Of a stretch of 64,000 nucleotides of DNA, positions 1 to 64,000 are shown one piece after another. The notes beneath the pieces were generated by a model. That model made no database searches. It saw only the letters and a program-made list of their open reading frames with translations, and was not told where the DNA came from. The stretch is from Flagellimonas ochracea (GTDB taxonomy: Bacteria > Bacteroidota > Bacteroidia > Flavobacteriales > Flavobacteriaceae): the NCBI RefSeq assembly GCF_009903685.1, contig NZ_JAAABI010000002.1, positions 434,001-498,000 on the forward strand, written 5' to 3'. The stretch's first letter is position 1. Each line of letters begins with the position of its first letter. Position numbers and translations under genes: made by a program.

Positions 1-417
1 TTTGACCATAAACTTATTCCCTCAGGAGATTTAGTACTGGGAACCGTGGCCGAGGTGAAGACAAATATTGGCAATAATAACTTCTTCTTCTACCATGCAC
101 CTTCGTTGGGTGGAGACAATGGCCTACGCGGTTTCCGTGACGAACGCTTCTCGGGCAGGGCCTATTTTTACCAAAGCACTGACCTTAAACTCCGCCTAAA
201 ACAATATCTGACAGCTGTTTCACCAGTAACCGTTGGCATCTACGGTGGATTTGACTACGGAAGGGTTTGGGTGGAAGACGACACCTCAAACATGTGGCAC
301 ACTTCACAAGGTGGCGGTTTTTGGATTAGCAGCTTAAAAGCACTTACATTTAATATAGGCTACTTTAATTCAAGAGAGAGCAATTTGGTCCAAGTTGGTT
401 TTGGACTATCTTTTTAA
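1..417 (+). CDS. Outer-membrane beta-barrel protein, C-terminal part (surface antigen/BamA-like), partial
   Basis: The reading frame is open from base 1, so this is the last 138 codons of a gene that begins before the window. The visible part has alternating aromatic/polar strands, a glycine-rich turn with NGLRGFRDERFSGR (about residues 40-53 of the visible part), and ends in a terminal phenylalanine, as expected for the last strand of a barrel inserted by the BAM machinery. This turn and the C-terminal strand pattern resemble the D15/surface-antigen barrel of Omp85-type proteins; in this family the barrel is sometimes fused to a soluble N-terminal domain, which cannot be seen here. GTG at 46 is internal and not a start. 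Exact subfamily is uncertain. Confidence 0.75.
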   Translation, partial: FDHKLIPSGDLVLGTVAEVKTNIGNNNFFFYHAPSLGGDNGLRGFRDERFSGRAYFYQSTDLKLRLKQYLTAVSPVTVGIYGGFDYGRVWVEDDTSNMWHTSQGGGFWISSLKALTFNIGYFNSRESNLVQVGFGLSF

Positions 418-502
418 GATTTGATGGCTCAAGGGAATCCGTGTCATCCTTGATATTATTATGCAAAACCGCAAATTTTGCAGTAATTACACAAAATCTT
501 TG

Positions 503-883
503 TCAATCTCTAATTCTCCAAGGAGGATTCAATCTATGTTCTCCACCGTGGAACAAAATTAACTGATTGCCATCCATATCCTTAAGCCGTGCTTCTCGCC
601 ACAACCAGGGCTTATCATAGGGGAGCTCTTCGAACTGAACACCCTTTTCAATCAATTCATCTACTTTGCCGTCCAAATCTTCACACTCAAAATAAACATA
701 AATGCCATTTCCGTGAGCGACTTGATCAACTTTATGGATAGAAAATGTTGAATCCCCATCAGGACATTCAAATCGAGCATAATTCGGCAAAGCGTCAACA
801 ATCATTACAAGACCCAATTTTTGATAAAAGGGGACAGCCAAATTTAAATCTGTTGAGGGTACGGTTATTTGATTTAGATTCAT
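503..883 (-). CDS. VOC (glyoxalase/bleomycin-resistance fold) family protein
   Basis: This 126-residue protein has the length and layout of a single vicinal-oxygen-chelate unit: an N-terminal strand-helix module (NLNQITVPSTDLNLAVPFYQ) and a second module ending LKDMDGNQLILFHG. The family covers glyoxalase I, extradiol dioxygenases and drug-binding proteins. The metal-ligand set cannot be assigned safely, so no substrate is claimed. It is likely cytoplasmic; no signal peptide is seen. The next gene on the same strand is an SRPBCC protein about 90 bp away, and small ligand-binding proteins of this sort often sit together, but no pathway can be deduced. Confidence 0.8.
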   Translation of the reverse strand: MNLNQITVPSTDLNLAVPFYQKLGLVMIVDALPNYARFECPDGDSTFSIHKVDQVAHGNGIYVYFECEDLDGKVDELIEKGVQFEELPYDKPWLWREARLKDMDGNQLILFHGGEHRLNPPWRIRD

Positions 884-976
884 TTTTATCGAAGACTAAA
901 AAGTGTATTTGATTCAAAAATAAAAGTAATTGTGCGGAACACAAGAAGATTGTTTCTATTCTGCAAAACCTTTGGG

Positions 977-1468
977 TTATTTAAGGAACTTTTCCATTTT
1001 TTGGACCTTTCTTGGGTGGGGCCTGTCATATTCCACGTAGTAGGCAAAATCATCTAAAATATCGTCCCACATCTTGGACATTTTGTACTTCATAAGCGGC
1101 ACCATTAAGAAGCCCATTAGTCCTTTAGGAATCATTTCCAGTTCAATATGCACATCGGTTTGCTCTCCGGATGACGCTATAAGATTAAATCGATTGGTGA
1201 TGGTTTTCATAAAAAAAGGCAGCCCTTCGGTAACCTCAAGTTTAAGGGAGTGGTCGTCGTCGGAATATGCAATAAGCCTTTCTCGTATATTGCCCATTTC
1301 AGTTGTGCAAGAACGCTCATTACACCGCATTTGATTCTCTTCGAATCCCTCAGGTTGGGAATGATTGACAGGTGACGCCCATTTGTGTGGATTGGCAAAG
1401 TCATGGCCCAGAATGGACCAAGCTTTTTGAATGGGCGCATCAATCCTCTTTGATTTTTCTATTCGCAT
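977..1468 (-). CDS. SRPBCC family (START/Bet v1-like) protein
   Basis: A 163-residue protein beginning MRIEKSKRIDAPIQKAWSIL, the typical first strand and helix of the polyketide-cyclase/START fold, followed by a long antiparallel sheet and a C-terminal helix (LMKYKMSKMWDDILDDFAYYV). Such proteins bind hydrophobic ligands in a deep cavity; the ligand here is unknown. No signal peptide or membrane segment is seen. It lies downstream of an AraC-type regulator on the same strand (75 bp gap), so it may belong to that regulator's small transcription unit. Confidence 0.8.
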   Translation of the reverse strand: MRIEKSKRIDAPIQKAWSILGHDFANPHKWASPVNHSQPEGFEENQMRCNERSCTTEMGNIRERLIAYSDDDHSLKLEVTEGLPFFMKTITNRFNLIASSGEQTDVHIELEMIPKGLMGFLMVPLMKYKMSKMWDDILDDFAYYVEYDRPHPRKVQKMEKFLK

Positions 1469-1543
1469 GGATATTGTTTTTGATTACGACTCCAATATCT
1501 ATGAAAAAGCCCCATAAACAATTGTCTATCGGGTCAACATTCT

Positions 1544-2392
1544 TCACTTTTGGTTCAATCTTTCTTGGCTTGGAGATACCCCATAAGCTTTGTTGTAGGC
1601 ACGGATGAAGCCAGAGGTAGATGTAAAACCACAAGCCAAGGCGATTTTGGCAATGGGTTGATCATGCATTTGGACAAGTTCTTTGGCAGTTTGTAGCTTT
1701 TTTTGCAAGAGGTATGTTCTCGGAGGCACATCAAAATACTCCGAAAACCTTCTTTTAAAGGTGGACAAGCTCATATGGCACATGGATGCCAGTTCCTCCA
1801 AGGTCAGGTCGCTCAATATATTGGCCTCTATAATTTCTTTGAACTGATATTCAAAAGGATGGAACAAGGATTTTAAAAACGAACCCAGTGAAGGAAAAAC
1901 GCCAGTCTTGTATAATAAAAGCATTATCTCTTTTAGTTTGATTCTTACCAAATCATCATCTGCCAAATGGGGATTTTCAAAAAGATGGGCTAAGCTATCC
2001 ACATAGGTAGAAAAAATGGGATGCGGGTCAATTTCAGTAACATCAAAGTCGGTGACTTCAAAAGATTCTAGCGAAAGTTCAGAGGGGAAAAAGGCCTTCA
2101 CCATTTCTGGATAGAAAAAAACACCAAAAAGCTCAAGAGGACTGTCTTCTTCATGCGCGGAGGTGCTTTTTTCAAGATAATAATTGCCGCACTTTGCCAA
2201 CAACGCATTTTCAGGGGTCAGTGCTATGTTTTTAAGAGGTGTTCTAAAATTGAACCCTCCTTTTTTCACAAACATAAAACAGGACTCGTTTTCAAAGAAA
2301 GGCTTGGGTACCCTATGAAAGGGTGTTTCGGTAGACACGCTTTCAAATACCACTCGCCTGTTAAGTTTTATCTGCTTTGTTTGAAGCATCAT
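1544..2392 (-). CDS. AraC family transcriptional regulator
   Basis: A 282-residue protein. Residues roughly 190-282 form the two-HTH AraC DNA-binding domain: LTLEELASMCHMSLSTFKRRF is the first helix-turn-helix, and the second carries the family signature IAKIALACGFTSTSGFIRAY followed by YGVSPSQ. The N-terminal 180 residues are an effector/dimerisation part with no clear ligand motif. Two consecutive ATG codons (2392 and 2389) are possible starts; the first is used. Neighbours on the same strand are SRPBCC and VOC proteins downstream, which are plausible targets only by proximity. Confidence 0.9.
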   Translation of the reverse strand: MMLQTKQIKLNRRVVFESVSTETPFHRVPKPFFENESCFMFVKKGGFNFRTPLKNIALTPENALLAKCGNYYLEKSTSAHEEDSPLELFGVFFYPEMVKAFFPSELSLESFEVTDFDVTEIDPHPIFSTYVDSLAHLFENPHLADDDLVRIKLKEIMLLLYKTGVFPSLGSFLKSLFHPFEYQFKEIIEANILSDLTLEELASMCHMSLSTFKRRFSEYFDVPPRTYLLQKKLQTAKELVQMHDQPIAKIALACGFTSTSGFIRAYNKAYGVSPSQERLNQK

Positions 2393-2563
2393 TATTTTTT
2401 GAAGCCTTGCTAAAGTTTTCAGTGATGTGAAATCTCGGACTAACTAAGAAAACTTTAGGTTTCGTCAGTCCTTGATATAAGTCAGTTCCTTGTATGAAAC
2501 CTAACAAAAAGACCATTTAATCTTGTTTCCCTTCTTCTTTTCAATGAAAACCTTGCAAAAAAA

Positions 2564-3319
2564 TCACTTAAAAAGTATCGCAATAGCACCGATGGCAGTG
2601 ACAATCAAAATAAACCTTTTGTAATTCCGCTCGTTGATCTTTTTAACGATAAAAACACCGAAAAAGAGTCCAGCCAAAATGGCCGGGACCAATTTTAGGT
2701 TGATGAGCAATGTTTCGGTGGAGATGGTCTTCCAAACGAAAACGTGAAAAGGCAGCTTGAATAAATTGGTGATGAAGAATAACCATGCGGCGGTTCCCAC
2801 AAATTCATTTTTGGGCAATCGCATAGCCAAAAAGAAGATATTGGTGAAGGCTCCCGCCAAGTTGCCGATCATGGTACAAATGCCGGCCATAATACCCATG
2901 GAACCCGAAAAAAACCAGTGAGACGGGGTACTTGTGGATTTTCTTCGTTCCCACCAATACAGCAAGCCCAGACTGATGAAAATAACGATGACCATCCCCC
3001 ATTTAAATTCTTTTTCAGGTAAGTCTTTGCCAACAAAAACCCCAATAAGGATACCAAGGACCATCCAGGGCAGAAATTTAAATATGTACTTCCATTGGGC
3101 ATGACGATTGTAGTAGATAACCGCAAAAACGTCTCCAACCAATAACAAAGGGATGATCAATCCTGTGGATTGGCGAGCACCAAAGGCCAAGGCCATTAAA
3201 GTAACGTTGAAGATGGACATGCCTTTAAGCCCAGCTTTCGAAGTGCCAATCAAAAAACTGGCGGTAGCTGCCAAGAACCAGCCAAAAAGAGTTGGTTCGG
3301 AAGAAGAAAATAAGACCAA
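2564..3319 (-). CDS. Sulfite exporter TauE/SafE (TSUP) family membrane protein
   Basis: A 251-residue, very hydrophobic protein with about seven or eight transmembrane segments. It has the TSUP hallmarks in each half: a loop GTSKAGLKGMSIFNV near the N terminus and a second half with MIGNLAGAFTNIFFL. TSUP proteins move organosulfur compounds, sulfite or similar anions across the inner membrane; the substrate here is unknown. The start is a TTG at 3319: an in-frame stop lies four codons upstream and no ATG is near, so TTG is the best supported start. It is divergent from the symporter at 3395, and the 75-bp gap must hold both promoters. Confidence 0.88.
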   Translation of the reverse strand: MVLFSSSEPTLFGWFLAATASFLIGTSKAGLKGMSIFNVTLMALAFGARQSTGLIIPLLLVGDVFAVIYYNRHAQWKYIFKFLPWMVLGILIGVFVGKDLPEKEFKWGMVIVIFISLGLLYWWERRKSTSTPSHWFFSGSMGIMAGICTMIGNLAGAFTNIFFLAMRLPKNEFVGTAAWLFFITNLFKLPFHVFVWKTISTETLLINLKLVPAILAGLFFGVFIVKKINERNYKRFILIVTAIGAIAILFK

Positions 3320-3394
3320 AGCCGGGATTTAGTGTACAGAGAACAAAGGTATTTCAAAAAACTTTACCTTTAATCGCGTACCAATCCAGAATAA

Positions 3395-5197
3395 ATGGAC
3401 ATAAGAACATTAGACTATCTAATCATCTTCGGATTCTTCTCGCTCGTTCTCTTCATAGGAATCTACGTATCAAAAAAATCAGGAAAAAATACATCAGAAT
3501 ACTTTTTATCTGGTCGTAGAATGCCTTGGTGGCTATTGGGTTTTTCCATGGTGGCAACCACATTCTCCACAGACACGCCAAATCTGGTAACAGACTTTGT
3601 AAGAACGGATGGAGTTTCCGGCAACTGGGGTTGGTGGGCCTTTCTGTTAACAGGCTTGCTCACGGTTTTTGTGTATGCCAAGCTTTGGCGAAGATCCAAC
3701 GTGGCAACTGACATGGAATTTTACGATTTGCGCTACGGAGGAAAACCCGCCCACTTTTTAAGGGGTTTCAGATCGCTCTATTTAGGAGTGGTGTTCAATG
3801 TAATGGCGATGTCTGCCGTAACGCTGGCAGCAATTAAAATTGGTCAGATTATGCTTGGACTGGCACCAATTGAAACCGTACTGATAGGTGGGACCGTAAC
3901 TGTAATTTTTAGTGCAATAGGAGGATTCAGAGGTGTTGTGTACACTGACTTTATCCTATTTTTTGTTGCCATGGCAGGAGCCATTGGGGCCTCGGTCTAT
4001 TTGGTGAATATTCCAGAAGTTGGAGGTCTTTCCAAGGTTCTTGAAAACGAATTGGTACAACAAAAGATGTCTATTCTACCCGATTTTTCGAATAAGGATG
4101 CTTTGATTACATTACTTATTGTTCCCTTGGCGGTGCAATGGTGGAGCGCTTGGTATCCTGGTGGAGAACCAGGAGGGGGTGGCTATATTGCACAACGGAT
4201 GTTGGCCGCCAAAAACGAAAACCATGCCATAGGAGCGACTTTTTTCTTCAACATTCTCCACTATGCGCTTAGACCTTGGCCTTGGATTTTGGTGGCATTG
4301 GCCTCTTTGGTAGTTTTTCCAGATTTGGAAAGCATCCAAACGGCTTTTCCAGATGTAGAAGAAGGTATTTTGCGAAACGACCTCGCCTATTCGGCGATGC
4401 TCACCAAACTTCCCTCTGGGTTATTGGGGGTTGTGTTGGCCTCTTTGGGGGCGGCCTATATGTCCACAATCTCCACACATCTGAACTGGGGATCTTCCTA
4501 TGTGGTCAATGATTTTTATAAGCAACAGATTAATAAGAACGCTTCCGAAAGGGAATTGGTAAATGTTGGCAGGTTATCCACGGTGCTCTTGATGGTATTG
4601 AGCGGATTTTTCGCACTGAACCTGAACAATGCCACCCAGCTTTTCGACATTATCATAATGTTCGGCGCAGGAACAGGGTTGATTTTCATCTTAAGATGGT
4701 TTTGGTGGAGAATTAATGCTTGGAGTGAGATTGTCGCCATGTTCGCCTCTGGAATTATTTCTATTTTCTTTTGGCAATTTGAAGAAACACTTTTTTTAAA
4801 CGAAGGCGCACCTTTCCCAAGTTGGAGCAAGTTTTTGCTGGTAGTACTCTTAACAACGATTATTTGGATTGTGGTCACTTATATAACAAAACCTGAGGAT
4901 AACCAAACCCTCTACCGATTTTATGAGACCACCAAACCAGGAGGGCCCGGATGGCGCAAAATCAGAGATGACGCCGTCAAAGAAGGAGTATCATTGGAAG
5001 AGGAAGGTAAACGATGGACGGTTCCCTCCGGTATTTTGGCTATGCTCGTAGGTTGTGTGCTGGTGTATGGTTGCCTATTTGCTACGGGCAATTGGATTTA
5101 TGGAAACTACTCGTTGGCCATAGGACTCACGGCTTTGGTTCTATTGGCAGCATGGTTGCTGAAAATTATTTGGGGCAGAATGAAAAGTGTATTGTAA
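3395..5197 (+). CDS. Sodium:solute symporter (SSS) family protein
   Basis: A 600-residue inner-membrane carrier with around 13-14 hydrophobic segments. The N terminus shows the SSS pattern SEYFLSGRRMPWWLLGFSM, followed by STDTPNLVTDF in the region of the first broken helix, and a later GLLGVVLASLGAAYMSTIS segment typical of the conserved sodium-site helix. The family couples solute entry to the sodium gradient; sugars, amino acids, nucleosides and sialic acid are known substrates, and none can be chosen from sequence alone. The stop codon abuts the end of the convergent ribE gene with no gap. Confidence 0.9.
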   Translation: MDIRTLDYLIIFGFFSLVLFIGIYVSKKSGKNTSEYFLSGRRMPWWLLGFSMVATTFSTDTPNLVTDFVRTDGVSGNWGWWAFLLTGLLTVFVYAKLWRRSNVATDMEFYDLRYGGKPAHFLRGFRSLYLGVVFNVMAMSAVTLAAIKIGQIMLGLAPIETVLIGGTVTVIFSAIGGFRGVVYTDFILFFVAMAGAIGASVYLVNIPEVGGLSKVLENELVQQKMSILPDFSNKDALITLLIVPLAVQWWSAWYPGGEPGGGGYIAQRMLAAKNENHAIGATFFFNILHYALRPWPWILVALASLVVFPDLESIQTAFPDVEEGILRNDLAYSAMLTKLPSGLLGVVLASLGAAYMSTISTHLNWGSSYVVNDFYKQQINKNASERELVNVGRLSTVLLMVLSGFFALNLNNATQLFDIIIMFGAGTGLIFILRWFWWRINAWSEIVAMFASGIISIFFWQFEETLFLNEGAPFPSWSKFLLVVLLTTIIWIVVTYITKPEDNQTLYRFYETTKPGGPGWRKIRDDAVKEGVSLEEEGKRWTVPSGILAMLVGCVLVYGCLFATGNWIYGNYSLAIGLTALVLLAAWLLKIIWGRMKSVL

Positions 5198-5788
5198 TTA
5201 ATTGCTCAAAGCCAAAAGCCTGGCCACATATTTTCCAACAACATCAAACTCCAGGTTCACGATTTCACCCAATTCATATTCCTTAAAACGGGTGTGTTCA
5301 AAAGTAAAGGGTATGATTGCCACACTAAACGAGTTTTTGTCGGAATCGACAACCGTCAAACTCACACCATCCACCGTAATGGACCCCTTTTCTATGGTGA
5401 CATTATTCAACTCAGGGTCATATTCAAACCGAAAAAACCAGCTCCCTTCCTTTTGCTCGATGGAAGTACAAATCGCCGTTTGGTCCACATGTCCTTGGAC
5501 TATATGGCCATCAAGCCGGGCTCCCAATACTATGCCCCGCTCCAAGTTCACCGCATCGCCTACTTCAAGCTTGCCCAAATTGGTCTTGTTCAGTGTTTCC
5601 TCTATGGCAGTCACCGTATACGAATCTTCATTCAATGACACAACAGTAAGGCACACGCCATTATGGGACACACTTTGATCAATTTTTAGTTCTGAAGCCA
5701 TAGGTGAAGCGATGGTAAGGTGAAGATTTCCCCCATCATTTTCCAATTTTTCCACCCTGCCTAGCGTCTCGATAATCCCTGTGAACAT
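5198..5788 (-). CDS. ribE: Riboflavin synthase alpha chain
   Basis: A 196-residue protein that begins MFTGIIETLGRVE, the standard start of riboflavin synthase, and consists of two homologous lumazine-binding repeats. The first carries SHNGVCLTVV and the second GSITVDGVSLTVVD. The enzyme dismutates two molecules of 6,7-dimethyl-8-ribityllumazine to riboflavin and the pyrimidine precursor in the cytoplasm. Length is normal for the family. It is divergent from pdxA (58 bp between starts). Other riboflavin genes are not in the window. The name ribE is used here; some annotations use ribC. Confidence 0.96.
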   Translation of the reverse strand: MFTGIIETLGRVEKLENDGGNLHLTIASPMASELKIDQSVSHNGVCLTVVSLNEDSYTVTAIEETLNKTNLGKLEVGDAVNLERGIVLGARLDGHIVQGHVDQTAICTSIEQKEGSWFFRFEYDPELNNVTIEKGSITVDGVSLTVVDSDKNSFSVAIIPFTFEHTRFKEYELGEIVNLEFDVVGKYVARLLALSN

Positions 5789-5846
5789 GAATCTTATTAA
5801 TTGACTAATTTTGTAATGTAAAAGTAGCCATATCGGTATAGATTTT

Positions 5847-6899
5847 ATGAAAGAAAATCAAAAAATACGCTTAGGGATATCTATTGGAGATGTAAATGGA
5901 ATAGGATGCGAGGTGATATTGAAAACGTTTGAAGACGCCAGAATGTTGGATTTTTGCACACCGGTGATCTTTGCATCGAACAAAACCATCTCCCAACATA
6001 AAAATGATTTGAGCATCAAGAGTACCTTTCACGGTATTCGTCAGGCTTCCGAAGCCGTTGATGGTAAAATAAATGTGGTCAACGTTTGGAAAGAGGCTCC
6101 AAAAATAGAATACGGAAAAGCCACAAAAGATGGGGGAAATTACGCAATTAAATCGCTAAAAGCTGCCGTTGTTGCCCTCAAAGAGGACAAAATCGATGTT
6201 TTGGTTACAGCTCCCATCAATAAAAACAATGTGCAATCGGAAGAATTCAAGTTTCCGGGACACACCGATTTTTTGGCCCAAGAACTGAAAGGTCAGAGCC
6301 TTATGTTCATGGTTGCCGATTCGCTGAGGGTTGGGCTGTTAACGGACCACATCGCCGTTAAGGACGTTGCAGAATCCATAACACCTCAATTGATTCGGGA
6401 TAAGGTTGCCATTATGGAAAAATCGCTTAAGATGGATTTTGGCATACGTAGGCCCAAGATTGCACTTTTAGGAATTAATCCGCATAGTGGTGATCACGGA
6501 ACCATTGGCGAAGAGGATGATAAAATACTCAAACCAACCATACAGGAGTTTTTTGACAAGGGAAGTCTGGTTTTTGGACCCTATTCGGCCGACAGTTTTT
6601 TCGGCTCTGGCTCCCACCAAAATTTTGATGCCATTTTAGCTGCATACCACGATCAGGGTCTCATTCCCTTTAAAACGCTTTCCTTTGGGAAAGGGGTAAA
6701 TTATACGGCCGGACTCGAAAAGGTCCGGACATCCCCAGACCATGGAACAGCCTACGAGATTGCCGGCAAGGGAACTGCGGATGAAAGTTCTTTTAAGGAG
6801 GCTGTTTTTATGGCAATACAGATTTTTAAAAATAGGAAAGACTATTTGGAGTTGACCAATAACCCTCTACAAAAGCAGAAGGTGAAACGCGCCAGTTAA
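5847..6899 (+). CDS. pdxA: 4-hydroxythreonine-4-phosphate dehydrogenase
   Basis: A 350-residue enzyme of DXP-dependent pyridoxal phosphate synthesis: it oxidises 4-phosphohydroxy-L-threonine with NAD+. Family landmarks are the N-terminal ISIGDVNGIGCEV, the metal-binding histidine in FPGHTDFLA, the second in YHDQGLIPFK, and the C-terminal RTSPDHGTAYEIAGKG, which supplies the third metal histidine. Length is normal. It is followed by the YceD-rpmF-fabH-acc genes, but those have their own promoter at 6936-6965, so pdxA is probably transcribed at least partly separately. A -7-like box (TAATTTTG, 5806-5813) lies 33 bp before the start codon. Confidence 0.96.
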   Translation: MKENQKIRLGISIGDVNGIGCEVILKTFEDARMLDFCTPVIFASNKTISQHKNDLSIKSTFHGIRQASEAVDGKINVVNVWKEAPKIEYGKATKDGGNYAIKSLKAAVVALKEDKIDVLVTAPINKNNVQSEEFKFPGHTDFLAQELKGQSLMFMVADSLRVGLLTDHIAVKDVAESITPQLIRDKVAIMEKSLKMDFGIRRPKIALLGINPHSGDHGTIGEEDDKILKPTIQEFFDKGSLVFGPYSADSFFGSGSHQNFDAILAAYHDQGLIPFKTLSFGKGVNYTAGLEKVRTSPDHGTAYEIAGKGTADESSFKEAVFMAIQIFKNRKDYLELTNNPLQKQKVKRAS

Positions 6900-6935
6900 A
6901 AATTTGAAAGAGAGGTATAATTGTTGGCCGTGAAA

Positions 6936-6965
6936 TTGCACTTTTACAAATAAATAGTATCTTTG
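6936..6965 (+). promoter_or_regulatory. Bacteroidota-type promoter of the YceD-rpmF unit
   Basis: A TTG at 6936-6938 and a perfect TAnnTTTG box (TATCTTTG, 6958-6965) are separated by 19 bp, the spacing of the primary sigma factor promoter in Bacteroidota. Transcription would begin about 6970-6972, leaving a leader of about 40 nt before the ATG at 7011. This also argues against the TTG at 6963 being a start codon, because it lies inside the box. Confidence 0.75.
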
Positions 6966-7010
6966 CACCCGCCTTTAAAGGCTGGTACACAAACATTAAG
7001 TGTATACGCG

Positions 7011-7541
7011 ATGAAGCAGAAGGAGTTTTTTATTCCATTTTCGGGATTGAAGTTGGGAAAACACAAGTTTGAGTACGAAATTGACAATGCGTTCTTTGAA
7101 TCTTTTGAATATCAAGAATTTAATGGGGCTGAAATACAGATTGGCGCCACGTTGGACAAGTTGAGCAACATGATGGAACTCACGCTGGAAGCAATGGGAA
7201 CCGTTAATGTGGATTGTGACTTGACCGGAGAGCCTTTTGACCAATCAATAAGTGCAGAATTGCATTTGGTCATCAAGTTCGGGGAAGAATACAACGACGA
7301 AAATGAAGAAGTATTGATCATACCCCATGGTGAGTATCAAATCAACATTGCCCAGTATATGTATGAGATGTTGGTCTTGGCCGTTCCACAAAAACGAGTG
7401 CACCCTGGGGTGTTGGACGGCACCTTAAAATCAGATATTCTGGATAAGCTGGAAGAACTTCAGCCAAAGGAAGAAAAACAAGAATCGGAAAAAACAGATC
7501 CCAGATGGGATAGTTTAAAAAAATTATTAACGGACAAATAG
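7011..7541 (+). CDS. YceD family (DUF177) protein
   Basis: A 176-residue acidic protein of the DUF177/YceD family, almost always encoded just before ribosomal protein L32 as it is here (6 bp gap). The central VDCDLTGEPFDQSI matches the conserved region of the family, which in other bacteria reads VxCDRCLEPF; here only one cysteine of the usual set remains. A role in 23S rRNA/ribosome accumulation is known for the E. coli and plant homologues; the detailed role in Bacteroidota is not established. The ATG at 7011 is chosen because an in-frame upstream TTG overlaps the promoter. Confidence 0.9.
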   Translation: MKQKEFFIPFSGLKLGKHKFEYEIDNAFFESFEYQEFNGAEIQIGATLDKLSNMMELTLEAMGTVNVDCDLTGEPFDQSISAELHLVIKFGEEYNDENEEVLIIPHGEYQINIAQYMYEMLVLAVPQKRVHPGVLDGTLKSDILDKLEELQPKEEKQESEKTDPRWDSLKKLLTDK

Positions 7542-7547
7542 GTTACA

Positions 7548-7748
7548 ATGGCACATCCTAAAAGAAAAATATCAAAAACCAGAAGGGACAAAAGAAGAAC
7601 CCACTACAAGGCCACCATGCCCACCATTGCCAAAGACTCGGTGACCGGGGAAATGCATCTGTACCACAGAGCACATTGGCACGAAGGAAAACTATATTAC
7701 AGAGGTCAGGTTTTGATTGACAAAACAGAAGAGGAAACTGCGGCTTAA
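7548..7748 (+). CDS. rpmF: 50S ribosomal protein L32
   Basis: A 66-residue basic protein starting [20 protein letters not shown], the diagnostic N terminus of L32, which binds 23S rRNA in the large subunit. The C-terminal half has no cysteines, so this is the zinc-free form of L32: the CxxC zinc knuckle of the other form is replaced by ordinary residues around [18 protein letters not shown]. It is co-transcribed with the YceD gene and followed by an intrinsic terminator at 7772-7804. Confidence 0.98.
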
Positions 7749-7771
7749 CCATCGCCATTTCTTAACGAACC

Positions 7772-7804
7772 AACTCCCGTTACAACTTAAACGGGAGTTT
7801 TTTT
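7772..7804 (+). terminator. Intrinsic terminator after rpmF
   Basis: A 10-bp perfect stem (AACTCCCGTT at 7772-7781 with AACGGGAGTT at 7790-7799), an 8-nt loop, and a run of T at 7798-7804. It separates the YceD-rpmF unit from fabH. Confidence 0.85.
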
Positions 7805-7922
7805 ATGGACTAATGTTAATTTTTAAAAACAAGCCCACTTTGATAAAAAAGTCATATAAAATGACTAATTTTCACCGCTTTTGGGTCAAATTTTAAAGTT
7901 TTTGACAAAAAAAGACACTCTT

Positions 7923-8921
7923 ATGAAAAAAACAACGGCAGCGATTACAGCTGTGGGGAGCTACGTTCCAGATTTTGTGCTGTCCAACAAAGTACTGGAA
8001 ACCATGGTAGACACCAATGATGAGTGGATTACCACCCGCACCGGAATAAAGGAACGTAGAATACTAAAAAAAGAGGGTGAAGGAACATCTTATTTGGCCA
8101 TAAAAGCAGCCGAAGATTTGATAAAAAAAAGTGGGGTTGACCCTGCGGAGATTGATTTTGTTCTGGTAGCGACCGCCACTCCCGATCTTCCTGTAGCAGC
8201 GACTGCGGCGTATGTAGCTTCAGAAATTGGTGCGGTAAACGCTTTTTCGTACGATCTTCAAGCGGCTTGTTCCAGTTTTTTGTATGGAATGTCCACAGCA
8301 GCGAGTTACATTGAATCTGGTAGATATAAAAAGATACTGCTCATCGGTGCGGACAAGATGTCTTCCATTATTGATTATACCGATCGTACCACGTGTATTA
8401 TTTTTGGTGATGGTGCAGGAGCGGTGTTATTTGAGCCAAACGAAGAGGGATTGGGGCTTCAGGATGAATACTTGAGGACGGATGGCGTTGGCAGACAGTT
8501 TCTTAAAATTGAGGCCGGGGGCTCTATGTTGCCAGCATCCGAAGAAACCGTCAAAAACAAACAACACTATGTGTTTCAGGATGGAAAATCGGTCTTTAAG
8601 TTTGCTGTTTCCAATATGGCAGATGTCTCAGCTTTGGTAATGGAGCGCAACAATCTTACCCAGGAAGATGTGCAATGGTTGGTGCCTCATCAGGCCAATA
8701 AAAGAATTATTGATGCTACGGCCAAAAGAATGGGGTTGGAACCCGAAAAGGTAATGATCAATATAGACCGATACGGTAATACGACCTCGGCCACTTTACC
8801 TTTGTTGCTGAGTGATTATGAGAAACAATTGAAAAAAGGAGATAATTTAATTTTTGCCGCTTTCGGTGGTGGCTTTACTTGGGGAGCCATTTATTTGAAA
8901 TGGGCCTACAATTCTAAATAA
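7923..8921 (+). CDS. fabH: Beta-ketoacyl-ACP synthase III
   Basis: A 332-residue enzyme that starts fatty acid synthesis by condensing acetyl-CoA (or another acyl-CoA) with malonyl-ACP. The catalytic triad is visible: Cys116 in [11 protein letters not shown], His in [11 protein letters not shown] (about residue 258) and Asn in [10 protein letters not shown] (about 288). The ATG at 7923 gives the standard N terminus [17 protein letters not shown]; an upstream in-frame start at 7881 would add 14 residues of unlikely sequence. It is followed by accB (23 bp) and accC, forming a lipid-initiation cluster. In many bacteria plsX lies between rpmF and fabH; it is absent here. Confidence 0.96.
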
Positions 8922-8944
8922 CGAAACTAACTAAATCATATTCC

Positions 8945-9433
8945 ATGGATATTAAGGAAATTCAAAGTTTGATCAGGTTTGTTGCCAAATCAGGAGCCAG
9001 TGAAGTGAAGCTTGAGATGGAGGATATTAAAATCACCATCAGAACAGGAAACATTTCCAACACTCCTGAAACCACAATTGTGCAACAAATCCCGATGGCA
9101 CAAGCACCAGCGGCACCAGCTCCAGCACAAACGCAAACTGAGCAGGCTGCTCCCACAACTTCAGATGCGGCAAAGACCGATGACGATTCCAAATACATCA
9201 CCATTAAATCGCCAATAATTGGAACCTTTTATAGAAAACCATCACCGGACAAACCTCCTTTTGTTGAGGTAGGCAGCACCATTGGTGAAGGAGATGTGCT
9301 TTGTGTAATTGAGGCCATGAAGCTGTTCAACGACATCGAGTCCGAAGTTTCCGGAAAAATTGTCAAGGTATTGGTTGAGGATTCCTCTCCCGTAGAGTTC
9401 GATCAGCCCTTGTTCTTGGTTGACCCATCATAA
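8945..9433 (+). CDS. accB: Acetyl-CoA carboxylase biotin carboxyl carrier protein
   Basis: A 162-residue carrier. The N terminus ([24 protein letters not shown]) is the BCCP structural region, residues about 58-80 are an alanine/proline/glutamine-rich flexible linker, and the C-terminal biotinyl domain contains [12 protein letters not shown] with the biotin-accepting Lys126. Biotin attached here is carboxylated by AccC and then delivered to the carboxyltransferase. It lies directly upstream of accC, the usual pairing. Confidence 0.97.
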
Positions 9434-9502
9434 AAATCATAATTCCAAATTTCGATTTCTTGTCTAAATGGACAGAAATGAGATTTGAAATCCAGAGGTG
9501 TT

Positions 9503-10855
9503 ATGTTTAAAAAAATATTAATTGCAAACAGGGGGGAGATAGCCCTTAGAATTATACGCACCTGCAAAGAAATGGGGATTAAAACGGTGGCCGTTTACTC
9601 AAAAGCCGACGAGGAAAGTCTCCATGTTCGATTTGCAGATGAAGCGGTATGTATTGGACCGGCCCCGAGCAACGAATCCTACCTGAAAATTCCAAATATC
9701 ATAGCTGCGGCAGAAATCACAAATGCAGACGCAATTCATCCCGGTTACGGATTCCTTTCTGAAAATGCGAAGTTCTCAAAAATCTGCGCTGAGCATAAGA
9801 TAAAGTTCATTGGCGCTTCAGAGGAACAGATTGAAAAAATGGGGGACAAGGCTACCGCCAAGGAAACCATGAAAAAGGCGGGAGTGCCCACTGTTCCAGG
9901 GTCTGAAGGCCTTTTGGATGACGTGGAACACGCCAAAAGAGAAGCCAAAAAAATGGGCTATCCCGTGATGATCAAAGCTACAGCGGGTGGCGGCGGAAAG
10001 GGGATGCGCGCCATTTGGTCGGAAGATGAGATGGAGAAAAATTTTGAAAGTGCGGTGAAAGAGGCAACGGCTGCTTTTGGCAATGGCGGCATGTACATGG
10101 AAAAATTGATTGAAGAACCACGACACATAGAAATTCAGGTAGTTGGGGACCAATACGGCAAAGCCTGTCATTTATCAGAGCGGGATTGCTCGGTACAAAG
10201 ACGACATCAAAAACTTACGGAAGAAACCCCATCACCTTTCATGACCGATTCCCTACGGGAAGCTATGGGGAAAGCTGCAGTAAAAGCTGCCGAGTTCATC
10301 AAGTACGAAGGAGCAGGAACTGTGGAATTTTTGGTGGACAAACACCGAAATTTCTATTTCATGGAGATGAACACCCGTATTCAAGTGGAACATCCCATCA
10401 CGGAACAGGTGGTGGATTACGACTTGATACGGGAACAGATTTTAGTAGCTGGAGGGGTTCCAATATCAGGAAAAAACTATTTGCCAAAACTGCACTCTAT
10501 TGAATGTAGAATCAATGCCGAGGACCCCTATAACGACTTTAGGCCCTCTCCAGGCAGAATTACAACGCTTCACACCCCAGGAGGACATGGCGTACGTTTG
10601 GACACCCACGTTTATAGTGGATACACAATACCTCCCAACTACGATTCCATGATTGCAAAGCTGATAACCACGGCGCAAACAAGGGAAGAGGCCATCAATA
10701 AGATGCGAAGGGCTCTTGACGAATTTGTGATAGAAGGAATAAAAACCACCATACCTTTCCATAGGCAACTCATGGACCATCCAGATTATTTGGCTGGAAA
10801 TTACACCACCAAATTTATGGAGGGATTCAAGATGGATCCTAAATATCAAGATTAA
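9503..10855 (+). CDS. accC: Acetyl-CoA carboxylase biotin carboxylase subunit
   Basis: A 450-residue ATP-grasp enzyme that carboxylates the biotin on AccB using ATP and bicarbonate. N-terminal [20 protein letters not shown], the glycine-rich ATP loop [11 protein letters not shown] (about 160-170), the active-site [15 protein letters not shown] and C-terminal domain are all present; length is normal. The ATG at 9503 is preferred over the in-frame start at 9485. The gene ends just before an intrinsic terminator at 10861-10885. Confidence 0.97.
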
Positions 10856-10860
10856 CAAAG

Positions 10861-10885
10861 GCCCCGTATTTATCGGGGCTTTTAT
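10861..10885 (+). terminator. Intrinsic terminator after accC
   Basis: Stem GCCCCG (10861-10866) with CGGGGC (10874-10879) and a T-rich tail to 10888. The tail runs straight into the ATG of the following oxidoreductase at 10889. Confidence 0.8.
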
Positions 10886-10888
10886 TTT

Positions 10889-12004
10889 ATGGAACTAAGC
10901 TATTGGGAATACAAAACCTGGTTGACCAATGTGGATTTCACCATTGTTGGCAGTGGTATTGTGGGCTTAAGTTGTGCCCTTCAATTGAAGGACAAATACC
11001 CTAAGAGCAAAGTCTTGATGCTGGAAAGGGGAAGTCTGCCTCAAGGAGCCAGCACCAAAAATGCAGGTTTTGCCTGTTTTGGCAGTATTTCTGAACTGCT
11101 CTCTGACCTAAAAACACATTCAGAAGAAGAGGTTGTGCAATTGGTCACAAAACGTTGGTCTGGAATACAACTGCTTCGGAAAAATTTAGGGGACAAAGCT
11201 ATTGGCTTTGAACAGAATGGGGGACATGAACTTTTTTTGGAGGGAGCCACCGAGCTTCACGAAGCATGTTTGGACAAAATGTACGAAGTGAACCAAATGC
11301 TGGCGTCCGTCTTTAAAAATGAACCCTTTGTTGTGCAGCCCAATAAATTCAAGTTTGGCCACATCAAGAACCACTACATCACTCATCTATTTGAAGGGCA
11401 ATTGGACACTGGAAAGATGATGCAGGCCCTGCTTCAAAAGTGCTCAAGAGCTGGGATTTCCATCTTAAACGGAATGCAAGTGGACGAAGTGGTGGATTTG
11501 GGGAAGAAGGCCACGGTAAGAACCTCAAATTTTGCGTTTGACTCTAAACAAGTGATTATAACAACCAATGGTTTCGCAGAAAAACTGTTAAAGACCACCA
11601 AAGTGAACCCGGCTAGGGCACAAGTACTCATTACAAAACCGATTAAAAATTTGCAGATCAAAGGAACGTTTCACTTGGATGAAGGCTTCTATTATTTTAG
11701 AAATATTGATAATCGTATTCTTTTAGGGGGAGGCAGAAATCTTGATTTTGAGGGTGAGAAGACCACAGAATTTGGCCAAACACAACGTATTCAAGAAGAG
11801 CTTGAAAAAATGCTCAAAACGATAATTTTTCCAAACAAAGAAGTGGAAATAGAACGCCGTTGGAGCGGAATAATGGGAGTTGGCAATCAAAAAAGCCCGA
11901 TTGTTAGGCAAGTATCCCCATCCATTTATTGCGGAGTGCGACTGGGAGGTATGGGTATTGCCTTGGGAAGTTTGGTAGGCAAAGAACTGGCCGATTTGTT
12001 ATGA
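10889..12004 (+). CDS. FAD-dependent oxidoreductase (DAO family)
   Basis: A 371-residue flavoprotein. The FAD-binding Rossmann motif VGSGIVGLSCALQL sits at about residues 21-34, followed by LMLERG, whose glutamate would bind the ribose. The C terminus has the GIMGVGNQKSPIVRQV and CGVRLGGMGIALGSLVG regions typical of the D-amino-acid oxidase/glycine oxidase superfamily. The substrate is unknown. The start codon lies immediately after the T tract of the accC terminator, so either the mRNA has its own promoter inside accC or it depends on read-through. The stop overlaps the next start (ATGA at 12001-12004). Confidence 0.88.
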   Translation: MELSYWEYKTWLTNVDFTIVGSGIVGLSCALQLKDKYPKSKVLMLERGSLPQGASTKNAGFACFGSISELLSDLKTHSEEEVVQLVTKRWSGIQLLRKNLGDKAIGFEQNGGHELFLEGATELHEACLDKMYEVNQMLASVFKNEPFVVQPNKFKFGHIKNHYITHLFEGQLDTGKMMQALLQKCSRAGISILNGMQVDEVVDLGKKATVRTSNFAFDSKQVIITTNGFAEKLLKTTKVNPARAQVLITKPIKNLQIKGTFHLDEGFYYFRNIDNRILLGGGRNLDFEGEKTTEFGQTQRIQEELEKMLKTIIFPNKEVEIERRWSGIMGVGNQKSPIVRQVSPSIYCGVRLGGMGIALGSLVGKELADLL

Positions 12005-12447
12005 ACAAGCAAGCACTCTTGGACCATTGCAAGCAATTTCTGGAAAATAGAGAGAAAACGGTTCATGGACAGATGGAACAGCTTAGAGAGTCTTTGACTT
12101 CGGAAACAAAGAGCAGTGCAGGGGATAAACACGAAACAGGAAGGGCGATGGTGCAATTGGAAATGGAAAAACTGTCACGCCAACTGTTGGAGCTTGAAAA
12201 AGCAAGAAATATGCTCCGACGGGTCAATATAATGCAGAATACTGACGCGGCCCATTTAGGAAGCTTGGTACAAACGGACACTGCCTACTACTTTTTAGCT
12301 ATTTCATGCGATGTATTTCAAGAAGATGGCTCAAAAGTCTTTTGCGTTTCAACCCACGCACCGATTGCCAGGGCTTTAATGGGCAAAAAGAAAGGCGATA
12401 GTGTTCTTTTCAATGGAATAACCTATACAGTTTTAGATATCCATTGA
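12001..12447 (+). CDS. GreA/GreB C-terminal domain-like protein
   Basis: A 148-residue protein with an N-terminal helical coiled-coil region (about 5-75, rich in E, K, Q) and a C-terminal globular part (about 80-148) containing VSTHAPIARALMGKKKGDSVLFNGITYTVLDI, the core of the Gre-factor C-terminal (FKBP-like) domain. Gre factors insert a coiled coil into the RNA polymerase secondary channel; here the coiled coil lacks an obvious pair of tip acidic residues, so cleavage activity is not assumed. Homologues in Flavobacteria are often labelled 3-oxoacyl-ACP synthase, which the sequence does not support. It is translationally coupled to the flavoprotein through an ATGA overlap. Confidence 0.75.
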   Translation: MNKQALLDHCKQFLENREKTVHGQMEQLRESLTSETKSSAGDKHETGRAMVQLEMEKLSRQLLELEKARNMLRRVNIMQNTDAAHLGSLVQTDTAYYFLAISCDVFQEDGSKVFCVSTHAPIARALMGKKKGDSVLFNGITYTVLDIH

Positions 12448-12450
12448 TTG

Positions 12451-12855
12451 CTATTCCAAAGACGGTCTTTTTCGGCTGGTTTTTTTTTGTGCTTTCAACT
12501 TTTTGACTTTCAACCGCTTTTCAACTGCAGACTTCGAAGGCTTAGTACGTTTACGCTTTTTGGGAACCTCTAAAGCTTTCTTCAATAACTCAAAAAAACG
12601 ACCTGTTACCAGACTTTTGTTTTTGTGCTGACTTCGGGATTCTTCGCACTGTAATATAATAACGCCATCTTGGGTTATTCTAGAGCCAAGTTTTAACTGA
12701 ATTCGCTCCTTTTCTTTACTGGAAAGCCCTTGGGAAGAAGCAATATCAAAGCTGAGGACTATCTTGGACGAGACTTTGTTTACATGTTGGCCCCCAGCCC
12801 CGCTACTACGTAACGCTTTAAAGGATAATTCCTTAAGTATTTGTTTTCTTTCCAA
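12451..12855 (-). CDS. arfB: Peptidyl-tRNA hydrolase ArfB (ribosome rescue factor)
   Basis: The protein carries the release-factor catalytic motif GGQ in RSSGAGGQHVNKVSSKIVLSF near its N terminus and a lysine/arginine-rich C-terminal tail (KKRKRTKPSKSAVEKRLK and beyond), the layout of ArfB/YaeJ. The tail enters the empty mRNA channel of stalled ribosomes while the GGQ loop releases the nascent peptide. The start is uncertain: an ATG at 12891 lies 59 bp inside the upstream ABC gene and gives an unfamiliar N terminus; a TTG at 12855 gives MERKQILKEL, which matches the usual length before the GGQ motif, and is used here. Confidence 0.85.
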   Translation of the reverse strand: MERKQILKELSFKALRSSGAGGQHVNKVSSKIVLSFDIASSQGLSSKEKERIQLKLGSRITQDGVIILQCEESRSQHKNKSLVTGRFFELLKKALEVPKKRKRTKPSKSAVEKRLKVKKLKAQKKTSRKRPSLE

Positions 12856-13834
12856 TTTGAAGACGTCGGTTGATGGTCTCCAAAGATACATTAAGAAAAA
12901 CCGTGTCGCCGACCTTCAGCTCATTTGGAGTATTGAAGTAGAGCATTGTTCCTCCTTCCGCTTCACCTTTGTTCAAATAATGTCCTCCATTGAAGTAGGA
13001 CCGAACCACCTGCGTTTTTACCCCAGAAGTGTCCGAAGTCTTAAGCTCGTGCGGGTAGACCAAAACGGATTTCTCAATAGCAGCATATGATTTCAATAAC
13101 CCAATGGGGACTTCGTTTACCTCTCCGAACAACGATGCCGTGTAGTAGTTGGGAGGGTTGGCGAACAAGTCCTTGGTTTGCTCGTTGGCAACAATTTCAC
13201 CATTCTTCAAGATAAGGGTTCTATCCGCAAAGGGAAGCACATCGTTTGGGTCGTGGCTCGCAGTTATTATGGTGATTCCCTTTTCTTTTAAATGATGAAA
13301 AAGATTTCTTCTCAGGGAATTCCTCTTAAAATTGTCAATATGACCAAAAGGTTCATCCAATAAAAGAACTTCTGGTTCTTGTGCCAGGACCCGGGCCAAG
13401 GCGACCCGTTGTTGCTGACCCCCACTCAGTTTTTTGACTTTGACCTTGGCAAATGATTTCATTTCAATGAGGTCCAACAATTCAGTTATTCGTCGCTGGT
13501 GTGTTTCTCTTTCAAATACCGAAAGATGCTGGGCAATATTTTCCTCAACGGTGGTGAAAGGCATTAAATCAAAATCTTGGGAAAGGTATTTCATGTATCC
13601 CTCGCCTGGAACCAGATTATAATTTGGCCCCAACACCTCTTGATTTCCCCAAAAAATGTCACCTTCCTCAACATGCAAAAGACCATAAATGATTTTTAAA
13701 AGGGTGCTCTTTCCGGAACCGCTTTCGCCCATTATGGCCAAATGTTGGCCTCGGGGTACATTAAAAGAAATGTTTTGTAAAATATTTCGGCTTTCATAGC
13801 CAAAAGAGTCAACACGAACTTTCAATAGAGCCAT
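12833..13834 (-). CDS. ABC transporter ATP-binding protein
   Basis: A 333-residue ATPase with Walker A GESGSGKST (about 35-43), Q-loop in LSQDFDLMPF, signature LSGGQQQR and Walker B VLLLDEPFGHID, then an H-loop in ASHD. The last 90 residues contain a TOBE-like domain (GVKTQVVRSYFNGGHY and following), as in importer ATPases such as PotA/MalK or FbpC. No permease or binding protein is encoded next to it, so its partner is elsewhere or it acts differently. The 3' end overlaps the start of arfB by about 23 bp. Confidence 0.9.
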   Translation of the reverse strand: MALLKVRVDSFGYESRNILQNISFNVPRGQHLAIMGESGSGKSTLLKIIYGLLHVEEGDIFWGNQEVLGPNYNLVPGEGYMKYLSQDFDLMPFTTVEENIAQHLSVFERETHQRRITELLDLIEMKSFAKVKVKKLSGGQQQRVALARVLAQEPEVLLLDEPFGHIDNFKRNSLRRNLFHHLKEKGITIITASHDPNDVLPFADRTLILKNGEIVANEQTKDLFANPPNYYTASLFGEVNEVPIGLLKSYAAIEKSVLVYPHELKTSDTSGVKTQVVRSYFNGGHYLNKGEAEGGTMLYFNTPNELKVGDTVFLNVSLETINRRLQIGKKTNT

Positions 13835-13872
13835 ACGGTCAGGGGAGAACGTTTATTAATGAAGTTTCATTT

Positions 13873-16026
13873 TCAATCCTTAAATTCTTTTAGAACTGAT
13901 TGGTTGGGAAGTTTGTCAAATCCCATATTGAACAAAGTGAATCCAAAAATATCAGCATATTGTTCTATGGTTTTGCTTACCGGGGTTCCCGCACCATGTC
14001 CTGCCTTGGTCTCTATTCGAATCAGAGTGGGATTGCTTACAGCCTGCTTTGCTTGCAGTTCCGCAGCAAATTTGAAACTGTGGGCAGGAACCACGCGGTC
14101 ATCATGATCGCCCGTGGTAACAAGCGTAGCAGGATAGGCTACACCCTCTTTGACATTGTGCACGGGGGAGTACCCTTTCAGGTAGTTGAACATCTCCTCG
14201 CTTTCCTCGGACGTTCCATAATCATAGGCCCAACCTGCACCTGCGGTAAAGGTGTGGTAGCGCAACATGTCCAAAACACCGACAGCAGGCAATGCGACTT
14301 GCATCAAATCGGGTCTTTGGGTCATGGTTGCCCCTACCAAAAGGCCTCCGTTGGAACCACCTCGAATGGCCAAATATTCTTTGGAAGTATACTTTTCCGC
14401 GATTAAAAACTCCGCCGCAGCAATGAAATCGTCAAAAACATTTTGTTTTTGGAGTTTGGTTCCCGCTATATGCCATTTTTTTCCATATTCACCGCCCCCT
14501 CTAAGATTGGGCACAGCATACATGCCTCCCTGCTCCATCCACACAGCGTTTACAATGCTGAAAGAAGGAGTCAAACTGATGTTGAATCCACCGTATCCGT
14601 ATAAAATGGTCGGATTTTTCCCATTGAGCTCTAATCCCTTTTTATGGGTGATGATCATAGGCACCTTGGTACCATCTTTTGAAGGGTAAAACACTTGTGT
14701 GGATTCATAATCATCAGGGTTGAAATCGATTTCTGGTTTCCAATATTGTTCATACTCGCCGGTTTCAACATTGTATTTATAGGATGAACTTGGGGTGTTG
14801 TAATTGGTAAACGAAAAATAAAATTCCTTTTCCTCTTTTTTCCCACCAAAACCGTTGGCGCTGCCTAATCCTGGCAACTCGACCTCACGAACCAATTTGC
14901 CATCATAATCATATTGAAGCACTTTGGATAAGGCATCAACCATATATTCTGCAAAGAAATAGCCACCCCCTGTGCCTGCGGTTAGTACGTTTTCGGTTTC
15001 TGGAATGACATCTTTCCAATTTTCGGGTGTGGGATTGGAGGCATCTACGGTAACAATCCTTTTGTTGGGAGCATTTAAATTGGTCACCAAGAATAATTGG
15101 TCAACTTGGTTGTCAATTACGTAGGTGTCTGATTCTGTATCGTCCAAAATCGTGACGAGCTCACTATCAGGGAGGGACAAATCTTTCATGAACAACTTGT
15201 TGCCCGATGTGGAAACAGCTGCCTGGATGAACAGATACCGTTCATCTTCGGATACCGAGCCCCACACATTGCGGTGCTTTTGCTCTGGAAGTTCACCAAA
15301 AACAACTTGGTCCTCGGACTGGGGAGTCCCCAACTTATGATAATACAATTTGTGGCGGTCCGTTTTGGCCGACAGTTCGCTTCCATCAGGTTTGTCATAA
15401 CTAGAATAGAAAAAACCTTTGTTGCCTTTCCAGGCAATACCGCTAAACTTAATATCGACCAAAGTGTCCTCCACAATCTCGATAGATTCAGTATTGATGA
15501 CGATACCCTTACGCCAGTCACTTCCTCCTTCGGAGATAAGGTAGGCTGCTTTGGAACCGTCTTTTGTAAAGCTGAGACCCATCAGCGAAGTGGTGCCATC
15601 TTCCGAGAACGTGTTCGGATCTAGGAACACTTCTTCTTCTTGCCCCTCTTTTTTTCGATACACCACATACTGATCTTGGAGGCCGTTGTTCTTGTAGAAA
15701 TAGGTGTAATCGCCTTCATTAAATGGAGACCCTAATTTCTCATAGTTCCACAGTTTTTCAAGTCGGGTTTTAAGGTCGTCTCGAAAAGGAATTTTTTCCA
15801 AATACCCAAAAGTGGTAGTATTTTGTTGTTTAACCCAAGCTTCGGTCGCTTCGCTTCGATCGTCTTCCAGCCAGCGATAAGGATCTTTTACTTCGGTGCC
15901 AAAATAGGTGTCAACGGAATCAACTTTTTCGGTGGTGGGATAGTTCACGATTATGGGTTCTCTTTTAGTTGCAGTTTCACAAGCCGCCAGCAGAATTATA
16001 ACGGCTAATAGACAAGATTTTTGCAT
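13873..16026 (-). CDS. Prolyl oligopeptidase family (S9) lipoprotein
   Basis: A 717-residue serine peptidase. It starts with a lipoprotein signal peptide whose lipobox LAAC places the lipidated cysteine at residue 16. A beta-propeller region precedes a C-terminal alpha/beta hydrolase domain with the catalytic triad Ser558 (RGGSNGG), Asp642 (DHDDRVVP) and His677 (KAGHGAG). The S9A subfamily cleaves short peptides after proline, and the lipoprotein form would act at the outer envelope. Length fits the family. It is a single-gene unit between the ABC ATPase and asd. Confidence 0.95.
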
Positions 16027-16101
16027 GCTTTTCAGATTGATTCCGATAAAAATACCACAAAAACCAACAATCCGAATGTGGTCGGATAGCTTTAACTTAT
16101 T

Positions 16102-17115
16102 TTAGGAAATTGCCTTTGAAGTTGAGGACACGAGATTGTTCTCCACCAAATATTCCGCAATCTGTACCGCGTTGGTAGCAGCACCTTTGCGCAAGTTGTC
16201 GGAAACAATCCACATGTTCAAGGTATTGCGTTGGGTTTCATCCCTTCGGATACGGCCCACAAAAACCTCATCCTTACCGTGGGCATAAATGGGCATGGGG
16301 TAGGTATTGGTGTCTGGATTGTCCTGTACGACAACGCCAGAGGTTTCGCTCAGTAATTTTCGAACTTCGGAAAGGTCAAAGTCATTTTGAAACTCAACGT
16401 TCACCGATTCGGAGTGTCCTCCTGAAGTAGGAATTCGGACTGCTGTTGCAGTAATGGAAAAAGTCCGGTCGTCCAATATTTTTTGTGGTTCGCGAGCGAG
16501 CTTCATCTCTTCTTTGGTATAGCCATTCTCCATGAATACATCACAATGGGGCAACGCATTTCTGTTGATAGGGTACGGATAGGCCATCTCCCCTCGTTTC
16601 CCAGCCGCTTCATTTTCCATTTGTTCGACCGCTTTTACACCAGTTCCCGATACGGATTGATAGGTAGAGACTACCACGCGTTTCATTTTATATTTTTTGT
16701 GCAATGGGTTTAGGGCCATTACCAACTGAATGGTAGAGCAATTGGGATTGGCGATGATTTTATCCTCATCGGTAAGCACATTGGCATTGATTTCTGGAAC
16801 CACTAATTTTTTTGTAGGATCCATTCGCCATGCGGAAGAGTTGTCAATTACCGTTGTTCCAACCTTGGCAAATTTGGGAGCCCATTCCAAAGAAGTATCA
16901 CCTCCTGCAGAAAAGATGGCGATATCGGGTTGTGCAGCAATCGCATCGGCTAAACCAATTACGGTATATTCCTTGTCCAAGTACGGGAGCTTCTTGCCAA
17001 CTGAACGTTCCGAAGCGACCAGCAATAGTTCAGAAATTGGAAAATTCCGCTCCGCCAAAACCTTTAACATAACTTGGCCGACCATTCCGGTGGCACCAAC
17101 AACTGCTACTTTCAT
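16102..17115 (-). CDS. asd: Aspartate-semialdehyde dehydrogenase
   Basis: A 337-residue enzyme that reduces aspartyl-4-phosphate to aspartate semialdehyde with NADPH, the branch point to lysine/diaminopimelate, threonine and methionine. The NADP-binding GATGMVG is at residues 7-13, the catalytic cysteine is Cys126 in NPNCSTIQL, and IPTSGGHSESVNVEF carries the catalytic histidine. Its promoter is recognisable upstream (17134-17163). Confidence 0.97.
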   Translation of the reverse strand: MKVAVVGATGMVGQVMLKVLAERNFPISELLLVASERSVGKKLPYLDKEYTVIGLADAIAAQPDIAIFSAGGDTSLEWAPKFAKVGTTVIDNSSAWRMDPTKKLVVPEINANVLTDEDKIIANPNCSTIQLVMALNPLHKKYKMKRVVVSTYQSVSGTGVKAVEQMENEAAGKRGEMAYPYPINRNALPHCDVFMENGYTKEEMKLAREPQKILDDRTFSITATAVRIPTSGGHSESVNVEFQNDFDLSEVRKLLSETSGVVVQDNPDTNTYPMPIYAHGKDEVFVGRIRRDETQRNTLNMWIVSDNLRKGAATNAVQIAEYLVENNLVSSTSKAIS

Positions 17116-17133
17116 GTTTTTTGTTTCTTAGCA

Positions 17134-17163
17134 CAAAGGTAATCCAGCTAAAGACTTAAACAA
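17134..17163 (-). promoter_or_regulatory. Bacteroidota-type promoter of asd
   Basis: On the minus strand TTG (17163-17161) is followed after 19 bp by a perfect TAnnTTTG box, TACCTTTG (17141-17134). The ATG of asd is at 17115, so the leader would be about 10-14 nt. Confidence 0.7.
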
Positions 17164-17213
17164 GGCCTAATTCGGTTTGTAATCATTATTTAACAAATTG
17201 TTATAAATAAAAC

Positions 17214-17247
17214 AACCGTCAATATGTTATTAAGCATATTGACGGTT
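17214..17247 (-). terminator. Long intrinsic terminator downstream of mscL
   Basis: A perfect 13-bp stem (17214-17226 with 17235-17247) and an 8-nt loop. A-rich flanks on the left and T-rich flanks on the right make it capable of acting in both directions. It lies after the mscL stop and before the asd promoter. Confidence 0.75.
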
Positions 17248-17298
17248 TTATGGTTATTGTCGTGTAGCGGTCTTCCCAGGTTTGCGGGAAGTGGATTT

Positions 17299-17706
17299 TT
17301 ATTTCTTCAATAAATCTCGGATTTCTGCCAAGAGTTCTTCTTGACTCGGACCTTTTGGCGCCTCTGGCGCGGGCTCTTCTTTCTTCTTCATTTTGTTTAC
17401 GCCCTTTACAACTAAGAACATAACAAAGGCCACAATCAAGAAATCGATGACATTGGTGAGAAATTCACCGTACATCACGGCTATTTCACCCACTTTTTCT
17501 CCGGCATCATTCACGGTTCCCTCATTTATTACATACTTTAAGTCATTGAAATCGGCATTGAACAATAAGCCGATCAGTGGGGATACTATTCCCCCAGTGA
17601 AAGAGGACACCACTTTGTTAAACGCGGCACCCATTACGAAACCTACGGCGATGTCCACCAGGTTTCCTTTCATCGCAAAGTCTTTAAACTCTTTTAAAAA
17701 TCCCAT
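17299..17706 (-). CDS. mscL: Large-conductance mechanosensitive channel MscL
   Basis: A 135-residue inner-membrane protein with the MscL layout: N-terminal amphipathic helix MGFLKEFKDFAMKGN, first membrane helix VDIAVGFVMGAAFNKVVSSF, a periplasmic loop, second helix NVIDFLIVAFVMFLVVKGV and a charged C-terminal bundle (KKEEPAPEAPKGPSQEELLAEIRDLLKK). The homopentamer opens under high membrane tension to release solutes after osmotic downshock. Length is normal. It is a single-gene unit with a strong terminator at 17214-17247. Confidence 0.97.
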   Translation of the reverse strand: MGFLKEFKDFAMKGNLVDIAVGFVMGAAFNKVVSSFTGGIVSPLIGLLFNADFNDLKYVINEGTVNDAGEKVGEIAVMYGEFLTNVIDFLIVAFVMFLVVKGVNKMKKKEEPAPEAPKGPSQEELLAEIRDLLKK

Positions 17707-17781
17707 GTATAGTTAAGGTATTGGTTAATAGCAAACAAATTAAATAAAAAAGACAATGGTTGGAAGAAAAAACTAAAAAAT

Positions 17782-18891
17782 TCATGTTCCCGTTATGATT
17801 CGTTTAACACGTTGTGATATGGCTGTGAGAATTTCATAGGAAATGGTATTAGCACTTGAGGCAAAAACTTCCGCAGAATTTTGTTGTCCAAAAACCAAAA
17901 CTTCATCTCCTTCTTTGCAGTCAATTCCATCAATATCAACCATGATCATATCCATGCACACATTGCCAATGATTGGAGCCTTTTTTCCATGAATCAGCAC
18001 ATAGCCCCTACCATTGCCATATTGCCTTCCAATACCATCGGCATGCCCTAGTGGCAGCGTTGCGGTGGTTTTTGACCTGTCTGATTTGTATGCCCGGTTG
18101 TACCCAACGGTTTCGTTGGGTTTTATATGATGAATTTGGGAAATAATAGTCTTTAACGTAGCAATCGGCTTTAGTTTGGAATCGATTTCAGCATCATTTC
18201 CGTAACCGTAAAGGCCAATGCCGCTCCTTACCATTTCAAACTGGGCTTCTGGATAGTTTATTATTCCTGAAGTGTTAACGATGTGCCGAAGAGTTTTGTA
18301 GTTCAGTTTTTGACTTATTCTTTCTGCTATTTTTTCAAAAGATGTTATTTGTGCTTTGCTGAATTCCTTTTCCCTAGGGTCTTCCGAAGCCGCCAAATGG
18401 GAAAAAATCGATTTAATCTTGACTTCGCTCCTTTGTTCCAGCTCTTTCAAAATAAAATCCACCTCATTTTCACCAAATCCTAATCGGTTAAGTCCAGTAT
18501 TGAATTTGATATGCACTGGGTAGGCCTCTTGTTTTTTTTGTTGGGCCGTTTTCAGAAATTGATTCAAAATGTTTTTGGAATATAAACTGGGCTCCAAACA
18601 GCGGTCAATAAGGCAATCTAAATGTGCGGGTTGCGGATGCAGCACCAATATGGGCCTTTCTATTCCCGCATCGCGTAGCAAAACTCCTTCCTTAGCGTAG
18701 GCCACAGCAAAATAATCGACACCAAGGCTTTCCAATTTTTTGGCTATGGCTACCATATCGCTGCCATAAGCAAAAGCCTTGACCACGGCAAGAAACTTGG
18801 TCTCGGGCAATATCATGGATTTTAAGTAAGAATAATTATGCGCCAAGGCATTTAAGTCTATTTCCAAAGTGGTTTCACCAATTCTACTCAT
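17782..18891 (-). CDS. alr: Alanine racemase
   Basis: A 369-residue PLP enzyme that interconverts L- and D-alanine for peptidoglycan. The PLP-binding lysine is Lys38 in [12 protein letters not shown]; the second catalytic residue is the tyrosine in [12 protein letters not shown] (about 265). Length and both domains (TIM barrel, C-terminal beta domain) are normal. The start overlaps the 3' end of tdk by 8 bp, so the two genes are probably translated from one mRNA. There is no murF fusion, which some Bacteroidota have. Confidence 0.95.
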
Positions 18892-19528
18892 TGGCCGTCT
18901 TCTTTTTAACCTGAATTTCTTCTGCCTCTACATCCAACTCACTTATTTTTTCCTTGAGCATGGCCTTGTAGAATGCAGCTCTGCTGAGGGGTTCATATTC
19001 TTCTGTTTCTCCAAGAAGCACCAAATTGTTGTTCTTGGACTTTCGAAAACTGTAATTGGCCAAATTTCCCGTGCGGGTACAAACCGCATGCACCTTGGTT
19101 ACATATTCTGCTGTGGCCATTAGTGCTGGCATGGGGCCAAAGGGGTTACCTTTAAAGTCCATATCCAACCCAGCCACCACAACACGAACTCCACGATTGG
19201 CAAGATCGTTGCACACTGTGACAATTTCATCGTCAAAAAATTGGGCTTCATCAATTCCCACCACATCACAATCGTCGGCCAACAATCGGATATTGGCCGC
19301 AGCAGGCACAGGGGTGGAACGAATTTCGTTGGCGTCGTGGGAGACCACCATATCCTCACGGAACCTAGTGTCGACAATAGGTTTGAAAATCTCAACCTTT
19401 TGTTTGGCAAACTGTGCGCGTTTCAACCTTCGGATAAGCTCCTCGGTTTTTCCAGAAAACATGGAACCGCAGATGACTTCAATCCATCCGAACTGTTCTT
19501 TGGGGTTAACCGTGTTTTCAAGAAACAT
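18884..19528 (-). CDS. tdk: Thymidine kinase
   Basis: A 214-residue type II thymidine kinase that phosphorylates thymidine in the salvage pathway. The P-loop [10 protein letters not shown] is at about 21-30, the Walker-B-like [15 protein letters not shown] is in the middle and the substrate lasso region contains [17 protein letters not shown]. In the lasso one cysteine of the usual zinc-binding CxxC is replaced (VCTRTGN), which leaves an incomplete zinc site by inspection. The ATG at 19528 ([18 protein letters not shown]) is chosen over the in-frame upstream start at 19576. A TAGCTTTG box at 19588-19581 may be its promoter. Confidence 0.95.
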
Positions 19529-19682
19529 ATCGAAACTATTACAGAATTTGTGAGGTTTTTGGCTTGGTTTGGGCAAAGCACAAAGCTACTAAAAAAAACT
19601 GCCAAGGTTTTGAATCAAAATTTAACCTTTTGTTCGTAGGACTAAATGTAAAATGGTTATATTTTTATATAAAGATTTAGCG

Positions 19683-20354
19683 ATGATTAGGAAATTGAGG
19701 GAAGAGTTGATAAAACTATCAACAGAAATAATCACTACTAGGGAGGATAGAGAGCTTACCGAACTTTATGACAAGGCCAAAGAAATCTATGAGAAATTGG
19801 CGGTGCTCAAGTTTATTGACGAAAAGTTGAGCGACGTTGAGGTTGACGTATCTAAAAATGTGATAGCCTCACGTTTTGAAAAGATGGCCAATGCTGTGTT
19901 GAGCGGCAACATGGCTGTTCCAGAAAGCAATCCCCATGAAGAGGATATCATCACCCCTGGAATGGACACCATAAAACATATGGTCTCCGAAATGCCCACT
20001 GAAAAGGCTTTGGAGCACATCTTCACAGAGTTTGTGGCCAAGCCTGACTACATGAAAAACGACAAGGACAATCTTGCACCAGAAGAAAACAATGCAAAAT
20101 CAAAGTCCATCAATGACAGTTTTGCAAAAGACCTCCAAATAGGCCTCAACGACAAATTGGCATTTGTACAGCACTTATTCAATCAGAGCACGGAAGACTA
20201 TAACCGTGTAGTGTCCCAATTGAATACAATCGATACCGAAGAACGCTCGATTGCTTTTATCAACAATATGGTAAAGCCTGAGTACAACAACTGGGAAGGC
20301 AAAGAAACCTACGAAACCCGTCTATTGGCCTTAATATCCCGTAGGTTCGCCTAG
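19683..20354 (+). CDS. Conserved hypothetical protein, helical
   Basis: Not recognised as a characterised family. It is a 223-residue, charged, mostly helical protein without signal peptide or membrane segments. Residues 1-50 look like a coiled coil (MIRKLREELIKLSTEIITTREDRELTELY), a proline-rich linker follows (PESNPHEEDIITPGMD), and the C-terminal third is a helical unit with NDKLAFVQHLFNQSTEDYNRVVSQLNT. The C-terminal pattern resembles small helical proteins common in Flavobacteriaceae upstream of rsmI. The ATG at 19683 is preferred over an upstream in-frame start at 19653 because the extra residues are hydrophobic and unlike the rest. Confidence 0.75.
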   Translation: MIRKLREELIKLSTEIITTREDRELTELYDKAKEIYEKLAVLKFIDEKLSDVEVDVSKNVIASRFEKMANAVLSGNMAVPESNPHEEDIITPGMDTIKHMVSEMPTEKALEHIFTEFVAKPDYMKNDKDNLAPEENNAKSKSINDSFAKDLQIGLNDKLAFVQHLFNQSTEDYNRVVSQLNTIDTEERSIAFINNMVKPEYNNWEGKETYETRLLALISRRFA

Positions 20355-20391
20355 AAAGTTGCTTTCGAATTCTTTATTATGATGTAAGATG

Positions 20392-20399
20392 TAACTTTG
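20392..20399 (+). promoter_or_regulatory. -7 box placing rsmI transcription at its start codon
   Basis: A perfect TAnnTTTG box (TAACTTTG) ends five bases before the rsmI ATG at 20404. Transcription would therefore start at or within a few bases of the ATG, giving a leaderless mRNA. No clear -33 TTG was found at the right distance, so confidence is moderate. Confidence 0.5.
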
Positions 20400-20403
20400 G
20401 CTT

Positions 20404-21075
20404 ATGGGAAAGTTGTATCTGGTGCCAACACCAATTGGAAATCTTGAAGACATTACACTCAGGGCTATTCGGGTTCTTAAAGATGTTGATTTGATTTTGG
20501 CCGAGGATACCCGAACCAGCGGAAAACTGCTCAAACATTTTGATATAGACACACCGTTACAAAGCCACCATATGCACAATGAGCACAGGCAATTGGATGG
20601 TTTGATTCAAAAACTAAAGGGAGAGTTGGAGATAGCACTCATTTCCGATGCAGGCACTCCTGCAATTTCTGACCCTGGATTTTTGTTGACCAGAGCCTGT
20701 GTCGAAAATGGCATTCAAGTAGAATGTCTACCAGGAGCCACGGCTTTTGTACCCGCACTGGTGAACAGTGGTCTGCCCAATGACCGTTTCGTCTTTGAAG
20801 GGTTTTTGCCCTTAAAAAAGGGACGCCAGACCCGATTACAGCAATTGGCTGAAGAAACAAGGACCTTGGTTTTTTATGAATCTCCTCATAAGCTGGTCAA
20901 AACATTGACCCAATTTGTGGAGTATTTTGGAGAAGACAGGCCGGTATCCGTTTCCCGGGAATTGACCAAGCTGTATGAGGAAACGATTCGAGGAACTATG
21001 GTTGAGGTTTTGGTACATTTCACACAAAACACACCCAAAGGTGAGTTTGTGATTGTAGTGGGCGGCAAGAAATAG
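20404..21075 (+). CDS. rsmI: 16S rRNA (cytidine(1402)-2'-O)-methyltransferase
   Basis: A 223-residue SAM-dependent methyltransferase of the tetrapyrrole-methylase fold. The N terminus MGKLYLVPTPIGNLEDITLRA and the loop LISDAGTPAISDPGFLL (SAM binding) are diagnostic for RsmI, which 2'-O-methylates C1402 in the ribosomal P site. Length matches the shorter form of the family, without the C-terminal extension found in E. coli. A -7 box lies five bases before the ATG. Confidence 0.95.
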   Translation: MGKLYLVPTPIGNLEDITLRAIRVLKDVDLILAEDTRTSGKLLKHFDIDTPLQSHHMHNEHRQLDGLIQKLKGELEIALISDAGTPAISDPGFLLTRACVENGIQVECLPGATAFVPALVNSGLPNDRFVFEGFLPLKKGRQTRLQQLAEETRTLVFYESPHKLVKTLTQFVEYFGEDRPVSVSRELTKLYEETIRGTMVEVLVHFTQNTPKGEFVIVVGGKK

Positions 21076-21129
21076 TCCGTTAGCCAAACCAAATTTTTAC
21101 GACCAAACGGGAACAATTGAAACCCAATA

Positions 21130-22164
21130 ATGGTCAAGAAGTTCAGCCCAGAAATAAATAAGGTCTATTTTGTCAACAGATATACGCTGTTTCATATTCT
21201 TACCGGAACAGGAAGCATCCAGATAGATTTTAGGAACTATACCAATTGGATGGATAAGGCCATCTACTTAGAAAAAGGGCAGTACATCAAGTTTCTGTCG
21301 AACGATTTTGTAGTCCGCACAATAGAATTTCCCAATAAAGAGATTTTTGAAAACCAAGATGTAAGGGTTTTGTTCAAACACCTGATTTCTTTAGGATATA
21401 TAAATTTCAATGAATGTTCGGACTGTGAAAAATACTTTTCTGAGACAGTTTTTGAGGAAGATATCAAAGAAATCATAGATGTGTCTTTAAAACAATGGTT
21501 CTGGCAAAACCCATTCAATGCAAGTAAAGATGAGTACCAGATTATTTTCGACATAAAGGAGGTGATTGATAAAGAGTATCCAAACCATTTGACCAATCAA
21601 GACATGGCAGCTTTGTTCCAGGAAAATGGCTATCAGGCACATTCCCTTATTAAGGACAAGGTTGGTGTTACCCTAAAAACAATGTTGGACGACAAACGAT
21701 TGGTTGAGAGTAAAAAAGAGGTGGTCTTTACCGATAAAAGTATTCAAGAAGTTTCATACGACATGGGCTTTAGGGACCCGGCTTACTTCAACAGGGTTTT
21801 CAAAAAACGAACCGGATACAGCCCCACGCAGTTCAGGGAAAATTTTGATTATGACCGCAAGGACTCGTTTATTGAGGACATAACCCAGCTGTTGCGGGAA
21901 CATCATATGCATCAAAGACACTTAGGGTTTTATGCAGACAAAATGAACCTTTCTGTTAAGGCCTTAGCAAAAAAGACAAGGGAAAAAATGAACGAATCCC
22001 TAGGCCGATTGATAAGAAATGAAATAATCAACACCTCAAAAAAACTTTTAGTAGAGGATATTCCCATCAAAGAAATCTCCATACAGCTTGGGTTTGAAGA
22101 GCCCAATCACTTTTCTACATTTTTCAAACACCAAACTGGGATGAACCCATCAGAATTTCGTTAA
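21130..22164 (+). CDS. AraC-type regulator with two tandem DNA-binding domains
   Basis: A 344-residue protein with two copies of the AraC DNA-binding domain. The first spans about 141-237 and ends VSYDMGFRDPAYFNRVFKKR then TGYSPTQFR; the second spans about 249-344 and ends ISIQLGFEEPNHFSTFFKHQ then TGMNPSEFR. In the first copy the region where the first HTH should lie (NQDMAALFQENGYQAHSLIK) is weaker than the second HTH, so it may be partly degenerate. The N-terminal 130 residues resemble the effector half of the AraC protein at 54896 (hydrophobic strands, then EKGQYIKFLS). It precedes a short three-gene group in the same direction (SnoaL-like, membrane protein, YHS), which it may control. 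Confidence 0.88.
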   Translation: MVKKFSPEINKVYFVNRYTLFHILTGTGSIQIDFRNYTNWMDKAIYLEKGQYIKFLSNDFVVRTIEFPNKEIFENQDVRVLFKHLISLGYINFNECSDCEKYFSETVFEEDIKEIIDVSLKQWFWQNPFNASKDEYQIIFDIKEVIDKEYPNHLTNQDMAALFQENGYQAHSLIKDKVGVTLKTMLDDKRLVESKKEVVFTDKSIQEVSYDMGFRDPAYFNRVFKKRTGYSPTQFRENFDYDRKDSFIEDITQLLREHHMHQRHLGFYADKMNLSVKALAKKTREKMNESLGRLIRNEIINTSKKLLVEDIPIKEISIQLGFEEPNHFSTFFKHQTGMNPSEFR

Positions 22165-22275
22165 GAAAAGTGCAAGCAAATGCTCCTTTTTTGTATCAAA
22201 TAGCTCCCTGAGCAATCAGAAATTTGCAGTGTAATTACAAAGTGAAATATTGTTTAATCAGTAAAAACATAGCAA

Positions 22276-22626
22276 ATGGATATTAGAACCCTAGCTACAG
22301 AAATGGACAGCATGGTTGTACAAGGTGCAATAGTAGACGCTGTCGAAAAGTACTTTGCCCAAGAGGCAAATACTTCAGACTACAATAATGTGACCACCAC
22401 GGGAAAAGCCCAAATGGTGGAAAAAATGAAAGGTTTTACAGACGCCATTGCCAAAGTTAATGGCATTTCGCTGCACAGAACCTTGGTTGACGGTAATGTC
22501 TCCGCATCAGAATTTACATTCGATTTTTTGATGAAGGAAGACAGTAAAGTGTATTGGCATGAGATTATTCGAAGGATTTGGAACAATCAAGGCCAAGTAA
22601 TCCATGAAGAATACTTTAACGCTTAA
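22276..22626 (+). CDS. SnoaL-like/NTF2-fold protein
   Basis: A 116-residue protein with a helical N terminus ending VDAVEKYFAQEANTSDYNN and a curved-sheet half with SEFTFDFLMKEDSKVYWHEIIRRIWNN, which fits the NTF2/SnoaL cone fold. Such proteins are small enzymes or ligand binders; no function is assigned. It is the first of three closely spaced genes (10 bp and 24 bp gaps) behind the dual AraC regulator, and likely shares a transcript with the following membrane protein and YHS protein. Confidence 0.7.
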   Translation: MDIRTLATEMDSMVVQGAIVDAVEKYFAQEANTSDYNNVTTTGKAQMVEKMKGFTDAIAKVNGISLHRTLVDGNVSASEFTFDFLMKEDSKVYWHEIIRRIWNNQGQVIHEEYFNA

Positions 22627-22635
22627 AACGGAAAA

Positions 22636-22986
22636 ATGAAATTAAGGTTTATTACACCCACACTACATGGAGTGGCTGATTATTCGGCCGGATTGGGCCT
22701 TGTTATTGCTCCGTTTCTGTTGAACTTGGGCGAGTCCTCCAGTATGGCCCTTTGGTTTTCCTTTTTTACCGGATTGGCCGTTTTCGCCGCTAGCTTGTTG
22801 ACAGATTACAAATTGAGTGTATACCGGTTGATTCCGTTCCAAGGTCATTTGGCCATAGATTTAGTGGTGGCCGTGACCTTTATGATCGTTCCTTCTGTAT
22901 TTGGTTTTTCGGGTATCGATGCCATGTATTATTGGGTAAATGCCACCGTGGTATTTTTGGTGGTTTCGTTGAGCGCAAGCAAATAA
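22636..22986 (+). CDS. Small four-helix membrane protein (SPW-repeat-like)
   Basis: A 116-residue protein with four predicted membrane helices: PTLHGVADYSAGLGLVIAPF, SMALWFSFFTGLAVFAASLL, HLAIDLVVAVTFMIVPSVFG and MYYWVNATVVFLVVSLSA. The pattern of two helix pairs with aromatic residues at the turns resembles SPW-repeat or similar DUF membrane proteins seen across Bacteroidota; the assignment is by pattern only. It lies between the SnoaL-like and YHS genes in one apparent operon. Confidence 0.7.
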   Translation: MKLRFITPTLHGVADYSAGLGLVIAPFLLNLGESSSMALWFSFFTGLAVFAASLLTDYKLSVYRLIPFQGHLAIDLVVAVTFMIVPSVFGFSGIDAMYYWVNATVVFLVVSLSASK

Positions 22987-23010
22987 TAGTAGTAATTAAA
23001 AACTTAAAAA

Positions 23011-23484
23011 ATGAAAATAATTAAAAACATATCAATTTTGATCATAGCAGTAATGACTGCAGGTACAGCTTTTTCACAAGATAAGAAAGCAAACAACATC
23101 GACAACAGTAACATTGCCCTGCAAGGATACAGTCCCGTATCATACCTTGATTTGGGAATTGCCCAGAGGGGAATCAAAGACCACAAGTCGGAACACCACA
23201 AGGTGATTTATTACTTCACCAGTGCTGAGCAAAAAAAGAAGTTTGACAAAAATCCGAGCAAATATTTGCCACAATATGGCGGGTACTGTGCCTTTGGAGT
23301 TTACGCTGGCGCAAAGTTTAGGCCAGACCCCAATAAGTTCATTGTAAAGGACGGAAAGTACTTTTTGTACCTCTATAATTTAGAGTTGGATGCACAACAG
23401 CTTTGGTTGGCCGAAAACAATCATGGTGGACTTGTTAACAAAGCCAATATGAATTGGGAAAAACTAAGGAAGACTTACAATTGA
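23011..23484 (+). CDS. Exported YHS domain-containing protein
   Basis: A 157-residue protein with a cleavable signal peptide (MKIIKNISILIIAVMTAGTAFS, cleavage probably before QDKK) followed by a YHS domain. Domain landmarks are ALQGYSPVSYLD, YYFTSAEQKKKFDKNPSKYLPQ and GGYCAFGVYAGAKFRPDP. YHS domains bind metals in some copper-handling proteins, and periplasmic versions are common in marine bacteria; only one cysteine is present here. It ends the three-gene group behind the dual AraC regulator. Confidence 0.88.
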   Translation: MKIIKNISILIIAVMTAGTAFSQDKKANNIDNSNIALQGYSPVSYLDLGIAQRGIKDHKSEHHKVIYYFTSAEQKKKFDKNPSKYLPQYGGYCAFGVYAGAKFRPDPNKFIVKDGKYFLYLYNLELDAQQLWLAENNHGGLVNKANMNWEKLRKTYN

Positions 23485-23508
23485 ATTTCTCCTGATTGAT
23501 TGTGTGTT

Positions 23509-23545
23509 GAAATACCCTGGCAATTTTATTTTGTTGGGGTATTTC
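23509..23545 (+). terminator. Possible terminator hairpin after the YHS gene
   Basis: A 9-bp stem (GAAATACCC, 23509-23517, with GGGTATTTC, 23537-23545) and a 19-nt loop. The T tract after it is weak, so this may be a terminator or simply an mRNA end hairpin. Confidence 0.45.
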
Positions 23546-23573
23546 TCATTACTTTCAAGGATTAATCAACGGT

Positions 23574-24149
23574 ATGAAGGGACTTCTTTCACAAATAAGA
23601 AATTGTACCATTTGCTCCCAACATTTGCCCTTGGGCCCAAGACCCATTGTTGCAGCTGACCCAAAGGCCAAAATCTTGATTATTGGCCATGCTCCGGGAA
23701 CAAAAGTGCACCAAACTGGAATTCCTTGGGATGATCAGAGTGGGAAGCAACTAAGGAAATGGCTGGGCGTTTCGGACGAGGTTTTCTACGATGAGACAAA
23801 GATTGCCCAGATGCCGATGGGGTTTTGCTATCCCGGTAAAGGAAAATCGGGCGATTTGCCCCCAAGGCCCGAATGTGCTCCGCAATGGCACCAAATTCTT
23901 TTGAACCAATTGCCCAATTTAAAGATGACACTTTTAATTGGGCAATATTCCCAGCGCTATTATCTAAAAAGCAAGAGAAAAAGAAATTTGACGGAAACAG
24001 TCAAAAATTATGATACGTACTTGCCAGGGTACTTTGTTTTGCCCCACCCATCACCCAGAAACCGATTTTGGTTACGGAAAAACCCTTGGTTCGAAGAAGA
24101 GGTTTTGCCAATATTTAAAGAACAAATATCTCAGCACCTTAACCCTTAA
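23574..24149 (+). CDS. Uracil-DNA glycosylase superfamily protein
   Basis: A 191-residue protein with the motifs of the COG1573-like branch: LIIGHAPGTKVHQTGIPWDD (motif with the position of the water-activating residue), TLLIGQYSQRYYL in the middle and LPHPSPRNRFWLRKNPWFE near the C terminus (HPSPxN motif). The N terminus keeps one cysteine pair (CTICSQ), but the remaining iron-sulfur ligands of families 4/5 are not evident. It is probably a DNA-repair glycosylase, although activity in this branch is poorly tested. The stop overlaps the convergent Crp/Fnr gene by 4 bp. Confidence 0.85.
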   Translation: MKGLLSQIRNCTICSQHLPLGPRPIVAADPKAKILIIGHAPGTKVHQTGIPWDDQSGKQLRKWLGVSDEVFYDETKIAQMPMGFCYPGKGKSGDLPPRPECAPQWHQILLNQLPNLKMTLLIGQYSQRYYLKSKRKRNLTETVKNYDTYLPGYFVLPHPSPRNRFWLRKNPWFEEEVLPIFKEQISQHLNP

Positions 24150-24730
24150 TAGTCAACTGACCGACGTAAACGACTAAAGGTCTCTGGCTTCATGTTCAGA
24201 TAGGAAGCTAAATATTTTTGGGGAATTACCTTTAACTCATCTGGGCAACGTTGCATAAACGCCTTATACCGCTGTTCCGCAGCAAGCGTCAACAACTCCA
24301 CTTCGCGGCTAAGGCGACCGAATAAAATATTTTGAAAAAAATCATGCCCCCAAACATAAAAGCCAGAATGCTTTTCAAAAAGGGACAAATAATCTGTTTG
24401 GGTAATGGCCAGCATTTTAGAAGGCTTCAGTGCTTCTAAAAAAGTTTGGGAAGGCTGTTGTCCAATAAAGGAGTCGAATACGCCCGAAGGACTCCCCGAA
24501 TAGGAAAATCCAAGGACAACTTTTTCTCCTTTCTCATTTAGCACGTAAATGGCCTGAACCCCTTCCAGCACAAAATAGAAATAACGTTCAATACTACCTG
24601 CCTCGGTAATCAAATCATATTGACTAAAACTACGAATTGACCAAAGCGACCTAAAATGGCTTTCCTCTTTTTCAGTAAAGGAGATGTTGGGAAAGAACGC
24701 TTTTAATTTTTGATACTGCTCGTCGTCCAT
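24146..24730 (-). CDS. Crp/Fnr family transcriptional regulator
   Basis: A 194-residue protein with an N-terminal cyclic-nucleotide-binding-like beta roll (about 20-115; for example YDLITEAGSIERYFYFVLEG) and a C-terminal winged HTH ending IPQKYLASYLNMKPETFSRLRRSV. The usual phosphate-binding RxA signature of true cAMP receptors is not seen, so the ligand is unknown. Short Crp-like regulators of this form are very common in Flavobacteria. Target genes are unknown; the DinB-like protein lies upstream on the same strand. Confidence 0.9.
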   Translation of the reverse strand: MDDEQYQKLKAFFPNISFTEKEESHFRSLWSIRSFSQYDLITEAGSIERYFYFVLEGVQAIYVLNEKGEKVVLGFSYSGSPSGVFDSFIGQQPSQTFLEALKPSKMLAITQTDYLSLFEKHSGFYVWGHDFFQNILFGRLSREVELLTLAAEQRYKAFMQRCPDELKVIPQKYLASYLNMKPETFSRLRRSVDY

Positions 24731-24800
24731 TGGATTTGAAAAGAGAAAGTTGCCTAAAAATACAGAACAATGTCCGTTGAAAAAAAATGGGCTGTTTGGT

Positions 24801-25388
24801 TTACGATACCACCGCTTGCTTTTTTAGGATTTCATCAATCTGGACCATGTGCCGCTCCAAATGGCAAAGCAAAAATTCAAAAGCCTCTGGTAGATAAAAC
24901 TTGACAATGGGGCCTATGGCAGAAGAGATTTTTCGTTTGGAGACATCTTTCCTCCTGCTTTTAAGAATACAATCCTTTAGATGCAAGTGCGAATCAAAAA
25001 AGTGCACAAAAGTTGCTGTAACCTTTCCTTCGTTCATCGTTTCGGTGTCCAACAAAGGTTCAAAACGTTTTAGGGTCTTCATTTTCCATTTTCGCACAGT
25101 TCCCTTGGGTCGTTGCATGTTGATGATCATTCTTTGCCAAGCACTTACCTTGAATGTATTGGATTCCTTTTGGATATTGGGAGTGTTTTCAAGAACCTCA
25201 TCAAATTTGGGCCTGTATAATCCATAGGCAATGTTCAAATGTGTCAATACCTCAACAATGTTCCATGATTTTGGCCCCGGTGGAGTGGTCAAAGTCTGGA
25301 AATCGAGCTTTTGAAGATGCTCAACCCTGACAAGAATGGAATTTAGTCTTTGAATTTGATTTTCGGGAGTAACGACTAAACTTGACAT
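24801..25388 (-). CDS. DinB-like four-helix protein
   Basis: A 195-residue protein with the DinB/YfiT arrangement: an N-terminal helix (NQIQRLNSILVRVEHLQKL), SWNIVEVLTHLNIAYGLYRP containing the first conserved histidine, a central helix with HFFDSHLHLKDCIL, and LLCHLERHMVQIDEIL near the C terminus. The three histidine positions agree with a metal site in this fold. The function of most DinB-like proteins is thiol transfer or unknown. The ATG at 25388 is preferred over the in-frame ATG at 25421. Confidence 0.72.
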   Translation of the reverse strand: MSSLVVTPENQIQRLNSILVRVEHLQKLDFQTLTTPPGPKSWNIVEVLTHLNIAYGLYRPKFDEVLENTPNIQKESNTFKVSAWQRMIINMQRPKGTVRKWKMKTLKRFEPLLDTETMNEGKVTATFVHFFDSHLHLKDCILKSRRKDVSKRKISSAIGPIVKFYLPEAFEFLLCHLERHMVQIDEILKKQAVVS

Positions 25389-25470
25389 GACTGTTCGTTT
25401 TTTGATTACGACAAAGTTCAAGCATTGACCAAAGACAAAAGTTGATGTAAATCAAGAAATCTTAATTGGT

Positions 25471-26073
25471 CTAATAGCGACTCCCATCATGCTTCCCTTT
25501 TTCCCATCCGGTTTTGCCCAAATACTGTTCGGCACTTTCCACAGCGCCATCCTCAATGGAGGTGCCCATGGAGTCGTTCCAACGGTTGAGATATCCAAAC
25601 AAAGCGATAACCCCTAGCATTTCCACAATTTCACCTTCGTTCCAATGTTGGTAAAGGCGTTCTTTTATTTCGACATTTACGGCATTGGGTATTTGGGAAG
25701 CAGCCAATGAAAAATCCAAAGCGGCACGCTCTGCCTCTGAAAAAGCAGGATGTGTTCGGTACTCCCAAATATTGTCCAACTGTTCTTGCTCGGCGCCGTA
25801 GCGCTCTGCGGCACGAATGGCATGTGCTTGGCAATACCGGCAGCCTGTTGCGTTGCTGCTTACCCAGGCGATCATTCTTTTAAGGGCTGAAGTAACCCGG
25901 CCCTCGTTTGCCATTACTGCCTTGTTCAGGTTAATGAATGCCTTGGAAATAGCCGGGCGGTGCTGCATGGTCAATACCGAATTGGGACAAAAACCCAAGG
26001 TCTCATTGAAGAATTCTGCCAATTTTTTGGTCTCAATATCATGATTCGGGTCAAGGGGTTTTACTAATGCCAT
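25471..26073 (-). CDS. Carboxymuconolactone decarboxylase/AhpD-like peroxidase-related protein
   Basis: A 200-residue protein with the CxxC-x-H redox motif CRYCQAHAIRAAERYG in an all-helical AhpD-type fold. Such proteins act as peroxidases or thiol reductants; the helix after the motif and the second helix pair (FLSAAERAALDFSLA-like segment AFSEAERAALDFSLAA) support the fold. It is divergent from an OsmC-family gene with only 48 bp between starts, and both belong to families that handle organic hydroperoxides. A second AhpD-like protein is encoded at 56024. Confidence 0.88.
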   Translation of the reverse strand: MALVKPLDPNHDIETKKLAEFFNETLGFCPNSVLTMQHRPAISKAFINLNKAVMANEGRVTSALKRMIAWVSSNATGCRYCQAHAIRAAERYGAEQEQLDNIWEYRTHPAFSEAERAALDFSLAASQIPNAVNVEIKERLYQHWNEGEIVEMLGVIALFGYLNRWNDSMGTSIEDGAVESAEQYLGKTGWEKGKHDGSRY

Positions 26074-26121
26074 TGTGGGTCTATTTTATTGTATTTTTAG
26101 CCTTCACAAGAAACAAAAATT

Positions 26122-26550
26122 ATGGCAAATACGAATCATGTGACCACCAAGTGGTTGGGCGAAATGACCTTCGAGAGTACGAATCCATCAAACCATACTT
26201 TGCGAATTGACGCATCGCCGGATGACGGAGGAAAGGGCTCTGGTTTACGACCCAAGGCGTTGATGCTTTCTGCACTCGCTGGCTGCTCTGGCTTGGATGT
26301 GGCCTCTCTAATAAAGAAAATGAAATTGGATGTAGATGATTTTCAAATAGAAACCATCGCGAACCTAACCGATGAACATCCAAAATATTATGATGCCGTT
26401 ACCATTGAGTATCATTTTTACGGCTCTAACCTAAAGGAGGAAAAGCTGCAAAAGGCGGTGGACTTATCCGTGGAAAAATACTGTGGTGTCATGGAGATGT
26501 TCAGAAAATTTGCCAATTTGAACATTGAAATCTTGTATCATCACAAGTAA
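26122..26550 (+). CDS. OsmC family protein
   Basis: A 142-residue protein of the OsmC/Ohr fold. The two redox cysteines are Cys55 in SALAGCSGLDVASL and Cys121 in VEKYCGVMEMF, the expected pair for reduction of organic hydroperoxides. Length fits the family. It is divergent from an AhpD-like gene (48 bp between starts), so both may respond to the same oxidative signal. Confidence 0.93.
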   Translation: MANTNHVTTKWLGEMTFESTNPSNHTLRIDASPDDGGKGSGLRPKALMLSALAGCSGLDVASLIKKMKLDVDDFQIETIANLTDEHPKYYDAVTIEYHFYGSNLKEEKLQKAVDLSVEKYCGVMEMFRKFANLNIEILYHHK

Positions 26551-26651
26551 ATGGCATACAGAATACCATAACCCCTAGTTCATTTTTGGTAATGTAGGTT
26601 TTCTTGACAAGACCTATGTTTTGGACTAACAACATTAAAAAATCAAGCAAA

Positions 26652-27323
26652 ATGTGGCTAAAAAAGAATGGGTTATACGTGTTGTTGATGCTTTCGGTCA
26701 TCCTTGCAATTTTAGGCGTAACTACTGAAAAATTTGTTTTTAAATCCGGCACGGCTGCTATGGGGATTGTCATTATACTGATTCTCAACGTACAGCTAAA
26801 GCAAAATACCAAGGACACTTGGATGATTCTTGGAGCTTTTTTGTTTTCCATTATCGGAGATTGGTTTTTGTCCCATATGCATGGGGACAGCCTTATGTTT
26901 GTTAAAGGAATCGCCTTGTTCTTTTTGGCTCATGTGGGGTACTTGCTTTATGCCCTGTTCAACGGACGGATCCAAGGAATTTTCACAGGCGTTTTGTTGG
27001 CTGCGTATCTGGTGTTTTTCTTTTTGGTGCTCTATCCCACTTTTACCGATGTGTCCTTAATGATTGCCTCTCTGGTGTATTTGCTCATCTCATGTTTTTC
27101 ATTGGGGGCCGCAATGGGAATGGAGGGGAATCCAATTTCCAAGTGGGGCTATATTTTTGGCATAGTCCTTATTATCTTCTCGGATACCATCATAGCTTTT
27201 AAAGAATTCGTGGATTATCATATGACCGATTTTCTTATCACTCCTACCTACTATCTGGCCCATATTTTTATTACATTTTCCCTAATCAAAAAATTTGAGG
27301 CAATAGTCCCAAAAACAAAGTAA
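26652..27323 (+). CDS. Lysoplasmalogenase (YhhN family)
   Basis: A 223-residue inner-membrane protein with about eight hydrophobic segments and the family features LGAFLFSIIGDWFLS and GIVLIIFSDTIIAFKEF. The family cleaves the vinyl-ether bond of lysoplasmalogens; TMEM86-type activity in bacteria is known for Legionella, so the function is only inferred. ATG at 26652 is used; an earlier ATG at 26616 and TTG at 26604 are in frame. It lies 6 bp upstream of recJ. A paralogue is encoded at 59928. Confidence 0.82.
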   Translation: MWLKKNGLYVLLMLSVILAILGVTTEKFVFKSGTAAMGIVIILILNVQLKQNTKDTWMILGAFLFSIIGDWFLSHMHGDSLMFVKGIALFFLAHVGYLLYALFNGRIQGIFTGVLLAAYLVFFFLVLYPTFTDVSLMIASLVYLLISCFSLGAAMGMEGNPISKWGYIFGIVLIIFSDTIIAFKEFVDYHMTDFLITPTYYLAHIFITFSLIKKFEAIVPKTK

Positions 27324-27329
27324 ATTTCT

Positions 27330-29018
27330 ATGCGTTGGACCATTAAACCCATACCAGCACCAGAAGCTATCAAAAGACTTTCGGAAGAATTAAAAGTGGA
27401 ACCCTTGATTGCCCATCTATTGCTTCAAAGGGGCATAACAAACTATGATGAGGCCAAACGATTTTTCAGACCAGAATTGACCCACTTGCATGACCCTTTT
27501 TTGATGAAGGACATGCAAAAGGCTGTAGACCGAATAGAAGTTGCCATGGCCAACGGAGAGAATGTTCTGGTGTATGGCGACTACGATGTGGACGGTACCA
27601 CCGCGGTGGCCTTACTTGCCTCATTTTTAAGAGAAAGTTACCCCAATGTGGCCACTTATATTCCAGATAGATATACTGAGGGTTACGGGATTTCATTGAA
27701 AGGTATCGATTTTGCATCAGATAACGATTTTTCCTTGATTATCGCTCTGGATTGTGGCATAAAGGCAGTAGAACAAGTGAACTACGCTAAAGAAAAGAGC
27801 ATCGACTTCATTATTTGTGACCACCATAGACCAGGAGATACCCTGCCTGATGCTGCAGCTGTGTTGGATCCCAAACAGGACGATTGCACGTATCCCTACA
27901 AAGAACTTTGTGGTTGCGGTGTCGGGTTCAAATTAATACAAGCCCTGAGCACTAAATGGGGAAAAGGAACAGAAGACTTGATTGCCTATCTTGATTTGGT
28001 AGCTACGGCAATAGCTGCGGATATTGTGCCGATTACAGGTGAAAATAGGATATTGACGTATTTTGGGCTACAAGTGATCAATTCACAGCCAAGGCCAGGC
28101 ATTAAAGCAATCATAGATCAAATTAAAAAGAAAAGACTTACGGTAACCGATGTGGTTTTTATCATTGCCCCACGAATCAATGCGGCAGGGAGAATGAAAC
28201 ATGCGGAGCATGCGGTAAACCTCCTTATTGAACAGAATCTAAAATCTGCGCAAAGTTTAGCTAAAGAAATAGAAGTTTTCAATGCAGAACGAAAAAATTT
28301 GGATCAAGAGATTACCGATGAGGCTTTGCAGCAAATAGAGGATAACAATGAAAAGGAACGGTTCACTTCGGTGGTTTACAAAGAACATTGGCATAAAGGG
28401 GTCATAGGTATTGTGGCCTCAAGATTGACCGAAACGCATTACCGACCCACACTGGTCTTTACCAAAAGCGGAGACAAGCTGGCGGCATCTGCCCGATCGG
28501 TAAAAGGATTCGACGTATATAACGCATTGGAAGCATGTGCCGATTGTATAGAGCAATTTGGTGGGCATAAATATGCAGCAGGACTTACCTTGTTGGAAGA
28601 ACAATACCAAACTTTTAAACAGCAATTTGAAGAAGTAGTTGCCAATACCATCGACCGTAACTTGTTGCAGCCGGAAATAAGTGTTGATGCCAGAATACAA
28701 TTAAGTGACATTACCCCAAAGTTAATGCGCATACTTCATCAGTTCGCCCCTTTTGGCCCTGGGAACATGACTCCGGTCTTTATGGCTGAGGGAATACAGG
28801 ATACCGGTTACGCCAAAGGTGTGGGGGAGGATGAAAAACATCTGAAAATTTCAGCCTACCAAAATGGGTCATCCGCCATAGGGGGCATTGGGTTCAATTT
28901 AGGACATAAATTGAATGTAGTTAAGAACAAAAAACGCTTCGATGCGGTATTTTCCTTGGACGAGAATGAATGGAATGGCTCCGTAAGTCTTCAACTTAAA
29001 TTGAGAGATATCCGCTAG
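27330..29018 (+). CDS. recJ: Single-stranded-DNA-specific exonuclease RecJ
   Basis: A 562-residue DHH-superfamily nuclease. Motif I is VYGDYDVDGTTAVALL (about 82-97), the DHH motif is in FIICDHHRPGD (about 158-168), and the DHHA1 domain has EQFGGHKYAAG. RecJ degrades single-stranded DNA 5' to 3' in recombination and repair. The length is normal for the family. It is tightly packed with an upstream lysoplasmalogenase and a downstream MFS carrier (5 bp gap). Confidence 0.96.
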   Translation: MRWTIKPIPAPEAIKRLSEELKVEPLIAHLLLQRGITNYDEAKRFFRPELTHLHDPFLMKDMQKAVDRIEVAMANGENVLVYGDYDVDGTTAVALLASFLRESYPNVATYIPDRYTEGYGISLKGIDFASDNDFSLIIALDCGIKAVEQVNYAKEKSIDFIICDHHRPGDTLPDAAAVLDPKQDDCTYPYKELCGCGVGFKLIQALSTKWGKGTEDLIAYLDLVATAIAADIVPITGENRILTYFGLQVINSQPRPGIKAIIDQIKKKRLTVTDVVFIIAPRINAAGRMKHAEHAVNLLIEQNLKSAQSLAKEIEVFNAERKNLDQEITDEALQQIEDNNEKERFTSVVYKEHWHKGVIGIVASRLTETHYRPTLVFTKSGDKLAASARSVKGFDVYNALEACADCIEQFGGHKYAAGLTLLEEQYQTFKQQFEEVVANTIDRNLLQPEISVDARIQLSDITPKLMRILHQFAPFGPGNMTPVFMAEGIQDTGYAKGVGEDEKHLKISAYQNGSSAIGGIGFNLGHKLNVVKNKKRFDAVFSLDENEWNGSVSLQLKLRDIR

Positions 29019-29023
29019 AATAT

Positions 29024-30280
29024 ATGGACCCTTACGCTGCCCTTCGATATAAGGAATTCAATATTTTTTTGTTGGTCCGCTTTGCCATGGTGTTTGCATG
29101 GTCCATGCAATTCATTGTAATTGAATGGCAGGTCTATTCTTTGACCAAAGATCCACTGTCTCTCGGCATCATCGGGTTAATGGAAGTAATCCCTGCAGTG
29201 GGCATGGCTCTTTTTGCTGGGCATATCGTGGATCAAAAAGAAAAACGGAACCTTTTAATCCGGTGTATTGTTGGTTTTTCGGTAATCAGTCTGGGACTGT
29301 TTTTGGTGAGCCACCCCAATGTGGAAGCTACTTGGGGACAAACAAAAATTTTGTACGTCATTTACTTTTTGGTTTTTTTGGGAGGCCTGGTCCGGGCGTT
29401 TATCGGGCCAACCATTTTTTCATTGATTGCCCTTATTGTTCCCAAGAAAATATATCCCAATGCGGCCACATGGAGCAGTTCCACATGGCAGTTGGCCTCA
29501 GTTTTGGGCCCGGCCTTGGCAGGGTTTTCTATCAGTTGGATAGGTGTCCATTGGTCCATGTGCGTCATTTTTGGGTTTTCTGTGGGGGCCTTGCTTTTTC
29601 TGATAAAAATCCCACAAAAGCCTATTTTGAACCCGAAAATTGGAGAACCTGTGCTCCAAAGTTTAAAAGATGGACTCCGTTTTGTATTTAGAAGTAGGGC
29701 CATATTTGGTGCTTTAACATTGGATATGGTTGCTGTGCTGTTTGGTGGGGCAGTGGCCCTTTTACCCATTTACGCCCAAGACATTTTGCATGTGGGCTCT
29801 GAAGGATTCGGAATACTCAGGGCGGCTCCCGCTGTGGGAGCATCCATTACGATGATAGCTTCTACCCGTTTCCCATTACATAAAAAGGCAGGTAAAAAAT
29901 TACTTTGGGCGGTCTTTGGTTTTGGAGTGTGCATCATTGTATTTGGGATTTCAAAATTGTTCTGGCTTTCAGTGTTTGCACTCTTTCTAAGTGGTGCCGT
30001 GGATGGTGTTTCCATGATAATCAGACAGACTATACTGCAATTGAAAACACCGGACAACATGCGGGGCAGGGTGGCTTCAGTAAATTCCATTTTTGTGGGA
30101 TCTTCCAATGAGTTGGGCGCTTTTGAAAGTGGATTGGCGGCCAAATTTTTGGGCACTGTACAAGCCGTGGTTTTCGGAGGTGTAATGACCTTGTTGACTG
30201 TTGGCACTACTGCTGTGGTATCTCCAGGGTTTAGACGATTGGATTTGTCAAAAGACGTGGAGGAGGGAGAAAAGGATTAA
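29024..30280 (+). CDS. MFS transporter
   Basis: A 418-residue major facilitator superfamily carrier with about 12 membrane helices. The loop between helices 2 and 3 reads GHIVDQKEKRNLL, a variant of the family's G-x-x-x-D-R-x-G-R-R motif, and the protein resembles the EntS-like exporters in its first helix (RFAMVFAWSMQFIVIEWQVYS). Substrate is unknown. Its stop overlaps the end of lpxH by 4 bp in convergent orientation. Confidence 0.88.
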   Translation: MDPYAALRYKEFNIFLLVRFAMVFAWSMQFIVIEWQVYSLTKDPLSLGIIGLMEVIPAVGMALFAGHIVDQKEKRNLLIRCIVGFSVISLGLFLVSHPNVEATWGQTKILYVIYFLVFLGGLVRAFIGPTIFSLIALIVPKKIYPNAATWSSSTWQLASVLGPALAGFSISWIGVHWSMCVIFGFSVGALLFLIKIPQKPILNPKIGEPVLQSLKDGLRFVFRSRAIFGALTLDMVAVLFGGAVALLPIYAQDILHVGSEGFGILRAAPAVGASITMIASTRFPLHKKAGKKLLWAVFGFGVCIIVFGISKLFWLSVFALFLSGAVDGVSMIIRQTILQLKTPDNMRGRVASVNSIFVGSSNELGAFESGLAAKFLGTVQAVVFGGVMTLLTVGTTAVVSPGFRRLDLSKDVEEGEKD

Positions 30281-31044
30281 TCTTCCCATTTTTTCAAGCT
30301 CAGTTCTTGTCCATTGAAAACAGCGTAGGTGAAATAGGAAATCCAATCCCCTAGATTGGTATAGGTTGATTTTTCGTTGAGTTTGATTTCCATGGGCAGA
30401 TGCCTGTGCCCAAAAATAAAATGGTCATAATGTTGGGTTTCCAATTTACGTTTGGCGTAAAGAACAAGCCACTCTCTCTCCTCTCCCATAAATTTTGCAT
30501 CGGCTTCTCCGGAAATAATCTTGTTGTTCACCGAAAGATGCTGTCCTAAGCGCACGCCCCAATCGGGATGTAGCCATTTGAAAAACCACTTTGCAACAGG
30601 ATTGGTGAACACTTTCTTCATACGCTTAAAACCTTTATCATCTGGACCCAGTCCATCCCCATGTCCAATGAAGAACGAAGTGTCATTTATAAGAAACTGT
30701 TGTGGCTTATGGTATACGGGAATACTAAGCTCTTCTTCAAAATACCCATTCATCCACAAATCATGGTTTCCAACAAAGTAGGTGATTTGGATACCACTGT
30801 CGGACAGTTCTGCCAATTTACCCAAAGTACGGGTAAAGCCCTTTGGGACCACAGTTTTGTACTCGAACCAAAAATCAAAAAGGTCGCCCATCAAAAAAAC
30901 GGCCTGCGCATCATGTTTGATGGAGTCCAGCCAGGCTACAAACCTTTTTTCGCGAGGCAAACTATCTTGTCGGGTAGGCGCCCCTAAATGGTTGTCACTG
31001 GCGAAGTAAACCTTTTTGTTTTTTTGTAGGGAAATGTCTTTCAT
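30277..31044 (-). CDS. lpxH: UDP-2,3-diacylglucosamine diphosphatase
   Basis: A 255-residue calcineurin-like phosphoesterase that makes lipid X in lipid A synthesis on the inner face of the inner membrane. Metal motifs are SDNHLG, MGDLFDFW, GNHD, GHGDGLG and FGHRH, in the right order. The second domain is shorter than in the E. coli enzyme, which is usual in Bacteroidota. Its start codon lies directly after the stop of a 37-codon membrane ORF (31045-31158), suggesting coupled translation. The 3' end overlaps the MFS gene by 4 bp. Confidence 0.93.
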   Translation of the reverse strand: MKDISLQKNKKVYFASDNHLGAPTRQDSLPREKRFVAWLDSIKHDAQAVFLMGDLFDFWFEYKTVVPKGFTRTLGKLAELSDSGIQITYFVGNHDLWMNGYFEEELSIPVYHKPQQFLINDTSFFIGHGDGLGPDDKGFKRMKKVFTNPVAKWFFKWLHPDWGVRLGQHLSVNNKIISGEADAKFMGEEREWLVLYAKRKLETQHYDHFIFGHRHLPMEIKLNEKSTYTNLGDWISYFTYAVFNGQELSLKKWED

Positions 31045-31158
31045 CTATTTCTTAAAGCGTCTGCGGTTGCGTATTCTAGTAAAAATGTACACCACAATGA
31101 CGAGCAGCGCCATCAATGGGAATACAATATCACTGTTCAGAAATGAAAGTATATCCAT
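31045..31158 (-). CDS. Small single-pass membrane protein (37 aa)
   Basis: A 37-codon ORF, too short for most gene finders. It starts at ATG 31158 and its stop ends one base before the lpxH start. The translation begins MDILSFLNSDIVFPLMALLV, continues with IVVYIF, and ends with a basic tail (TRIRNRRRFKK): one membrane helix of about 18-20 residues followed by positive charge, consistent with the N terminus out and the tail in the cytoplasm. It sits between an enoyl-CoA hydratase-like gene (3 bp away) and lpxH on one strand, as in a compact operon. No homologue is recognised; it may be a small membrane protein that works with LpxH or is only fortuitous. Confidence 0.6.
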   Translation of the reverse strand: MDILSFLNSDIVFPLMALLVIVVYIFTRIRNRRRFKK

Positions 31159-31161
31159 AAC

Positions 31162-31929
31162 TTACTTTTTAAATTTTTCCAAAGCTTTTTTGGTGTTGGG
31201 TGAAAGGGCCAATCGCCCGGAAGCTTCTGCGCGTTCCAACAGTAAGGTGTCCCAGTGGTCTGTTCCCTCCCAAAGCACCCGTTTCATCTCTGCAAGGGCA
31301 TCAGGATTAAAGGCAGTTAATTTTTGGATATGGAAGTCCAGTTCCTTGTCCATTTTCGAAATGGAATCAAACACTTTGGAAAACAAGCCTTTTTCTTTGG
31401 CCCAATAGGCATTTTTCCATTCGGTGGGATTCAACGAAAGTTCCCCAAGGGCAGCTTTTCCCATTTTTCGTTCTACTGCTGGGGCAATTACCATAGGTGC
31501 AATGCCTACGGAAATTTCCGAAAGCCTAATGCTCGCAGCTTCTGTTGCATATACATAATCACATGCTGCGGCGAGTCCCACACCACCCCCAACGGTTTTA
31601 CCCTGAATCCTTCCAAAGATGGGTTTGCTACAGGTTCGCATGGCGTTGATAACATTCGCAAATCCACTGAAAAAGGCTTTGCCTTCCTGGATGTTCGAAA
31701 TAGCTACCAACTCATCAAAGGAAGCCCCGGCACAAAAAGCCCGATCACCTTCCGACTTCAAAATTATAAGCGAAACGGCTTCATTTTCGGATAATTTATG
31801 AAACTCCCTGGTCAATCGTTGCAACAGTTCTGAAACAAAGGAATTGCTTGCAGGGTGTCCAAATTCAACCGTGGCAATGCGATTGTCAATTTTCGTATAA
31901 AGACTTCCGTTGGGTCTATCCGTGGGCAT
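31162..31929 (-). CDS. Enoyl-CoA hydratase/isomerase family protein
   Basis: A 255-residue crotonase-fold protein. The oxyanion hole region is FCAGASFDELVAI (about 66-78) and the second is VGGGVGLAAACDYVYATE. One of the two catalytic glutamates of classical hydratases (in the GxxGE-type position after the second motif) cannot be confirmed by inspection, so the exact reaction is left open. The ATG at 31929 begins MPTDRPNGSLYTKIDNRIATVEF; an earlier in-frame ATG at 31992 lies in the MATE gene and adds an atypical extension. A 37-codon ORF and lpxH follow. Confidence 0.86.
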   Translation of the reverse strand: MPTDRPNGSLYTKIDNRIATVEFGHPASNSFVSELLQRLTREFHKLSENEAVSLIILKSEGDRAFCAGASFDELVAISNIQEGKAFFSGFANVINAMRTCSKPIFGRIQGKTVGGGVGLAAACDYVYATEAASIRLSEISVGIAPMVIAPAVERKMGKAALGELSLNPTEWKNAYWAKEKGLFSKVFDSISKMDKELDFHIQKLTAFNPDALAEMKRVLWEGTDHWDTLLLERAEASGRLALSPNTKKALEKFKK

Positions 31930-31954
31930 GTTGTTTCTTGTTCTAAGTGCTAAA

Positions 31955-33295
31955 TTAAGAGTTTTGGGCCAAGGGCCCGATTTTTCGTTCAAATTTCCAA
32001 ACCAGTGCCAAGCCGCGTACCATCATCCAAACTACAAATGCAATCCAAATGGCATGGAGCCCCAACCCAAAGTATTTGCCAAGATAAAGTGTAGGGATAA
32101 ATCCTAAAAAGGTGGCAAGGAGCAGTACGTTTCTCGGATATTTCATTTCTCCCATTCCCTTAAAGAGTCCATCGAACACAAAAGCCATGGTATTGATGGG
32201 AAGGCTTAGGATAACGATATAAAAAATACCGTAGAAAGTGTCCAGTACAATGGCATCATTGGAGAAGACCCGACCAATGGGACGATAGAAAACAAACCCT
32301 GCCAACATCAGTAAGAGGCTTATGAAGAGACCGTAGCGCATTATTTTTTTGGCCAAATTGGTGAGTCTCGTGTAATCATGAGCTCCCAAAAACTTTCCGC
32401 CCATGCTGTTTCCCGCTGCGGAATACCCGTCAATAAAGAAAGCTGCAAACAACCATAAATTGATGGCAATGGTATGTGCCCCGATATACTGGTCTCCCAG
32501 TGCAGTGGCCTCTCGCACTGCTAACATCAATGCGACATTTAGTGCCAAAGTCCTAATAAACAGATTTAGACTCATTAGAATCAGTTGTTTTAGTTCTTTA
32601 TTCAGGGGAAAGCTCAACTTTAGACTTATATCGGTTGTCCGAATCAAAAGAATAAATACTAAAATGGCCATTACCCCTTGTGAAATTAGACTGGCCCAGG
32701 CAGCACCTTCCAAGTACAATGCAGGGACAAGCCCATCAATGCCATAGACTAGGGCAAAATCCAAAAGAATGTTCAGTCCGGCACCAATTATGGCAATAAC
32801 CATGGGATAAAAAGTATTCTGGAGTCCACGGAAAATACCAAACACTGCAAAAGTGAACAACGTAAGTGGAAATCCCCAAACTCTAATGGAATAGTATGAA
32901 ATACAGTACTCCAAAATTTTTCCAGAGGCTTCAAATAGTTTAAAAATATCCTCAATAATAAAAATTGTTGACAAAAGCACAATCAGGCTAAGCAGCAAAT
33001 TGAAAAAGATGGCCTGTGCTGGAAGGTCTTTAACTTCGTTGAGTTTTCCGGCACCGAGATATTGGGATATTATGGCCGAAATGGCGCTCCGGGTTTGGCC
33101 CAACACCCAAATCAACATCGACAAAAAGGAACCTACAATTCCTGCTGCCGCCAAAGATTCAAGACCATTTACCGGAATATTGCCAACTATGGCCGTGTCG
33201 GTAATAGAAAGGACAGGTTCTGCAATTCCTGAGATGGTTGCAGGAATAGCGAGGCGGTTGATGGATTTTAAATTGACTTCTGTTTTCAAAACCAC
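31955..33295 (-). CDS. MATE family efflux transporter
   Basis: A 446-residue protein with twelve predicted membrane helices. The N-terminal part has ATISGIAEPVLSITDTAIVG, typical of the first MATE helices, and the second half has a similar region (AGNSMGGKFLGAHDYTR). These pumps export cationic drugs or dyes with sodium or protons; the substrate is unknown. The start at 33295 lies about 180 bp from the divergent universal stress gene. Confidence 0.92.
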   Translation of the reverse strand: MVLKTEVNLKSINRLAIPATISGIAEPVLSITDTAIVGNIPVNGLESLAAAGIVGSFLSMLIWVLGQTRSAISAIISQYLGAGKLNEVKDLPAQAIFFNLLLSLIVLLSTIFIIEDIFKLFEASGKILEYCISYYSIRVWGFPLTLFTFAVFGIFRGLQNTFYPMVIAIIGAGLNILLDFALVYGIDGLVPALYLEGAAWASLISQGVMAILVFILLIRTTDISLKLSFPLNKELKQLILMSLNLFIRTLALNVALMLAVREATALGDQYIGAHTIAINLWLFAAFFIDGYSAAGNSMGGKFLGAHDYTRLTNLAKKIMRYGLFISLLLMLAGFVFYRPIGRVFSNDAIVLDTFYGIFYIVILSLPINTMAFVFDGLFKGMGEMKYPRNVLLLATFLGFIPTLYLGKYFGLGLHAIWIAFVVWMMVRGLALVWKFERKIGPLAQNS

Positions 33296-33401
33296 CGCAA
33301 GTTACTGCACTAATTTGTAATGGTGAAGGGGTTGTTCGGTTTGTTGTTTGTCAATATTCAGTCGACCAATGCGCCATGACGAATATATCCTTTATTTGAA
33401 A

Positions 33402-33409
33402 TATCTTTG
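33402..33409 (+). promoter_or_regulatory. -7 box upstream of the universal stress gene
   Basis: A perfect TAnnTTTG box (TATCTTTG) 66 bp before the ATG at 33476. No clear -33 TTG was found at 19-21 bp, so activator dependence is possible. Predicted leader about 60 nt. Confidence 0.5.
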
Positions 33410-33475
33410 CACGACCTTTTATGAATTGATTTCAATTATATTGTAAATTTAAGGGATAAACATAACCGCCACAGC

Positions 33476-34273
33476 ATGAACAATATACTAGTACCCATTG
33501 GAACTTCCCCAGACTCATCATTGACGCTTCAGTATGCCATTGACTTTGCATCACATTTTGGGGCAAAAGTTTTCGTAATGGATGTGTTCTCGGTTATTTC
33601 AACAGCTGGAAGTTTGGCCAGTGTGGAAAAAAAGGTGGCCGAGAGCAGCAAAGCGCATTTGAAAGCTGTTATTGAGAAGGTGGACACGAAAAATGTTGAC
33701 CTCAAGATAGCCACTTACAACGGTGATATCATTGATGGACTTACAGAGATAGACAAGGAGTTGGGCATTGATTTGATAATAATAGCGCCAAGAAGCAATG
33801 AGATTAAGGAAGAACTTTATCTGGGCCACACTTCTGGGGGCATCATCAAAAAGACGGACATACCTACCTTGATAGTGCCAAAGGGCACCACATTTTCACC
33901 AATCAAAAGGATTATGACAGCTTTTGGTTCTGGAGTTTTGAAACGATCTAAAGTTTTAAACCCATTAATTGATATCCAAAATAAATTCAGATCTGAAATT
34001 TCTTTGCTTTTGGTAAAAAGGCCCGGATATTCAGAGGAGGATTTACAGGTGAACACTGCACTGATGGACATTAGCACTCAGTTGACTATCACAGAGAACG
34101 GAAATACATATCTTGGCGTTTTGGAACATTACCAAAATCAACATCCGGATATGTTGTGTGTTTTTAGAAGAAAAAGAGGCTTCTTCAAGAAGCTATGGGA
34201 AAAGAACACCATACCAAAATCAGAATTTTTTGTACCTATTCCCGTCTTGGTATTAAGTGTTAAAAAGGATTAA
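33476..34273 (+). CDS. Universal stress protein family
   Basis: A 265-residue cytoplasmic protein. The N-terminal half is a Usp domain: MNNILVPIGTSPDSSLTLQYAIDFA, then LIIIAPRSNEI and the G-rich LGHTSGGIIKKTDIPTLIVPKG, which is the ATP-binding loop position. The second half (from about 140) is a divergent Usp-like unit (ISLLLVKRPGYSEEDLQ) without a clear nucleotide motif. Tandem or one-and-a-half Usp proteins are common in Flavobacteria. A -7 box precedes it. The tRNA-Ala gene lies 55 bp downstream. Confidence 0.87.
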   Translation: MNNILVPIGTSPDSSLTLQYAIDFASHFGAKVFVMDVFSVISTAGSLASVEKKVAESSKAHLKAVIEKVDTKNVDLKIATYNGDIIDGLTEIDKELGIDLIIIAPRSNEIKEELYLGHTSGGIIKKTDIPTLIVPKGTTFSPIKRIMTAFGSGVLKRSKVLNPLIDIQNKFRSEISLLLVKRPGYSEEDLQVNTALMDISTQLTITENGNTYLGVLEHYQNQHPDMLCVFRRKRGFFKKLWEKNTIPKSEFFVPIPVLVLSVKKD

Positions 34274-34289
34274 GGCGTAAGCAACAAAT

Positions 34290-34320
34290 TTTGATACTTT
34301 CTCAAAAAGTATTTCCTTTG
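34290..34320 (+). promoter_or_regulatory. Promoter of tRNA-Ala(GGC)
   Basis: TTTG (34290-34293), 19 bp, then TTCCTTTG (34313-34320), a one-mismatch version of TAnnTTTG, eight bases before the first tRNA nucleotide at 34329. Spacing is ideal for the primary sigma factor. Confidence 0.6.
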
Positions 34321-34328
34321 CGCTCTCT

Positions 34329-34430
<102 letters not shown>

Positions 34431-34433
<3 letters not shown>

Positions 34434-34688
34434 GATTTCTTTGTGTACATAATTTTCAGCGAGTCCGTGAATCGTTACTATGTCGGTCATTGCGGCAGTT
34501 TGGAAGACCGAATACAGAGGCATAGAACGAGAAGGTCAAAATATACCAAAATAGCTGGGGACTGGGAATTGAAGTGGACCAAGGTATTTCCATCACGGGG
34601 TGAGGCGATGGCCATGGAACGGGAGATTAAGAAAAAGAAAAGTCGGAAATATCTGGAATATTTGATTGCCAGGGACTCCGGGGGCTAG
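34431..34688 (+). CDS. GIY-YIG nuclease family protein
   Basis: An 85-residue single-domain endonuclease. The two strands of the GIY-YIG motif are VYI (5-7) and YVG (17-19), followed by the catalytic-arginine helix SLEDRIQRH (Arg27) and a C-terminal helix with EREIKKKKSRKYLEYLI carrying the metal-binding glutamate (about Glu63/65). It fits the stand-alone URI/UvrC-like family; the cellular role is uncharacterised. It starts immediately after the tRNA-Ala terminator and ends on the TAG that lies in the D arm of a second, partial tRNA-Ala copy. That arrangement suggests a mobile cassette that uses the tRNA 3' end as its boundary. Whether it is still active is unknown. Confidence 0.85.
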
Positions 34689-34740
34689 AGTGTTCCGAAG
34701 GCATTCGGAAAGGCCATCGGTTCGAATCCGGTATTCTCCA
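34675..34740 (+). pseudogene. Partial tRNA-Ala(GGC)-like copy lacking the 5' acceptor strand
   Basis: The sequence matches tRNA-Ala from the D arm to the discriminator base. D stem ACTC (34675-34678) pairs with GAGT (34688-34691) around a 9-nt loop, whereas the intact tRNA has GCTC/GAGC. The anticodon hairpin is TTCCGA/TCGGAA with GGC in the loop, one base longer than in the tRNA, but still a perfect stem. The T arm ATCGG TTCGAAT CCGGT and 3' strand ATTCTCC are kept. The 5' acceptor strand is replaced by the end of the GIY-YIG reading frame, so it cannot be a normal tRNA. Confidence 0.8.
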
Positions 34741-34772
34741 CACAGCACCCCACTAGGGGTGCTTTTTTTATG
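34711..34772 (+). repeat. Direct repeat copy B after the GIY-YIG gene
   Basis: Second copy of the segment at 34373-34433, including the terminator (stem 34745-34751 with 34756-34762, T7) and ending ATG. Homology to the tRNA extends further left, to about 34675, at lower identity. Confidence 0.9.
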
Positions 34773-34810
34773 CCTCTATTTTCACGAACTTTGGCCAAAA
34801 ACATACAGTT

Positions 34811-35521
34811 ATGGATTTAAAAGAAAAGGTGGCTTACATTACTGGCGGCACAAAGGGAATAGGATTTGGAATAGCCGAATGTTTATTGGAACAAGGAATG
34901 CGGGTTGCTATTAGTGGAAGGGGCAGAGAGGGAGTGGACAATGCTGTTCAACAACTAAATGCAAAAGGAAAAGTTATGGGTTTAGTGTCAGATGTTACTC
35001 GTTTGCAAGATGAAGAACAAGCTGCCGATACAATCTTGAAGGAATGGGGCCAATTGGATGTAGTGATTGCCAATGCCGGTGTAGGACATTTTTCATCGAT
35101 TGACGAGATGGAAAGTGACCACTGGCATCAAATGATAAACACCAACTTAAACGGGGTGTTCCATACTTTGAAAGCTTCGGTGGAGGCACTAAAGAAATCT
35201 GAAGGATACTACATGACCGTGGCAAGTTTGGCAGGCACCAACTTTTTCGCTCAGGGGGCAGGGTACAATGCCACTAAGTTTGGCGTTGTCGGTTTTACAC
35301 AGGCAGCCATGTTGGACTTAAGGAAGTATAATATTAAGGCCACCACCATAATGCCAGGTTCTGTGGCATCCCATTTTAATCAAAATGAACCTTCTGAGAA
35401 GGATTATTGGAAGATACAACCTGAGGATATAGGGCGATTGGTGATAGATCTTTTACTAATGCATCCACGTACATTGCCAAGTAAGATTGAGGTGCGCCCG
35501 ACCCGTCCAGATCTTAAATAG
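34811..35521 (+). CDS. Short-chain dehydrogenase/reductase (SDR)
   Basis: A 236-residue classical SDR. Cofactor motif TGGTKGIGFGIAE is at residues about 11-23, NAGV in VVIANAGVGHF, the catalytic serine in TVASLAGTNFF and the YxxxK motif in YNATKFGVVG. NAD(P) preference is not clear. The substrate is unknown; several FabG-like and sugar-alcohol enzymes share these motifs. It lies downstream of the tRNA/GIY-YIG cassette and convergent with addB, whose end is 1 bp away. Confidence 0.92.
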   Translation: MDLKEKVAYITGGTKGIGFGIAECLLEQGMRVAISGRGREGVDNAVQQLNAKGKVMGLVSDVTRLQDEEQAADTILKEWGQLDVVIANAGVGHFSSIDEMESDHWHQMINTNLNGVFHTLKASVEALKKSEGYYMTVASLAGTNFFAQGAGYNATKFGVVGFTQAAMLDLRKYNIKATTIMPGSVASHFNQNEPSEKDYWKIQPEDIGRLVIDLLLMHPRTLPSKIEVRPTRPDLK

Positions 35522-35522
35522 G

Positions 35523-38255
35523 TCAATCCTGTTTTTCCACAAGGGTTACTCTGGCATCGCATATTTCGAGCACAAGCTGTTCCAGATACTTCTCGAAAGT
35601 AAGCAGTGTATCACTAGTGATTAAACTACTATTCTGCTCCTTAAAGGAAAAAAGTCCTTTACCAAGTGTCTTGAATGCGTAGATTCCAGCTTGCAACTCC
35701 TTATTTTGATGCTCTTTCATATACAAATATGCATAGCAGAGCAACTGAAAAGCTTTGCTTTTGTCGTAATTGGCAAGCAACTCCTCCCAGTCTTTAATGG
35801 CCACGTGCCTTGCCTCTACACGACCTGTTTTAAAATCAATTATTCGGGTAATCCCATTATATTCATCAATACGGTCAAGCGTTCCTTTGAGCACCACCGG
35901 AAAATCCAACTGTGGAATTTCAAGCGGAACGCTATATTTTTTTTCTAGGGCGATAAGTTTTAGGGAATTGTTCTTAAGTTGATGTGCCTCTAGTAAAATA
36001 AAATTCTGCAAATATTTGGCAATAACGTTGTAGACCAACACATATTGGCCCTTTGTAATATCTATCCCTGGAAGTGTCCTTTGAAAATTAGTGCGTAGCG
36101 TGCCATCAATGTTGGCATTTAAACCAGTAATCTTTTCAATAGTTAACATTTGTCCAACAAGGGGAGCGTATAAATCCTCTAAGCAATTATGCAAAATTGT
36201 TCCAAATGTATTGGCGGCAATGTTTTCCTCCACTTCGTCTAAATCATTGATTCGAAGGATGTTTCTGGTATAGAATTCAATAGGGTTCTTTATATAGTTT
36301 GTAAGCGAAGTGGGCGAAAATCCTTTGGCAGCGAAGGATTTAATCTCTTCAATTAGCAAACCCGTTTTTTCAATGTGTAAACGGGGCGCTTCTTGCAGCT
36401 TTACTGGAGGCGAAGCAATGTTGTGAGTTATATAGGACTCAAGATTTGAGTCTGTCAATAGCTGTGAGACCAACCTGCTCATTTCCCCTCCCTCCAAAAC
36501 ATCGGGTTCTGTGTTGTAAGTTATGAATATGTTTTTGGCGCGCTGTATAAGCCTGTAAAAATGGTAGACAAAAATCGCATCTTTCTCTTTATAAGTGGGT
36601 AGGCCATAATCTCGTTTGACATCAAAAGGAACAAAAGAATTATTGGATTTACCAGAAGGAAGAATGCCTTCATTCACCGAGGTAATGATAACGGTGTCAA
36701 AATCCAGATTTCTGCTCTCCAGCACTCCCATAATCTGTAACCCTGTCAAGGGCTCGCCAATAAAATCCAAAGTTTCCATGGAAGCTAATTGCTTAAATAG
36801 ATTTTTAATAGACTTCATATTGGGCTCGAAATCCATTTGGCTCAAGTATTGCCTTAATTGATTAAATAGGGTGTAGAACCGATAGAGCCTCTCAAGTTCC
36901 AGGGCATTGGATTCGCTTTGAAAAATATTCCTGAGCTTTTCAATAAGATTGATACAGGTATCTATCCAATGGGCGGGAGGTACCTTATCTTTTGGCAAGA
37001 TTTGTGTGATTATATCATTCTCCTCTTCATGATGAATCAAATTATCGGTAGAGACATATATCCAATTTTTTTGTTTGATTTGGTCAGTAAGAACTTGGGC
37101 AAAATCATACTTCTGATTGTTAGAAAGAGTTTTGCAATAGGGGTTGGCCAACAATTCCAAAACGGGTTTGTAAAAATAGCCTCTGTTGGAGACAGCTAAA
37201 CGGAGCTCAAGAAAATCATGAAAAAATGAATAAAGAACCGTTTCCTTCAAGGGCAACCCCATTGTAATGTTTGCTTTTTCAACATTTGTTGGAATAGCTT
37301 GGAGCATGGGCGACAACAGCGACTCATCGGCAAGCACTAGCGCTGTGTTTTCCGGTGCACTGAAGGGCTTGGTCTGAATATGCTGTAGCAGCTTCCCAAC
37401 ATATTTTGTTTGTGAGATGTTTTTGGGAACACCGGTAATCGTTATTTTTTTTGGTGAACGAAAGTGGTCATGGGTTTTGATGCTTTCCCTATTTTTATAG
37501 TAAGGCCATTCCCTTTGATATTTTCGAATAAAAAGACCAGCATCATGAACGGGATCGTTGAGAAAATAAGAATCAATATCCCAATAGATTAGGGCATTCT
37601 GGGATTCAAGAAAATATTGGATAATTTTCTCTTCAGCTGAACTTAATGCGTTAAAACCAACAAATACCAACTGTTTATTATCCTCCAGATTACCGGCATA
37701 TTGACTGATATTTTCAACAGCTGTTCGTTGTATTAATCCTGGATATCCGTTTCCCTGTTTCTTGAGTGTTGCGCTGAACAGTTCGTATATGGATTCTAAA
37801 TTACCCCAAAGTTGAAGATAGTTCTGGACCAATTCGGTTTTCTGCTTTTTTACAGACCAATGGTCCAATTCTTTTATTGCGGATATATAGTTTAGAATGT
37901 TGTGGACAGGGATAAGATGGGAATCTATTTCGTTGTAATCCTGTAGCAGTGTATTTCCCCATTTTAGAAAGGATGAAAAGTCATCAAGTTGGGTTACCTT
38001 GGATTTTCTGTACGCATTGTAAAGTTCCAACAGTAAATCGATGTTTGTGGCTGGATGTAGGCCCGCCTGATCGGCAATGAAGTCTTGGATGGACCATATT
38101 TTCGGACTGAATATGGTTTTGCCAAGTTTGGCAGCAATGTGTTTTTTTAAAAAGATTCCTGAACGCTTACTTGGAAGAACAAAGGAGCATTCGGCCAGAT
38201 TGACTTCTTTTTTATTCAAATCATCAACGACATATTCTAAAAAACTTTGGGCCAT
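35523..38255 (-). CDS. addB: PD-(D/E)XK nuclease family protein, AddB-type recombination subunit
   Basis: A 910-residue protein with a helicase-like N-terminal region (FVLPSKRSGIFLKKHI) lacking a full Walker A motif and a C-terminal PD-(D/E)XK nuclease domain. Nuclease landmarks are FGTILHNCLEDLY (histidine, about 705) and TRIIDFKTGRVE (catalytic D and K, about 830). In AddB of Firmicutes four cysteines around this domain bind an iron-sulfur cluster; here the expected first cysteine is replaced in TNYIKNPIEFYTRN. It is separated from the AddA-type gene by kbl and ompA. It probably acts with AddA to process double-strand breaks. The gene name is by analogy. Confidence 0.85.
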   Translation of the reverse strand: MAQSFLEYVVDDLNKKEVNLAECSFVLPSKRSGIFLKKHIAAKLGKTIFSPKIWSIQDFIADQAGLHPATNIDLLLELYNAYRKSKVTQLDDFSSFLKWGNTLLQDYNEIDSHLIPVHNILNYISAIKELDHWSVKKQKTELVQNYLQLWGNLESIYELFSATLKKQGNGYPGLIQRTAVENISQYAGNLEDNKQLVFVGFNALSSAEEKIIQYFLESQNALIYWDIDSYFLNDPVHDAGLFIRKYQREWPYYKNRESIKTHDHFRSPKKITITGVPKNISQTKYVGKLLQHIQTKPFSAPENTALVLADESLLSPMLQAIPTNVEKANITMGLPLKETVLYSFFHDFLELRLAVSNRGYFYKPVLELLANPYCKTLSNNQKYDFAQVLTDQIKQKNWIYVSTDNLIHHEEENDIITQILPKDKVPPAHWIDTCINLIEKLRNIFQSESNALELERLYRFYTLFNQLRQYLSQMDFEPNMKSIKNLFKQLASMETLDFIGEPLTGLQIMGVLESRNLDFDTVIITSVNEGILPSGKSNNSFVPFDVKRDYGLPTYKEKDAIFVYHFYRLIQRAKNIFITYNTEPDVLEGGEMSRLVSQLLTDSNLESYITHNIASPPVKLQEAPRLHIEKTGLLIEEIKSFAAKGFSPTSLTNYIKNPIEFYTRNILRINDLDEVEENIAANTFGTILHNCLEDLYAPLVGQMLTIEKITGLNANIDGTLRTNFQRTLPGIDITKGQYVLVYNVIAKYLQNFILLEAHQLKNNSLKLIALEKKYSVPLEIPQLDFPVVLKGTLDRIDEYNGITRIIDFKTGRVEARHVAIKDWEELLANYDKSKAFQLLCYAYLYMKEHQNKELQAGIYAFKTLGKGLFSFKEQNSSLITSDTLLTFEKYLEQLVLEICDARVTLVEKQD

Positions 38256-38272
38256 GAATTAAAAATAAAAAA

Positions 38273-38292
38273 GGCGCTGCATATGCAGCGCC
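38273..38292 (-). terminator. Bidirectional terminator between ompA and addB
   Basis: A perfect 8-bp stem GGCGCTGC/GCAGCGCC around a 4-nt ATAT loop, with A-rich DNA on the left and T5 on the right. On the minus strand it ends the ompA transcript with a T6-A-T5 tail. Confidence 0.88.
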
Positions 38293-38316
38293 TTTTTCAA
38301 AAGAAAACTATGTTTT

Positions 38317-39678
38317 CTATTCTTTTACTAAGTTGATTTCAACTCTTCTGTTCTGTGCTCTACCAGCTCTTGTGTTGTTTGTGGCGATAGGCTTAGCCTC
38401 TCCATAACCAATTGCAGATAGTCTGAACTCGTCTATTCCTTTGTCAACCAAGAAGTCTTTTACAGAAAGTGCACGAGCTTCAGAAAGACGTTGGTTGGTT
38501 GATTCTCTACCAACACTGTCAGTATGACCTTCTACGGTGAACTTAGCGTTAGGATACTCGTTCAAGATTTGGATAATGTCTACCATTACAGAAGTCGACT
38601 CTGCTTTGATGGAAGATTTGCCAGTATCGAACAAGATAGTTCTAGCATAGTCGTTCAACTGCTTCTGAACTTCTTCAGTTACTTCTGGGCAACCATTGTT
38701 AGCTACAGTACCAGCTACTTCTGGACATTGATCGTCTTTGTCAAGGACACTGTCACCATCGCTATCTGGCCATGGGCATCCGTTGTTCTCAGCAGGACCA
38801 GCTTCGTTAGGACACTCATCATCTTTATCAGCTACACCGTCACCGTCAGCGTCTGGGCAACCAGCCAACTCAGCAAGACCAGCTTCGTTAGGACAAGCGT
38901 CATCTTTGTCAGCTACACCGTCACCGTCAGCATCTGGGCAACCATTAAGTTCTTTGGAACCAGCTTCATTAGGACAGTCATCTTTGCTGTCTTCGATACC
39001 ATCACCATCAGAATCAGGACAACCATTGAAAGCTTCCAATCCAGCGACCTCGGGACAAGCATCGTCTTTGTCATAGATGCCGTCACCATCAGTATCAGTA
39101 CCACCAAAGCGAACACTCACACCTGCCATGTGCTGGAAGTGTCTAATCAAATAATCTTCGAATGCATGCTTGTATTGAGTTTGCAAAGTAAGGCCGATAT
39201 TTTCAGAGAACCAGAAATTAACACCAATACCTCCGTTCGCCGTTCCAGCACCAATTTGGTCAATCCAAGTGTAACCACCACCAATCTCAATGAAAGGATC
39301 AACAGTAGTATTTTTTAGGAAATTGTATTTGATGGTACCATCTATAGCATAGTGAGAAAGATCATCGGCAGCAGCATCGCCCAATTTCTCTATTCTATTA
39401 ATAGAACCTCTGGCTCCTAAAGAAAAACCGTCCCCAATATATTTGGAAACGCCAACATAAGAAACAGATGGCAAGATATTCCAGTGATCGGAAAGGTTAA
39501 AGTACTCGTCAAAGAGAGAAGTACTTGAGAAGGAATTATTTGGATCGTTGGTTGGGTAAGCATCAATCGCATTTATTCCAAAACTAATCTGCCATGGATT
39601 ATTCTCGTCTTGCGCTTGTATGTTGTTGAACCCTACAAAGACAAGGGCAACAACTAATAATTTGCTAAGATGTTTCAT
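38317..39678 (-). CDS. OmpA family outer-membrane protein with thrombospondin type 3 repeats
   Basis: A 453-residue protein. A signal peptide ([22 protein letters not shown]) precedes an N-terminal eight-stranded beta-barrel (about 25-190), five calcium-binding TSP3-like repeats of the DxDGDGxxDxxD type (about 195-330), and a C-terminal OmpA peptidoglycan-binding domain ([23 protein letters not shown], ending [17 protein letters not shown]). Two neighbouring repeats are nearly identical at the DNA level (period 81 bp, 38.8-38.9 kb). The protein anchors the outer membrane to peptidoglycan and is usually abundant. The ATG at 39678 is preferred over the TTG at 39684. Confidence 0.95.
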
Positions 39679-39712
39679 GCTCAAAATTTTAAGTTTAAGT
39701 GTTTATCAGCAG

Positions 39713-39743
39713 CAAATGTAAGTTGTTAAGACTTATTAACAAA
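39713..39743 (-). promoter_or_regulatory. Strong consensus promoter of the OmpA gene
   Basis: On the minus strand a TTTG (39743-39740) is followed by 19 bp and a perfect -7 box TACATTTG (39720-39713), the full Bacteroidota consensus. The ATG is at 39678, giving a leader of about 30 nt. Confidence 0.82.
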
Positions 39744-39791
39744 ATCAAACATTCTTTTTTTTTGATGCATTACATAGAACTTTTGGGCCCG

Positions 39792-40985
39792 TTAAACGAT
39801 TTTTAACAATTTTCCCACTTTAACAAAGGCTTCTATCGCTTGGTCTAGATGGAGTTTTTCGTGGGCGGCTGATAGTTGAACGCGGATTCTGGCCTTATCT
39901 TTGGGCACCACGGGATAGAAGAAACCGATAACATAAATTCCTTCTTCCAGTAACATATCTGCCATTTTTTGAGACAGCTTGGCATCATACAACATAACGG
40001 GAACAATGGCAGAATCACCATCTATAATATCAAAACCGGCGTTTTTCATTCCTTTTTTAAAATACTCCGTGTTATCCTGCAACTTGTCACGAAGTGAAGT
40101 ATCCTTTTCAAGCATTTCGAACACCTTAATGGAAGCCCCCACAATAGCTGGAGCTAGTGAGTTGGAAAAAAGATAGGGCCTTGAACGTTGTCTTAGCATC
40201 TCTATGATTTCTTTTTTTCCGGTTGTATAGCCTCCCATGGCCCCGCCGAGAGCCTTGCCCAAGGTTCCTGTGATAATATCGATACGGTCCATGACGCCCT
40301 TTTCCTCTAAAGTGCCACGGCCTGTTTCTCCAATGAAACCTGTGGCATGGCACTCATCAATCATTACTAGAGCATCGTATTTCTCGGCTAGATCACAAAT
40401 CTTGTCCAGTGGCGCCAAAAGCCCATCCATGGAAAACACTCCATCGGTAACTATAATCTTGAAACGCGCCTGATCTTGTACGCTCTGTTTCAACTTTTCT
40501 TCTAAATCGGCCATATCGTTGTTGGCATATCGATATCGTTTTGCTTTGCAAAGCCGAACACCGTCAATAATGGAAGCATGGTTCAAAGAATCGGAAATAA
40601 TCGCATCTTCTCCTGTCAGCAGAGGCTCAAACAGTCCTCCATTCGCATCAAAGGCAGCAGCGTACAGAATGGTATCCTCAGTACCGTAGAAATCGGCAAT
40701 ATTTTGCTCCAGTTCCTTATGTATGTCCTGTGTTCCACATATGAAACGCACAGAGGACATTCCAAAGCCATGGGTGTCCAATGTATTCTTTGCAGCTTTG
40801 ATGACTTCAGGATGTGAGGAAAGCCCCAAATAATTATTGGCGCAGAAATTAATGACCTCTTGTCCGGTGGAAATTTTTATGACTGCTCCTTGAGGCGAGG
40901 TAATTATGCGTTCTTTTTTAAAAAGACCAGCTTCTTTTATGGTTTCCAGCTCATTGGCCAGATGCTCTTTAATTTTTCCGTACAT
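39792..40985 (-). CDS. kbl: Glycine C-acetyltransferase (KBL)
   Basis: A 397-residue PLP enzyme of the alpha-oxoamine synthase family. The PLP lysine is Lys244 in [29 protein letters not shown] carries the aspartate that binds the cofactor nitrogen, and [10 protein letters not shown] is the substrate loop. KBL makes 2-amino-3-ketobutyrate from acetyl-CoA and glycine, or the reverse in threonine breakdown; threonine dehydrogenase is not in the window. It is packed between addA (11 bp) and ompA. Confidence 0.95.
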
Positions 40986-40996
40986 GATGCTTCAGT

Positions 40997-43900
40997 TTAA
41001 ACAAAAACAAGGTTTATATTTTGATCAATATAAACAATAATGGCGTGTTCTATTTCAAAATCCATGTCCTGCAACACCTTTTTATATTGTATGAGCTGTG
41101 TTTTGTGTTTTGGAGCTGGATCTCCAGTTTTGTAGTCTATGATTGTTGCCCGATTTTCAGAGATGGTTATTCTGTCCGGCCTTAAGGACACACCGCTAGC
41201 GGCAAGTATTTCTTGTTCGTTCAATATTTGAAGATCTTGAGAATAGTATCTTTTTAACTCAGGGTGCGTAACCACCTCCATGACTTTTATGGTTACTTCT
41301 TCGGCTGATTCCTGCGGTAAATCTCCCGAGGCCACTAGATTTTGAATCGCCTCTGGAACATCTTCGGATGTTTTTACTTGACTTAGCGCAAAATGGATGA
41401 GGTTGCCCTTGGCTATGGCCTCAAGTCTTTCATTATCCCATAGACGTCCTGTGGTGGTTGCTATGACGAACTCGGAATCTCCTGTAGGCCTTGTAACATA
41501 AGAGACGTCTTCCTCGACAGAGGACGTTTTCACAGCGGTTTCGATTTTCTTTGGGAAAGCACCAAAGGTGAAGGAGTGGTTCTCGTTTGTTGAATCGCCT
41601 TGCTTATTGACAAACCATTGGAACAAATCGGAATAGGTGGAGGCCATTTTCACTTCGGTCAATTCTTTTCCCATTTCTGTAAAAACATAGAGACCCTTTA
41701 TCGGTCGGGTGAGTGCTACATAAAGTACATTCATCGAATCCAAGACCGACTTATGCTCCTCTTCAATATAGTTTTGCGCTGCTTTGTTGTTATACTCCAG
41801 CATTTCCTTGGTGGTATTGACAAGAAATTCATCCAATGCGAAAATCTTTTCGTCTTCTGTTGTTGGCACCCACGATTTCTTTTTCTTTCGTTTATCGTCC
41901 AGAATAGCATTCGCAAAAGGAAATATTACAAAAGGGAATTCCAATCCTTTGGCTTTGTGAATGGTCATAATGCTCACTGCATCCATCCCTTCGGGAGCGG
42001 CAATGGACAGCGACTCTTTTTTTACGTCCCAATAATTAAGAAAAGCATGCACACTTGGCCCCTCTCTTTTTTCCACATCCAAAACAACATCCATCAATGC
42101 GATGATATGGGCAACGGCTTCAATGGCCAAGTTGAATTTTATAATGGCCTTTTCTAGAATGGTCAAGACAGGCTTTCCTTGTAGATTCCCGATACAGAAT
42201 CCGTAGGCTTCCAAAAGAAATTCTGCTATGTGATCTAGATTTTTGGAAATGAAGACATGTTTGTCGGTTTCATCTTGGGCGAGATATTTTAATATATGAT
42301 AAGCCGCTTCACGATTCTGACGATTTTCAAATATTCGGAGAACAGCTATTAGAAAAACAACTTTTTCATTCTTTTTCAACAATAGGGCTTCCGAAGAAAT
42401 AATTGGAATGTTGTTCTGAGCCAAAAAGTCTGCCATGAGTGCACCTTTTCTATTGTCCCTAACCAAAATGCAAATATCGGCATAGCCATAGTTTTCGGAA
42501 ACGATTTGGTCAATTGTGTCCAAAACCCTTTCGCAATAGAGACTATGGATATCTTCAACTTCTTTTTCCAAAAAGGTGATTTGTACAAACCCACCAGGTT
42601 TATTGTTGGTTTTTTGATGGGAATCTTTCAGAAAAAGACTTCGATAGTCCTCATTCTTCAAAACAGGCGCAGCTGTGGTAAAGAACATGTTATTGAACTC
42701 CACAATCTTATCTTGGCTCCTCCAATTTGTGTCTAGGGAATGCAGGGAGGGTGCCACCACAAACGGATTGGCCTTTGCATTTATAAGATTTAAGAATTGC
42801 TCCGCTCTTCCGCCCCGCCAACGATAAATGGCCTGTTTCGCATCGCCAACCAAAAAAAGCGATCCCCGTTCATTCCTTTCATTTTCACTTTCCAAGGCAT
42901 TTCCGACCAATGGAATCAAATTGTCCCATTGCATTTTGGAGGTGTCTTGAAATTCGTCAATAAAATAATGTCGATACTTCTCACCCATGCGTTCATAAAT
43001 GAAAGGCACAGGCTGATTTTTAATTTCTTTGGAAAGGATGGTGTTCAATGATGAAATGGGAATGATGTCCTTTTCCTCTTCGATATTTTTGATTTCCTTG
43101 GCGATTTCGTTCAAAACCGTCATGGGAACGATATTGCTATAAATGTTTCTTAGATAACTGTGCCGATATATATTTTGTTTGATGGACATATAGGCAGCAA
43201 GAATGCGACTGGCCAGTGATGAAATATCACGATTGTCGTTGGCCTTTAGGAGTTTTCCTTCCAATAAATTTGGCTCAAGAGTTTTACTTCCATAAAGGTC
43301 TTTTGTACTAAATTTCCCTTCGGTTATTTTTTTGAAATGATTGGGAAGTGTTTTCCTGGGAAAATCCTCAAATTCAAAACCTTGGTTCTGAATTTCTTGA
43401 AGCACATTTTGGGCGGCTTCTTTTAGCTCTTTCTCCAGAGCAGCTATTTGTGATGCTATTTTGCGCTGTATTTCCTGAAAATCGTAGATGGATTTAGAAC
43501 GCAGGGTTTCCACATTTGCAGCATGATTTTCTTGAAATAGCAGTTTGCCTATTTCTTTTAGATCAAAGGCAATGTTCCAACTTTTGTCGTCGTCTATTTT
43601 TTCCAGAGAAAAGGCAATCAGAGCCTCTGTAAGCTTTTTATCAGCACCTGTTCTCTCCAATAACCTCCCGACTGCTTCTTCCAAAAGAAGCTCAGTGTCC
43701 AGTTCCACCTCAAAATTTTGGGAAAGTTGTAAGTCCCGAGCAAATGTTTTTATGATTTTATGGTTGAACTTGTCAATCGTGGAAATTTCAAAAAAAGAGT
43801 AGTTGTGCAGAATTAGTTTTAGTACCAGCTTGGCCCTTGCCTTCATTTGTTGCTCATTCATCGTTAGCTCTTGACAAAGCTGTTTAAAAAGAGACTCTTG

Positions 43901-44119
43901 TTTTTTTGGTGTTGGGTTTTTGCCAAAGGCAAGGAGCTGCCCTAAAATTCGGGTTTTCATTTCGTTGACCGCTTTATTGGTAAAGGTCATAGCCAAAATT
44001 TGCCTGAATTTGGAGGGAGATGGGTGTGAAAGTAAAATCTTGAGATATTCCTTGGTTAGGGCATAGGTTTTCCCTGAACCAGCCGAAGCACTATATATTT
44101 TAAAGTGGGAACCTTCCAA
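40997..44119 (-). CDS. addA: UvrD-like helicase/nuclease, AddA/RecB-type subunit
   Basis: A 1040-residue superfamily 1 helicase with a C-terminal nuclease. Walker A is SASAGSGKT (Lys17), motif II is FIDEFQD (about 385-395), motif III lies in VGDAKQAIYRWRGG, and later helicase motifs include MTIHKAKGLEFP and VLYVALTRP. The last 120 residues hold a PD-(D/E)XK domain with RATIIDYKTGDP. The protein probably loads on double-strand breaks with the addB product to generate recombinogenic ends. It is divergent from superoxide dismutase (120 bp). Confidence 0.9.
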   Translation of the reverse strand: MEGSHFKIYSASAGSGKTYALTKEYLKILLSHPSPSKFRQILAMTFTNKAVNEMKTRILGQLLAFGKNPTPKKQESLFKQLCQELTMNEQQMKARAKLVLKLILHNYSFFEISTIDKFNHKIIKTFARDLQLSQNFEVELDTELLLEEAVGRLLERTGADKKLTEALIAFSLEKIDDDKSWNIAFDLKEIGKLLFQENHAANVETLRSKSIYDFQEIQRKIASQIAALEKELKEAAQNVLQEIQNQGFEFEDFPRKTLPNHFKKITEGKFSTKDLYGSKTLEPNLLEGKLLKANDNRDISSLASRILAAYMSIKQNIYRHSYLRNIYSNIVPMTVLNEIAKEIKNIEEEKDIIPISSLNTILSKEIKNQPVPFIYERMGEKYRHYFIDEFQDTSKMQWDNLIPLVGNALESENERNERGSLFLVGDAKQAIYRWRGGRAEQFLNLINAKANPFVVAPSLHSLDTNWRSQDKIVEFNNMFFTTAAPVLKNEDYRSLFLKDSHQKTNNKPGGFVQITFLEKEVEDIHSLYCERVLDTIDQIVSENYGYADICILVRDNRKGALMADFLAQNNIPIISSEALLLKKNEKVVFLIAVLRIFENRQNREAAYHILKYLAQDETDKHVFISKNLDHIAEFLLEAYGFCIGNLQGKPVLTILEKAIIKFNLAIEAVAHIIALMDVVLDVEKREGPSVHAFLNYWDVKKESLSIAAPEGMDAVSIMTIHKAKGLEFPFVIFPFANAILDDKRKKKKSWVPTTEDEKIFALDEFLVNTTKEMLEYNNKAAQNYIEEEHKSVLDSMNVLYVALTRPIKGLYVFTEMGKELTEVKMASTYSDLFQWFVNKQGDSTNENHSFTFGAFPKKIETAVKTSSVEEDVSYVTRPTGDSEFVIATTTGRLWDNERLEAIAKGNLIHFALSQVKTSEDVPEAIQNLVASGDLPQESAEEVTIKVMEVVTHPELKRYYSQDLQILNEQEILAASGVSLRPDRITISENRATIIDYKTGDPAPKHKTQLIQYKKVLQDMDFEIEHAIIVYIDQNINLVFV

Positions 44120-44239
44120 AAATGTTTTTCCTGCAAATTAAGGATTCCCTTGCTGAACTTAACACGGATTTAGTGGAATATATGTGTTAAAACCCGTATT
44201 TTTACTGGAATTAAAATATTAACAATAAAACAAATAATC

Positions 44240-44848
44240 ATGGCTTTTGAATTACCAAAATTACCTTATGCATATGATGCACTAGAACCACATATTGATG
44301 CAAGGACCATGGAAATCCACCATACCAAGCACCACAATGGTTATACCACCAAATTGAATGGTGCCATTGAGGGGACTGACCTTGAGGGCAAAGGAATCGA
44401 GGACATTTTGTCCAATCTGGATATGTCCAACGGAGCCGTTAGAAACAACGGGGGAGGATTTTTTAACCATTGCTTGTTTTGGGAAGTGATGTCACCTAAT
44501 GGTGGAGGAACTCCGAGCGGAGACCTATCCTCTGCCATCAATGATGCCTTTGGCTCTTTTGATGCTTTTAAAGAAAAGTTTGCCAGCGCCGCTGCGACGC
44601 AGTTTGGATCTGGATGGGCTTGGTTGTGTGTGCACAAAGGAGGCAAAGTGGAAGTTTGCTCAACGCCCAACCAAGATAATTCCTTGATGCCCGGAGTGGG
44701 TTGTGGTGGACATCCAATTTTGGGACTGGATGTATGGGAGCATGCTTATTATTTGAATTATCAAAACAGAAGGCCGGATTATATAGCTGCCTTCTTCAAT
44801 GTGATTAACTGGGAAAAGGTTGCCGAGAATTACGAGGCCGCAAAATAA
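44240..44848 (+). CDS. Superoxide dismutase (Fe/Mn family)
   Basis: A 202-residue cytoplasmic enzyme. Metal ligands are the histidine in [10 protein letters not shown], the histidine in NHCLFW, and the aspartate and histidine in [21 protein letters not shown]. The WEHAYYLDY-type signature is present with N in place of D. Metal preference, Fe or Mn, cannot be decided here. A terminator hairpin follows at 44874-44900, and the small-RNA array lies beyond it. Confidence 0.96.
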
Positions 44849-44873
44849 TTTTTAAAAAACTAAAAAATGAAAG

Positions 44874-44900
44874 CCGTACGCAAAGCGTATGGTTTTTTTT
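44874..44900 (+). terminator. Terminator after superoxide dismutase
   Basis: Stem CCGTACGC (44874-44881) with GCGTATGG (44885-44892) (one G-T pair), loop of three A, and T8 after it. Confidence 0.85.
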
Positions 44901-44920
44901 GTTTGGAAAGTGCCTCAAAT

Positions 44921-44992
44921 AGAAAAGGGTGAGGAAGCCCCCACCCTTTTCGTCCCAAATCTTACCATAAACTTAACCTACTTATGCTATGG
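44921..44992 (-). ncRNA. Predicted small RNA, unit 1 of a three-unit array
   Basis: On the minus strand a promoter (45028-44998) is followed after five bases by a 39-nt block (44992-44954) and a terminator hairpin (44950-44923, GGGTG/CACCC core extended by AAAA/TTTT) with a T-rich tail. The block is the same as in units 2 and 3 except one base (T for C in the CATGG section, 44969). The unit is about 72 nt and carries no ORF on the minus strand. Expression is inferred. Read on the plus strand the block gives NLTYLCYG but without an ATG in this unit. Confidence 0.6.
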
Positions 44993-44997
44993 CGAAA

Positions 44998-45028
44998 CTA
45001 AAATACTGGTATTGTGAGAAATAACAAA
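44998..45028 (-). promoter_or_regulatory. Promoter of small-RNA unit 1
   Basis: TTTG (45028-45025), 19 bp, then TATTTTAG (45005-44998), one mismatch to TAnnTTTG, and five bases to the conserved block. Spacing is ideal. Confidence 0.6.
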
Positions 45029-45112
45029 GGGTTTTGTATAAATTTTTGATTTTTAGTGGAAAAATAAAGACAGCAGTTCGTCGATAAAATTGATAAATCC
45101 TTGGTATTCAAA

Positions 45113-45185
45113 CATAAAGAAGGCGGAGTGATCTCCGCCTTCTTTCCCCAAATCTTACCATGAACTTAACCTACTTATGCTATGG
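45113..45185 (-). ncRNA. Predicted small RNA, unit 2 of a three-unit array
   Basis: The 39-nt block (45185-45147) is followed by a 12-bp hairpin (AAGAAGGCGGAG/CTCCGCCTTCTT, loop TGAT, 45144-45117) and a T-rich tail. The -7 box TACATTTG (45198-45191) is a perfect consensus and again ends five bases before the block. The hairpin stem sequence differs wholly from units 1 and 3 but folds the same way. A 23-codon plus-strand ORF (45160-45231, MNLTYLCYG...) overlaps it and is a less likely alternative. Confidence 0.62.
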
Positions 45186-45190
45186 TTCTC

Positions 45191-45221
45191 CAAATGTAAT
45201 GCAGAGGCGTCCTTTTGGAAA
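45191..45221 (-). promoter_or_regulatory. Promoter of small-RNA unit 2
   Basis: Perfect -7 box TACATTTG (45198-45191) with a TTTC (45221-45218) 19 bp upstream in the -33 position (one mismatch to TTTG). Confidence 0.6.
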
Positions 45222-45329
45222 AAGCTTTTAGACGAAACCCTTTAAATTCGGATGAAATGCGATTATTGGAAATTAAGACAAGTTATTCGACAAAAATAAA
45301 AGTGAATGTGAGGGGCAAGGATGCTATAA

Positions 45330-45403
45330 AATAAAAAAGGTGGAATAGCTTCCACCTTTTTTGCCCCAAATCTTACCATGAACTTAACCTACTTATGCTA
45401 TGG
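45330..45403 (-). ncRNA. Predicted small RNA, unit 3 of a three-unit array
   Basis: The block (45403-45365) is identical to unit 2. It is followed by a 13-bp hairpin (AAAAAAGGTGGAA/TTCCACCTTTTTT, loop TAGC, 45362-45333) and a T-rich tail. A -7-like TACTTTAG (45416-45409) ends five bases before the block, as in the other units. A 9-bp inverted repeat (45386-45394 with 45412-45420) joins the block to the promoter and is unique to this unit. It is the unit closest to the PurF-like gene. Confidence 0.6.
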
Positions 45404-45408
45404 CAACG

Positions 45409-45442
45409 CTAAAGTAGGTTTGAGGATTTCCCAATGTACAAA
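45409..45442 (-). promoter_or_regulatory. Promoter of small-RNA unit 3
   Basis: -7-like TACTTTAG (45416-45409) with TTTG (45442-45439) 22 bp upstream; spacing is slightly long, so this is the weakest of the three. Confidence 0.45.
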
Positions 45443-45460
45443 AACCCGTTAATCTACTCG

Positions 45461-45503
45461 TTTCATCGATGAAATGCACGCATCTGTAAACCAGGTACAG
45501 ATG
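45461..45503. other. Palindrome and hairpin between the PurF-like gene and the array
   Basis: A perfect 14-bp palindrome TTTCATCGATGAAA (45461-45474) is followed by an 8-bp hairpin, CATCTGTA (45481-45488) with TACAGATG (45496-45503). Neither has a T tract. The hairpin could be a weak end to the PurF-like mRNA; the palindrome could be a dimeric protein site. Confidence 0.45.
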
Positions 45504-45508
45504 TACAT

Positions 45509-47407
45509 TTAATAGGCTCTTTGATTCTTTCCTTCGTAGAAATTGATGAAGGCCCTGTTGACGACCTTGTTCCCTCCTGGGGTAGGATAATTTCCGGTGA
45601 AGTACCAATCACCAAGATTGTTTGGACATGCCTCATGTAAACTCTCAATGCTCTGATAGATGATATCCACTTCTGCATTAATAGATTCCGGACTTAATAT
45701 TTCTGCAATCTTTTTGGAAATTTGCTCCGCACTAAATGGCTGGTAAAACTCCTTTACATAGTTTACCACATCTTTGTCTTTAGAATCTAACTGGGCAAGA
45801 CATTTTTCATAGATGTCCTTTATTATTTTTGTTGTGCCGTGTTCTTCGTGCAAGGCCTGGGCAGCTTTAAAAGCCACAAAATCTTCCAGCTTGGCCATAT
45901 CAATGCCATAGCAATCAGGATAGCGTATTTGCGGGGCGGAGGAAACCACAATAATCTTTTTTGGTGATAAGCGGTCCAAAATCTTAAGGATACTCTTTTT
46001 TAACGTAGTACCTCGAACTATGCTATCGTCAATAATAACCAGATTGTCGTTCTCTTTCACGGAGCCATAGGATATATCGTATACATGGGTCACTAAATCA
46101 TCACGGCTGCTATCTTGGGTAATGAAGGTCCGTAGTTTGGCATCTTTGATGGCAACTTTTTCTATTCGGGGGCGTACATCCAAGATTTCATGGAGCTCTT
46201 TGCGAGTAATTTCTGGCCCCATGGCCAATATTTGTTCTTCCTTTCTTTTGTTGAGGTAATTCTGGGCCTCTTTTACCATACCAAAAAAGGATGTTTCCGC
46301 CGTGTTGGGAATATAAGAGAACACCGTATGGGCCAAATCGTGGTCTATTGACTTCAGAATTTGTGGAAACACCAGTTTACCCAACATTTTTCGTTCTTGG
46401 TAGATTTCTTTGTCGCTTCCACGTGAAAAATAAATGCGCTCAAAAGAACAGGCCTTGCGTACCGTTGGCTCTTGAATTTGCTCCAATTTAGCACTGCCAT
46501 CTTTTTTGATGATAATGGCATGCCCCGGATCCAGTTCGCGCACATCATCATATTTTACATTGAAAACGGTTTGGATTGCAGGCCTTTCCGAAGCTACCAC
46601 CACAATTTCATCATCCTTATAATAATAGGCAGGACGAATTCCTGCAGGGTCTCGAACAACAAAGGCATCACCATGTCCCAATAATCCGCCCATGGTATAG
46701 CCGCCATCCCAGTTTTTGGAAGCTTTTCTTAGTATCTTTCCAACATTAAGTCGCTCTGCTATCAATGGGGAAGCTTCCCTTTTGTTATACCCTTCTTTTT
46801 TTATTTGCTTGTAAAGCTTGGCCACGGCATCATCCAAAAAATGACCAATTTTTTCCATAACGGTAATGGTGTCGGCCATTTCCTTTGGGTGCTGTCCCAA
46901 TTCCACCAAATTGCCGAAAAGCTCGTCTACATTGGTCATGTTAAAGTTGCCGGCCACAATAAGGTTTCGATGCATCCAGTTGTTTTGTCTTAAAAAGGGG
47001 TGCACATTTTCTATGCTGTTCTTGCCAAAGGTACCATAGCGCACATGGCCCATCAATAGTTCACCTATATAGGGAATGTTGCTCTTCTGCAATTGTACAT
47101 TATCGACATAGTCGGGATTTTCAGTGAGCGATGTATTGATACGCGCATTGATTTGTGCAAAAATATCCTGTATGGGCTGTTGGTTTGCGGACCGCACCCG
47201 GCTCATGTACCTTTCACCGGGGGCCATGTCAAGTTTTATACTGGCAAAGCCAGCACCATCTTGCCCTCGGTTGTGCTGTTTTTCCATCATTAGGTACATT
47301 TTGTTCACTCCATAGAAAGCCGTACCGTACTTTTCCTTGTAGTATTCCAGGGGTTTAAGCAAGCGGATCAGTGATATTCCGCATTCGTGCTTAATGGCAT
47401 CACTCAT
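45509..47407 (-). CDS. Amidophosphoribosyltransferase-like protein (PurF family, long form)
   Basis: A 632-residue protein with an N-terminal class II glutamine amidotransferase domain and a phosphoribosyltransferase domain. The nucleophile candidate is Cys9 in KHECGISLIR, so an eight-residue propeptide would have to be removed, as in Bacillus PurF. The PRPP loop is NLVIIDDSIVRGTT. The protein is about 130 residues longer than ordinary PurF, with an extra region after residue 100 and a long C terminus. Bacteroidota often have this long form in addition to a standard purF; a separate role is possible. PfkB kinase lies upstream on the same strand, and the small-RNA array is downstream. Confidence 0.82.
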   Translation of the reverse strand: MSDAIKHECGISLIRLLKPLEYYKEKYGTAFYGVNKMYLMMEKQHNRGQDGAGFASIKLDMAPGERYMSRVRSANQQPIQDIFAQINARINTSLTENPDYVDNVQLQKSNIPYIGELLMGHVRYGTFGKNSIENVHPFLRQNNWMHRNLIVAGNFNMTNVDELFGNLVELGQHPKEMADTITVMEKIGHFLDDAVAKLYKQIKKEGYNKREASPLIAERLNVGKILRKASKNWDGGYTMGGLLGHGDAFVVRDPAGIRPAYYYKDDEIVVVASERPAIQTVFNVKYDDVRELDPGHAIIIKKDGSAKLEQIQEPTVRKACSFERIYFSRGSDKEIYQERKMLGKLVFPQILKSIDHDLAHTVFSYIPNTAETSFFGMVKEAQNYLNKRKEEQILAMGPEITRKELHEILDVRPRIEKVAIKDAKLRTFITQDSSRDDLVTHVYDISYGSVKENDNLVIIDDSIVRGTTLKKSILKILDRLSPKKIIVVSSAPQIRYPDCYGIDMAKLEDFVAFKAAQALHEEHGTTKIIKDIYEKCLAQLDSKDKDVVNYVKEFYQPFSAEQISKKIAEILSPESINAEVDIIYQSIESLHEACPNNLGDWYFTGNYPTPGGNKVVNRAFINFYEGKNQRAY

Positions 47408-47426
47408 ATCAAAACCAAAATAAAAA

Positions 47427-47446
47427 GCCCCCGTATTTTCTGGGGC
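47427..47446 (-). terminator. Terminator after the PfkB kinase
   Basis: Stem GCCCC (47446-47442 on the minus strand) with GGGGC (47431-47427), a 10-nt loop and a T5 tail. It sits between the PfkB stop and the start of the PurF-like gene, so the two are probably separately transcribed or partly attenuated. Confidence 0.7.
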
Positions 47447-47452
47447 GTGTAT

Positions 47453-48379
47453 CTAGTCCAATTCAATATTGAATTGAGTCAATTCTTTAAACTGCATCAA
47501 ACGGGCTTCCACCTCATGCTTTTGCAGCTTCAGCATACGCTCCGTACCAAATTGTTCCACACAGAAGGATGCTAAATTAGATCCTTGGATAATGGCGTTT
47601 TTCATGCTTTCGAAGGATATGTTTTCAGCTGCTGTAAGATAACCTGAAAACCCTCCCGCAAATGTATCTCCCGCTCCTGTGGGATCAAAAACTTCTTCCA
47701 AGGGAAGTGCAGGGGCAAAGAAAATATGCTCATCATGGAATAACAATGCGCCATGCTCCCCTTTTTTAATAACCACATATTTTGGGCCCATTTCCTGTAT
47801 TTTGGCAGCCGCCCTTACCAAAGAATATTCCCGGGTCATCTGGCGGGCCTCCGCATCGTTAATGGTAATCACGTCTATTTTTTTGACAACCTCCATTAGT
47901 TGGGTCCATGCATTGTCCATCCAATAGTTCATGGTGTCCAAAATGGTCAACTTTGGTCGTTCTTTCATTTGATTGATTACACTCATTTGAATGTCGGGGT
48001 GCAGATTGCCCAACATAACTACATCGGCATCTAAAAAATTGTCAGGTACAATTGGATTGAAATCGGCCATGGTATTGAGTTCAGTAACCAACGTGTCCCT
48101 CGAATTGAGGTCATTGTGGTATTTACCTTTCCAAAAAAAGGTCTTGCCCCCCTTTACCACTTCTATGCCAGAGATATCGATGTCCCGATCAGCCAAGATA
48201 TCCAAATATGCTTGCGGAAAATCTTCGCCCACTACCGAAACTATTGCAGACTCAATTTTAAATTGTGAAGCGGCCAAACCAATGAATGGAGCTGCACCTC
48301 CCAAAATTTTTCCTGTTTTTCCGAATGGTGTTTCTATGGCATCAAAAGCCACACTTCCCACAATCAGCAATTTGCCCAT
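47453..48379 (-). CDS. PfkB family carbohydrate kinase
   Basis: A 308-residue ribokinase-type kinase. The C-terminal PfkB signature DPTGAGDTFAGGFSGYL contains the catalytic aspartate (about Asp245-248) and anion hole; the N terminus MGKLLIVGSVAFDAIETPFGKTGKILGGAAPFIGLAA has the substrate-binding GG region. The substrate could be a sugar or nucleoside; adenosine, ribose and fructose kinases share this pattern. It lies upstream of the PurF-like gene and downstream of rnhA (about 100 bp), a layout common in Flavobacteria. Confidence 0.9.
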   Translation of the reverse strand: MGKLLIVGSVAFDAIETPFGKTGKILGGAAPFIGLAASQFKIESAIVSVVGEDFPQAYLDILADRDIDISGIEVVKGGKTFFWKGKYHNDLNSRDTLVTELNTMADFNPIVPDNFLDADVVMLGNLHPDIQMSVINQMKERPKLTILDTMNYWMDNAWTQLMEVVKKIDVITINDAEARQMTREYSLVRAAAKIQEMGPKYVVIKKGEHGALLFHDEHIFFAPALPLEEVFDPTGAGDTFAGGFSGYLTAAENISFESMKNAIIQGSNLASFCVEQFGTERMLKLQKHEVEARLMQFKELTQFNIELD

Positions 48380-48476
48380 TCACGAAATTTTGGTGCAAAT
48401 ATACGGTTTAGCATTTCCATTTTATACAATGGGGGTTTCATTTGCAAAAATTTGGGAGTTTGGGCCTGGACATACG

Positions 48477-49112
48477 TTATTTTCTTCCAAAATCAGCAGG
48501 AATTTCGCCCCAGGCCTTGGTCTCCCATTTCACAATGGGGGTGTTGTAGCGATTCTTTCGCAACCAATCTTCTCCCCGTTCAATCAGTTCAAAAAGATTT
48601 TTGTTTTTGGAGGTCTTCTTCAGTTTGGTCCCACATTTTTTCTTTCGAACCCATCCAATAGCAATCCTGGAATCGGAATAGAGGATACGATCACTTTTTT
48701 GTTTTTTTAAAAATGCCAACCCGTGCACCAAGGCCAAAAACTCTCCCACATTGCTAGTGCCCTCTGGAAATGGCCCTTGTTTGAACAAGACCCTCTTGGT
48801 CTTGGTGTCAACTCCCCGGTATTCCATTTTTCCTGGATTTCCACTTGAAGCGGCATCCACGGCAATGGAGTTGAAATTGGGTTCGCCAATTTTAAGCAAT
48901 TCCTCTGGTGATAGGCCTTCCTTTCCTTTTGATTTTCCCTTATACTCCAAATAATTGCCATTGAAAGCTTTTTTGGCCTCCTCAAAGGTTGTGAAAGATT
49001 TGTACTGCGCTCCCTTAAATCCTTCAATCTGTGCTTTGCAGTCTGCCCAAGATTCAAAGATGCCGGGGTGTTTCCCCTTCCAGACCACATAAAACTTCTT
49101 TTTCTTTGCCAT
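48477..49112 (-). CDS. rnhA: Ribonuclease H with N-terminal viroplasmin-like domain
   Basis: A 211-residue protein. Residues 1-50 are a caulimovirus viroplasmin-type RNA/DNA-binding domain (KKFYVVWKGKHPGIFESWAD, FTTFEEAKKAF); residues about 75-205 form the RNase H domain with the acidic residues in SIAVDAASSGNPG, SNVGEFLALVHGL and ILYSDSRIA. The enzyme cuts the RNA of RNA-DNA hybrids. The ATG overlaps the last base of the purN stop codon (TAATG), so the two are coupled. Confidence 0.93.
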   Translation of the reverse strand: MAKKKKFYVVWKGKHPGIFESWADCKAQIEGFKGAQYKSFTTFEEAKKAFNGNYLEYKGKSKGKEGLSPEELLKIGEPNFNSIAVDAASSGNPGKMEYRGVDTKTKRVLFKQGPFPEGTSNVGEFLALVHGLAFLKKQKSDRILYSDSRIAIGWVRKKKCGTKLKKTSKNKNLFELIERGEDWLRKNRYNTPIVKWETKAWGEIPADFGRK

Positions 49113-49675
49113 TACAAAAGGAGTTTTTCAATCACCTTTGGAAAATGCTCGTATTCCAATTGATGTACTTTTTGGGCTATGTCGCATGCATCATCAGTGG
49201 GTGCAATCAAAGTTTTTGCCTGATGGATGATGGCCCCCTCATCATAATTTTCATTCACATAATGAATGGTAATGCCGGTTTCTGACTCCTTATTTTTCTT
49301 AACTGCTTCGTGTACATGTGCACCGTACATGCCTTTTCCCCCATATTTGGGCAACAAAGCGGGGTGAATGTTGATGATCTTGTTAGGGAAAGCATAAATA
49401 ATTTTGGAGGGGATCTTCCACAAAAACCCAGCAAGCACAATTAAATCGGGATTCAGGCTTTTGATCAATTGAACCACGGCCCCAGAGTTTACAAACGCTG
49501 ATTTATTGAAATAAAAGGCAGGTGTTTTGAGTTTGTCACAGCGTTCCAGAACCTGTGCGGTACGTTTGTTGGTCAGCACTGCAGCTACCTCCACCTGCTG
49601 GTTTTCCCTAAAGTAGGTGATGATGTTTTCTGCATTGGAGCCACTGCCCGATGCCAAGATGACAATTCGTTTCAT
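49112..49675 (-). CDS. purN: Phosphoribosylglycinamide formyltransferase
   Basis: A 187-residue enzyme that transfers the formyl group from 10-formyl-THF to GAR in purine synthesis. The N-terminal LASGSGSNAENII binds the substrate phosphate; IINIHPALLPKYGGKGMYG holds the catalytic Asn and His, and YVNENYDEGAII the catalytic Asp. Length is normal. It shares a TAATG overlap with rnhA and is divergent from acpP (about 160 bp). Confidence 0.96.
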   Translation of the reverse strand: MKRIVILASGSGSNAENIITYFRENQQVEVAAVLTNKRTAQVLERCDKLKTPAFYFNKSAFVNSGAVVQLIKSLNPDLIVLAGFLWKIPSKIIYAFPNKIINIHPALLPKYGGKGMYGAHVHEAVKKNKESETGITIHYVNENYDEGAIIHQAKTLIAPTDDACDIAQKVHQLEYEHFPKVIEKLLL

Positions 49676-49797
49676 GGTGAAAGGAAATGCTTAGTTTTAC
49701 TACTAAATATGATAAGCTAAAGTAGTGTTCTCAATCTTAAGATGTTTAATTTGAGGCACATTTTATCGACAAATGGTGTATTTAAACCAAAGTTTTA

Positions 49798-49805
49798 TAT
49801 TTTTG
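49798..49805 (+). promoter_or_regulatory. -7 box upstream of acpP
   Basis: Perfect TAnnTTTG (TATTTTTG) 32 bp before the acpP ATG at 49838. No clear -33 TTG was found. Confidence 0.55.
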
Positions 49806-49837
49806 CCAACGATTAAATTTTTAAAACCAATATAATT

Positions 49838-50071
49838 ATGTCAGACATTGCATCAAGAGTAAAGGCAATCATCGTTGATAAACTGGGTGTGGATGAAAAT
49901 GAAGTTGTTGCTGAGGCAAGTTTCACCAACGATTTAGGGGCGGATTCCTTGGACACTGTTGAGCTCATCATGGAGTTTGAGAAGGAATTCGACATTCAAA
50001 TCCCTGATGACCAGGCGGAAAACATTGCAACTGTTGGCCAGGCCATTAGCTATATAGAAGAAGCGAAGTAA
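49838..50071 (+). CDS. acpP: Acyl carrier protein
   Basis: A 77-residue acidic carrier protein. Ser37 in [17 protein letters not shown] is the site for the 4'-phosphopantetheine arm. The four-helix ACP pattern is clear. It is followed by a strong terminator (50101-50140) and then by fabF and rnc, the usual lipid/RNase III cluster. Confidence 0.98.
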
Positions 50072-50100
50072 TTTTATGATAATTTATTAAAGACTTTAAA

Positions 50101-50140
50101 TTATCCATGTGATGATGGTCACATGGATAATTTTTTTTTT
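50101..50140 (+). terminator. Strong terminator between acpP and fabF
   Basis: A perfect 12-bp stem TTATCCATGTGA (50101-50112) and TCACATGGATAA (50119-50130) with a 6-nt loop and T10. It should insulate the highly expressed acpP from fabF. Confidence 0.92.
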
Positions 50141-50173
50141 AAATTAGGTTCATAAGGGTAAAACAATAGTCCA

Positions 50174-51424
50174 ATGCAGTTAAAACGAGTAGTGGTTACC
50201 GGTATGGGTGCGCTAACACCCATCGGCAATAATTTGGAAGCTTATTGGGAAGGGTTGCGCAACGGTAAGAGCGGGTCCGCCCCCATTACTTATTTTGATA
50301 CGGAAAAGTTCAAAACAAAATTTGCTTGCGAACTGAAGGGATACGACCCCGGGGATTTTTTTGATAGAAAAGAAGCCAGAAAACTGGACAGATTTGCGCA
50401 GTACGCACTTGTATCCTCCGACGAGGCCATTGCCGATGCCGGGTTGGACCTGGAAAGCGTGGATAAGTTTAGGGTAGGTGTTGTTTGGGGTGCTGGAATA
50501 GGTGGCTTGGAAACTTTTCAAAATGAAATGATTGGCTATGCACAGGGAGATGGAACCCCAAGGTTCAACCCCTTCTTCATTCCAAAAATGATTGCGGATA
50601 TAGCGCCAGGGAATATTTCTATTAAGCATGGATTTATGGGCCCCAACTATACTACGGTATCGGCCTGTGCATCTTCTGCAAATGCATTGATAGATGCACT
50701 CAATTATATTAGACTGGGCCATTGCGATGTTATTGTAACAGGCGGTAGTGAAGCGGCCGTTACCATTGCCGGAATGGGTGGTTTCAATGCTATGCACGCC
50801 TTGTCCACTAGAAATGACAGCCCTGAAACTGCATCTAGACCTTTTGATGCTACGCGGGACGGCTTTGTTTTAGGTGAAGGTGCGGGAGCTCTAATCCTTG
50901 AGGAGTACGAGCACGCAAAGGCTAGAGGAGCAAAGATTTATGCCGAGGTAGCGGGCGGAGGATTGTCCAGTGACGCTTACCACATGACAGCACCGCACCC
51001 CGATGGGATTGGAGTGGTCAAGGTAATGGAAAATTGTCTGGAAAATGCAGGAATGAAACCAGAGGATATAGATGCCATCAACACACATGGGACATCGACA
51101 CCCTTGGGCGATGTGGCTGAGTTGAAGGCCATTTCCAGAGTTTTTGGCAAACATGCCACCAATATCAATATCAATTCCACAAAATCCATGACGGGACATT
51201 TGCTTGGAGCCGCAGGAGCCATAGAGGCCATAGCCTCTATTTTGGCCATGCACCATAATGTAGTGCCTCCAACCATAAACCACAGTGTAGTGGATGAGGA
51301 AATAGATTCCTCGCTTAACCTTACATTGAACAAGGCCCAAGAAAGAGAAGTCAATGTGGCCATGAGCAATACTTTTGGCTTTGGAGGGCACAATGCCTGT
51401 ATATTGTTCAAAAAAATAGGGTAG
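50174..51424 (+). CDS. fabF: Beta-ketoacyl-ACP synthase II
   Basis: A 416-residue elongating condensing enzyme of fatty acid synthesis. The catalytic triad is Cys165 in TVSACASSANAL, His in INTHGTSTPLGD (about 307) and His in KSMTGHLLGAAGAIE (about 344). Length is normal. It lies 10 bp before rnc, and the first codons of rnc hold a terminator-like hairpin that may stop fabF transcripts. Confidence 0.97.
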   Translation: MQLKRVVVTGMGALTPIGNNLEAYWEGLRNGKSGSAPITYFDTEKFKTKFACELKGYDPGDFFDRKEARKLDRFAQYALVSSDEAIADAGLDLESVDKFRVGVVWGAGIGGLETFQNEMIGYAQGDGTPRFNPFFIPKMIADIAPGNISIKHGFMGPNYTTVSACASSANALIDALNYIRLGHCDVIVTGGSEAAVTIAGMGGFNAMHALSTRNDSPETASRPFDATRDGFVLGEGAGALILEEYEHAKARGAKIYAEVAGGGLSSDAYHMTAPHPDGIGVVKVMENCLENAGMKPEDIDAINTHGTSTPLGDVAELKAISRVFGKHATNININSTKSMTGHLLGAAGAIEAIASILAMHHNVVPPTINHSVVDEEIDSSLNLTLNKAQEREVNVAMSNTFGFGGHNACILFKKIG

Positions 51425-51434
51425 TTTTGTAGCT

Positions 51435-52172
51435 ATGAAGCTTACCTCAAAAATATTCAATTCCCATCCTAAAAAGGATGGGGATTTTTTTTTGGGAATA
51501 AGGAAAATCTTGGGATTTAAGCCCAAGAACATCAAAATTTACAAAAAAGCATTTCTTCATCGTTCGGTGAACAAGAAAGATGCCAAAGGAAATCCCATGA
51601 ATTATGAAAGACTTGAGTTTTTGGGCGACTCTATGCTGGGCACTATAATTTCGAAACATCTTTATAAGGAGGTACCCGAAGGGGATGAGGGTTATCTTAC
51701 CAAGATGCGCTCCAAAGTGGTAAGCCGAAAGCATCTCAATGAACTAGGAAAAGATTTGGGCCTTTTGCGTTACGTGGAAAGTAGGATTCCCAAATCCCAT
51801 TTTGGGGAGAACATTCATGGCAACGTGTTTGAAGCATTGATTGGGGCCATATATCTGGATAGGGGTTATACTTATTGCGAAAAGTTCATCAACAAAAGGG
51901 TCATAGAGCCCTATGTGGATATTGAGCAGTTGGAAGGTAAAGTGATCAGTTACAAAAGCTTATTGATAGAATGGTGTCAAAAACAAAAAAAGCCCTTCAA
52001 CTATTCCGTATATGAAGACACCGGAAATGACGAGCTAAAGCATTTTGCCGTTAAATTAACCATTGGAGATAAAATTATGGCCAAGGCCAGGGCCACTTCG
52101 AAAAAAAAGGCAGAAGAAAAAGCATCCAAAAGAGCTTATTTTGCCCTCCAGAGCCGAATAGAAAATCAATAA
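51435..52172 (+). CDS. rnc: Ribonuclease III
   Basis: A 245-residue double-strand-specific endonuclease that matures rRNA and some mRNAs. The signature is NYERLEFLGDSMLG with the metal-binding E and D; the second acidic patch is FEALIGAIYLDRG. The C-terminal 70 residues form a double-stranded RNA-binding domain (SYKSLLIEWCQKQKKPFNYS onward). The N terminus (MKLTSKIFNSHPKKDGDFF) is longer than in E. coli but typical of Bacteroidota. Codons 10-20 hold a terminator-like hairpin followed by T9 (51463-51493), which encodes DGDFFL. Confidence 0.96.
   Translation: MKLTSKIFNSHPKKDGDFFLGIRKILGFKPKNIKIYKKAFLHRSVNKKDAKGNPMNYERLEFLGDSMLGTIISKHLYKEVPEGDEGYLTKMRSKVVSRKHLNELGKDLGLLRYVESRIPKSHFGENIHGNVFEALIGAIYLDRGYTYCEKFINKRVIEPYVDIEQLEGKVISYKSLLIEWCQKQKKPFNYSVYEDTGNDELKHFAVKLTIGDKIMAKARATSKKKAEEKASKRAYFALQSRIENQ
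51463..51493 (+). terminator. Intrinsic-terminator-like hairpin inside rnc codons 10-20
   Basis: CCCATCCT (51463-51470) pairs perfectly with AGGATGGG (51475-51482) around AAAA, followed by GA and T9 (51485-51493). It lies within the rnc coding sequence, 28 bp after the ATG, and 38 bp after the fabF stop. It could end most fabF transcripts and attenuate rnc. Confidence 0.65.
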
Positions 52173-52284
52173 CATTAAGAAATTGCGAACTCAAACGTTT
52201 TCGTTGGGTTTAAAAATGTATTGTCCTGTATCAACTATGGGTTTCAAGCGGATTAAGACTATATTTACAGTTCGTTTTTAGGAC

Positions 52285-52749
52285 ATGTTGACAAAGCATA
52301 AGATATCGGCTGACTTTTACGATGATGAATTTAAGCTAATAGCCATTCATTCCGGTTTGGCAGATTATGCCATCACTTATGCCATTAATGATGATTGTGG
52401 TCTGCGGTTAAAGCGGATGACGAACGATCTTCAAATTGGAGCTAATACTTCATTTTCCATGTTTGACTGGGAAGATAAGTACTCGGACACCTACTGGACA
52501 CTTATTTCCAACAAATGTGAAATGGAGGAGGTTATTTCATCAGAAGGTCTTTTCACTAGCAGCACTTCCGTTAAAAAAAACTATCTGATAGAAGAGCGAA
52601 AGGAAGTAGATTACTTTCTTAAAGTGGATGCTGTCGATGAATACATCCTATACCAGCAGGTAAAAAAAATCAACAAAATTGCCAATGTGGTCACCGCATA
52701 TCCGGTAGAGATTCGGTCCTTAAAATCGAAAAGAAATTTAATCTTTTAA
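52285..52749 (+). CDS. IPExxxVDY family protein
   Basis: A 154-residue protein of a Bacteroidota family named after a short conserved motif; here it reads IEERKEVDY (residues 102-110), with E for P at the second position. It lies 3 bp upstream of pyk as in most Flavobacteriaceae genomes. It is likely cytoplasmic: no signal peptide or membrane segment. Function is unknown; the constant linkage to pyruvate kinase suggests a regulatory or assembly role but nothing in the sequence proves it. Confidence 0.85.
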   Translation: MLTKHKISADFYDDEFKLIAIHSGLADYAITYAINDDCGLRLKRMTNDLQIGANTSFSMFDWEDKYSDTYWTLISNKCEMEEVISSEGLFTSSTSVKKNYLIEERKEVDYFLKVDAVDEYILYQQVKKINKIANVVTAYPVEIRSLKSKRNLIF

Positions 52750-52751
52750 CA

Positions 52752-54194
52752 ATGCCAACAAGAAAAAAGACTAAAATAGTAGCTACCCTCGGCCCGGCTA
52801 CCAATAAAAAGGAAACCCTTAAAGCGATGATTGCTGCAGGCGTTGATGTTTTCAGGATCAATTTCTCCCATGCCGCTTATGACGATGTGGCTAATCGAAT
52901 CAAAATGATTCGTGAACTGAATGAAGAAATGGAGGTCAACACCTCAATATTGGCAGATTTACAGGGGCCCAAACTAAGAGTGGGTGTGATGGGCGGAGAA
53001 GCCGTGGTATCTCCTGGGGATGAAATCACCTTTGTTACGGGAGAACCCTTTGAAGGAATGGCAGACCGAGTGTACATGAACTATGAAAACTTCCCGAAGG
53101 ATGTAAAACCTGGTGAGCGTATTCTTTTGGATGATGGCAAGTTGATATTTGAGGTGAAATCCACCAACGGAGAAGATGAAGTAAAGGCCGTGGTCATACA
53201 AGGAGGGCCTTTGAAATCCAAGAAAGGTGTAAACCTTCCCAACACCAATATTTCATTGCCAGCTTTGACAGAGAAAGATATTAAAGATGCCATATTTGCC
53301 ATTGGACAGGAAGTGGATTGGATAGCGCTATCTTTCGTGCGCCATAGTCAAGACCTTATTGGGCTGCAAAGTTTGATCGAGGAGCACTCAACCCACAAAA
53401 TCCCAATTATTGCGAAAATAGAAAAGCCAGAGGCGGTAGAAAACATTGATAAAATCGTCGCCTATTGTGATGGATTAATGGTGGCTAGAGGTGATTTAGG
53501 GGTGGAAGTCCCGGCCCAAGAAGTACCATTGATTCAGAAACAATTGGTGCTCCGCGCCAAAAAAGCTAGGATACCGGTAATCATTGCCACCCAAATGATG
53601 GAAACGATGATTACCAGTCTCACACCTACACGCGCCGAGGTAAACGATGTGGCAAACTCCGTGATGGATGGTGCCGATGCCGTAATGCTTTCGGGTGAAA
53701 CTTCCGTTGGGAATTATCCGGTACAGGTAATTGAAAAAATGTGTAGCATTCTATCCAGTGTTGAAGGATCTACATTGATTAAGGTTCCTCAGACACCTCC
53801 ACATATTCGTACGAAAAGGTACATAACCAAGTCTGTTTGTTACCATGCTGCTTTAATGGCCAATGAAATCCAGGCCAAAGCCATTTCTACTTTGACAAAC
53901 AGTGGATACACCGCATTTCAAATATCGGCATGGAGACCCAGTGCCCATATTTTGGTGTTTACATCGAACAAAAGGATTTTGACCCAGTTGAACTTACTCT
54001 GGGGAGTGAAAGCTTTCTATTATGATAGATACGTTTCAACGGACGAGACCATTGAGGATGTGAACCAAATTGCCTGCAAAAAAGGATTTTTGGATGTTGG
54101 GGATATGCTCATCAGCCTTGCTGCTATGCCCATTAAAGATAAGGGGATGGTGAACACGTTGAGAGTTACCGAAATAGAAACCTGTAGTTTTTAA
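52752..54194 (+). CDS. pyk: Pyruvate kinase
   Basis: A 480-residue glycolytic enzyme that makes pyruvate and ATP from phosphoenolpyruvate. The N terminus MPTRKKTKIVATLGPATNKKE, the catalytic region KIPIIAKIEKPEAVENI with the active-site lysine, VARGDLGVEVP, and TQMMETMITSLTPTRAEVNDVANSV are all present. A C-terminal regulatory domain follows; no fused phosphohistidine domain is seen. Its promoter is probably ahead of the IPExxxVDY gene (3 bp gap). Confidence 0.97.
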   Translation: MPTRKKTKIVATLGPATNKKETLKAMIAAGVDVFRINFSHAAYDDVANRIKMIRELNEEMEVNTSILADLQGPKLRVGVMGGEAVVSPGDEITFVTGEPFEGMADRVYMNYENFPKDVKPGERILLDDGKLIFEVKSTNGEDEVKAVVIQGGPLKSKKGVNLPNTNISLPALTEKDIKDAIFAIGQEVDWIALSFVRHSQDLIGLQSLIEEHSTHKIPIIAKIEKPEAVENIDKIVAYCDGLMVARGDLGVEVPAQEVPLIQKQLVLRAKKARIPVIIATQMMETMITSLTPTRAEVNDVANSVMDGADAVMLSGETSVGNYPVQVIEKMCSILSSVEGSTLIKVPQTPPHIRTKRYITKSVCYHAALMANEIQAKAISTLTNSGYTAFQISAWRPSAHILVFTSNKRILTQLNLLWGVKAFYYDRYVSTDETIEDVNQIACKKGFLDVGDMLISLAAMPIKDKGMVNTLRVTEIETCSF

Positions 54195-54208
54195 TTGGGA
54201 GTAAAGAA

Positions 54209-54736
54209 TCAAGCAACTTTCTTCTCAAAAGCAATGAAATTGACCACTTTTCCCGATTTATTGTAGACCGGAGCTCCTTTTATCCAACATTTGTATGGAG
54301 CGCCATCTTTGCTATAATTGGTCAACACAACCTCGAACGGAGAAAGGGATTTAACGGCTTTTGAAACTTTTTTGGAAGTTTCCTTGCACGTATCCTTGCC
54401 CTGAAAAAGTTTAGGAGTTTTCCCAATAACCTCTTGCGGTCTATACCCATTCATCAAACGCATATTTTGTGTGGCATAAACGATGTTGAGGTTCTCATCT
54501 GTAACCACGACAACATGTTCTTTGTCCAGAATTTCTTCTTGAAAGGGAATATCACCTTGCCAATTTCCACTGTTGGCCAAATGATTTAGATTCTTTGTGT
54601 CATGCAAGTTTTCACATACCCTGTTGAAACGCTGGGCATAAAATTCCACTGAGCAAATAGGAAGTGCTGAAAAGCTCCTCTTACCATGAAAATGGTTCAC
54701 TGCCTCTTCATAAAATCGTATCTTTTCCATACCCAA
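54209..54736 (-). CDS. PAS domain protein without output domain
   Basis: A 175-residue protein with a PAS domain in its C-terminal two thirds (EEILDKEHVVVVTDENLNIVY to NKSGKVVNFIAFEKK). The region VIGKTPKLFQGKDT is the loop that in LOV photoreceptors reads NCRFLQG, but the flavin-binding cysteine is replaced by Pro108, so it is not a normal LOV light sensor. No kinase or HTH domain is fused. The N-terminal 60 residues are helical with unknown role. The nearest neighbours are pyk (convergent) and a divergent AraC gene. Confidence 0.85.
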   Translation of the reverse strand: MGMEKIRFYEEAVNHFHGKRSFSALPICSVEFYAQRFNRVCENLHDTKNLNHLANSGNWQGDIPFQEEILDKEHVVVVTDENLNIVYATQNMRLMNGYRPQEVIGKTPKLFQGKDTCKETSKKVSKAVKSLSPFEVVLTNYSKDGAPYKCWIKGAPVYNKSGKVVNFIAFEKKVA

Positions 54737-54895
54737 TACTATGAAAACTCAAAAAACTGGACAAGATATTAACAGTCTTGTTTAAAACTTAGGGGGTAAG
54801 AGGTACAAATAAGTGGTGTAAGCATCAACAAACGAAACGGACTAAGTGTGGAAATAGTGGTAATCTTTAGGGAAATATAAGTTAGTTTCAATGGT

Positions 54896-55744
54896 ATGAG
54901 GCACCAATTTAAGGATAGTAAGCTAGGATCTATTTTAGGTTTTACAGACGATATAGCCGCAGATGAAAACCGATTTGCCATTACAACGAATACCATTAAA
55001 TTTTTATGGAATAGAAATGATATGCCCATAACTTTTATGGTTGATGGCATTGAAGTTGGGCTTAAACCGAACCAATTGGCGACCATAACCAATTTACATG
55101 TTGTCTCGTTTGCCCAAATGAAACTGCCTCTGTCAGCCATTTTGTTCAACAAAGAGTTTTATTGTGTTTTTGACCATGACAGCGAGGTCTCATGCAATGG
55201 CATCCTTTTTTATGGAACCCAAGACCTACCAATCATTACCATTCCTGAACATCAATTAACAAGATTCAACCTTTTGTTTGACATTTTTGTTGAGGAATTT
55301 GCCACACCTGATAATATTCAAGGAGACATGCTGCGGATGCTTCTAAAAAGATTGATTATTATGAGCACGCGTTTGGCCAAGGAACAGCTTATCGTAAAAA
55401 CCTTGGACAATGATCAGATTGACATCGTACGAAAATTCAATTTTCTTGTGGACCGTCACTACAAGACGAAAAGAAGAGTGAGTGATTATGCCGAAATGAT
55501 GTTTAAATCACCAAAGACACTTTCCAATTTATTTGCAACCTACAATCAAAAAACGCCTCAGCAAATAATTATGGAGCGTATTGCCTTGGAGGCAAAACGG
55601 CTCATGAACTATACAGACAAGCAAAACCAAGAAATTGCCTATGAATTGGGATTCAATGATCCTGCGCATTTCAGTAAGTTCTTCAAAAAAATGTACCAAG
55701 TTAGCCCTACGGCGTATAGAGAAAAGCTCGCTCTTATCACTTAA
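54896..55744 (+). CDS. AraC family transcriptional regulator
   Basis: A 282-residue regulator. The last 95 residues form the AraC DNA-binding domain (KTKRRVSDYAEMMFKSPKTL, then IAYELGFNDPAHFSKFFKKM and YQVSPTAYRE). The N-terminal part resembles a cupin-type effector domain (VDGIEVGLKPNQLATITNLHVV). It is followed by a 52-codon ORF, an AhpD-like gene and a cupredoxin-like gene in the same direction. In Flavobacteria, AraC proteins next to small redox genes often control them; here this is inference. Confidence 0.9.
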   Translation: MRHQFKDSKLGSILGFTDDIAADENRFAITTNTIKFLWNRNDMPITFMVDGIEVGLKPNQLATITNLHVVSFAQMKLPLSAILFNKEFYCVFDHDSEVSCNGILFYGTQDLPIITIPEHQLTRFNLLFDIFVEEFATPDNIQGDMLRMLLKRLIIMSTRLAKEQLIVKTLDNDQIDIVRKFNFLVDRHYKTKRRVSDYAEMMFKSPKTLSNLFATYNQKTPQQIIMERIALEAKRLMNYTDKQNQEIAYELGFNDPAHFSKFFKKMYQVSPTAYREKLALIT

Positions 55745-55835
55745 AGGAAACTTGGACAAGTCATCGGGAAATCCTTCCTAACACCCACCTCTCCTTTCAA
55801 CGCATCTTTGCCCTGTAATTTAAAACGAAGTAAAG

Positions 55836-55994
55836 ATGAAACGAATAGAAAAATCCATTTTTAGTTTAATAGAGGTTTTTAGGTTTACCCCAAAAACAGC
55901 TTCGAACACGCTTATCGCATCCAATCATTGTGAGCAAAAGTATCACCACGATTTCTACTGTGATGCTGAGAAACCCTTTATAGTAAAAAAATAA
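55836..55994 (+). CDS. Small hypothetical protein (52 aa)
   Basis: A 52-codon ORF in the 280-bp gap between the AraC gene and the AhpD-like gene, too short for most gene finders. It starts at ATG 55836 with a -7-like box (CATCTTTG, 55803-55810) 25 bp before. The product starts MKRIEKSIFSLIEVFRFTPK and contains HCEQKYHHDFYCD near its C terminus, two cysteines and three histidines in a short span, which could bind a metal. It shares direction and a 29-bp gap with the AhpD-like gene. No homologue is recognised. Confidence 0.55.
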   Translation: MKRIEKSIFSLIEVFRFTPKTASNTLIASNHCEQKYHHDFYCDAEKPFIVKK

Positions 55995-56023
55995 TTGCTT
56001 AATAACATAAATAGAAATAGATC

Positions 56024-56572
56024 ATGAGCACATTAAATGTACCTAAAAGAGAAGAAGTAAGTACTGGCAACCAGGTAATTTTTGACAATCTGGAAAAAGC
56101 AGTTGGCTTTGTTCCCAACCTCTATGCCACCTATGCCCATTCAGAAAATGCATTGGGCAATTACCTAAATTTTGCCAACGCCAAAACGTCTTTAAAGGCC
56201 AAGGAAAAAGAAGTGGTTAACCTGGCGGTCAGCGAAGTTAATGGTTGTCTGTATTGTTTATCTGCCCACACAGCAATTGCAAAGATGAATGGTTTCAACG
56301 ATGAGCAAATTATGGAACTAAGAGCTGGAGAAGCTTCTTTTGACCCCAAGCTTGACGCTTTGGCCCGCTTAGCTAGAAACATCACCGAAAATCGAGGGAC
56401 GACGGATGCCGTTGTCTTGGAAAACTTCTTTAAAACTGGTTGGACCAAAGAGAACTTGATTGACACCATTGTATTGGTGGGTGACAAGACCATCTCCAAC
56501 TATATCAACAATACCGCCGATACACCAATCGATTTTCCAGTAGCACAACCTTTGGAAACAGAAGTAGTTTAA
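56024..56572 (+). CDS. Carboxymuconolactone decarboxylase/AhpD-like protein
   Basis: A 182-residue all-helical protein with the redox motif CLYCLSAHTAIAKMNG (CxxC followed by H), as in AhpD alkylhydroperoxidase. The start MSTLNVPKREEVSTGNQVIFDNLEKAVG and the KEKEVVNLAVSEVNGC segment fit peroxidase-related members. It probably reduces peroxides or a partner thiol. The next gene encodes a cupredoxin-like protein 30 bp downstream, so the pair is probably co-transcribed. A related protein is encoded at 25471. Confidence 0.9.
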   Translation: MSTLNVPKREEVSTGNQVIFDNLEKAVGFVPNLYATYAHSENALGNYLNFANAKTSLKAKEKEVVNLAVSEVNGCLYCLSAHTAIAKMNGFNDEQIMELRAGEASFDPKLDALARLARNITENRGTTDAVVLENFFKTGWTKENLIDTIVLVGDKTISNYINNTADTPIDFPVAQPLETEVV

Positions 56573-56602
56573 ATCAATTTAATAAAAATCAAACAGAGAA
56601 AA

Positions 56603-56992
56603 ATGAAAAAAGCAATTGCAAGTTTAGTGTTTGTTTTTGGAGCTGTTTTTATGATGAGCGGCCAGGATTCCATGATAGACAAATCCGTTAAAACCATTAG
56701 TCTGGAACAAGTTCCGGGAGAATTTACCCAGAAGACACTTACAGTATTCCCAGGGACCTACATTTTTGAAATAGCAAATAATGGTGTAGACCATAATATA
56801 GGATTTGTTTTGGTCAAAAAAGGAGAGGATGTGAGCAAACCTGAAAACCACATTCAGACTGCTTACGTCACCGCACCGGTATCGACCAACAAAAAGCAAA
56901 CATCCAAACCTACCGTATTGGCTGAGGGAGAGTATGTGTATTTCTGTCCTTTAAATCCAACAAGTACGGATAACACATTGATTGTCAAATAA
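56603..56992 (+). CDS. Exported cupredoxin-like protein with degenerate copper site
   Basis: A 129-residue protein with a signal peptide (MKKAIASLVFVFGAVFMMSG) and a plastocyanin/azurin-like beta-sandwich. His64 in GVDHNIGFVL and Cys115 in YVYFCPLNPT lie where the type 1 copper ligands are expected. The following histidine of the CxxH motif is replaced by Asn118 and no methionine ligand is seen, so the copper site looks incomplete. It may bind metal differently or be purely structural. It follows the AhpD-like gene in one direction. Confidence 0.8.
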   Translation: MKKAIASLVFVFGAVFMMSGQDSMIDKSVKTISLEQVPGEFTQKTLTVFPGTYIFEIANNGVDHNIGFVLVKKGEDVSKPENHIQTAYVTAPVSTNKKQTSKPTVLAEGEYVYFCPLNPTSTDNTLIVK

Positions 56993-57022
56993 AAGACGAG
57001 ATTTTCGACAATTTATTTAGGG

Positions 57023-57040
57023 CCCCATCAATCGATGGGG
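57023..57040 (+). terminator. Terminator after the cupredoxin-like gene
   Basis: A perfect 7-bp stem CCCCATC/GATGGGG with loop AATC and a T-rich tail. It overlaps the convergent end of the TetR gene. Confidence 0.65.
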
Positions 57041-57041
57041 T

Positions 57042-57620
57042 TCATTTTACCTTGGCACCAGCAAACAAGGATGGAGCTATGCTCTTGGCCAAGTAAATGG
57101 GCCAATCATTTTTGAACAGATGACTTTCCATAATAGCACCCTCAAAAAGAAGATAGAGCCCTCCTGAGATTTTTTCAATCTCCGCTTTTGACACATTTTC
57201 AATATTCTCACTTACCACTTCTCCCAAAAACAGTAGAAACTCTTTCTTTTGTTTTCGAAGTACAAGTAATATTCTTGTTTGTTTAGGAGAAAGCTCACCC
57301 AATAACCGCAATCCCCAACCGCCAAAAAAAGTATCGGAGCGATAAAGGTCTTGCAGAAAGTCGAACACTGCCAAGAGTTGGTTTCGGCCGCTTTTTCTTC
57401 GGCCAACATAATCTTTAAGATTTTGGATAAATACTTCATGTCTTTGCTCCAAATAGGCTATACAAAGATCTTCTTTGGATTTAAAATGGCTATAAAGCGT
57501 GGCCTTGGCAATATCACACTTGGCTATAATCTCATTGATACCAGTTGCGTTGTACCCTTGGGAATAGAAAAGATTACCTGCGGTGGTTATTATGTGTCGA
57601 TGTAATTCAGGACGTTGCAT
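57042..57620 (-). CDS. TetR/AcrR family transcriptional regulator
   Basis: A 192-residue regulator. The N-terminal HTH is QPE/RPELHRHIITTAGNLFYSQG followed by NATGINEIIAKCDIAKATLYSHF, the standard TetR helix-turn-helix with the K-x-T-x-Y-x-H-F core. The C-terminal part is the ligand domain; the ligand is unknown. The ATG at 57620 is preferred over the in-frame ATG at 57656. It is downstream of dinB on the same strand (49 bp from the dinB stop to the start codon), so dinB and tetR may be co-transcribed; otherwise its target is not obvious. Confidence 0.9.
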   Translation of the reverse strand: MQRPELHRHIITTAGNLFYSQGYNATGINEIIAKCDIAKATLYSHFKSKEDLCIAYLEQRHEVFIQNLKDYVGRRKSGRNQLLAVFDFLQDLYRSDTFFGGWGLRLLGELSPKQTRILLVLRKQKKEFLLFLGEVVSENIENVSKAEIEKISGGLYLLFEGAIMESHLFKNDWPIYLAKSIAPSLFAGAKVK

Positions 57621-57668
57621 TGGCAACAAAGTAAAAAGAAATTCTGGGCTGGACAATAGAACTTCAGA

Positions 57669-58769
57669 CTAAAAATCAAACTGCAATTGGACCGATATGG
57701 TCTCTTCCTGGGACTTTTCTTCTTTCTTCTCCGCGTTAAGATTGGCTAAGGAAATGCCAAGCAACCGGACAGAATTTTGTAACGGGGACTGGTATAGCAA
57801 CTCTTTTGCGGTTTCAAGAATCAGGTCTTTTTGCCCGATAAAATAGGGAAGCGTTTTGCTTCGGGTTTGAAGGGTAAAATCGCTATATTTTATTTTTAGG
57901 GTAATGGTTTTACCTGAAATATTGGATTTCTGAAGCCGTCTTTCCAGTTCAGCAGCTATATTCTCAAGCTTATCCAGCATAAAGATTTCACTGCTCAAAT
58001 TTTCAGAAAACGTTCGCTCTGCGCCCACCGATTTGGGAACGCGATGGGGCTTGACAGGACTATTGTGGATGCCGCGTACCACATAATAATAGTACTTGCC
58101 ACTTTTGCCGAATGTTTCTTCCAAGAATTCCAGCGATTTTTTTTTAAGGTCTTTACCTGTAAAAATTCCGAGCTTGTACATCTTTTCCGCAGTCACCTTG
58201 CCAACACCATAGAATTTTCTAATGTCCAATTCTTCCAAAAATGAAATCACCGCTTCTGGGTTCACCGTTTTTTGTCCATTGGGTTTGTTGTAATCACTGG
58301 CTACCTTTGCAATGAACTTGTTAATGGATATGCCAGCGGAGGCGGTCAACCCTGTGCTATCAAAAATTTTTTGTCGGATTTCTTGCGCTATCAAGGTTGC
58401 GGATGGATTTCCTTTTTTGTTCTCTGTGACATCCAAATAGGCCTCATCCAACGAAAGCGGCTCAACCAAATCGGTGTATTCAAAAAAAATGTTTCTGATG
58501 CTGTTTGAAACCTCTTTATAGCGATCAAATCGTGGCTTCACAAAAACCAGATCAGGACAATTTCTTTTGGCAATGTATCCGGCCATGGCACTGCGAACCC
58601 CAAATTTTCTTGCTTCGTAGCTGGCAGCAGAGACCACACCCCTTTTAGAACCACCACCCACAGCAATGGGCTTTCCCTTCAACTCAGGATTGTCATGCTG
58701 CTCCACCGATGCATAAAAAGCATCCATATCTACATGAATTATTTTTCTCAAGGGAAAATCGAAGTCCAT
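57669..58769 (-). CDS. dinB: DNA polymerase IV
   Basis: A 366-residue Y-family polymerase for translesion synthesis. KIIHVDMDAFYASVEQ carries the first catalytic aspartates and EPLSLDEAYLDVTEN the second. A little-finger domain follows, and the C terminus ends QLQFDF, resembling a clamp-binding peptide. The ATG at 58769 gives MDFDFPLRKIIHVDM; an in-frame start at 58808 lies further upstream. It is divergent from the NAD(P)-binding gene (27 bp). Confidence 0.95.
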   Translation of the reverse strand: MDFDFPLRKIIHVDMDAFYASVEQHDNPELKGKPIAVGGGSKRGVVSAASYEARKFGVRSAMAGYIAKRNCPDLVFVKPRFDRYKEVSNSIRNIFFEYTDLVEPLSLDEAYLDVTENKKGNPSATLIAQEIRQKIFDSTGLTASAGISINKFIAKVASDYNKPNGQKTVNPEAVISFLEELDIRKFYGVGKVTAEKMYKLGIFTGKDLKKKSLEFLEETFGKSGKYYYYVVRGIHNSPVKPHRVPKSVGAERTFSENLSSEIFMLDKLENIAAELERRLQKSNISGKTITLKIKYSDFTLQTRSKTLPYFIGQKDLILETAKELLYQSPLQNSVRLLGISLANLNAEKKEEKSQEETISVQLQFDF

Positions 58770-58796
58770 ACTCAAATTTAAGGTATATTTAGTTTG

Positions 58797-59474
58797 ATGG
58801 AAACGCATAAAAAAATCGCGATTGTTCTTGGAGCGACGGGCCTTGTTGGTGGATTGCTGCTGGATATGCTACTACAGGATGAGCGCTATTCTAAAGTGGT
58901 AGTTTTTTCTCGTCGTGATTTCCCGGTTGAGCATCCTAAATTGGAAAAGAAAATAGGGAACCTGTTGAACTTACAAACGTTTGTAGAGGATTTCAAGGCC
59001 GATGAGGTGTATTGTTGTATCGGGACCACTAAGTCCAAAACTCCAAACGATACAAGGTACAGGGAAATAGATTATGGCATACCCGTCGAAGCTGCTGAGT
59101 TGAGCCAAAGCAATGGCGTTTCAACGTTTATCGTAATTTCTGCGCTAGGTGCCAATGACAAGAGTTCCATTTTCTATAATAGGATAAAGGGAGAAATGGA
59201 ACGGGATGTGTTACGTGTAGGAATTCCCAAAACCCATATCGTACAACCATCCCTGATTGGTGGAGAACGGAATGAAAAACGATCAGGGGAGCTATTCTTC
59301 AAAAAACTGATGAGCGCGATTGAGTTTTTATTGATTGGCCCGTTAAAGCGGTATAGGGTCATTGAACCTGAAAGCATAGCAAAAGCAATGATTTGGTTGG
59401 CGAACAATCCATATGAAGAAAAACGGATTCCCTCAGTAAAATTGGAAATATTGGCGAAAAATGGAACATCTTGA
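58797..59474 (+). CDS. NAD(P)-binding oxidoreductase (atypical SDR, HTATIP2-like)
   Basis: A 225-residue Rossmann-fold protein. The N terminus has VLGATGLVGGLLLDMLL, the NAD(P) loop, and VFSRRDFPVEHPKL after the second strand. The fragment YREIDYGIPVEAAELS is a feature of the HTATIP2/YbjT-like atypical SDRs, which often lack a standard active site. Reaction unknown. It is the first of three overlapping genes (14 bp and 7 bp overlaps) with the CYTH protein and a lysoplasmalogenase. Confidence 0.83.
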   Translation: METHKKIAIVLGATGLVGGLLLDMLLQDERYSKVVVFSRRDFPVEHPKLEKKIGNLLNLQTFVEDFKADEVYCCIGTTKSKTPNDTRYREIDYGIPVEAAELSQSNGVSTFIVISALGANDKSSIFYNRIKGEMERDVLRVGIPKTHIVQPSLIGGERNEKRSGELFFKKLMSAIEFLLIGPLKRYRVIEPESIAKAMIWLANNPYEEKRIPSVKLEILAKNGTS

Positions 59475-59934
59475 AATTGAACGCAAGTTCTTGGTAGCAT
59501 CCAATACTTATAAAGAACAAGCCACTTCACAAATCCGCATTGTACAAGGTTTTCTGAACACACATCCAGACAGGACCGTGCGTGTACGAATCAAGGGAAA
59601 CAAAGGATTTTTGGCAGTAAAAGGCACCAGCAATGAAACCGGGACCACCCGTTTTGAGTGGGAGACAGAAATAAGTATAAATGAGGCCACAAATCTTATT
59701 GATTTATGTGAAGGGGCCATTCTGGAAAAGATGCGATATGAGATTCCTTTAGGGGCACACACTTTTGAAGTGGATGAATTTTTTGGAGAGAACAAAGGCC
59801 TTGTCATGGCCGAAGTAGAACTCAATCATGAAGACGAAGTTTTTAAAAAGCCAGATTGGTTGGGCAAAGAGGTTACAGGAGATATTAGATACTACAACTC
59901 ACAGCTTAGCAAAAATCCCTTTAATACATGGTAA
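59461..59934 (+). CDS. CYTH domain protein
   Basis: A 157-residue protein with the CYTH (triphosphate tunnel) fold: MEHLEIERKFLVAS carries the ExExK motif that coordinates the triphosphate, and RTVRVRIKGNKGFLAVKGTS gives the basic strands of the tunnel. Typical reactions are inorganic triphosphate hydrolysis or adenylate cyclase. It lacks the C-terminal CHAD domain. It overlaps its neighbours (upstream by 14 bp, downstream by 7 bp), so translation is coupled. Confidence 0.9.
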   Translation: MEHLEIERKFLVASNTYKEQATSQIRIVQGFLNTHPDRTVRVRIKGNKGFLAVKGTSNETGTTRFEWETEISINEATNLIDLCEGAILEKMRYEIPLGAHTFEVDEFFGENKGLVMAEVELNHEDEVFKKPDWLGKEVTGDIRYYNSQLSKNPFNTW

Positions 59935-60635
59935 GGCAAGGGAACAAGAAACAACAAGTATTAAATGGACTGGCATTTTTATCAGGCGTCCTGGCCATCT
60001 ATTTTGAACTTAGGGATAATACGTCGCTCTTTACTGTTTTTAAACCTTTGACCACCATCATAATATTATCACTGTTGTTTTTAGCTCCAAAAAATGGAGA
60101 TATAAAACTCCGCAATACTGTTTTGGCAGCTTTAATTTTTTGCTTGATGGGCGACATCTTGCTGCTGTGGGAAACCTATTTCGTTCTTGGATTAGCCTCT
60201 TTTTTGATGGCGCATATATTTTTCACCACCGCTTTTATAAGATTGGAAGGTTTTCAATTCAAGGGCTTATCGCTTTTTGTGCTCTTAGCCATCGGCTTAG
60301 GGGTATTTTTCTGGCTAAAACCAGATTTGGAAAAGTTGCTATTGCCCGTGGGCATTTACATTTTGGTAATTGTCTTCATGGCATGGCAGGGAACTAGTCT
60401 ATACTTTGCAAGAAATAAAAAGAACTACGCACGGATTGGTATAGCAGTTTTGTTGTTTATGTTTTCAGACACCTTGATTGCCATTGATAAATTTAAAGTG
60501 CCATTTCGTTGGTCAGGACCCGTAATTTTGGGCACCTACTGGGTAAGTATTGGGCTTATTACCAATGCAATGTTAAATGGGGTCACCCAAAACAAAGAGG
60601 TAATTATCAATCCAGTTTTTGTTCAAGAGCAATAA
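59928..60635 (+). CDS. Lysoplasmalogenase (YhhN family), second copy
   Basis: A 235-residue membrane protein with about eight segments; FCLMGDILLLWETYFVLGLASF and LLFMFSDTLIAIDKF resemble the paralogue at 26652. Function is inferred from the family: vinyl-ether cleavage of lysoplasmalogen. Its last 29 bp overlap the M20 hydrolase gene on the opposite strand. It is translationally coupled to the CYTH gene. Confidence 0.82.
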   Translation: MVRQGNKKQQVLNGLAFLSGVLAIYFELRDNTSLFTVFKPLTTIIILSLLFLAPKNGDIKLRNTVLAALIFCLMGDILLLWETYFVLGLASFLMAHIFFTTAFIRLEGFQFKGLSLFVLLAIGLGVFFWLKPDLEKLLLPVGIYILVIVFMAWQGTSLYFARNKKNYARIGIAVLLFMFSDTLIAIDKFKVPFRWSGPVILGTYWVSIGLITNAMLNGVTQNKEVIINPVFVQEQ

Positions 60636-61902
60636 TTGTATTAAGAAGTACATTGGCTCCATTGGCCATATCCTTGGCAGATGTAAATTCTTTTGGCGAG
60701 TGACTTATTCCTCCCTTACTGGGCACAAAAATCATTCCTGTAGGTGCTACTCTTGCCATGTCCTGGGCATCGTGCCCGGCGCCACTCGGCATATATTTAA
60801 AGGATAGGCCTAGTTCTTTGGAAACGGCTTCAATCTCTTTTTGAATTTTTGGATGCGTCAATGCGGGTTCGGCTGTGGTGTCCAAAGCATTGAATTCAAT
60901 CTTCACATTACTTTCTTCGGCTATCTTTTCAGCTTCGGCTTTTATGGCCTGATATACTTTTTCAATGATTTCGGAGGATAAATCTCGGATTTCAAGGCTG
61001 GTAACTACCTTTCCGGGAATTACATTTGGTGCTCCTGGCTCGGCCTTAATGCGCCCAACTGTACCCACTTGACTTCCTTCGAAACTGTTGGTAACCTCAT
61101 TCACGACCACTATGAATTTTGAAGCTGCGAGCAGCGCATCCTGTCTTGCGTTCATTGGTGTGGTACCGGCATGATTAGAAAATCCTGTGAAGACCACATC
61201 CCACCATTTCAATCCCACGATACCTTCTACAATCCCGACATTCAGTTTTTCCTTTTCTAAAATACCACCTTGTTCAATATGAAGTTCTAAAAAGGCGGCC
61301 ATACTGTCCTTATTCCGGACCACTTCGGCAATTTTGGTGGTGTCGCCTCCGATGCGCATAATTCCCTCACCCATAGAATACCCAGTGGAATTGACCACTT
61401 TAAAGGCTGCTTTTCCCAAATTCCCGGACATGGCCCTGCTTCCCATAACGCCCCCTTCTTCATTGGGAAAAATGATGACTTCCAGTGGATGAGCGGTCTC
61501 CATATTGTTCTCATTCAAAGTATGAATCACCTCCAAGGCAGCCATGGAACCAACACAGCCGTCGTAATTGCCACCATTGGGCACACGGTCGATGTGGGAA
61601 CCGAAAGAAATTGGCTTTTTGGAGCTGTCCGTTCCGCTTCTACGCCCTATTATGTTCCCAGCAAAATCGATTTGCACCTCCATATTCATATCCTTCATGG
61701 TTTTTACCACCCAATCCCTGGCAGCAATATCCGCATCGCTAAAGGCCACACGCTCTGTTTCTCCATTCTCTTGCATACCGAATTGGGCAAGATCAAAAAT
61801 CCGTTTTTCCAAGCGATCTTGATTAACTTTGAATGTATTCTTCTGTGAAAGAACAACAGTATGTCCAAACAGGATGAGAATAAGGATTATCCTAAAAATC
61901 AT
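60607..61902 (-). CDS. M20 family metallo-hydrolase (carbamoyl-amino-acid/allantoate amidohydrolase type)
   Basis: A 431-residue exported hydrolase with a signal peptide (MIFRIILILILFGHTVVLSQ). Metal ligands appear in SFGSHIDRVPNGGNYDG, FPNEEGGVMGSR, ELHIEQGGILE and SGAGHDAQDMA, the pattern of the Hyu/AllC branch, which removes a carbamoyl or ureido group from amino-acid derivatives. Substrate unknown; the secreted form suggests use of exogenous amides. A lid/dimerisation domain (about 210-330) is present. It is convergent with the lysoplasmalogenase operon with a 29-bp overlap. Confidence 0.88.
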   Translation of the reverse strand: MIFRIILILILFGHTVVLSQKNTFKVNQDRLEKRIFDLAQFGMQENGETERVAFSDADIAARDWVVKTMKDMNMEVQIDFAGNIIGRRSGTDSSKKPISFGSHIDRVPNGGNYDGCVGSMAALEVIHTLNENNMETAHPLEVIIFPNEEGGVMGSRAMSGNLGKAAFKVVNSTGYSMGEGIMRIGGDTTKIAEVVRNKDSMAAFLELHIEQGGILEKEKLNVGIVEGIVGLKWWDVVFTGFSNHAGTTPMNARQDALLAASKFIVVVNEVTNSFEGSQVGTVGRIKAEPGAPNVIPGKVVTSLEIRDLSSEIIEKVYQAIKAEAEKIAEESNVKIEFNALDTTAEPALTHPKIQKEIEAVSKELGLSFKYMPSGAGHDAQDMARVAPTGMIFVPSKGGISHSPKEFTSAKDMANGANVLLNTIIALEQKLD

Positions 61903-61984
61903 AGTAATAGCATTGGTTGATGTTGGTTCAGAAAGATAAGGATTTTACTTCTGAATAAATGGGGCTTACCAAGCTCAATTTTTT

Positions 61985-63004
61985 TTAGAAAGACGACTTG
62001 AACTGCTCCAGGAACCGCAAATCATTTTCACTCAAAAGGCGAATGTCCGAAATTTGGTGCAGCAAAAGGGCAATACGGTCTATACCCATGCCGAAAGCGA
62101 AACCAGAATAAACATCAGGGTCTATGTTGCAGTTTTTAAGGACGTTGGGGTCCACCATACCACATCCCATAATTTCCAACCAACCTGTTCCTTTGGTCAT
62201 GCGGTAGTCGGTTTCAGTTTCCAATCCCCAATACACATCTACTTCTGCACTGGGCTCCGTGAAAGGGAAATAGGAAGGACGAAGGCGAATCTTGGATTTC
62301 CCAAACATCTCTGACGTGAAATACTGTAACGTTTGCTTTAAATCGGCAAAAGAAACGTTTTTATCCACATACAATCCCTCTACCTGATGGAAGAAACAAT
62401 GAGAGCGTGCTGATATGGCTTCATTTCGATAAACCCTTCCCGGAGATATGGTTCGGATTGGAGGTTTGTTGTTTTCCATATAGCGTACCTGCACAGATGA
62501 GGTGTGCGTCCTTAATAAAATATCAGGATCGGTCTGGATGAAAAAAGTATCCTGCATATCTCTAGCCGGATGGTATTCCGGAAGGTTCAATGCGGTGAAG
62601 TTATGCCAGTCATCTTCAATTTCAGGCCCTTCGGAAACGTTGAACCCTATTCTGGAAAAAATATCGATAATTTGGTTCTTCACTATTGAAATGGGGTGTC
62701 TTGCACCAATCTCAATAGGTTCGCCAGGACGGGTTAAATCACCATACTTACCGGTGGACTCTGCTTGATTTTCCAAAACAGCTTTCAGTGCGTTCACTTT
62801 TTCCGTAGCCTCACTTTTTAATTGATTCACTACTTGCCCAAATTCTTTTTTCTGTTCGTTCGGAACGTTTTTAAATTCGGCAAAGAACTCATTCAAGAGG
62901 CCTTTTTTCCCCAAATATTTAATTCGGAAAGCCTCTATCTCATCTTTGGAAGTGGAAGTGAATTTCTTAATTTCTTCCAAATGTTCTTTAATGGTCTCAA
63001 TCAT
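61985..63004 (-). CDS. pheS: Phenylalanyl-tRNA synthetase alpha subunit
   Basis: A 339-residue class II synthetase subunit. An N-terminal coiled coil (about 1-90) precedes the catalytic core, with motif 2 in [18 protein letters not shown] and motif 3 in [18 protein letters not shown]. The partner pheT is not nearby. It charges tRNA-Phe as a heterotetramer with PheT. The region upstream (63005-63303) is non-coding. Confidence 0.97.
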
Positions 63005-63303
63005 GGCAGGCTTAATTGGCCGACAAATTTAACAAATTGTCCTCGAATATATAAGCTATCAGGAAATGAACCTCAATTCCATCAAATAAATACCAAAGCC
63101 AATGGGTTTTTATGTGAAACAGATTTTGTGACTTTGTATATGCGAAGACCGCGATAGACCAATAGAATTAGGAAAATCAGGTTGCTACGGATGTTAAACG
63201 ATTCAACAGGCAGTCTTTTTTTAAAGGTTTCTAAGTAAACGGGTCCCTAATACCCTGGGAATCATATTAAGATTGGTAGGGTTTAAGCTTGGCTAGTTTA
63301 GTA
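63005..63303. other. Non-coding gap between pheS and the SulP gene
   Basis: No ORF with a plausible start, no tRNA and no clear hairpin with a T tract was found here by eye. It must contain the pheS promoter on the minus strand; no good TAnnTTTG box was identified. Confidence 0.5.
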
Positions 63304-64000
63304 TCAATCGTGATATATGTCTTCAACATTTTCTTCCAACCAAAGCAAACAGCTATCAAAATCTTCAAAAATATGTTCCTCCGGAATAAGGTCGGGAATG
63401 ATATCGATACGTTCCATCATATACCTTGGCTGATCTAGAATATCAACCAAAATTACGGTCACATTTTTCTTGATAAGATCCTGAAGCACATCTTCCATGG
63501 CATATAGGCCTGTTTGGTCCATGTACTGCATTCTTCCCAAACGGATGACCACAGTTGTTGCAGTGTCTGGAATCTGCTCGGCCAGTTGTTGGAACTCATT
63601 GGTGGAACCAAAAAAGAGTGGTCCTTTAACGTGCTTTATGAAGACTTCTTCCTGCAACTCTGTGGGGAAGTCTTTTTCGTCAGCCCAAGGTTTTTCGCGT
63701 TTTAGCGGCTTTACATCGGACCGTTTTGCGGTAAGATCTCCCATTTTCTTCATGAACATTAGGGAAGCAAAGACCAATCCAATACCTACGGCATAAACCA
63801 AGTTCCAAATGGATGAAAGAATCATCACGGACAACATGATGAGCACCTCCGAGCTGAGCTCAACAGGCCCCAATTTAATATCCTTGGGGAGGTAAGGTAT
63901 AGCTTTCAATCCTTTATAGTCCATAACCCCTATACCCACTGTAACAAGAATACCGGCCAAAACTGCAGCTGGAATTTGTGAAGCCACTGGCCCCAACGCC
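63304..64000 (-). CDS. SulP family anion transporter, C-terminal part, partial
   Basis: The frame is open past the window end at 64000, so this is the C-terminal 231 or so codons of a larger gene. The visible part begins with membrane helices (LGPVASQIPAAVLAGILVTV, VLIMLSVMILSSIWNLVYAV) and ends in a STAS domain (about 115-220 of the visible part: GPLFFGSTNEFQQLAEQIPD, VVIRLGRMQYMDQTGLYAME). SulP proteins move sulfate, bicarbonate or other anions. The TTG at 63996 is internal. Confidence 0.92.
   Translation of the reverse strand, partial: ALGPVASQIPAAVLAGILVTVGIGVMDYKGLKAIPYLPKDIKLGPVELSSEVLIMLSVMILSSIWNLVYAVGIGLVFASLMFMKKMGDLTAKRSDVKPLKREKPWADEKDFPTELQEEVFIKHVKGPLFFGSTNEFQQLAEQIPDTATTVVIRLGRMQYMDQTGLYAMEDVLQDLIKKNVTVILVDILDQPRYMMERIDIIPDLIPEEHIFEDFDSCLLWLEENVEDIYHD

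Follow-up and report, generated by a model that had tools for sequence, protein, structure and literature searches.

A tandem array of small RNA genes conserved across the Flavobacteriaceae and its probable role in base-pairing control of exported-protein mRNAs

In Flagellimonas ochracea, three paralogous small RNA (sRNA) genes stand in tandem between sodA and purF. They belong to what is apparently a real, deeply conserved and undescribed sRNA family, although identity with one of the Rfp1-89 RNAs is not excluded. The probability that the array encodes a LytTR-type-controlled, multicopy base-pairing sRNA repressing exported and outer-membrane proteins is put at roughly 0.72. In the proposed mechanism, each copy of this Flavobacteriaceae-specific, ~72-nt trans-acting sRNA would use its own primary-sigma promoter and intrinsic terminator. 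At most copies a regulator, most likely a LytTR-type response regulator, would act on 20/21-bp repeats arranged in tandem immediately before the promoter, the putative control element of the sodA-proximal copy being a different one. The RNA is envisaged as three parts: a 5′ hairpin presenting AGUAGGUUAA, a linker, AUUUGGGG, that stays single-stranded, and finally a terminator. The hairpin and linker segments would pair with CCCC(AAAT)...TTAACCTAC sites that extend into the start codon or lie shortly before it, and occlusion of the start region would block translation of exported and outer-membrane protein mRNAs. The sign of this regulation is inferred.

The window, meaning the whole 64,000-nucleotide stretch of DNA that was analysed, carries the array at 44920-45416, where three units are read on the minus strand with predicted 5′ ends at 45404, 45186 and 44993. 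Each unit consists of a TAnnTTTG-type -7 box, four bases, a conserved 5′ block (consensus RCCAUARCAUAAGUAGGUUAAGUUYAUGGUAAGAUUUGGGR), a hairpin of 13 bp whose loop has 4 nt and whose arms are 92-100% complementary, and a T-rich tail. A preliminary description of this DNA had reported three 39-nt blocks, one with a single base change, and they are indeed present at 44954-44992, 45147-45185 and 45365-45403, the right-hand two identical and the left differing at one base. The three -7 boxes, the hairpin with T-rich tail in every unit and the convergent protein-gene flanks that it described were likewise recovered. With the start set by the box at -12..-5, the predicted transcripts are ~72-76 nt long; expression is inferred, without RNA-seq or northern data. 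The genes meet the definition of an sRNA (own promoter and terminator, short non-coding transcript) at sequence level only. No further copies were found in the host genome in a search at up to 3 mismatches. The convergent flanks, named from sequence and kept across the family, are sodA (Fe/Mn superoxide dismutase; 44240..44848, plus strand) and purF (amidophosphoribosyltransferase; 45509..47407, minus strand). Elsewhere in the window, a tRNA-Ala (GGC) at 34329-34403 on the plus strand is the sole tRNA and the sole Rfam match.

All elements of the array lie on the minus strand, and the three terminator hairpins are supported by folding and covariation. The purF-proximal gene A (45331..45404; predicted +1 45404) scores 96.8 bits with the covariance model R1 and has its -7 box TACTTTAG (45409..45416) 5 nt upstream. 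It comprises the 5′ hairpin GCCAUAGCAUAAGUAGGUUAAGUUCAUGGU, the linker AAGAUUUGGGGCAAA and a terminator with the hairpin AAAAAAGGTGGAA/TTCCACCTTTTTT (45333..45362); upstream lies the direct repeat GCATTTCATCGATGAAACGAGTAGATTAACGG (45446..45477), a weaker LytTR-like site (PWM 16.2 bits). The middle gene B (45114..45186; predicted +1 45186; R1 95.3 bits) is preceded by the -7 box TACATTTG (45191..45198) and by the direct repeat GCATTTCATCCGAATTTAAAGGGTTTCGTCTAAAAGC with a period of 20 bp (45222..45260; PWM 33.2 bits), and its terminator hairpin lies at 45116..45145. The sodA-proximal gene C (44920..44993; predicted +1 44993; R1 88.7 bits) has a variant linker, GGGACG in place of GGGGCA, the -7 box TATTTTAG (44998..45005) and a terminator hairpin at 44922..44951. 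Here the conserved element CAATACCAGTA (45004..45014) takes the place of the direct repeat.

The family extends well beyond the host. A DNA search recovers the unit, usually in three copies, from 71 of 73 genomes in the genus, and the two genomes without it are assemblies only 75% and 83% complete. Across the Flavobacteriaceae, the core CATAAGTAGGTTAAGTTNATGGTA occurs at up to 3 mismatches in 237/299 genomes and 190/236 genera; a reversed-pattern control almost always gives zero. Scores of at least 67 bits with R1 are confined to this family, the best outside it reaching 36 bits. Named hosts include Flagellimonas/Allomuricauda, Maribacter, Zobellia, Cellulophaga, Winogradskyella, Aquimarina, Salegentibacter, Aequorivita and Flavobacterium. 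Synteny persists as well: of 118 named loci, 114 have purF and/or sodA next to the copies. In complete loci the copy number is 1, 2, 3, 4, 5 or 6 in 42, 23, 20, 10, 5 and 1 cases, respectively, and copies within an array share one orientation. A mobile origin was considered and rejected: viral contigs and plasmids that were searched contained no copies, a single 30-nt phage match being irrelevant.

Promoter geometry and RNA structure are conserved along with the sequence. In 334 of 394 distinct units, 4 nt separate the -7 box from the R of RCCAT, which places the box at -12..-5, the sigma-A box position given for Flavobacterium psychrophilum (PMC9723704). A further TTTG or TTTC motif that had been noted upstream (-33) amounts to only a weak T-rich stretch across homologues. 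In the terminator, double-sided changes affect 11 of 12 pairs and 99.3% of cells are paired (140 distinct units), bearing out the compensatory pairing read from the three window copies. By contrast, the 5′ half, described as mostly unpaired, is predicted to fold into a hairpin with the stem RCCAU/AUGGU in all units tested. Its outer stem is nearly invariant, and two inner pairs show compensatory changes in the 140 units. In 34 of these the innermost helix is disrupted, so the safe reading is a stem presenting a loop around GUAGGUUAAG, with AGAUUUGGGG after it single-stranded. The segment AGUAGGUUAAGUUCAUGG is proposed as a northern probe target. The array lies far beyond chance because the unit recurs so widely in genus and family against a control near zero, and because the box position is fixed and the terminator pairs covary. 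There is thus hardly any doubt that the genes and their conservation are real, and the tandem sRNA array that the preliminary description had proposed is strongly supported by family-wide conservation, promoter geometry, terminator covariation and synteny.

Upstream of most copies lies a direct repeat of TTYRWC with a period of 20/21 bp, whose downstream repeat starts near -50 (as read in the window, GCATTTCATC). It is present in 98 of 131 diverse upstream regions, compared with a mean of 5.2 and a maximum of 13 in shuffles. LytTR sites generally consist of two 9-11-nt repeats with an 11-13-nt spacer, and for YpdB, a LytTR regulator of Escherichia coli, the bound site is a direct repeat of GGCATTTCAT (PMC4847170). 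The array meets this geometry of two direct repeats with a spacer upstream of a promoter, and LytTR-type control of most copies is the favored inference, held with moderate confidence. The host genome encodes 18 LytTR genes, none of which could be singled out. LytTR autoregulation was rejected, as none of the 18 has a clear adjoining repeat by PWM. Genome-wide, matches to the strict repeat pattern show only modest enrichment, and those elsewhere precede mixed genes. Because of this modest enrichment and the lack of clear repeats beside LytTR genes, the acting regulator is not identified. A second strong tandem TTYRWC repeat, ACATTTTATCGACAAATGGTGTATTTAAACCAAA (window 49758-49791, plus strand; PWM 22 bits), lies just upstream of a small gene (49840..) that reads like an acyl carrier protein and possibly responds to the same regulator as the sRNA array.

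In 38 of 59 multi-copy loci, the final, sodA-proximal copy carries an upstream element of the CAATACCAGTA class in place of the direct repeat. This different element suggests that paralogues may answer to different signals. The CAATACCAGTAWTTTAG element (window 45004-45014; homologous loci L052, L095, L135, L190, L208 and L222) is conserved ahead of the sodA-proximal copy in several genera, which suggests an unknown second regulator.

Candidate targets were sought in collinear 0.5-Mb stretches of four Flagellimonas-type genomes, in which 344 genes had three or more orthologous start regions. The screen's top two genes encode a 910-aa CarboxypepD_reg protein (PF13715) and a 107-aa protein with a type IX secretion system (T9SS) sorting domain (PF18962). 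The former (C22:587507), whose product has a signal peptide, carries CCCC-N13-TTAACCTAC at -36..-8; in the latter the predicted pairing spans the AUG. In terms of duplex energy the real sRNA beats all 30 shuffled sRNAs, but start regions are not separated from coding windows (best -32.9 vs -31.6), and energy alone was therefore discarded as evidence for targets.

Firmer evidence comes from TTAACCTAC, the complement of the invariant loop. Among its 12 non-array occurrences in the whole host genome, three lie 15-24 nt before the ATG of exported-protein genes (chance 0.0013 by area and 0.0024 from permuted 9-mers). These genes encode PorP/SprF (PF11751, TIGR03519; C11:279097), the CarboxypepD_reg protein and a lipoprotein-like protein, and CCC(C) is present on the 5′ side of all three seed sites. 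The CarboxypepD_reg site survives in 27 of 30 species; the 5′ UTRs of this gene are alike overall among many of them, so its conservation is only partly independent evidence. For the bipartite pattern CCCC-N8-15-TTAACCTAC, 6 of the 20 non-array sites listed fall at start regions (P 3e-5), five of the six before genes with signal-peptide-like N-termini. The 20 sites comprise 19 from other genera, an incomplete list, and the host PorP/SprF site; raw genome counts of CCCCN{8,15}TTAACCTAC were left out because the pattern also catches array copies one base shorter. As a separate observation, TTAACCTAC occurs 15 times in the host genome, three of these lying in the array, whereas the reversed word occurs 124 times. 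The count for TTAACCTAC is within the permuted-word range in a 0.5-Mb stretch and thus probably reflects composition or codon usage rather than avoidance.

The array thereby has the hallmark of a trans-acting sRNA, a conserved seed with a conserved complement at mRNA start regions, even though the energy-only test did not separate start regions from coding windows. The earlier proposal of a trans-acting sRNA with one seed holds as to kind, given the excess at start sites, but not as to number: two seeds, AGUAGGUUAA and AUUUGGGG, are inferred. Base-pairing control of exported-protein mRNAs is likely, pairing in vivo being an inference.

Several loci may encode RNAs that bind the sRNA itself. 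In the 3′ region of hflX, between this gene and a DUF3078 gene (C22:204574; L479 1460-1625), CCAAATCTGCCACAGACTTAACCTACTTTGACCATGGC pairs along almost the whole sRNA 5′ domain and is followed by a terminator; the duplex reaches -45.6 kcal/mol, compared with -42.0 for the best unrelated window in 0.5 Mb. This site was at one point taken for a diverged fourth sRNA copy (30 bits). On its minus strand, however, there is neither -7 box nor terminator, and it was therefore reread as an antisense RNA on the plus strand. In another genus (L461), CCCCAAAG..TTAACCTACTTAA stands ahead of a terminator in an RNA-like unit next to the same DUF3078 gene, and in a third genome a gene's 3′ UTR has CCCCAAATCTTATTCTTAACCTAC before a terminator. 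The hflX-DUF3078 intergenic segments bearing on a sponge reading are CCAAATCT..CTTAACCTACTT. Locus L456 (G215:C1:3168167-3168193, minus strand) contains CCCCAAATATTTATGAACTTAACCTAC, an almost perfect sRNA complement (-43 kcal/mol) that overlaps the start of a 56-codon reading frame. The hflX-region RNA and the units in the other two genomes may be sponges, which is a lead and not a result. A family-wide three-layer circuit, in which LytTR-type signaling drives a tandem sRNA that silences exported and T9SS proteins and is neutralized by antisense sponge RNAs, remains speculative and rather doubtful.

Comparison with known families yields no match. No Rfam 15 model reaches its gathering score on the array, and sub-threshold hits to STnc40, sraA and others were rejected, as they rest on the terminator hairpin only. 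Flavo-1, which had been raised as a possible identity, is likewise an RNA motif of Flavobacteria, but its model does not match the array; in the Rfam check both Flavo-1 and Bacteroidales-1 were absent even below threshold (Flavo-1: E<=5). The LhrC1-7 sRNAs of Listeria, Qrr sRNAs of Vibrio and Cia-dependent sRNAs of streptococci are near-identical RNAs with their own promoters and a common response regulator, some of them in tandem. These sRNAs, named as multicopy sRNAs in the literature (PMC11697453), are unrelated to the array in sequence and phylum, and the regulator and targets of the array are predictions. Rfp18 of F. psychrophilum is conserved in flavobacteria, affects exported-protein (metalloprotease) mRNAs and is described with at least three stem-loops (PMC9723704). 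In the literature that was searched, no paper names the array RNA, which could still be one of Rfp1-89.

The closest system is FopS (RF04319)/GibS of Bacteroides thetaiotaomicron, which blocks translation at the start regions of SusC-type mRNAs (PMC11697453). The array RNAs could be its Flavobacteriaceae members, sharing descent, the same start-codon seed and an RRM-protein partner (RbpB, for which there are no binding data). Both are multicopy RNAs of ~70 nt, each with a sigma-A-type promoter of its own and ending in a terminator (PMC11697453), both combine a conserved 5′ domain with a variable terminator and predicted pairing at the translation start of surface-protein mRNAs, and both contain UUCAUGGUA..AGAUUU (in DNA letters TTCATGGTA..AGATTT) in the same order. 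Among the marks of FopS membership, many paralogues with their own promoters and terminators are found; a score at or above the RF04319 gathering cut-off of 56 bits and an R1/R1′ seed in a single-stranded 5′ end are not. RF04319 gives the window 21.5 bits at best and has no match in the genome, R1 scores FopS loci at most 21 bits, and the pairwise similarity is equalled by 72 of 5000 shuffles (1.4%). FopS copies are dispersed and their 5′ end is single-stranded, whereas the array has a predicted 5′ hairpin, the core AGUAGGUUAAGU, GAUUUGGGG, a tandem arrangement at purF-sodA and upstream LytTR-like repeats. No intermediates occur in other families. Common descent is thus unlikely; by analogy, the array would work like FopS, yet it does not qualify as a member.

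The RNAs might instead mainly bind or titrate a protein, for instance one with an RRM domain, with copy number setting the dose and base-pairing secondary. Multiple copies fit such a role, as does a very strongly conserved stretch of ~35 nt, longer than a short seed would require. Over-representation of the seed complement at exported-protein gene starts, its retention in a diverging 5′ UTR and the near-full complements found elsewhere speak against it and leave protein titration improbable. That the blocks are untranscribed DNA repeats or protein-binding sites can scarcely be maintained, for all the lack of transcript data, in view of the -7 box at exactly -12..-5, the compensatory terminator changes and the single orientation within the array.

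A base-pairing sRNA remains the preferred reading. Its conserved segments match the start sites of surface and exported-protein mRNAs, which makes a cell-surface switch its probable role. Few flavobacterial sRNAs have known targets, and through the array, post-transcriptional control of surface and type IX secretion proteins becomes directly testable. Because its synteny is fixed, the array can easily be located and deleted in whichever strain is studied; for reporters, the bipartite target site, itself conserved, is a ready basis. The Flavobacteriaceae are among the most abundant bacterial families in the sea, and most of their members carry this sRNA at one fixed locus.
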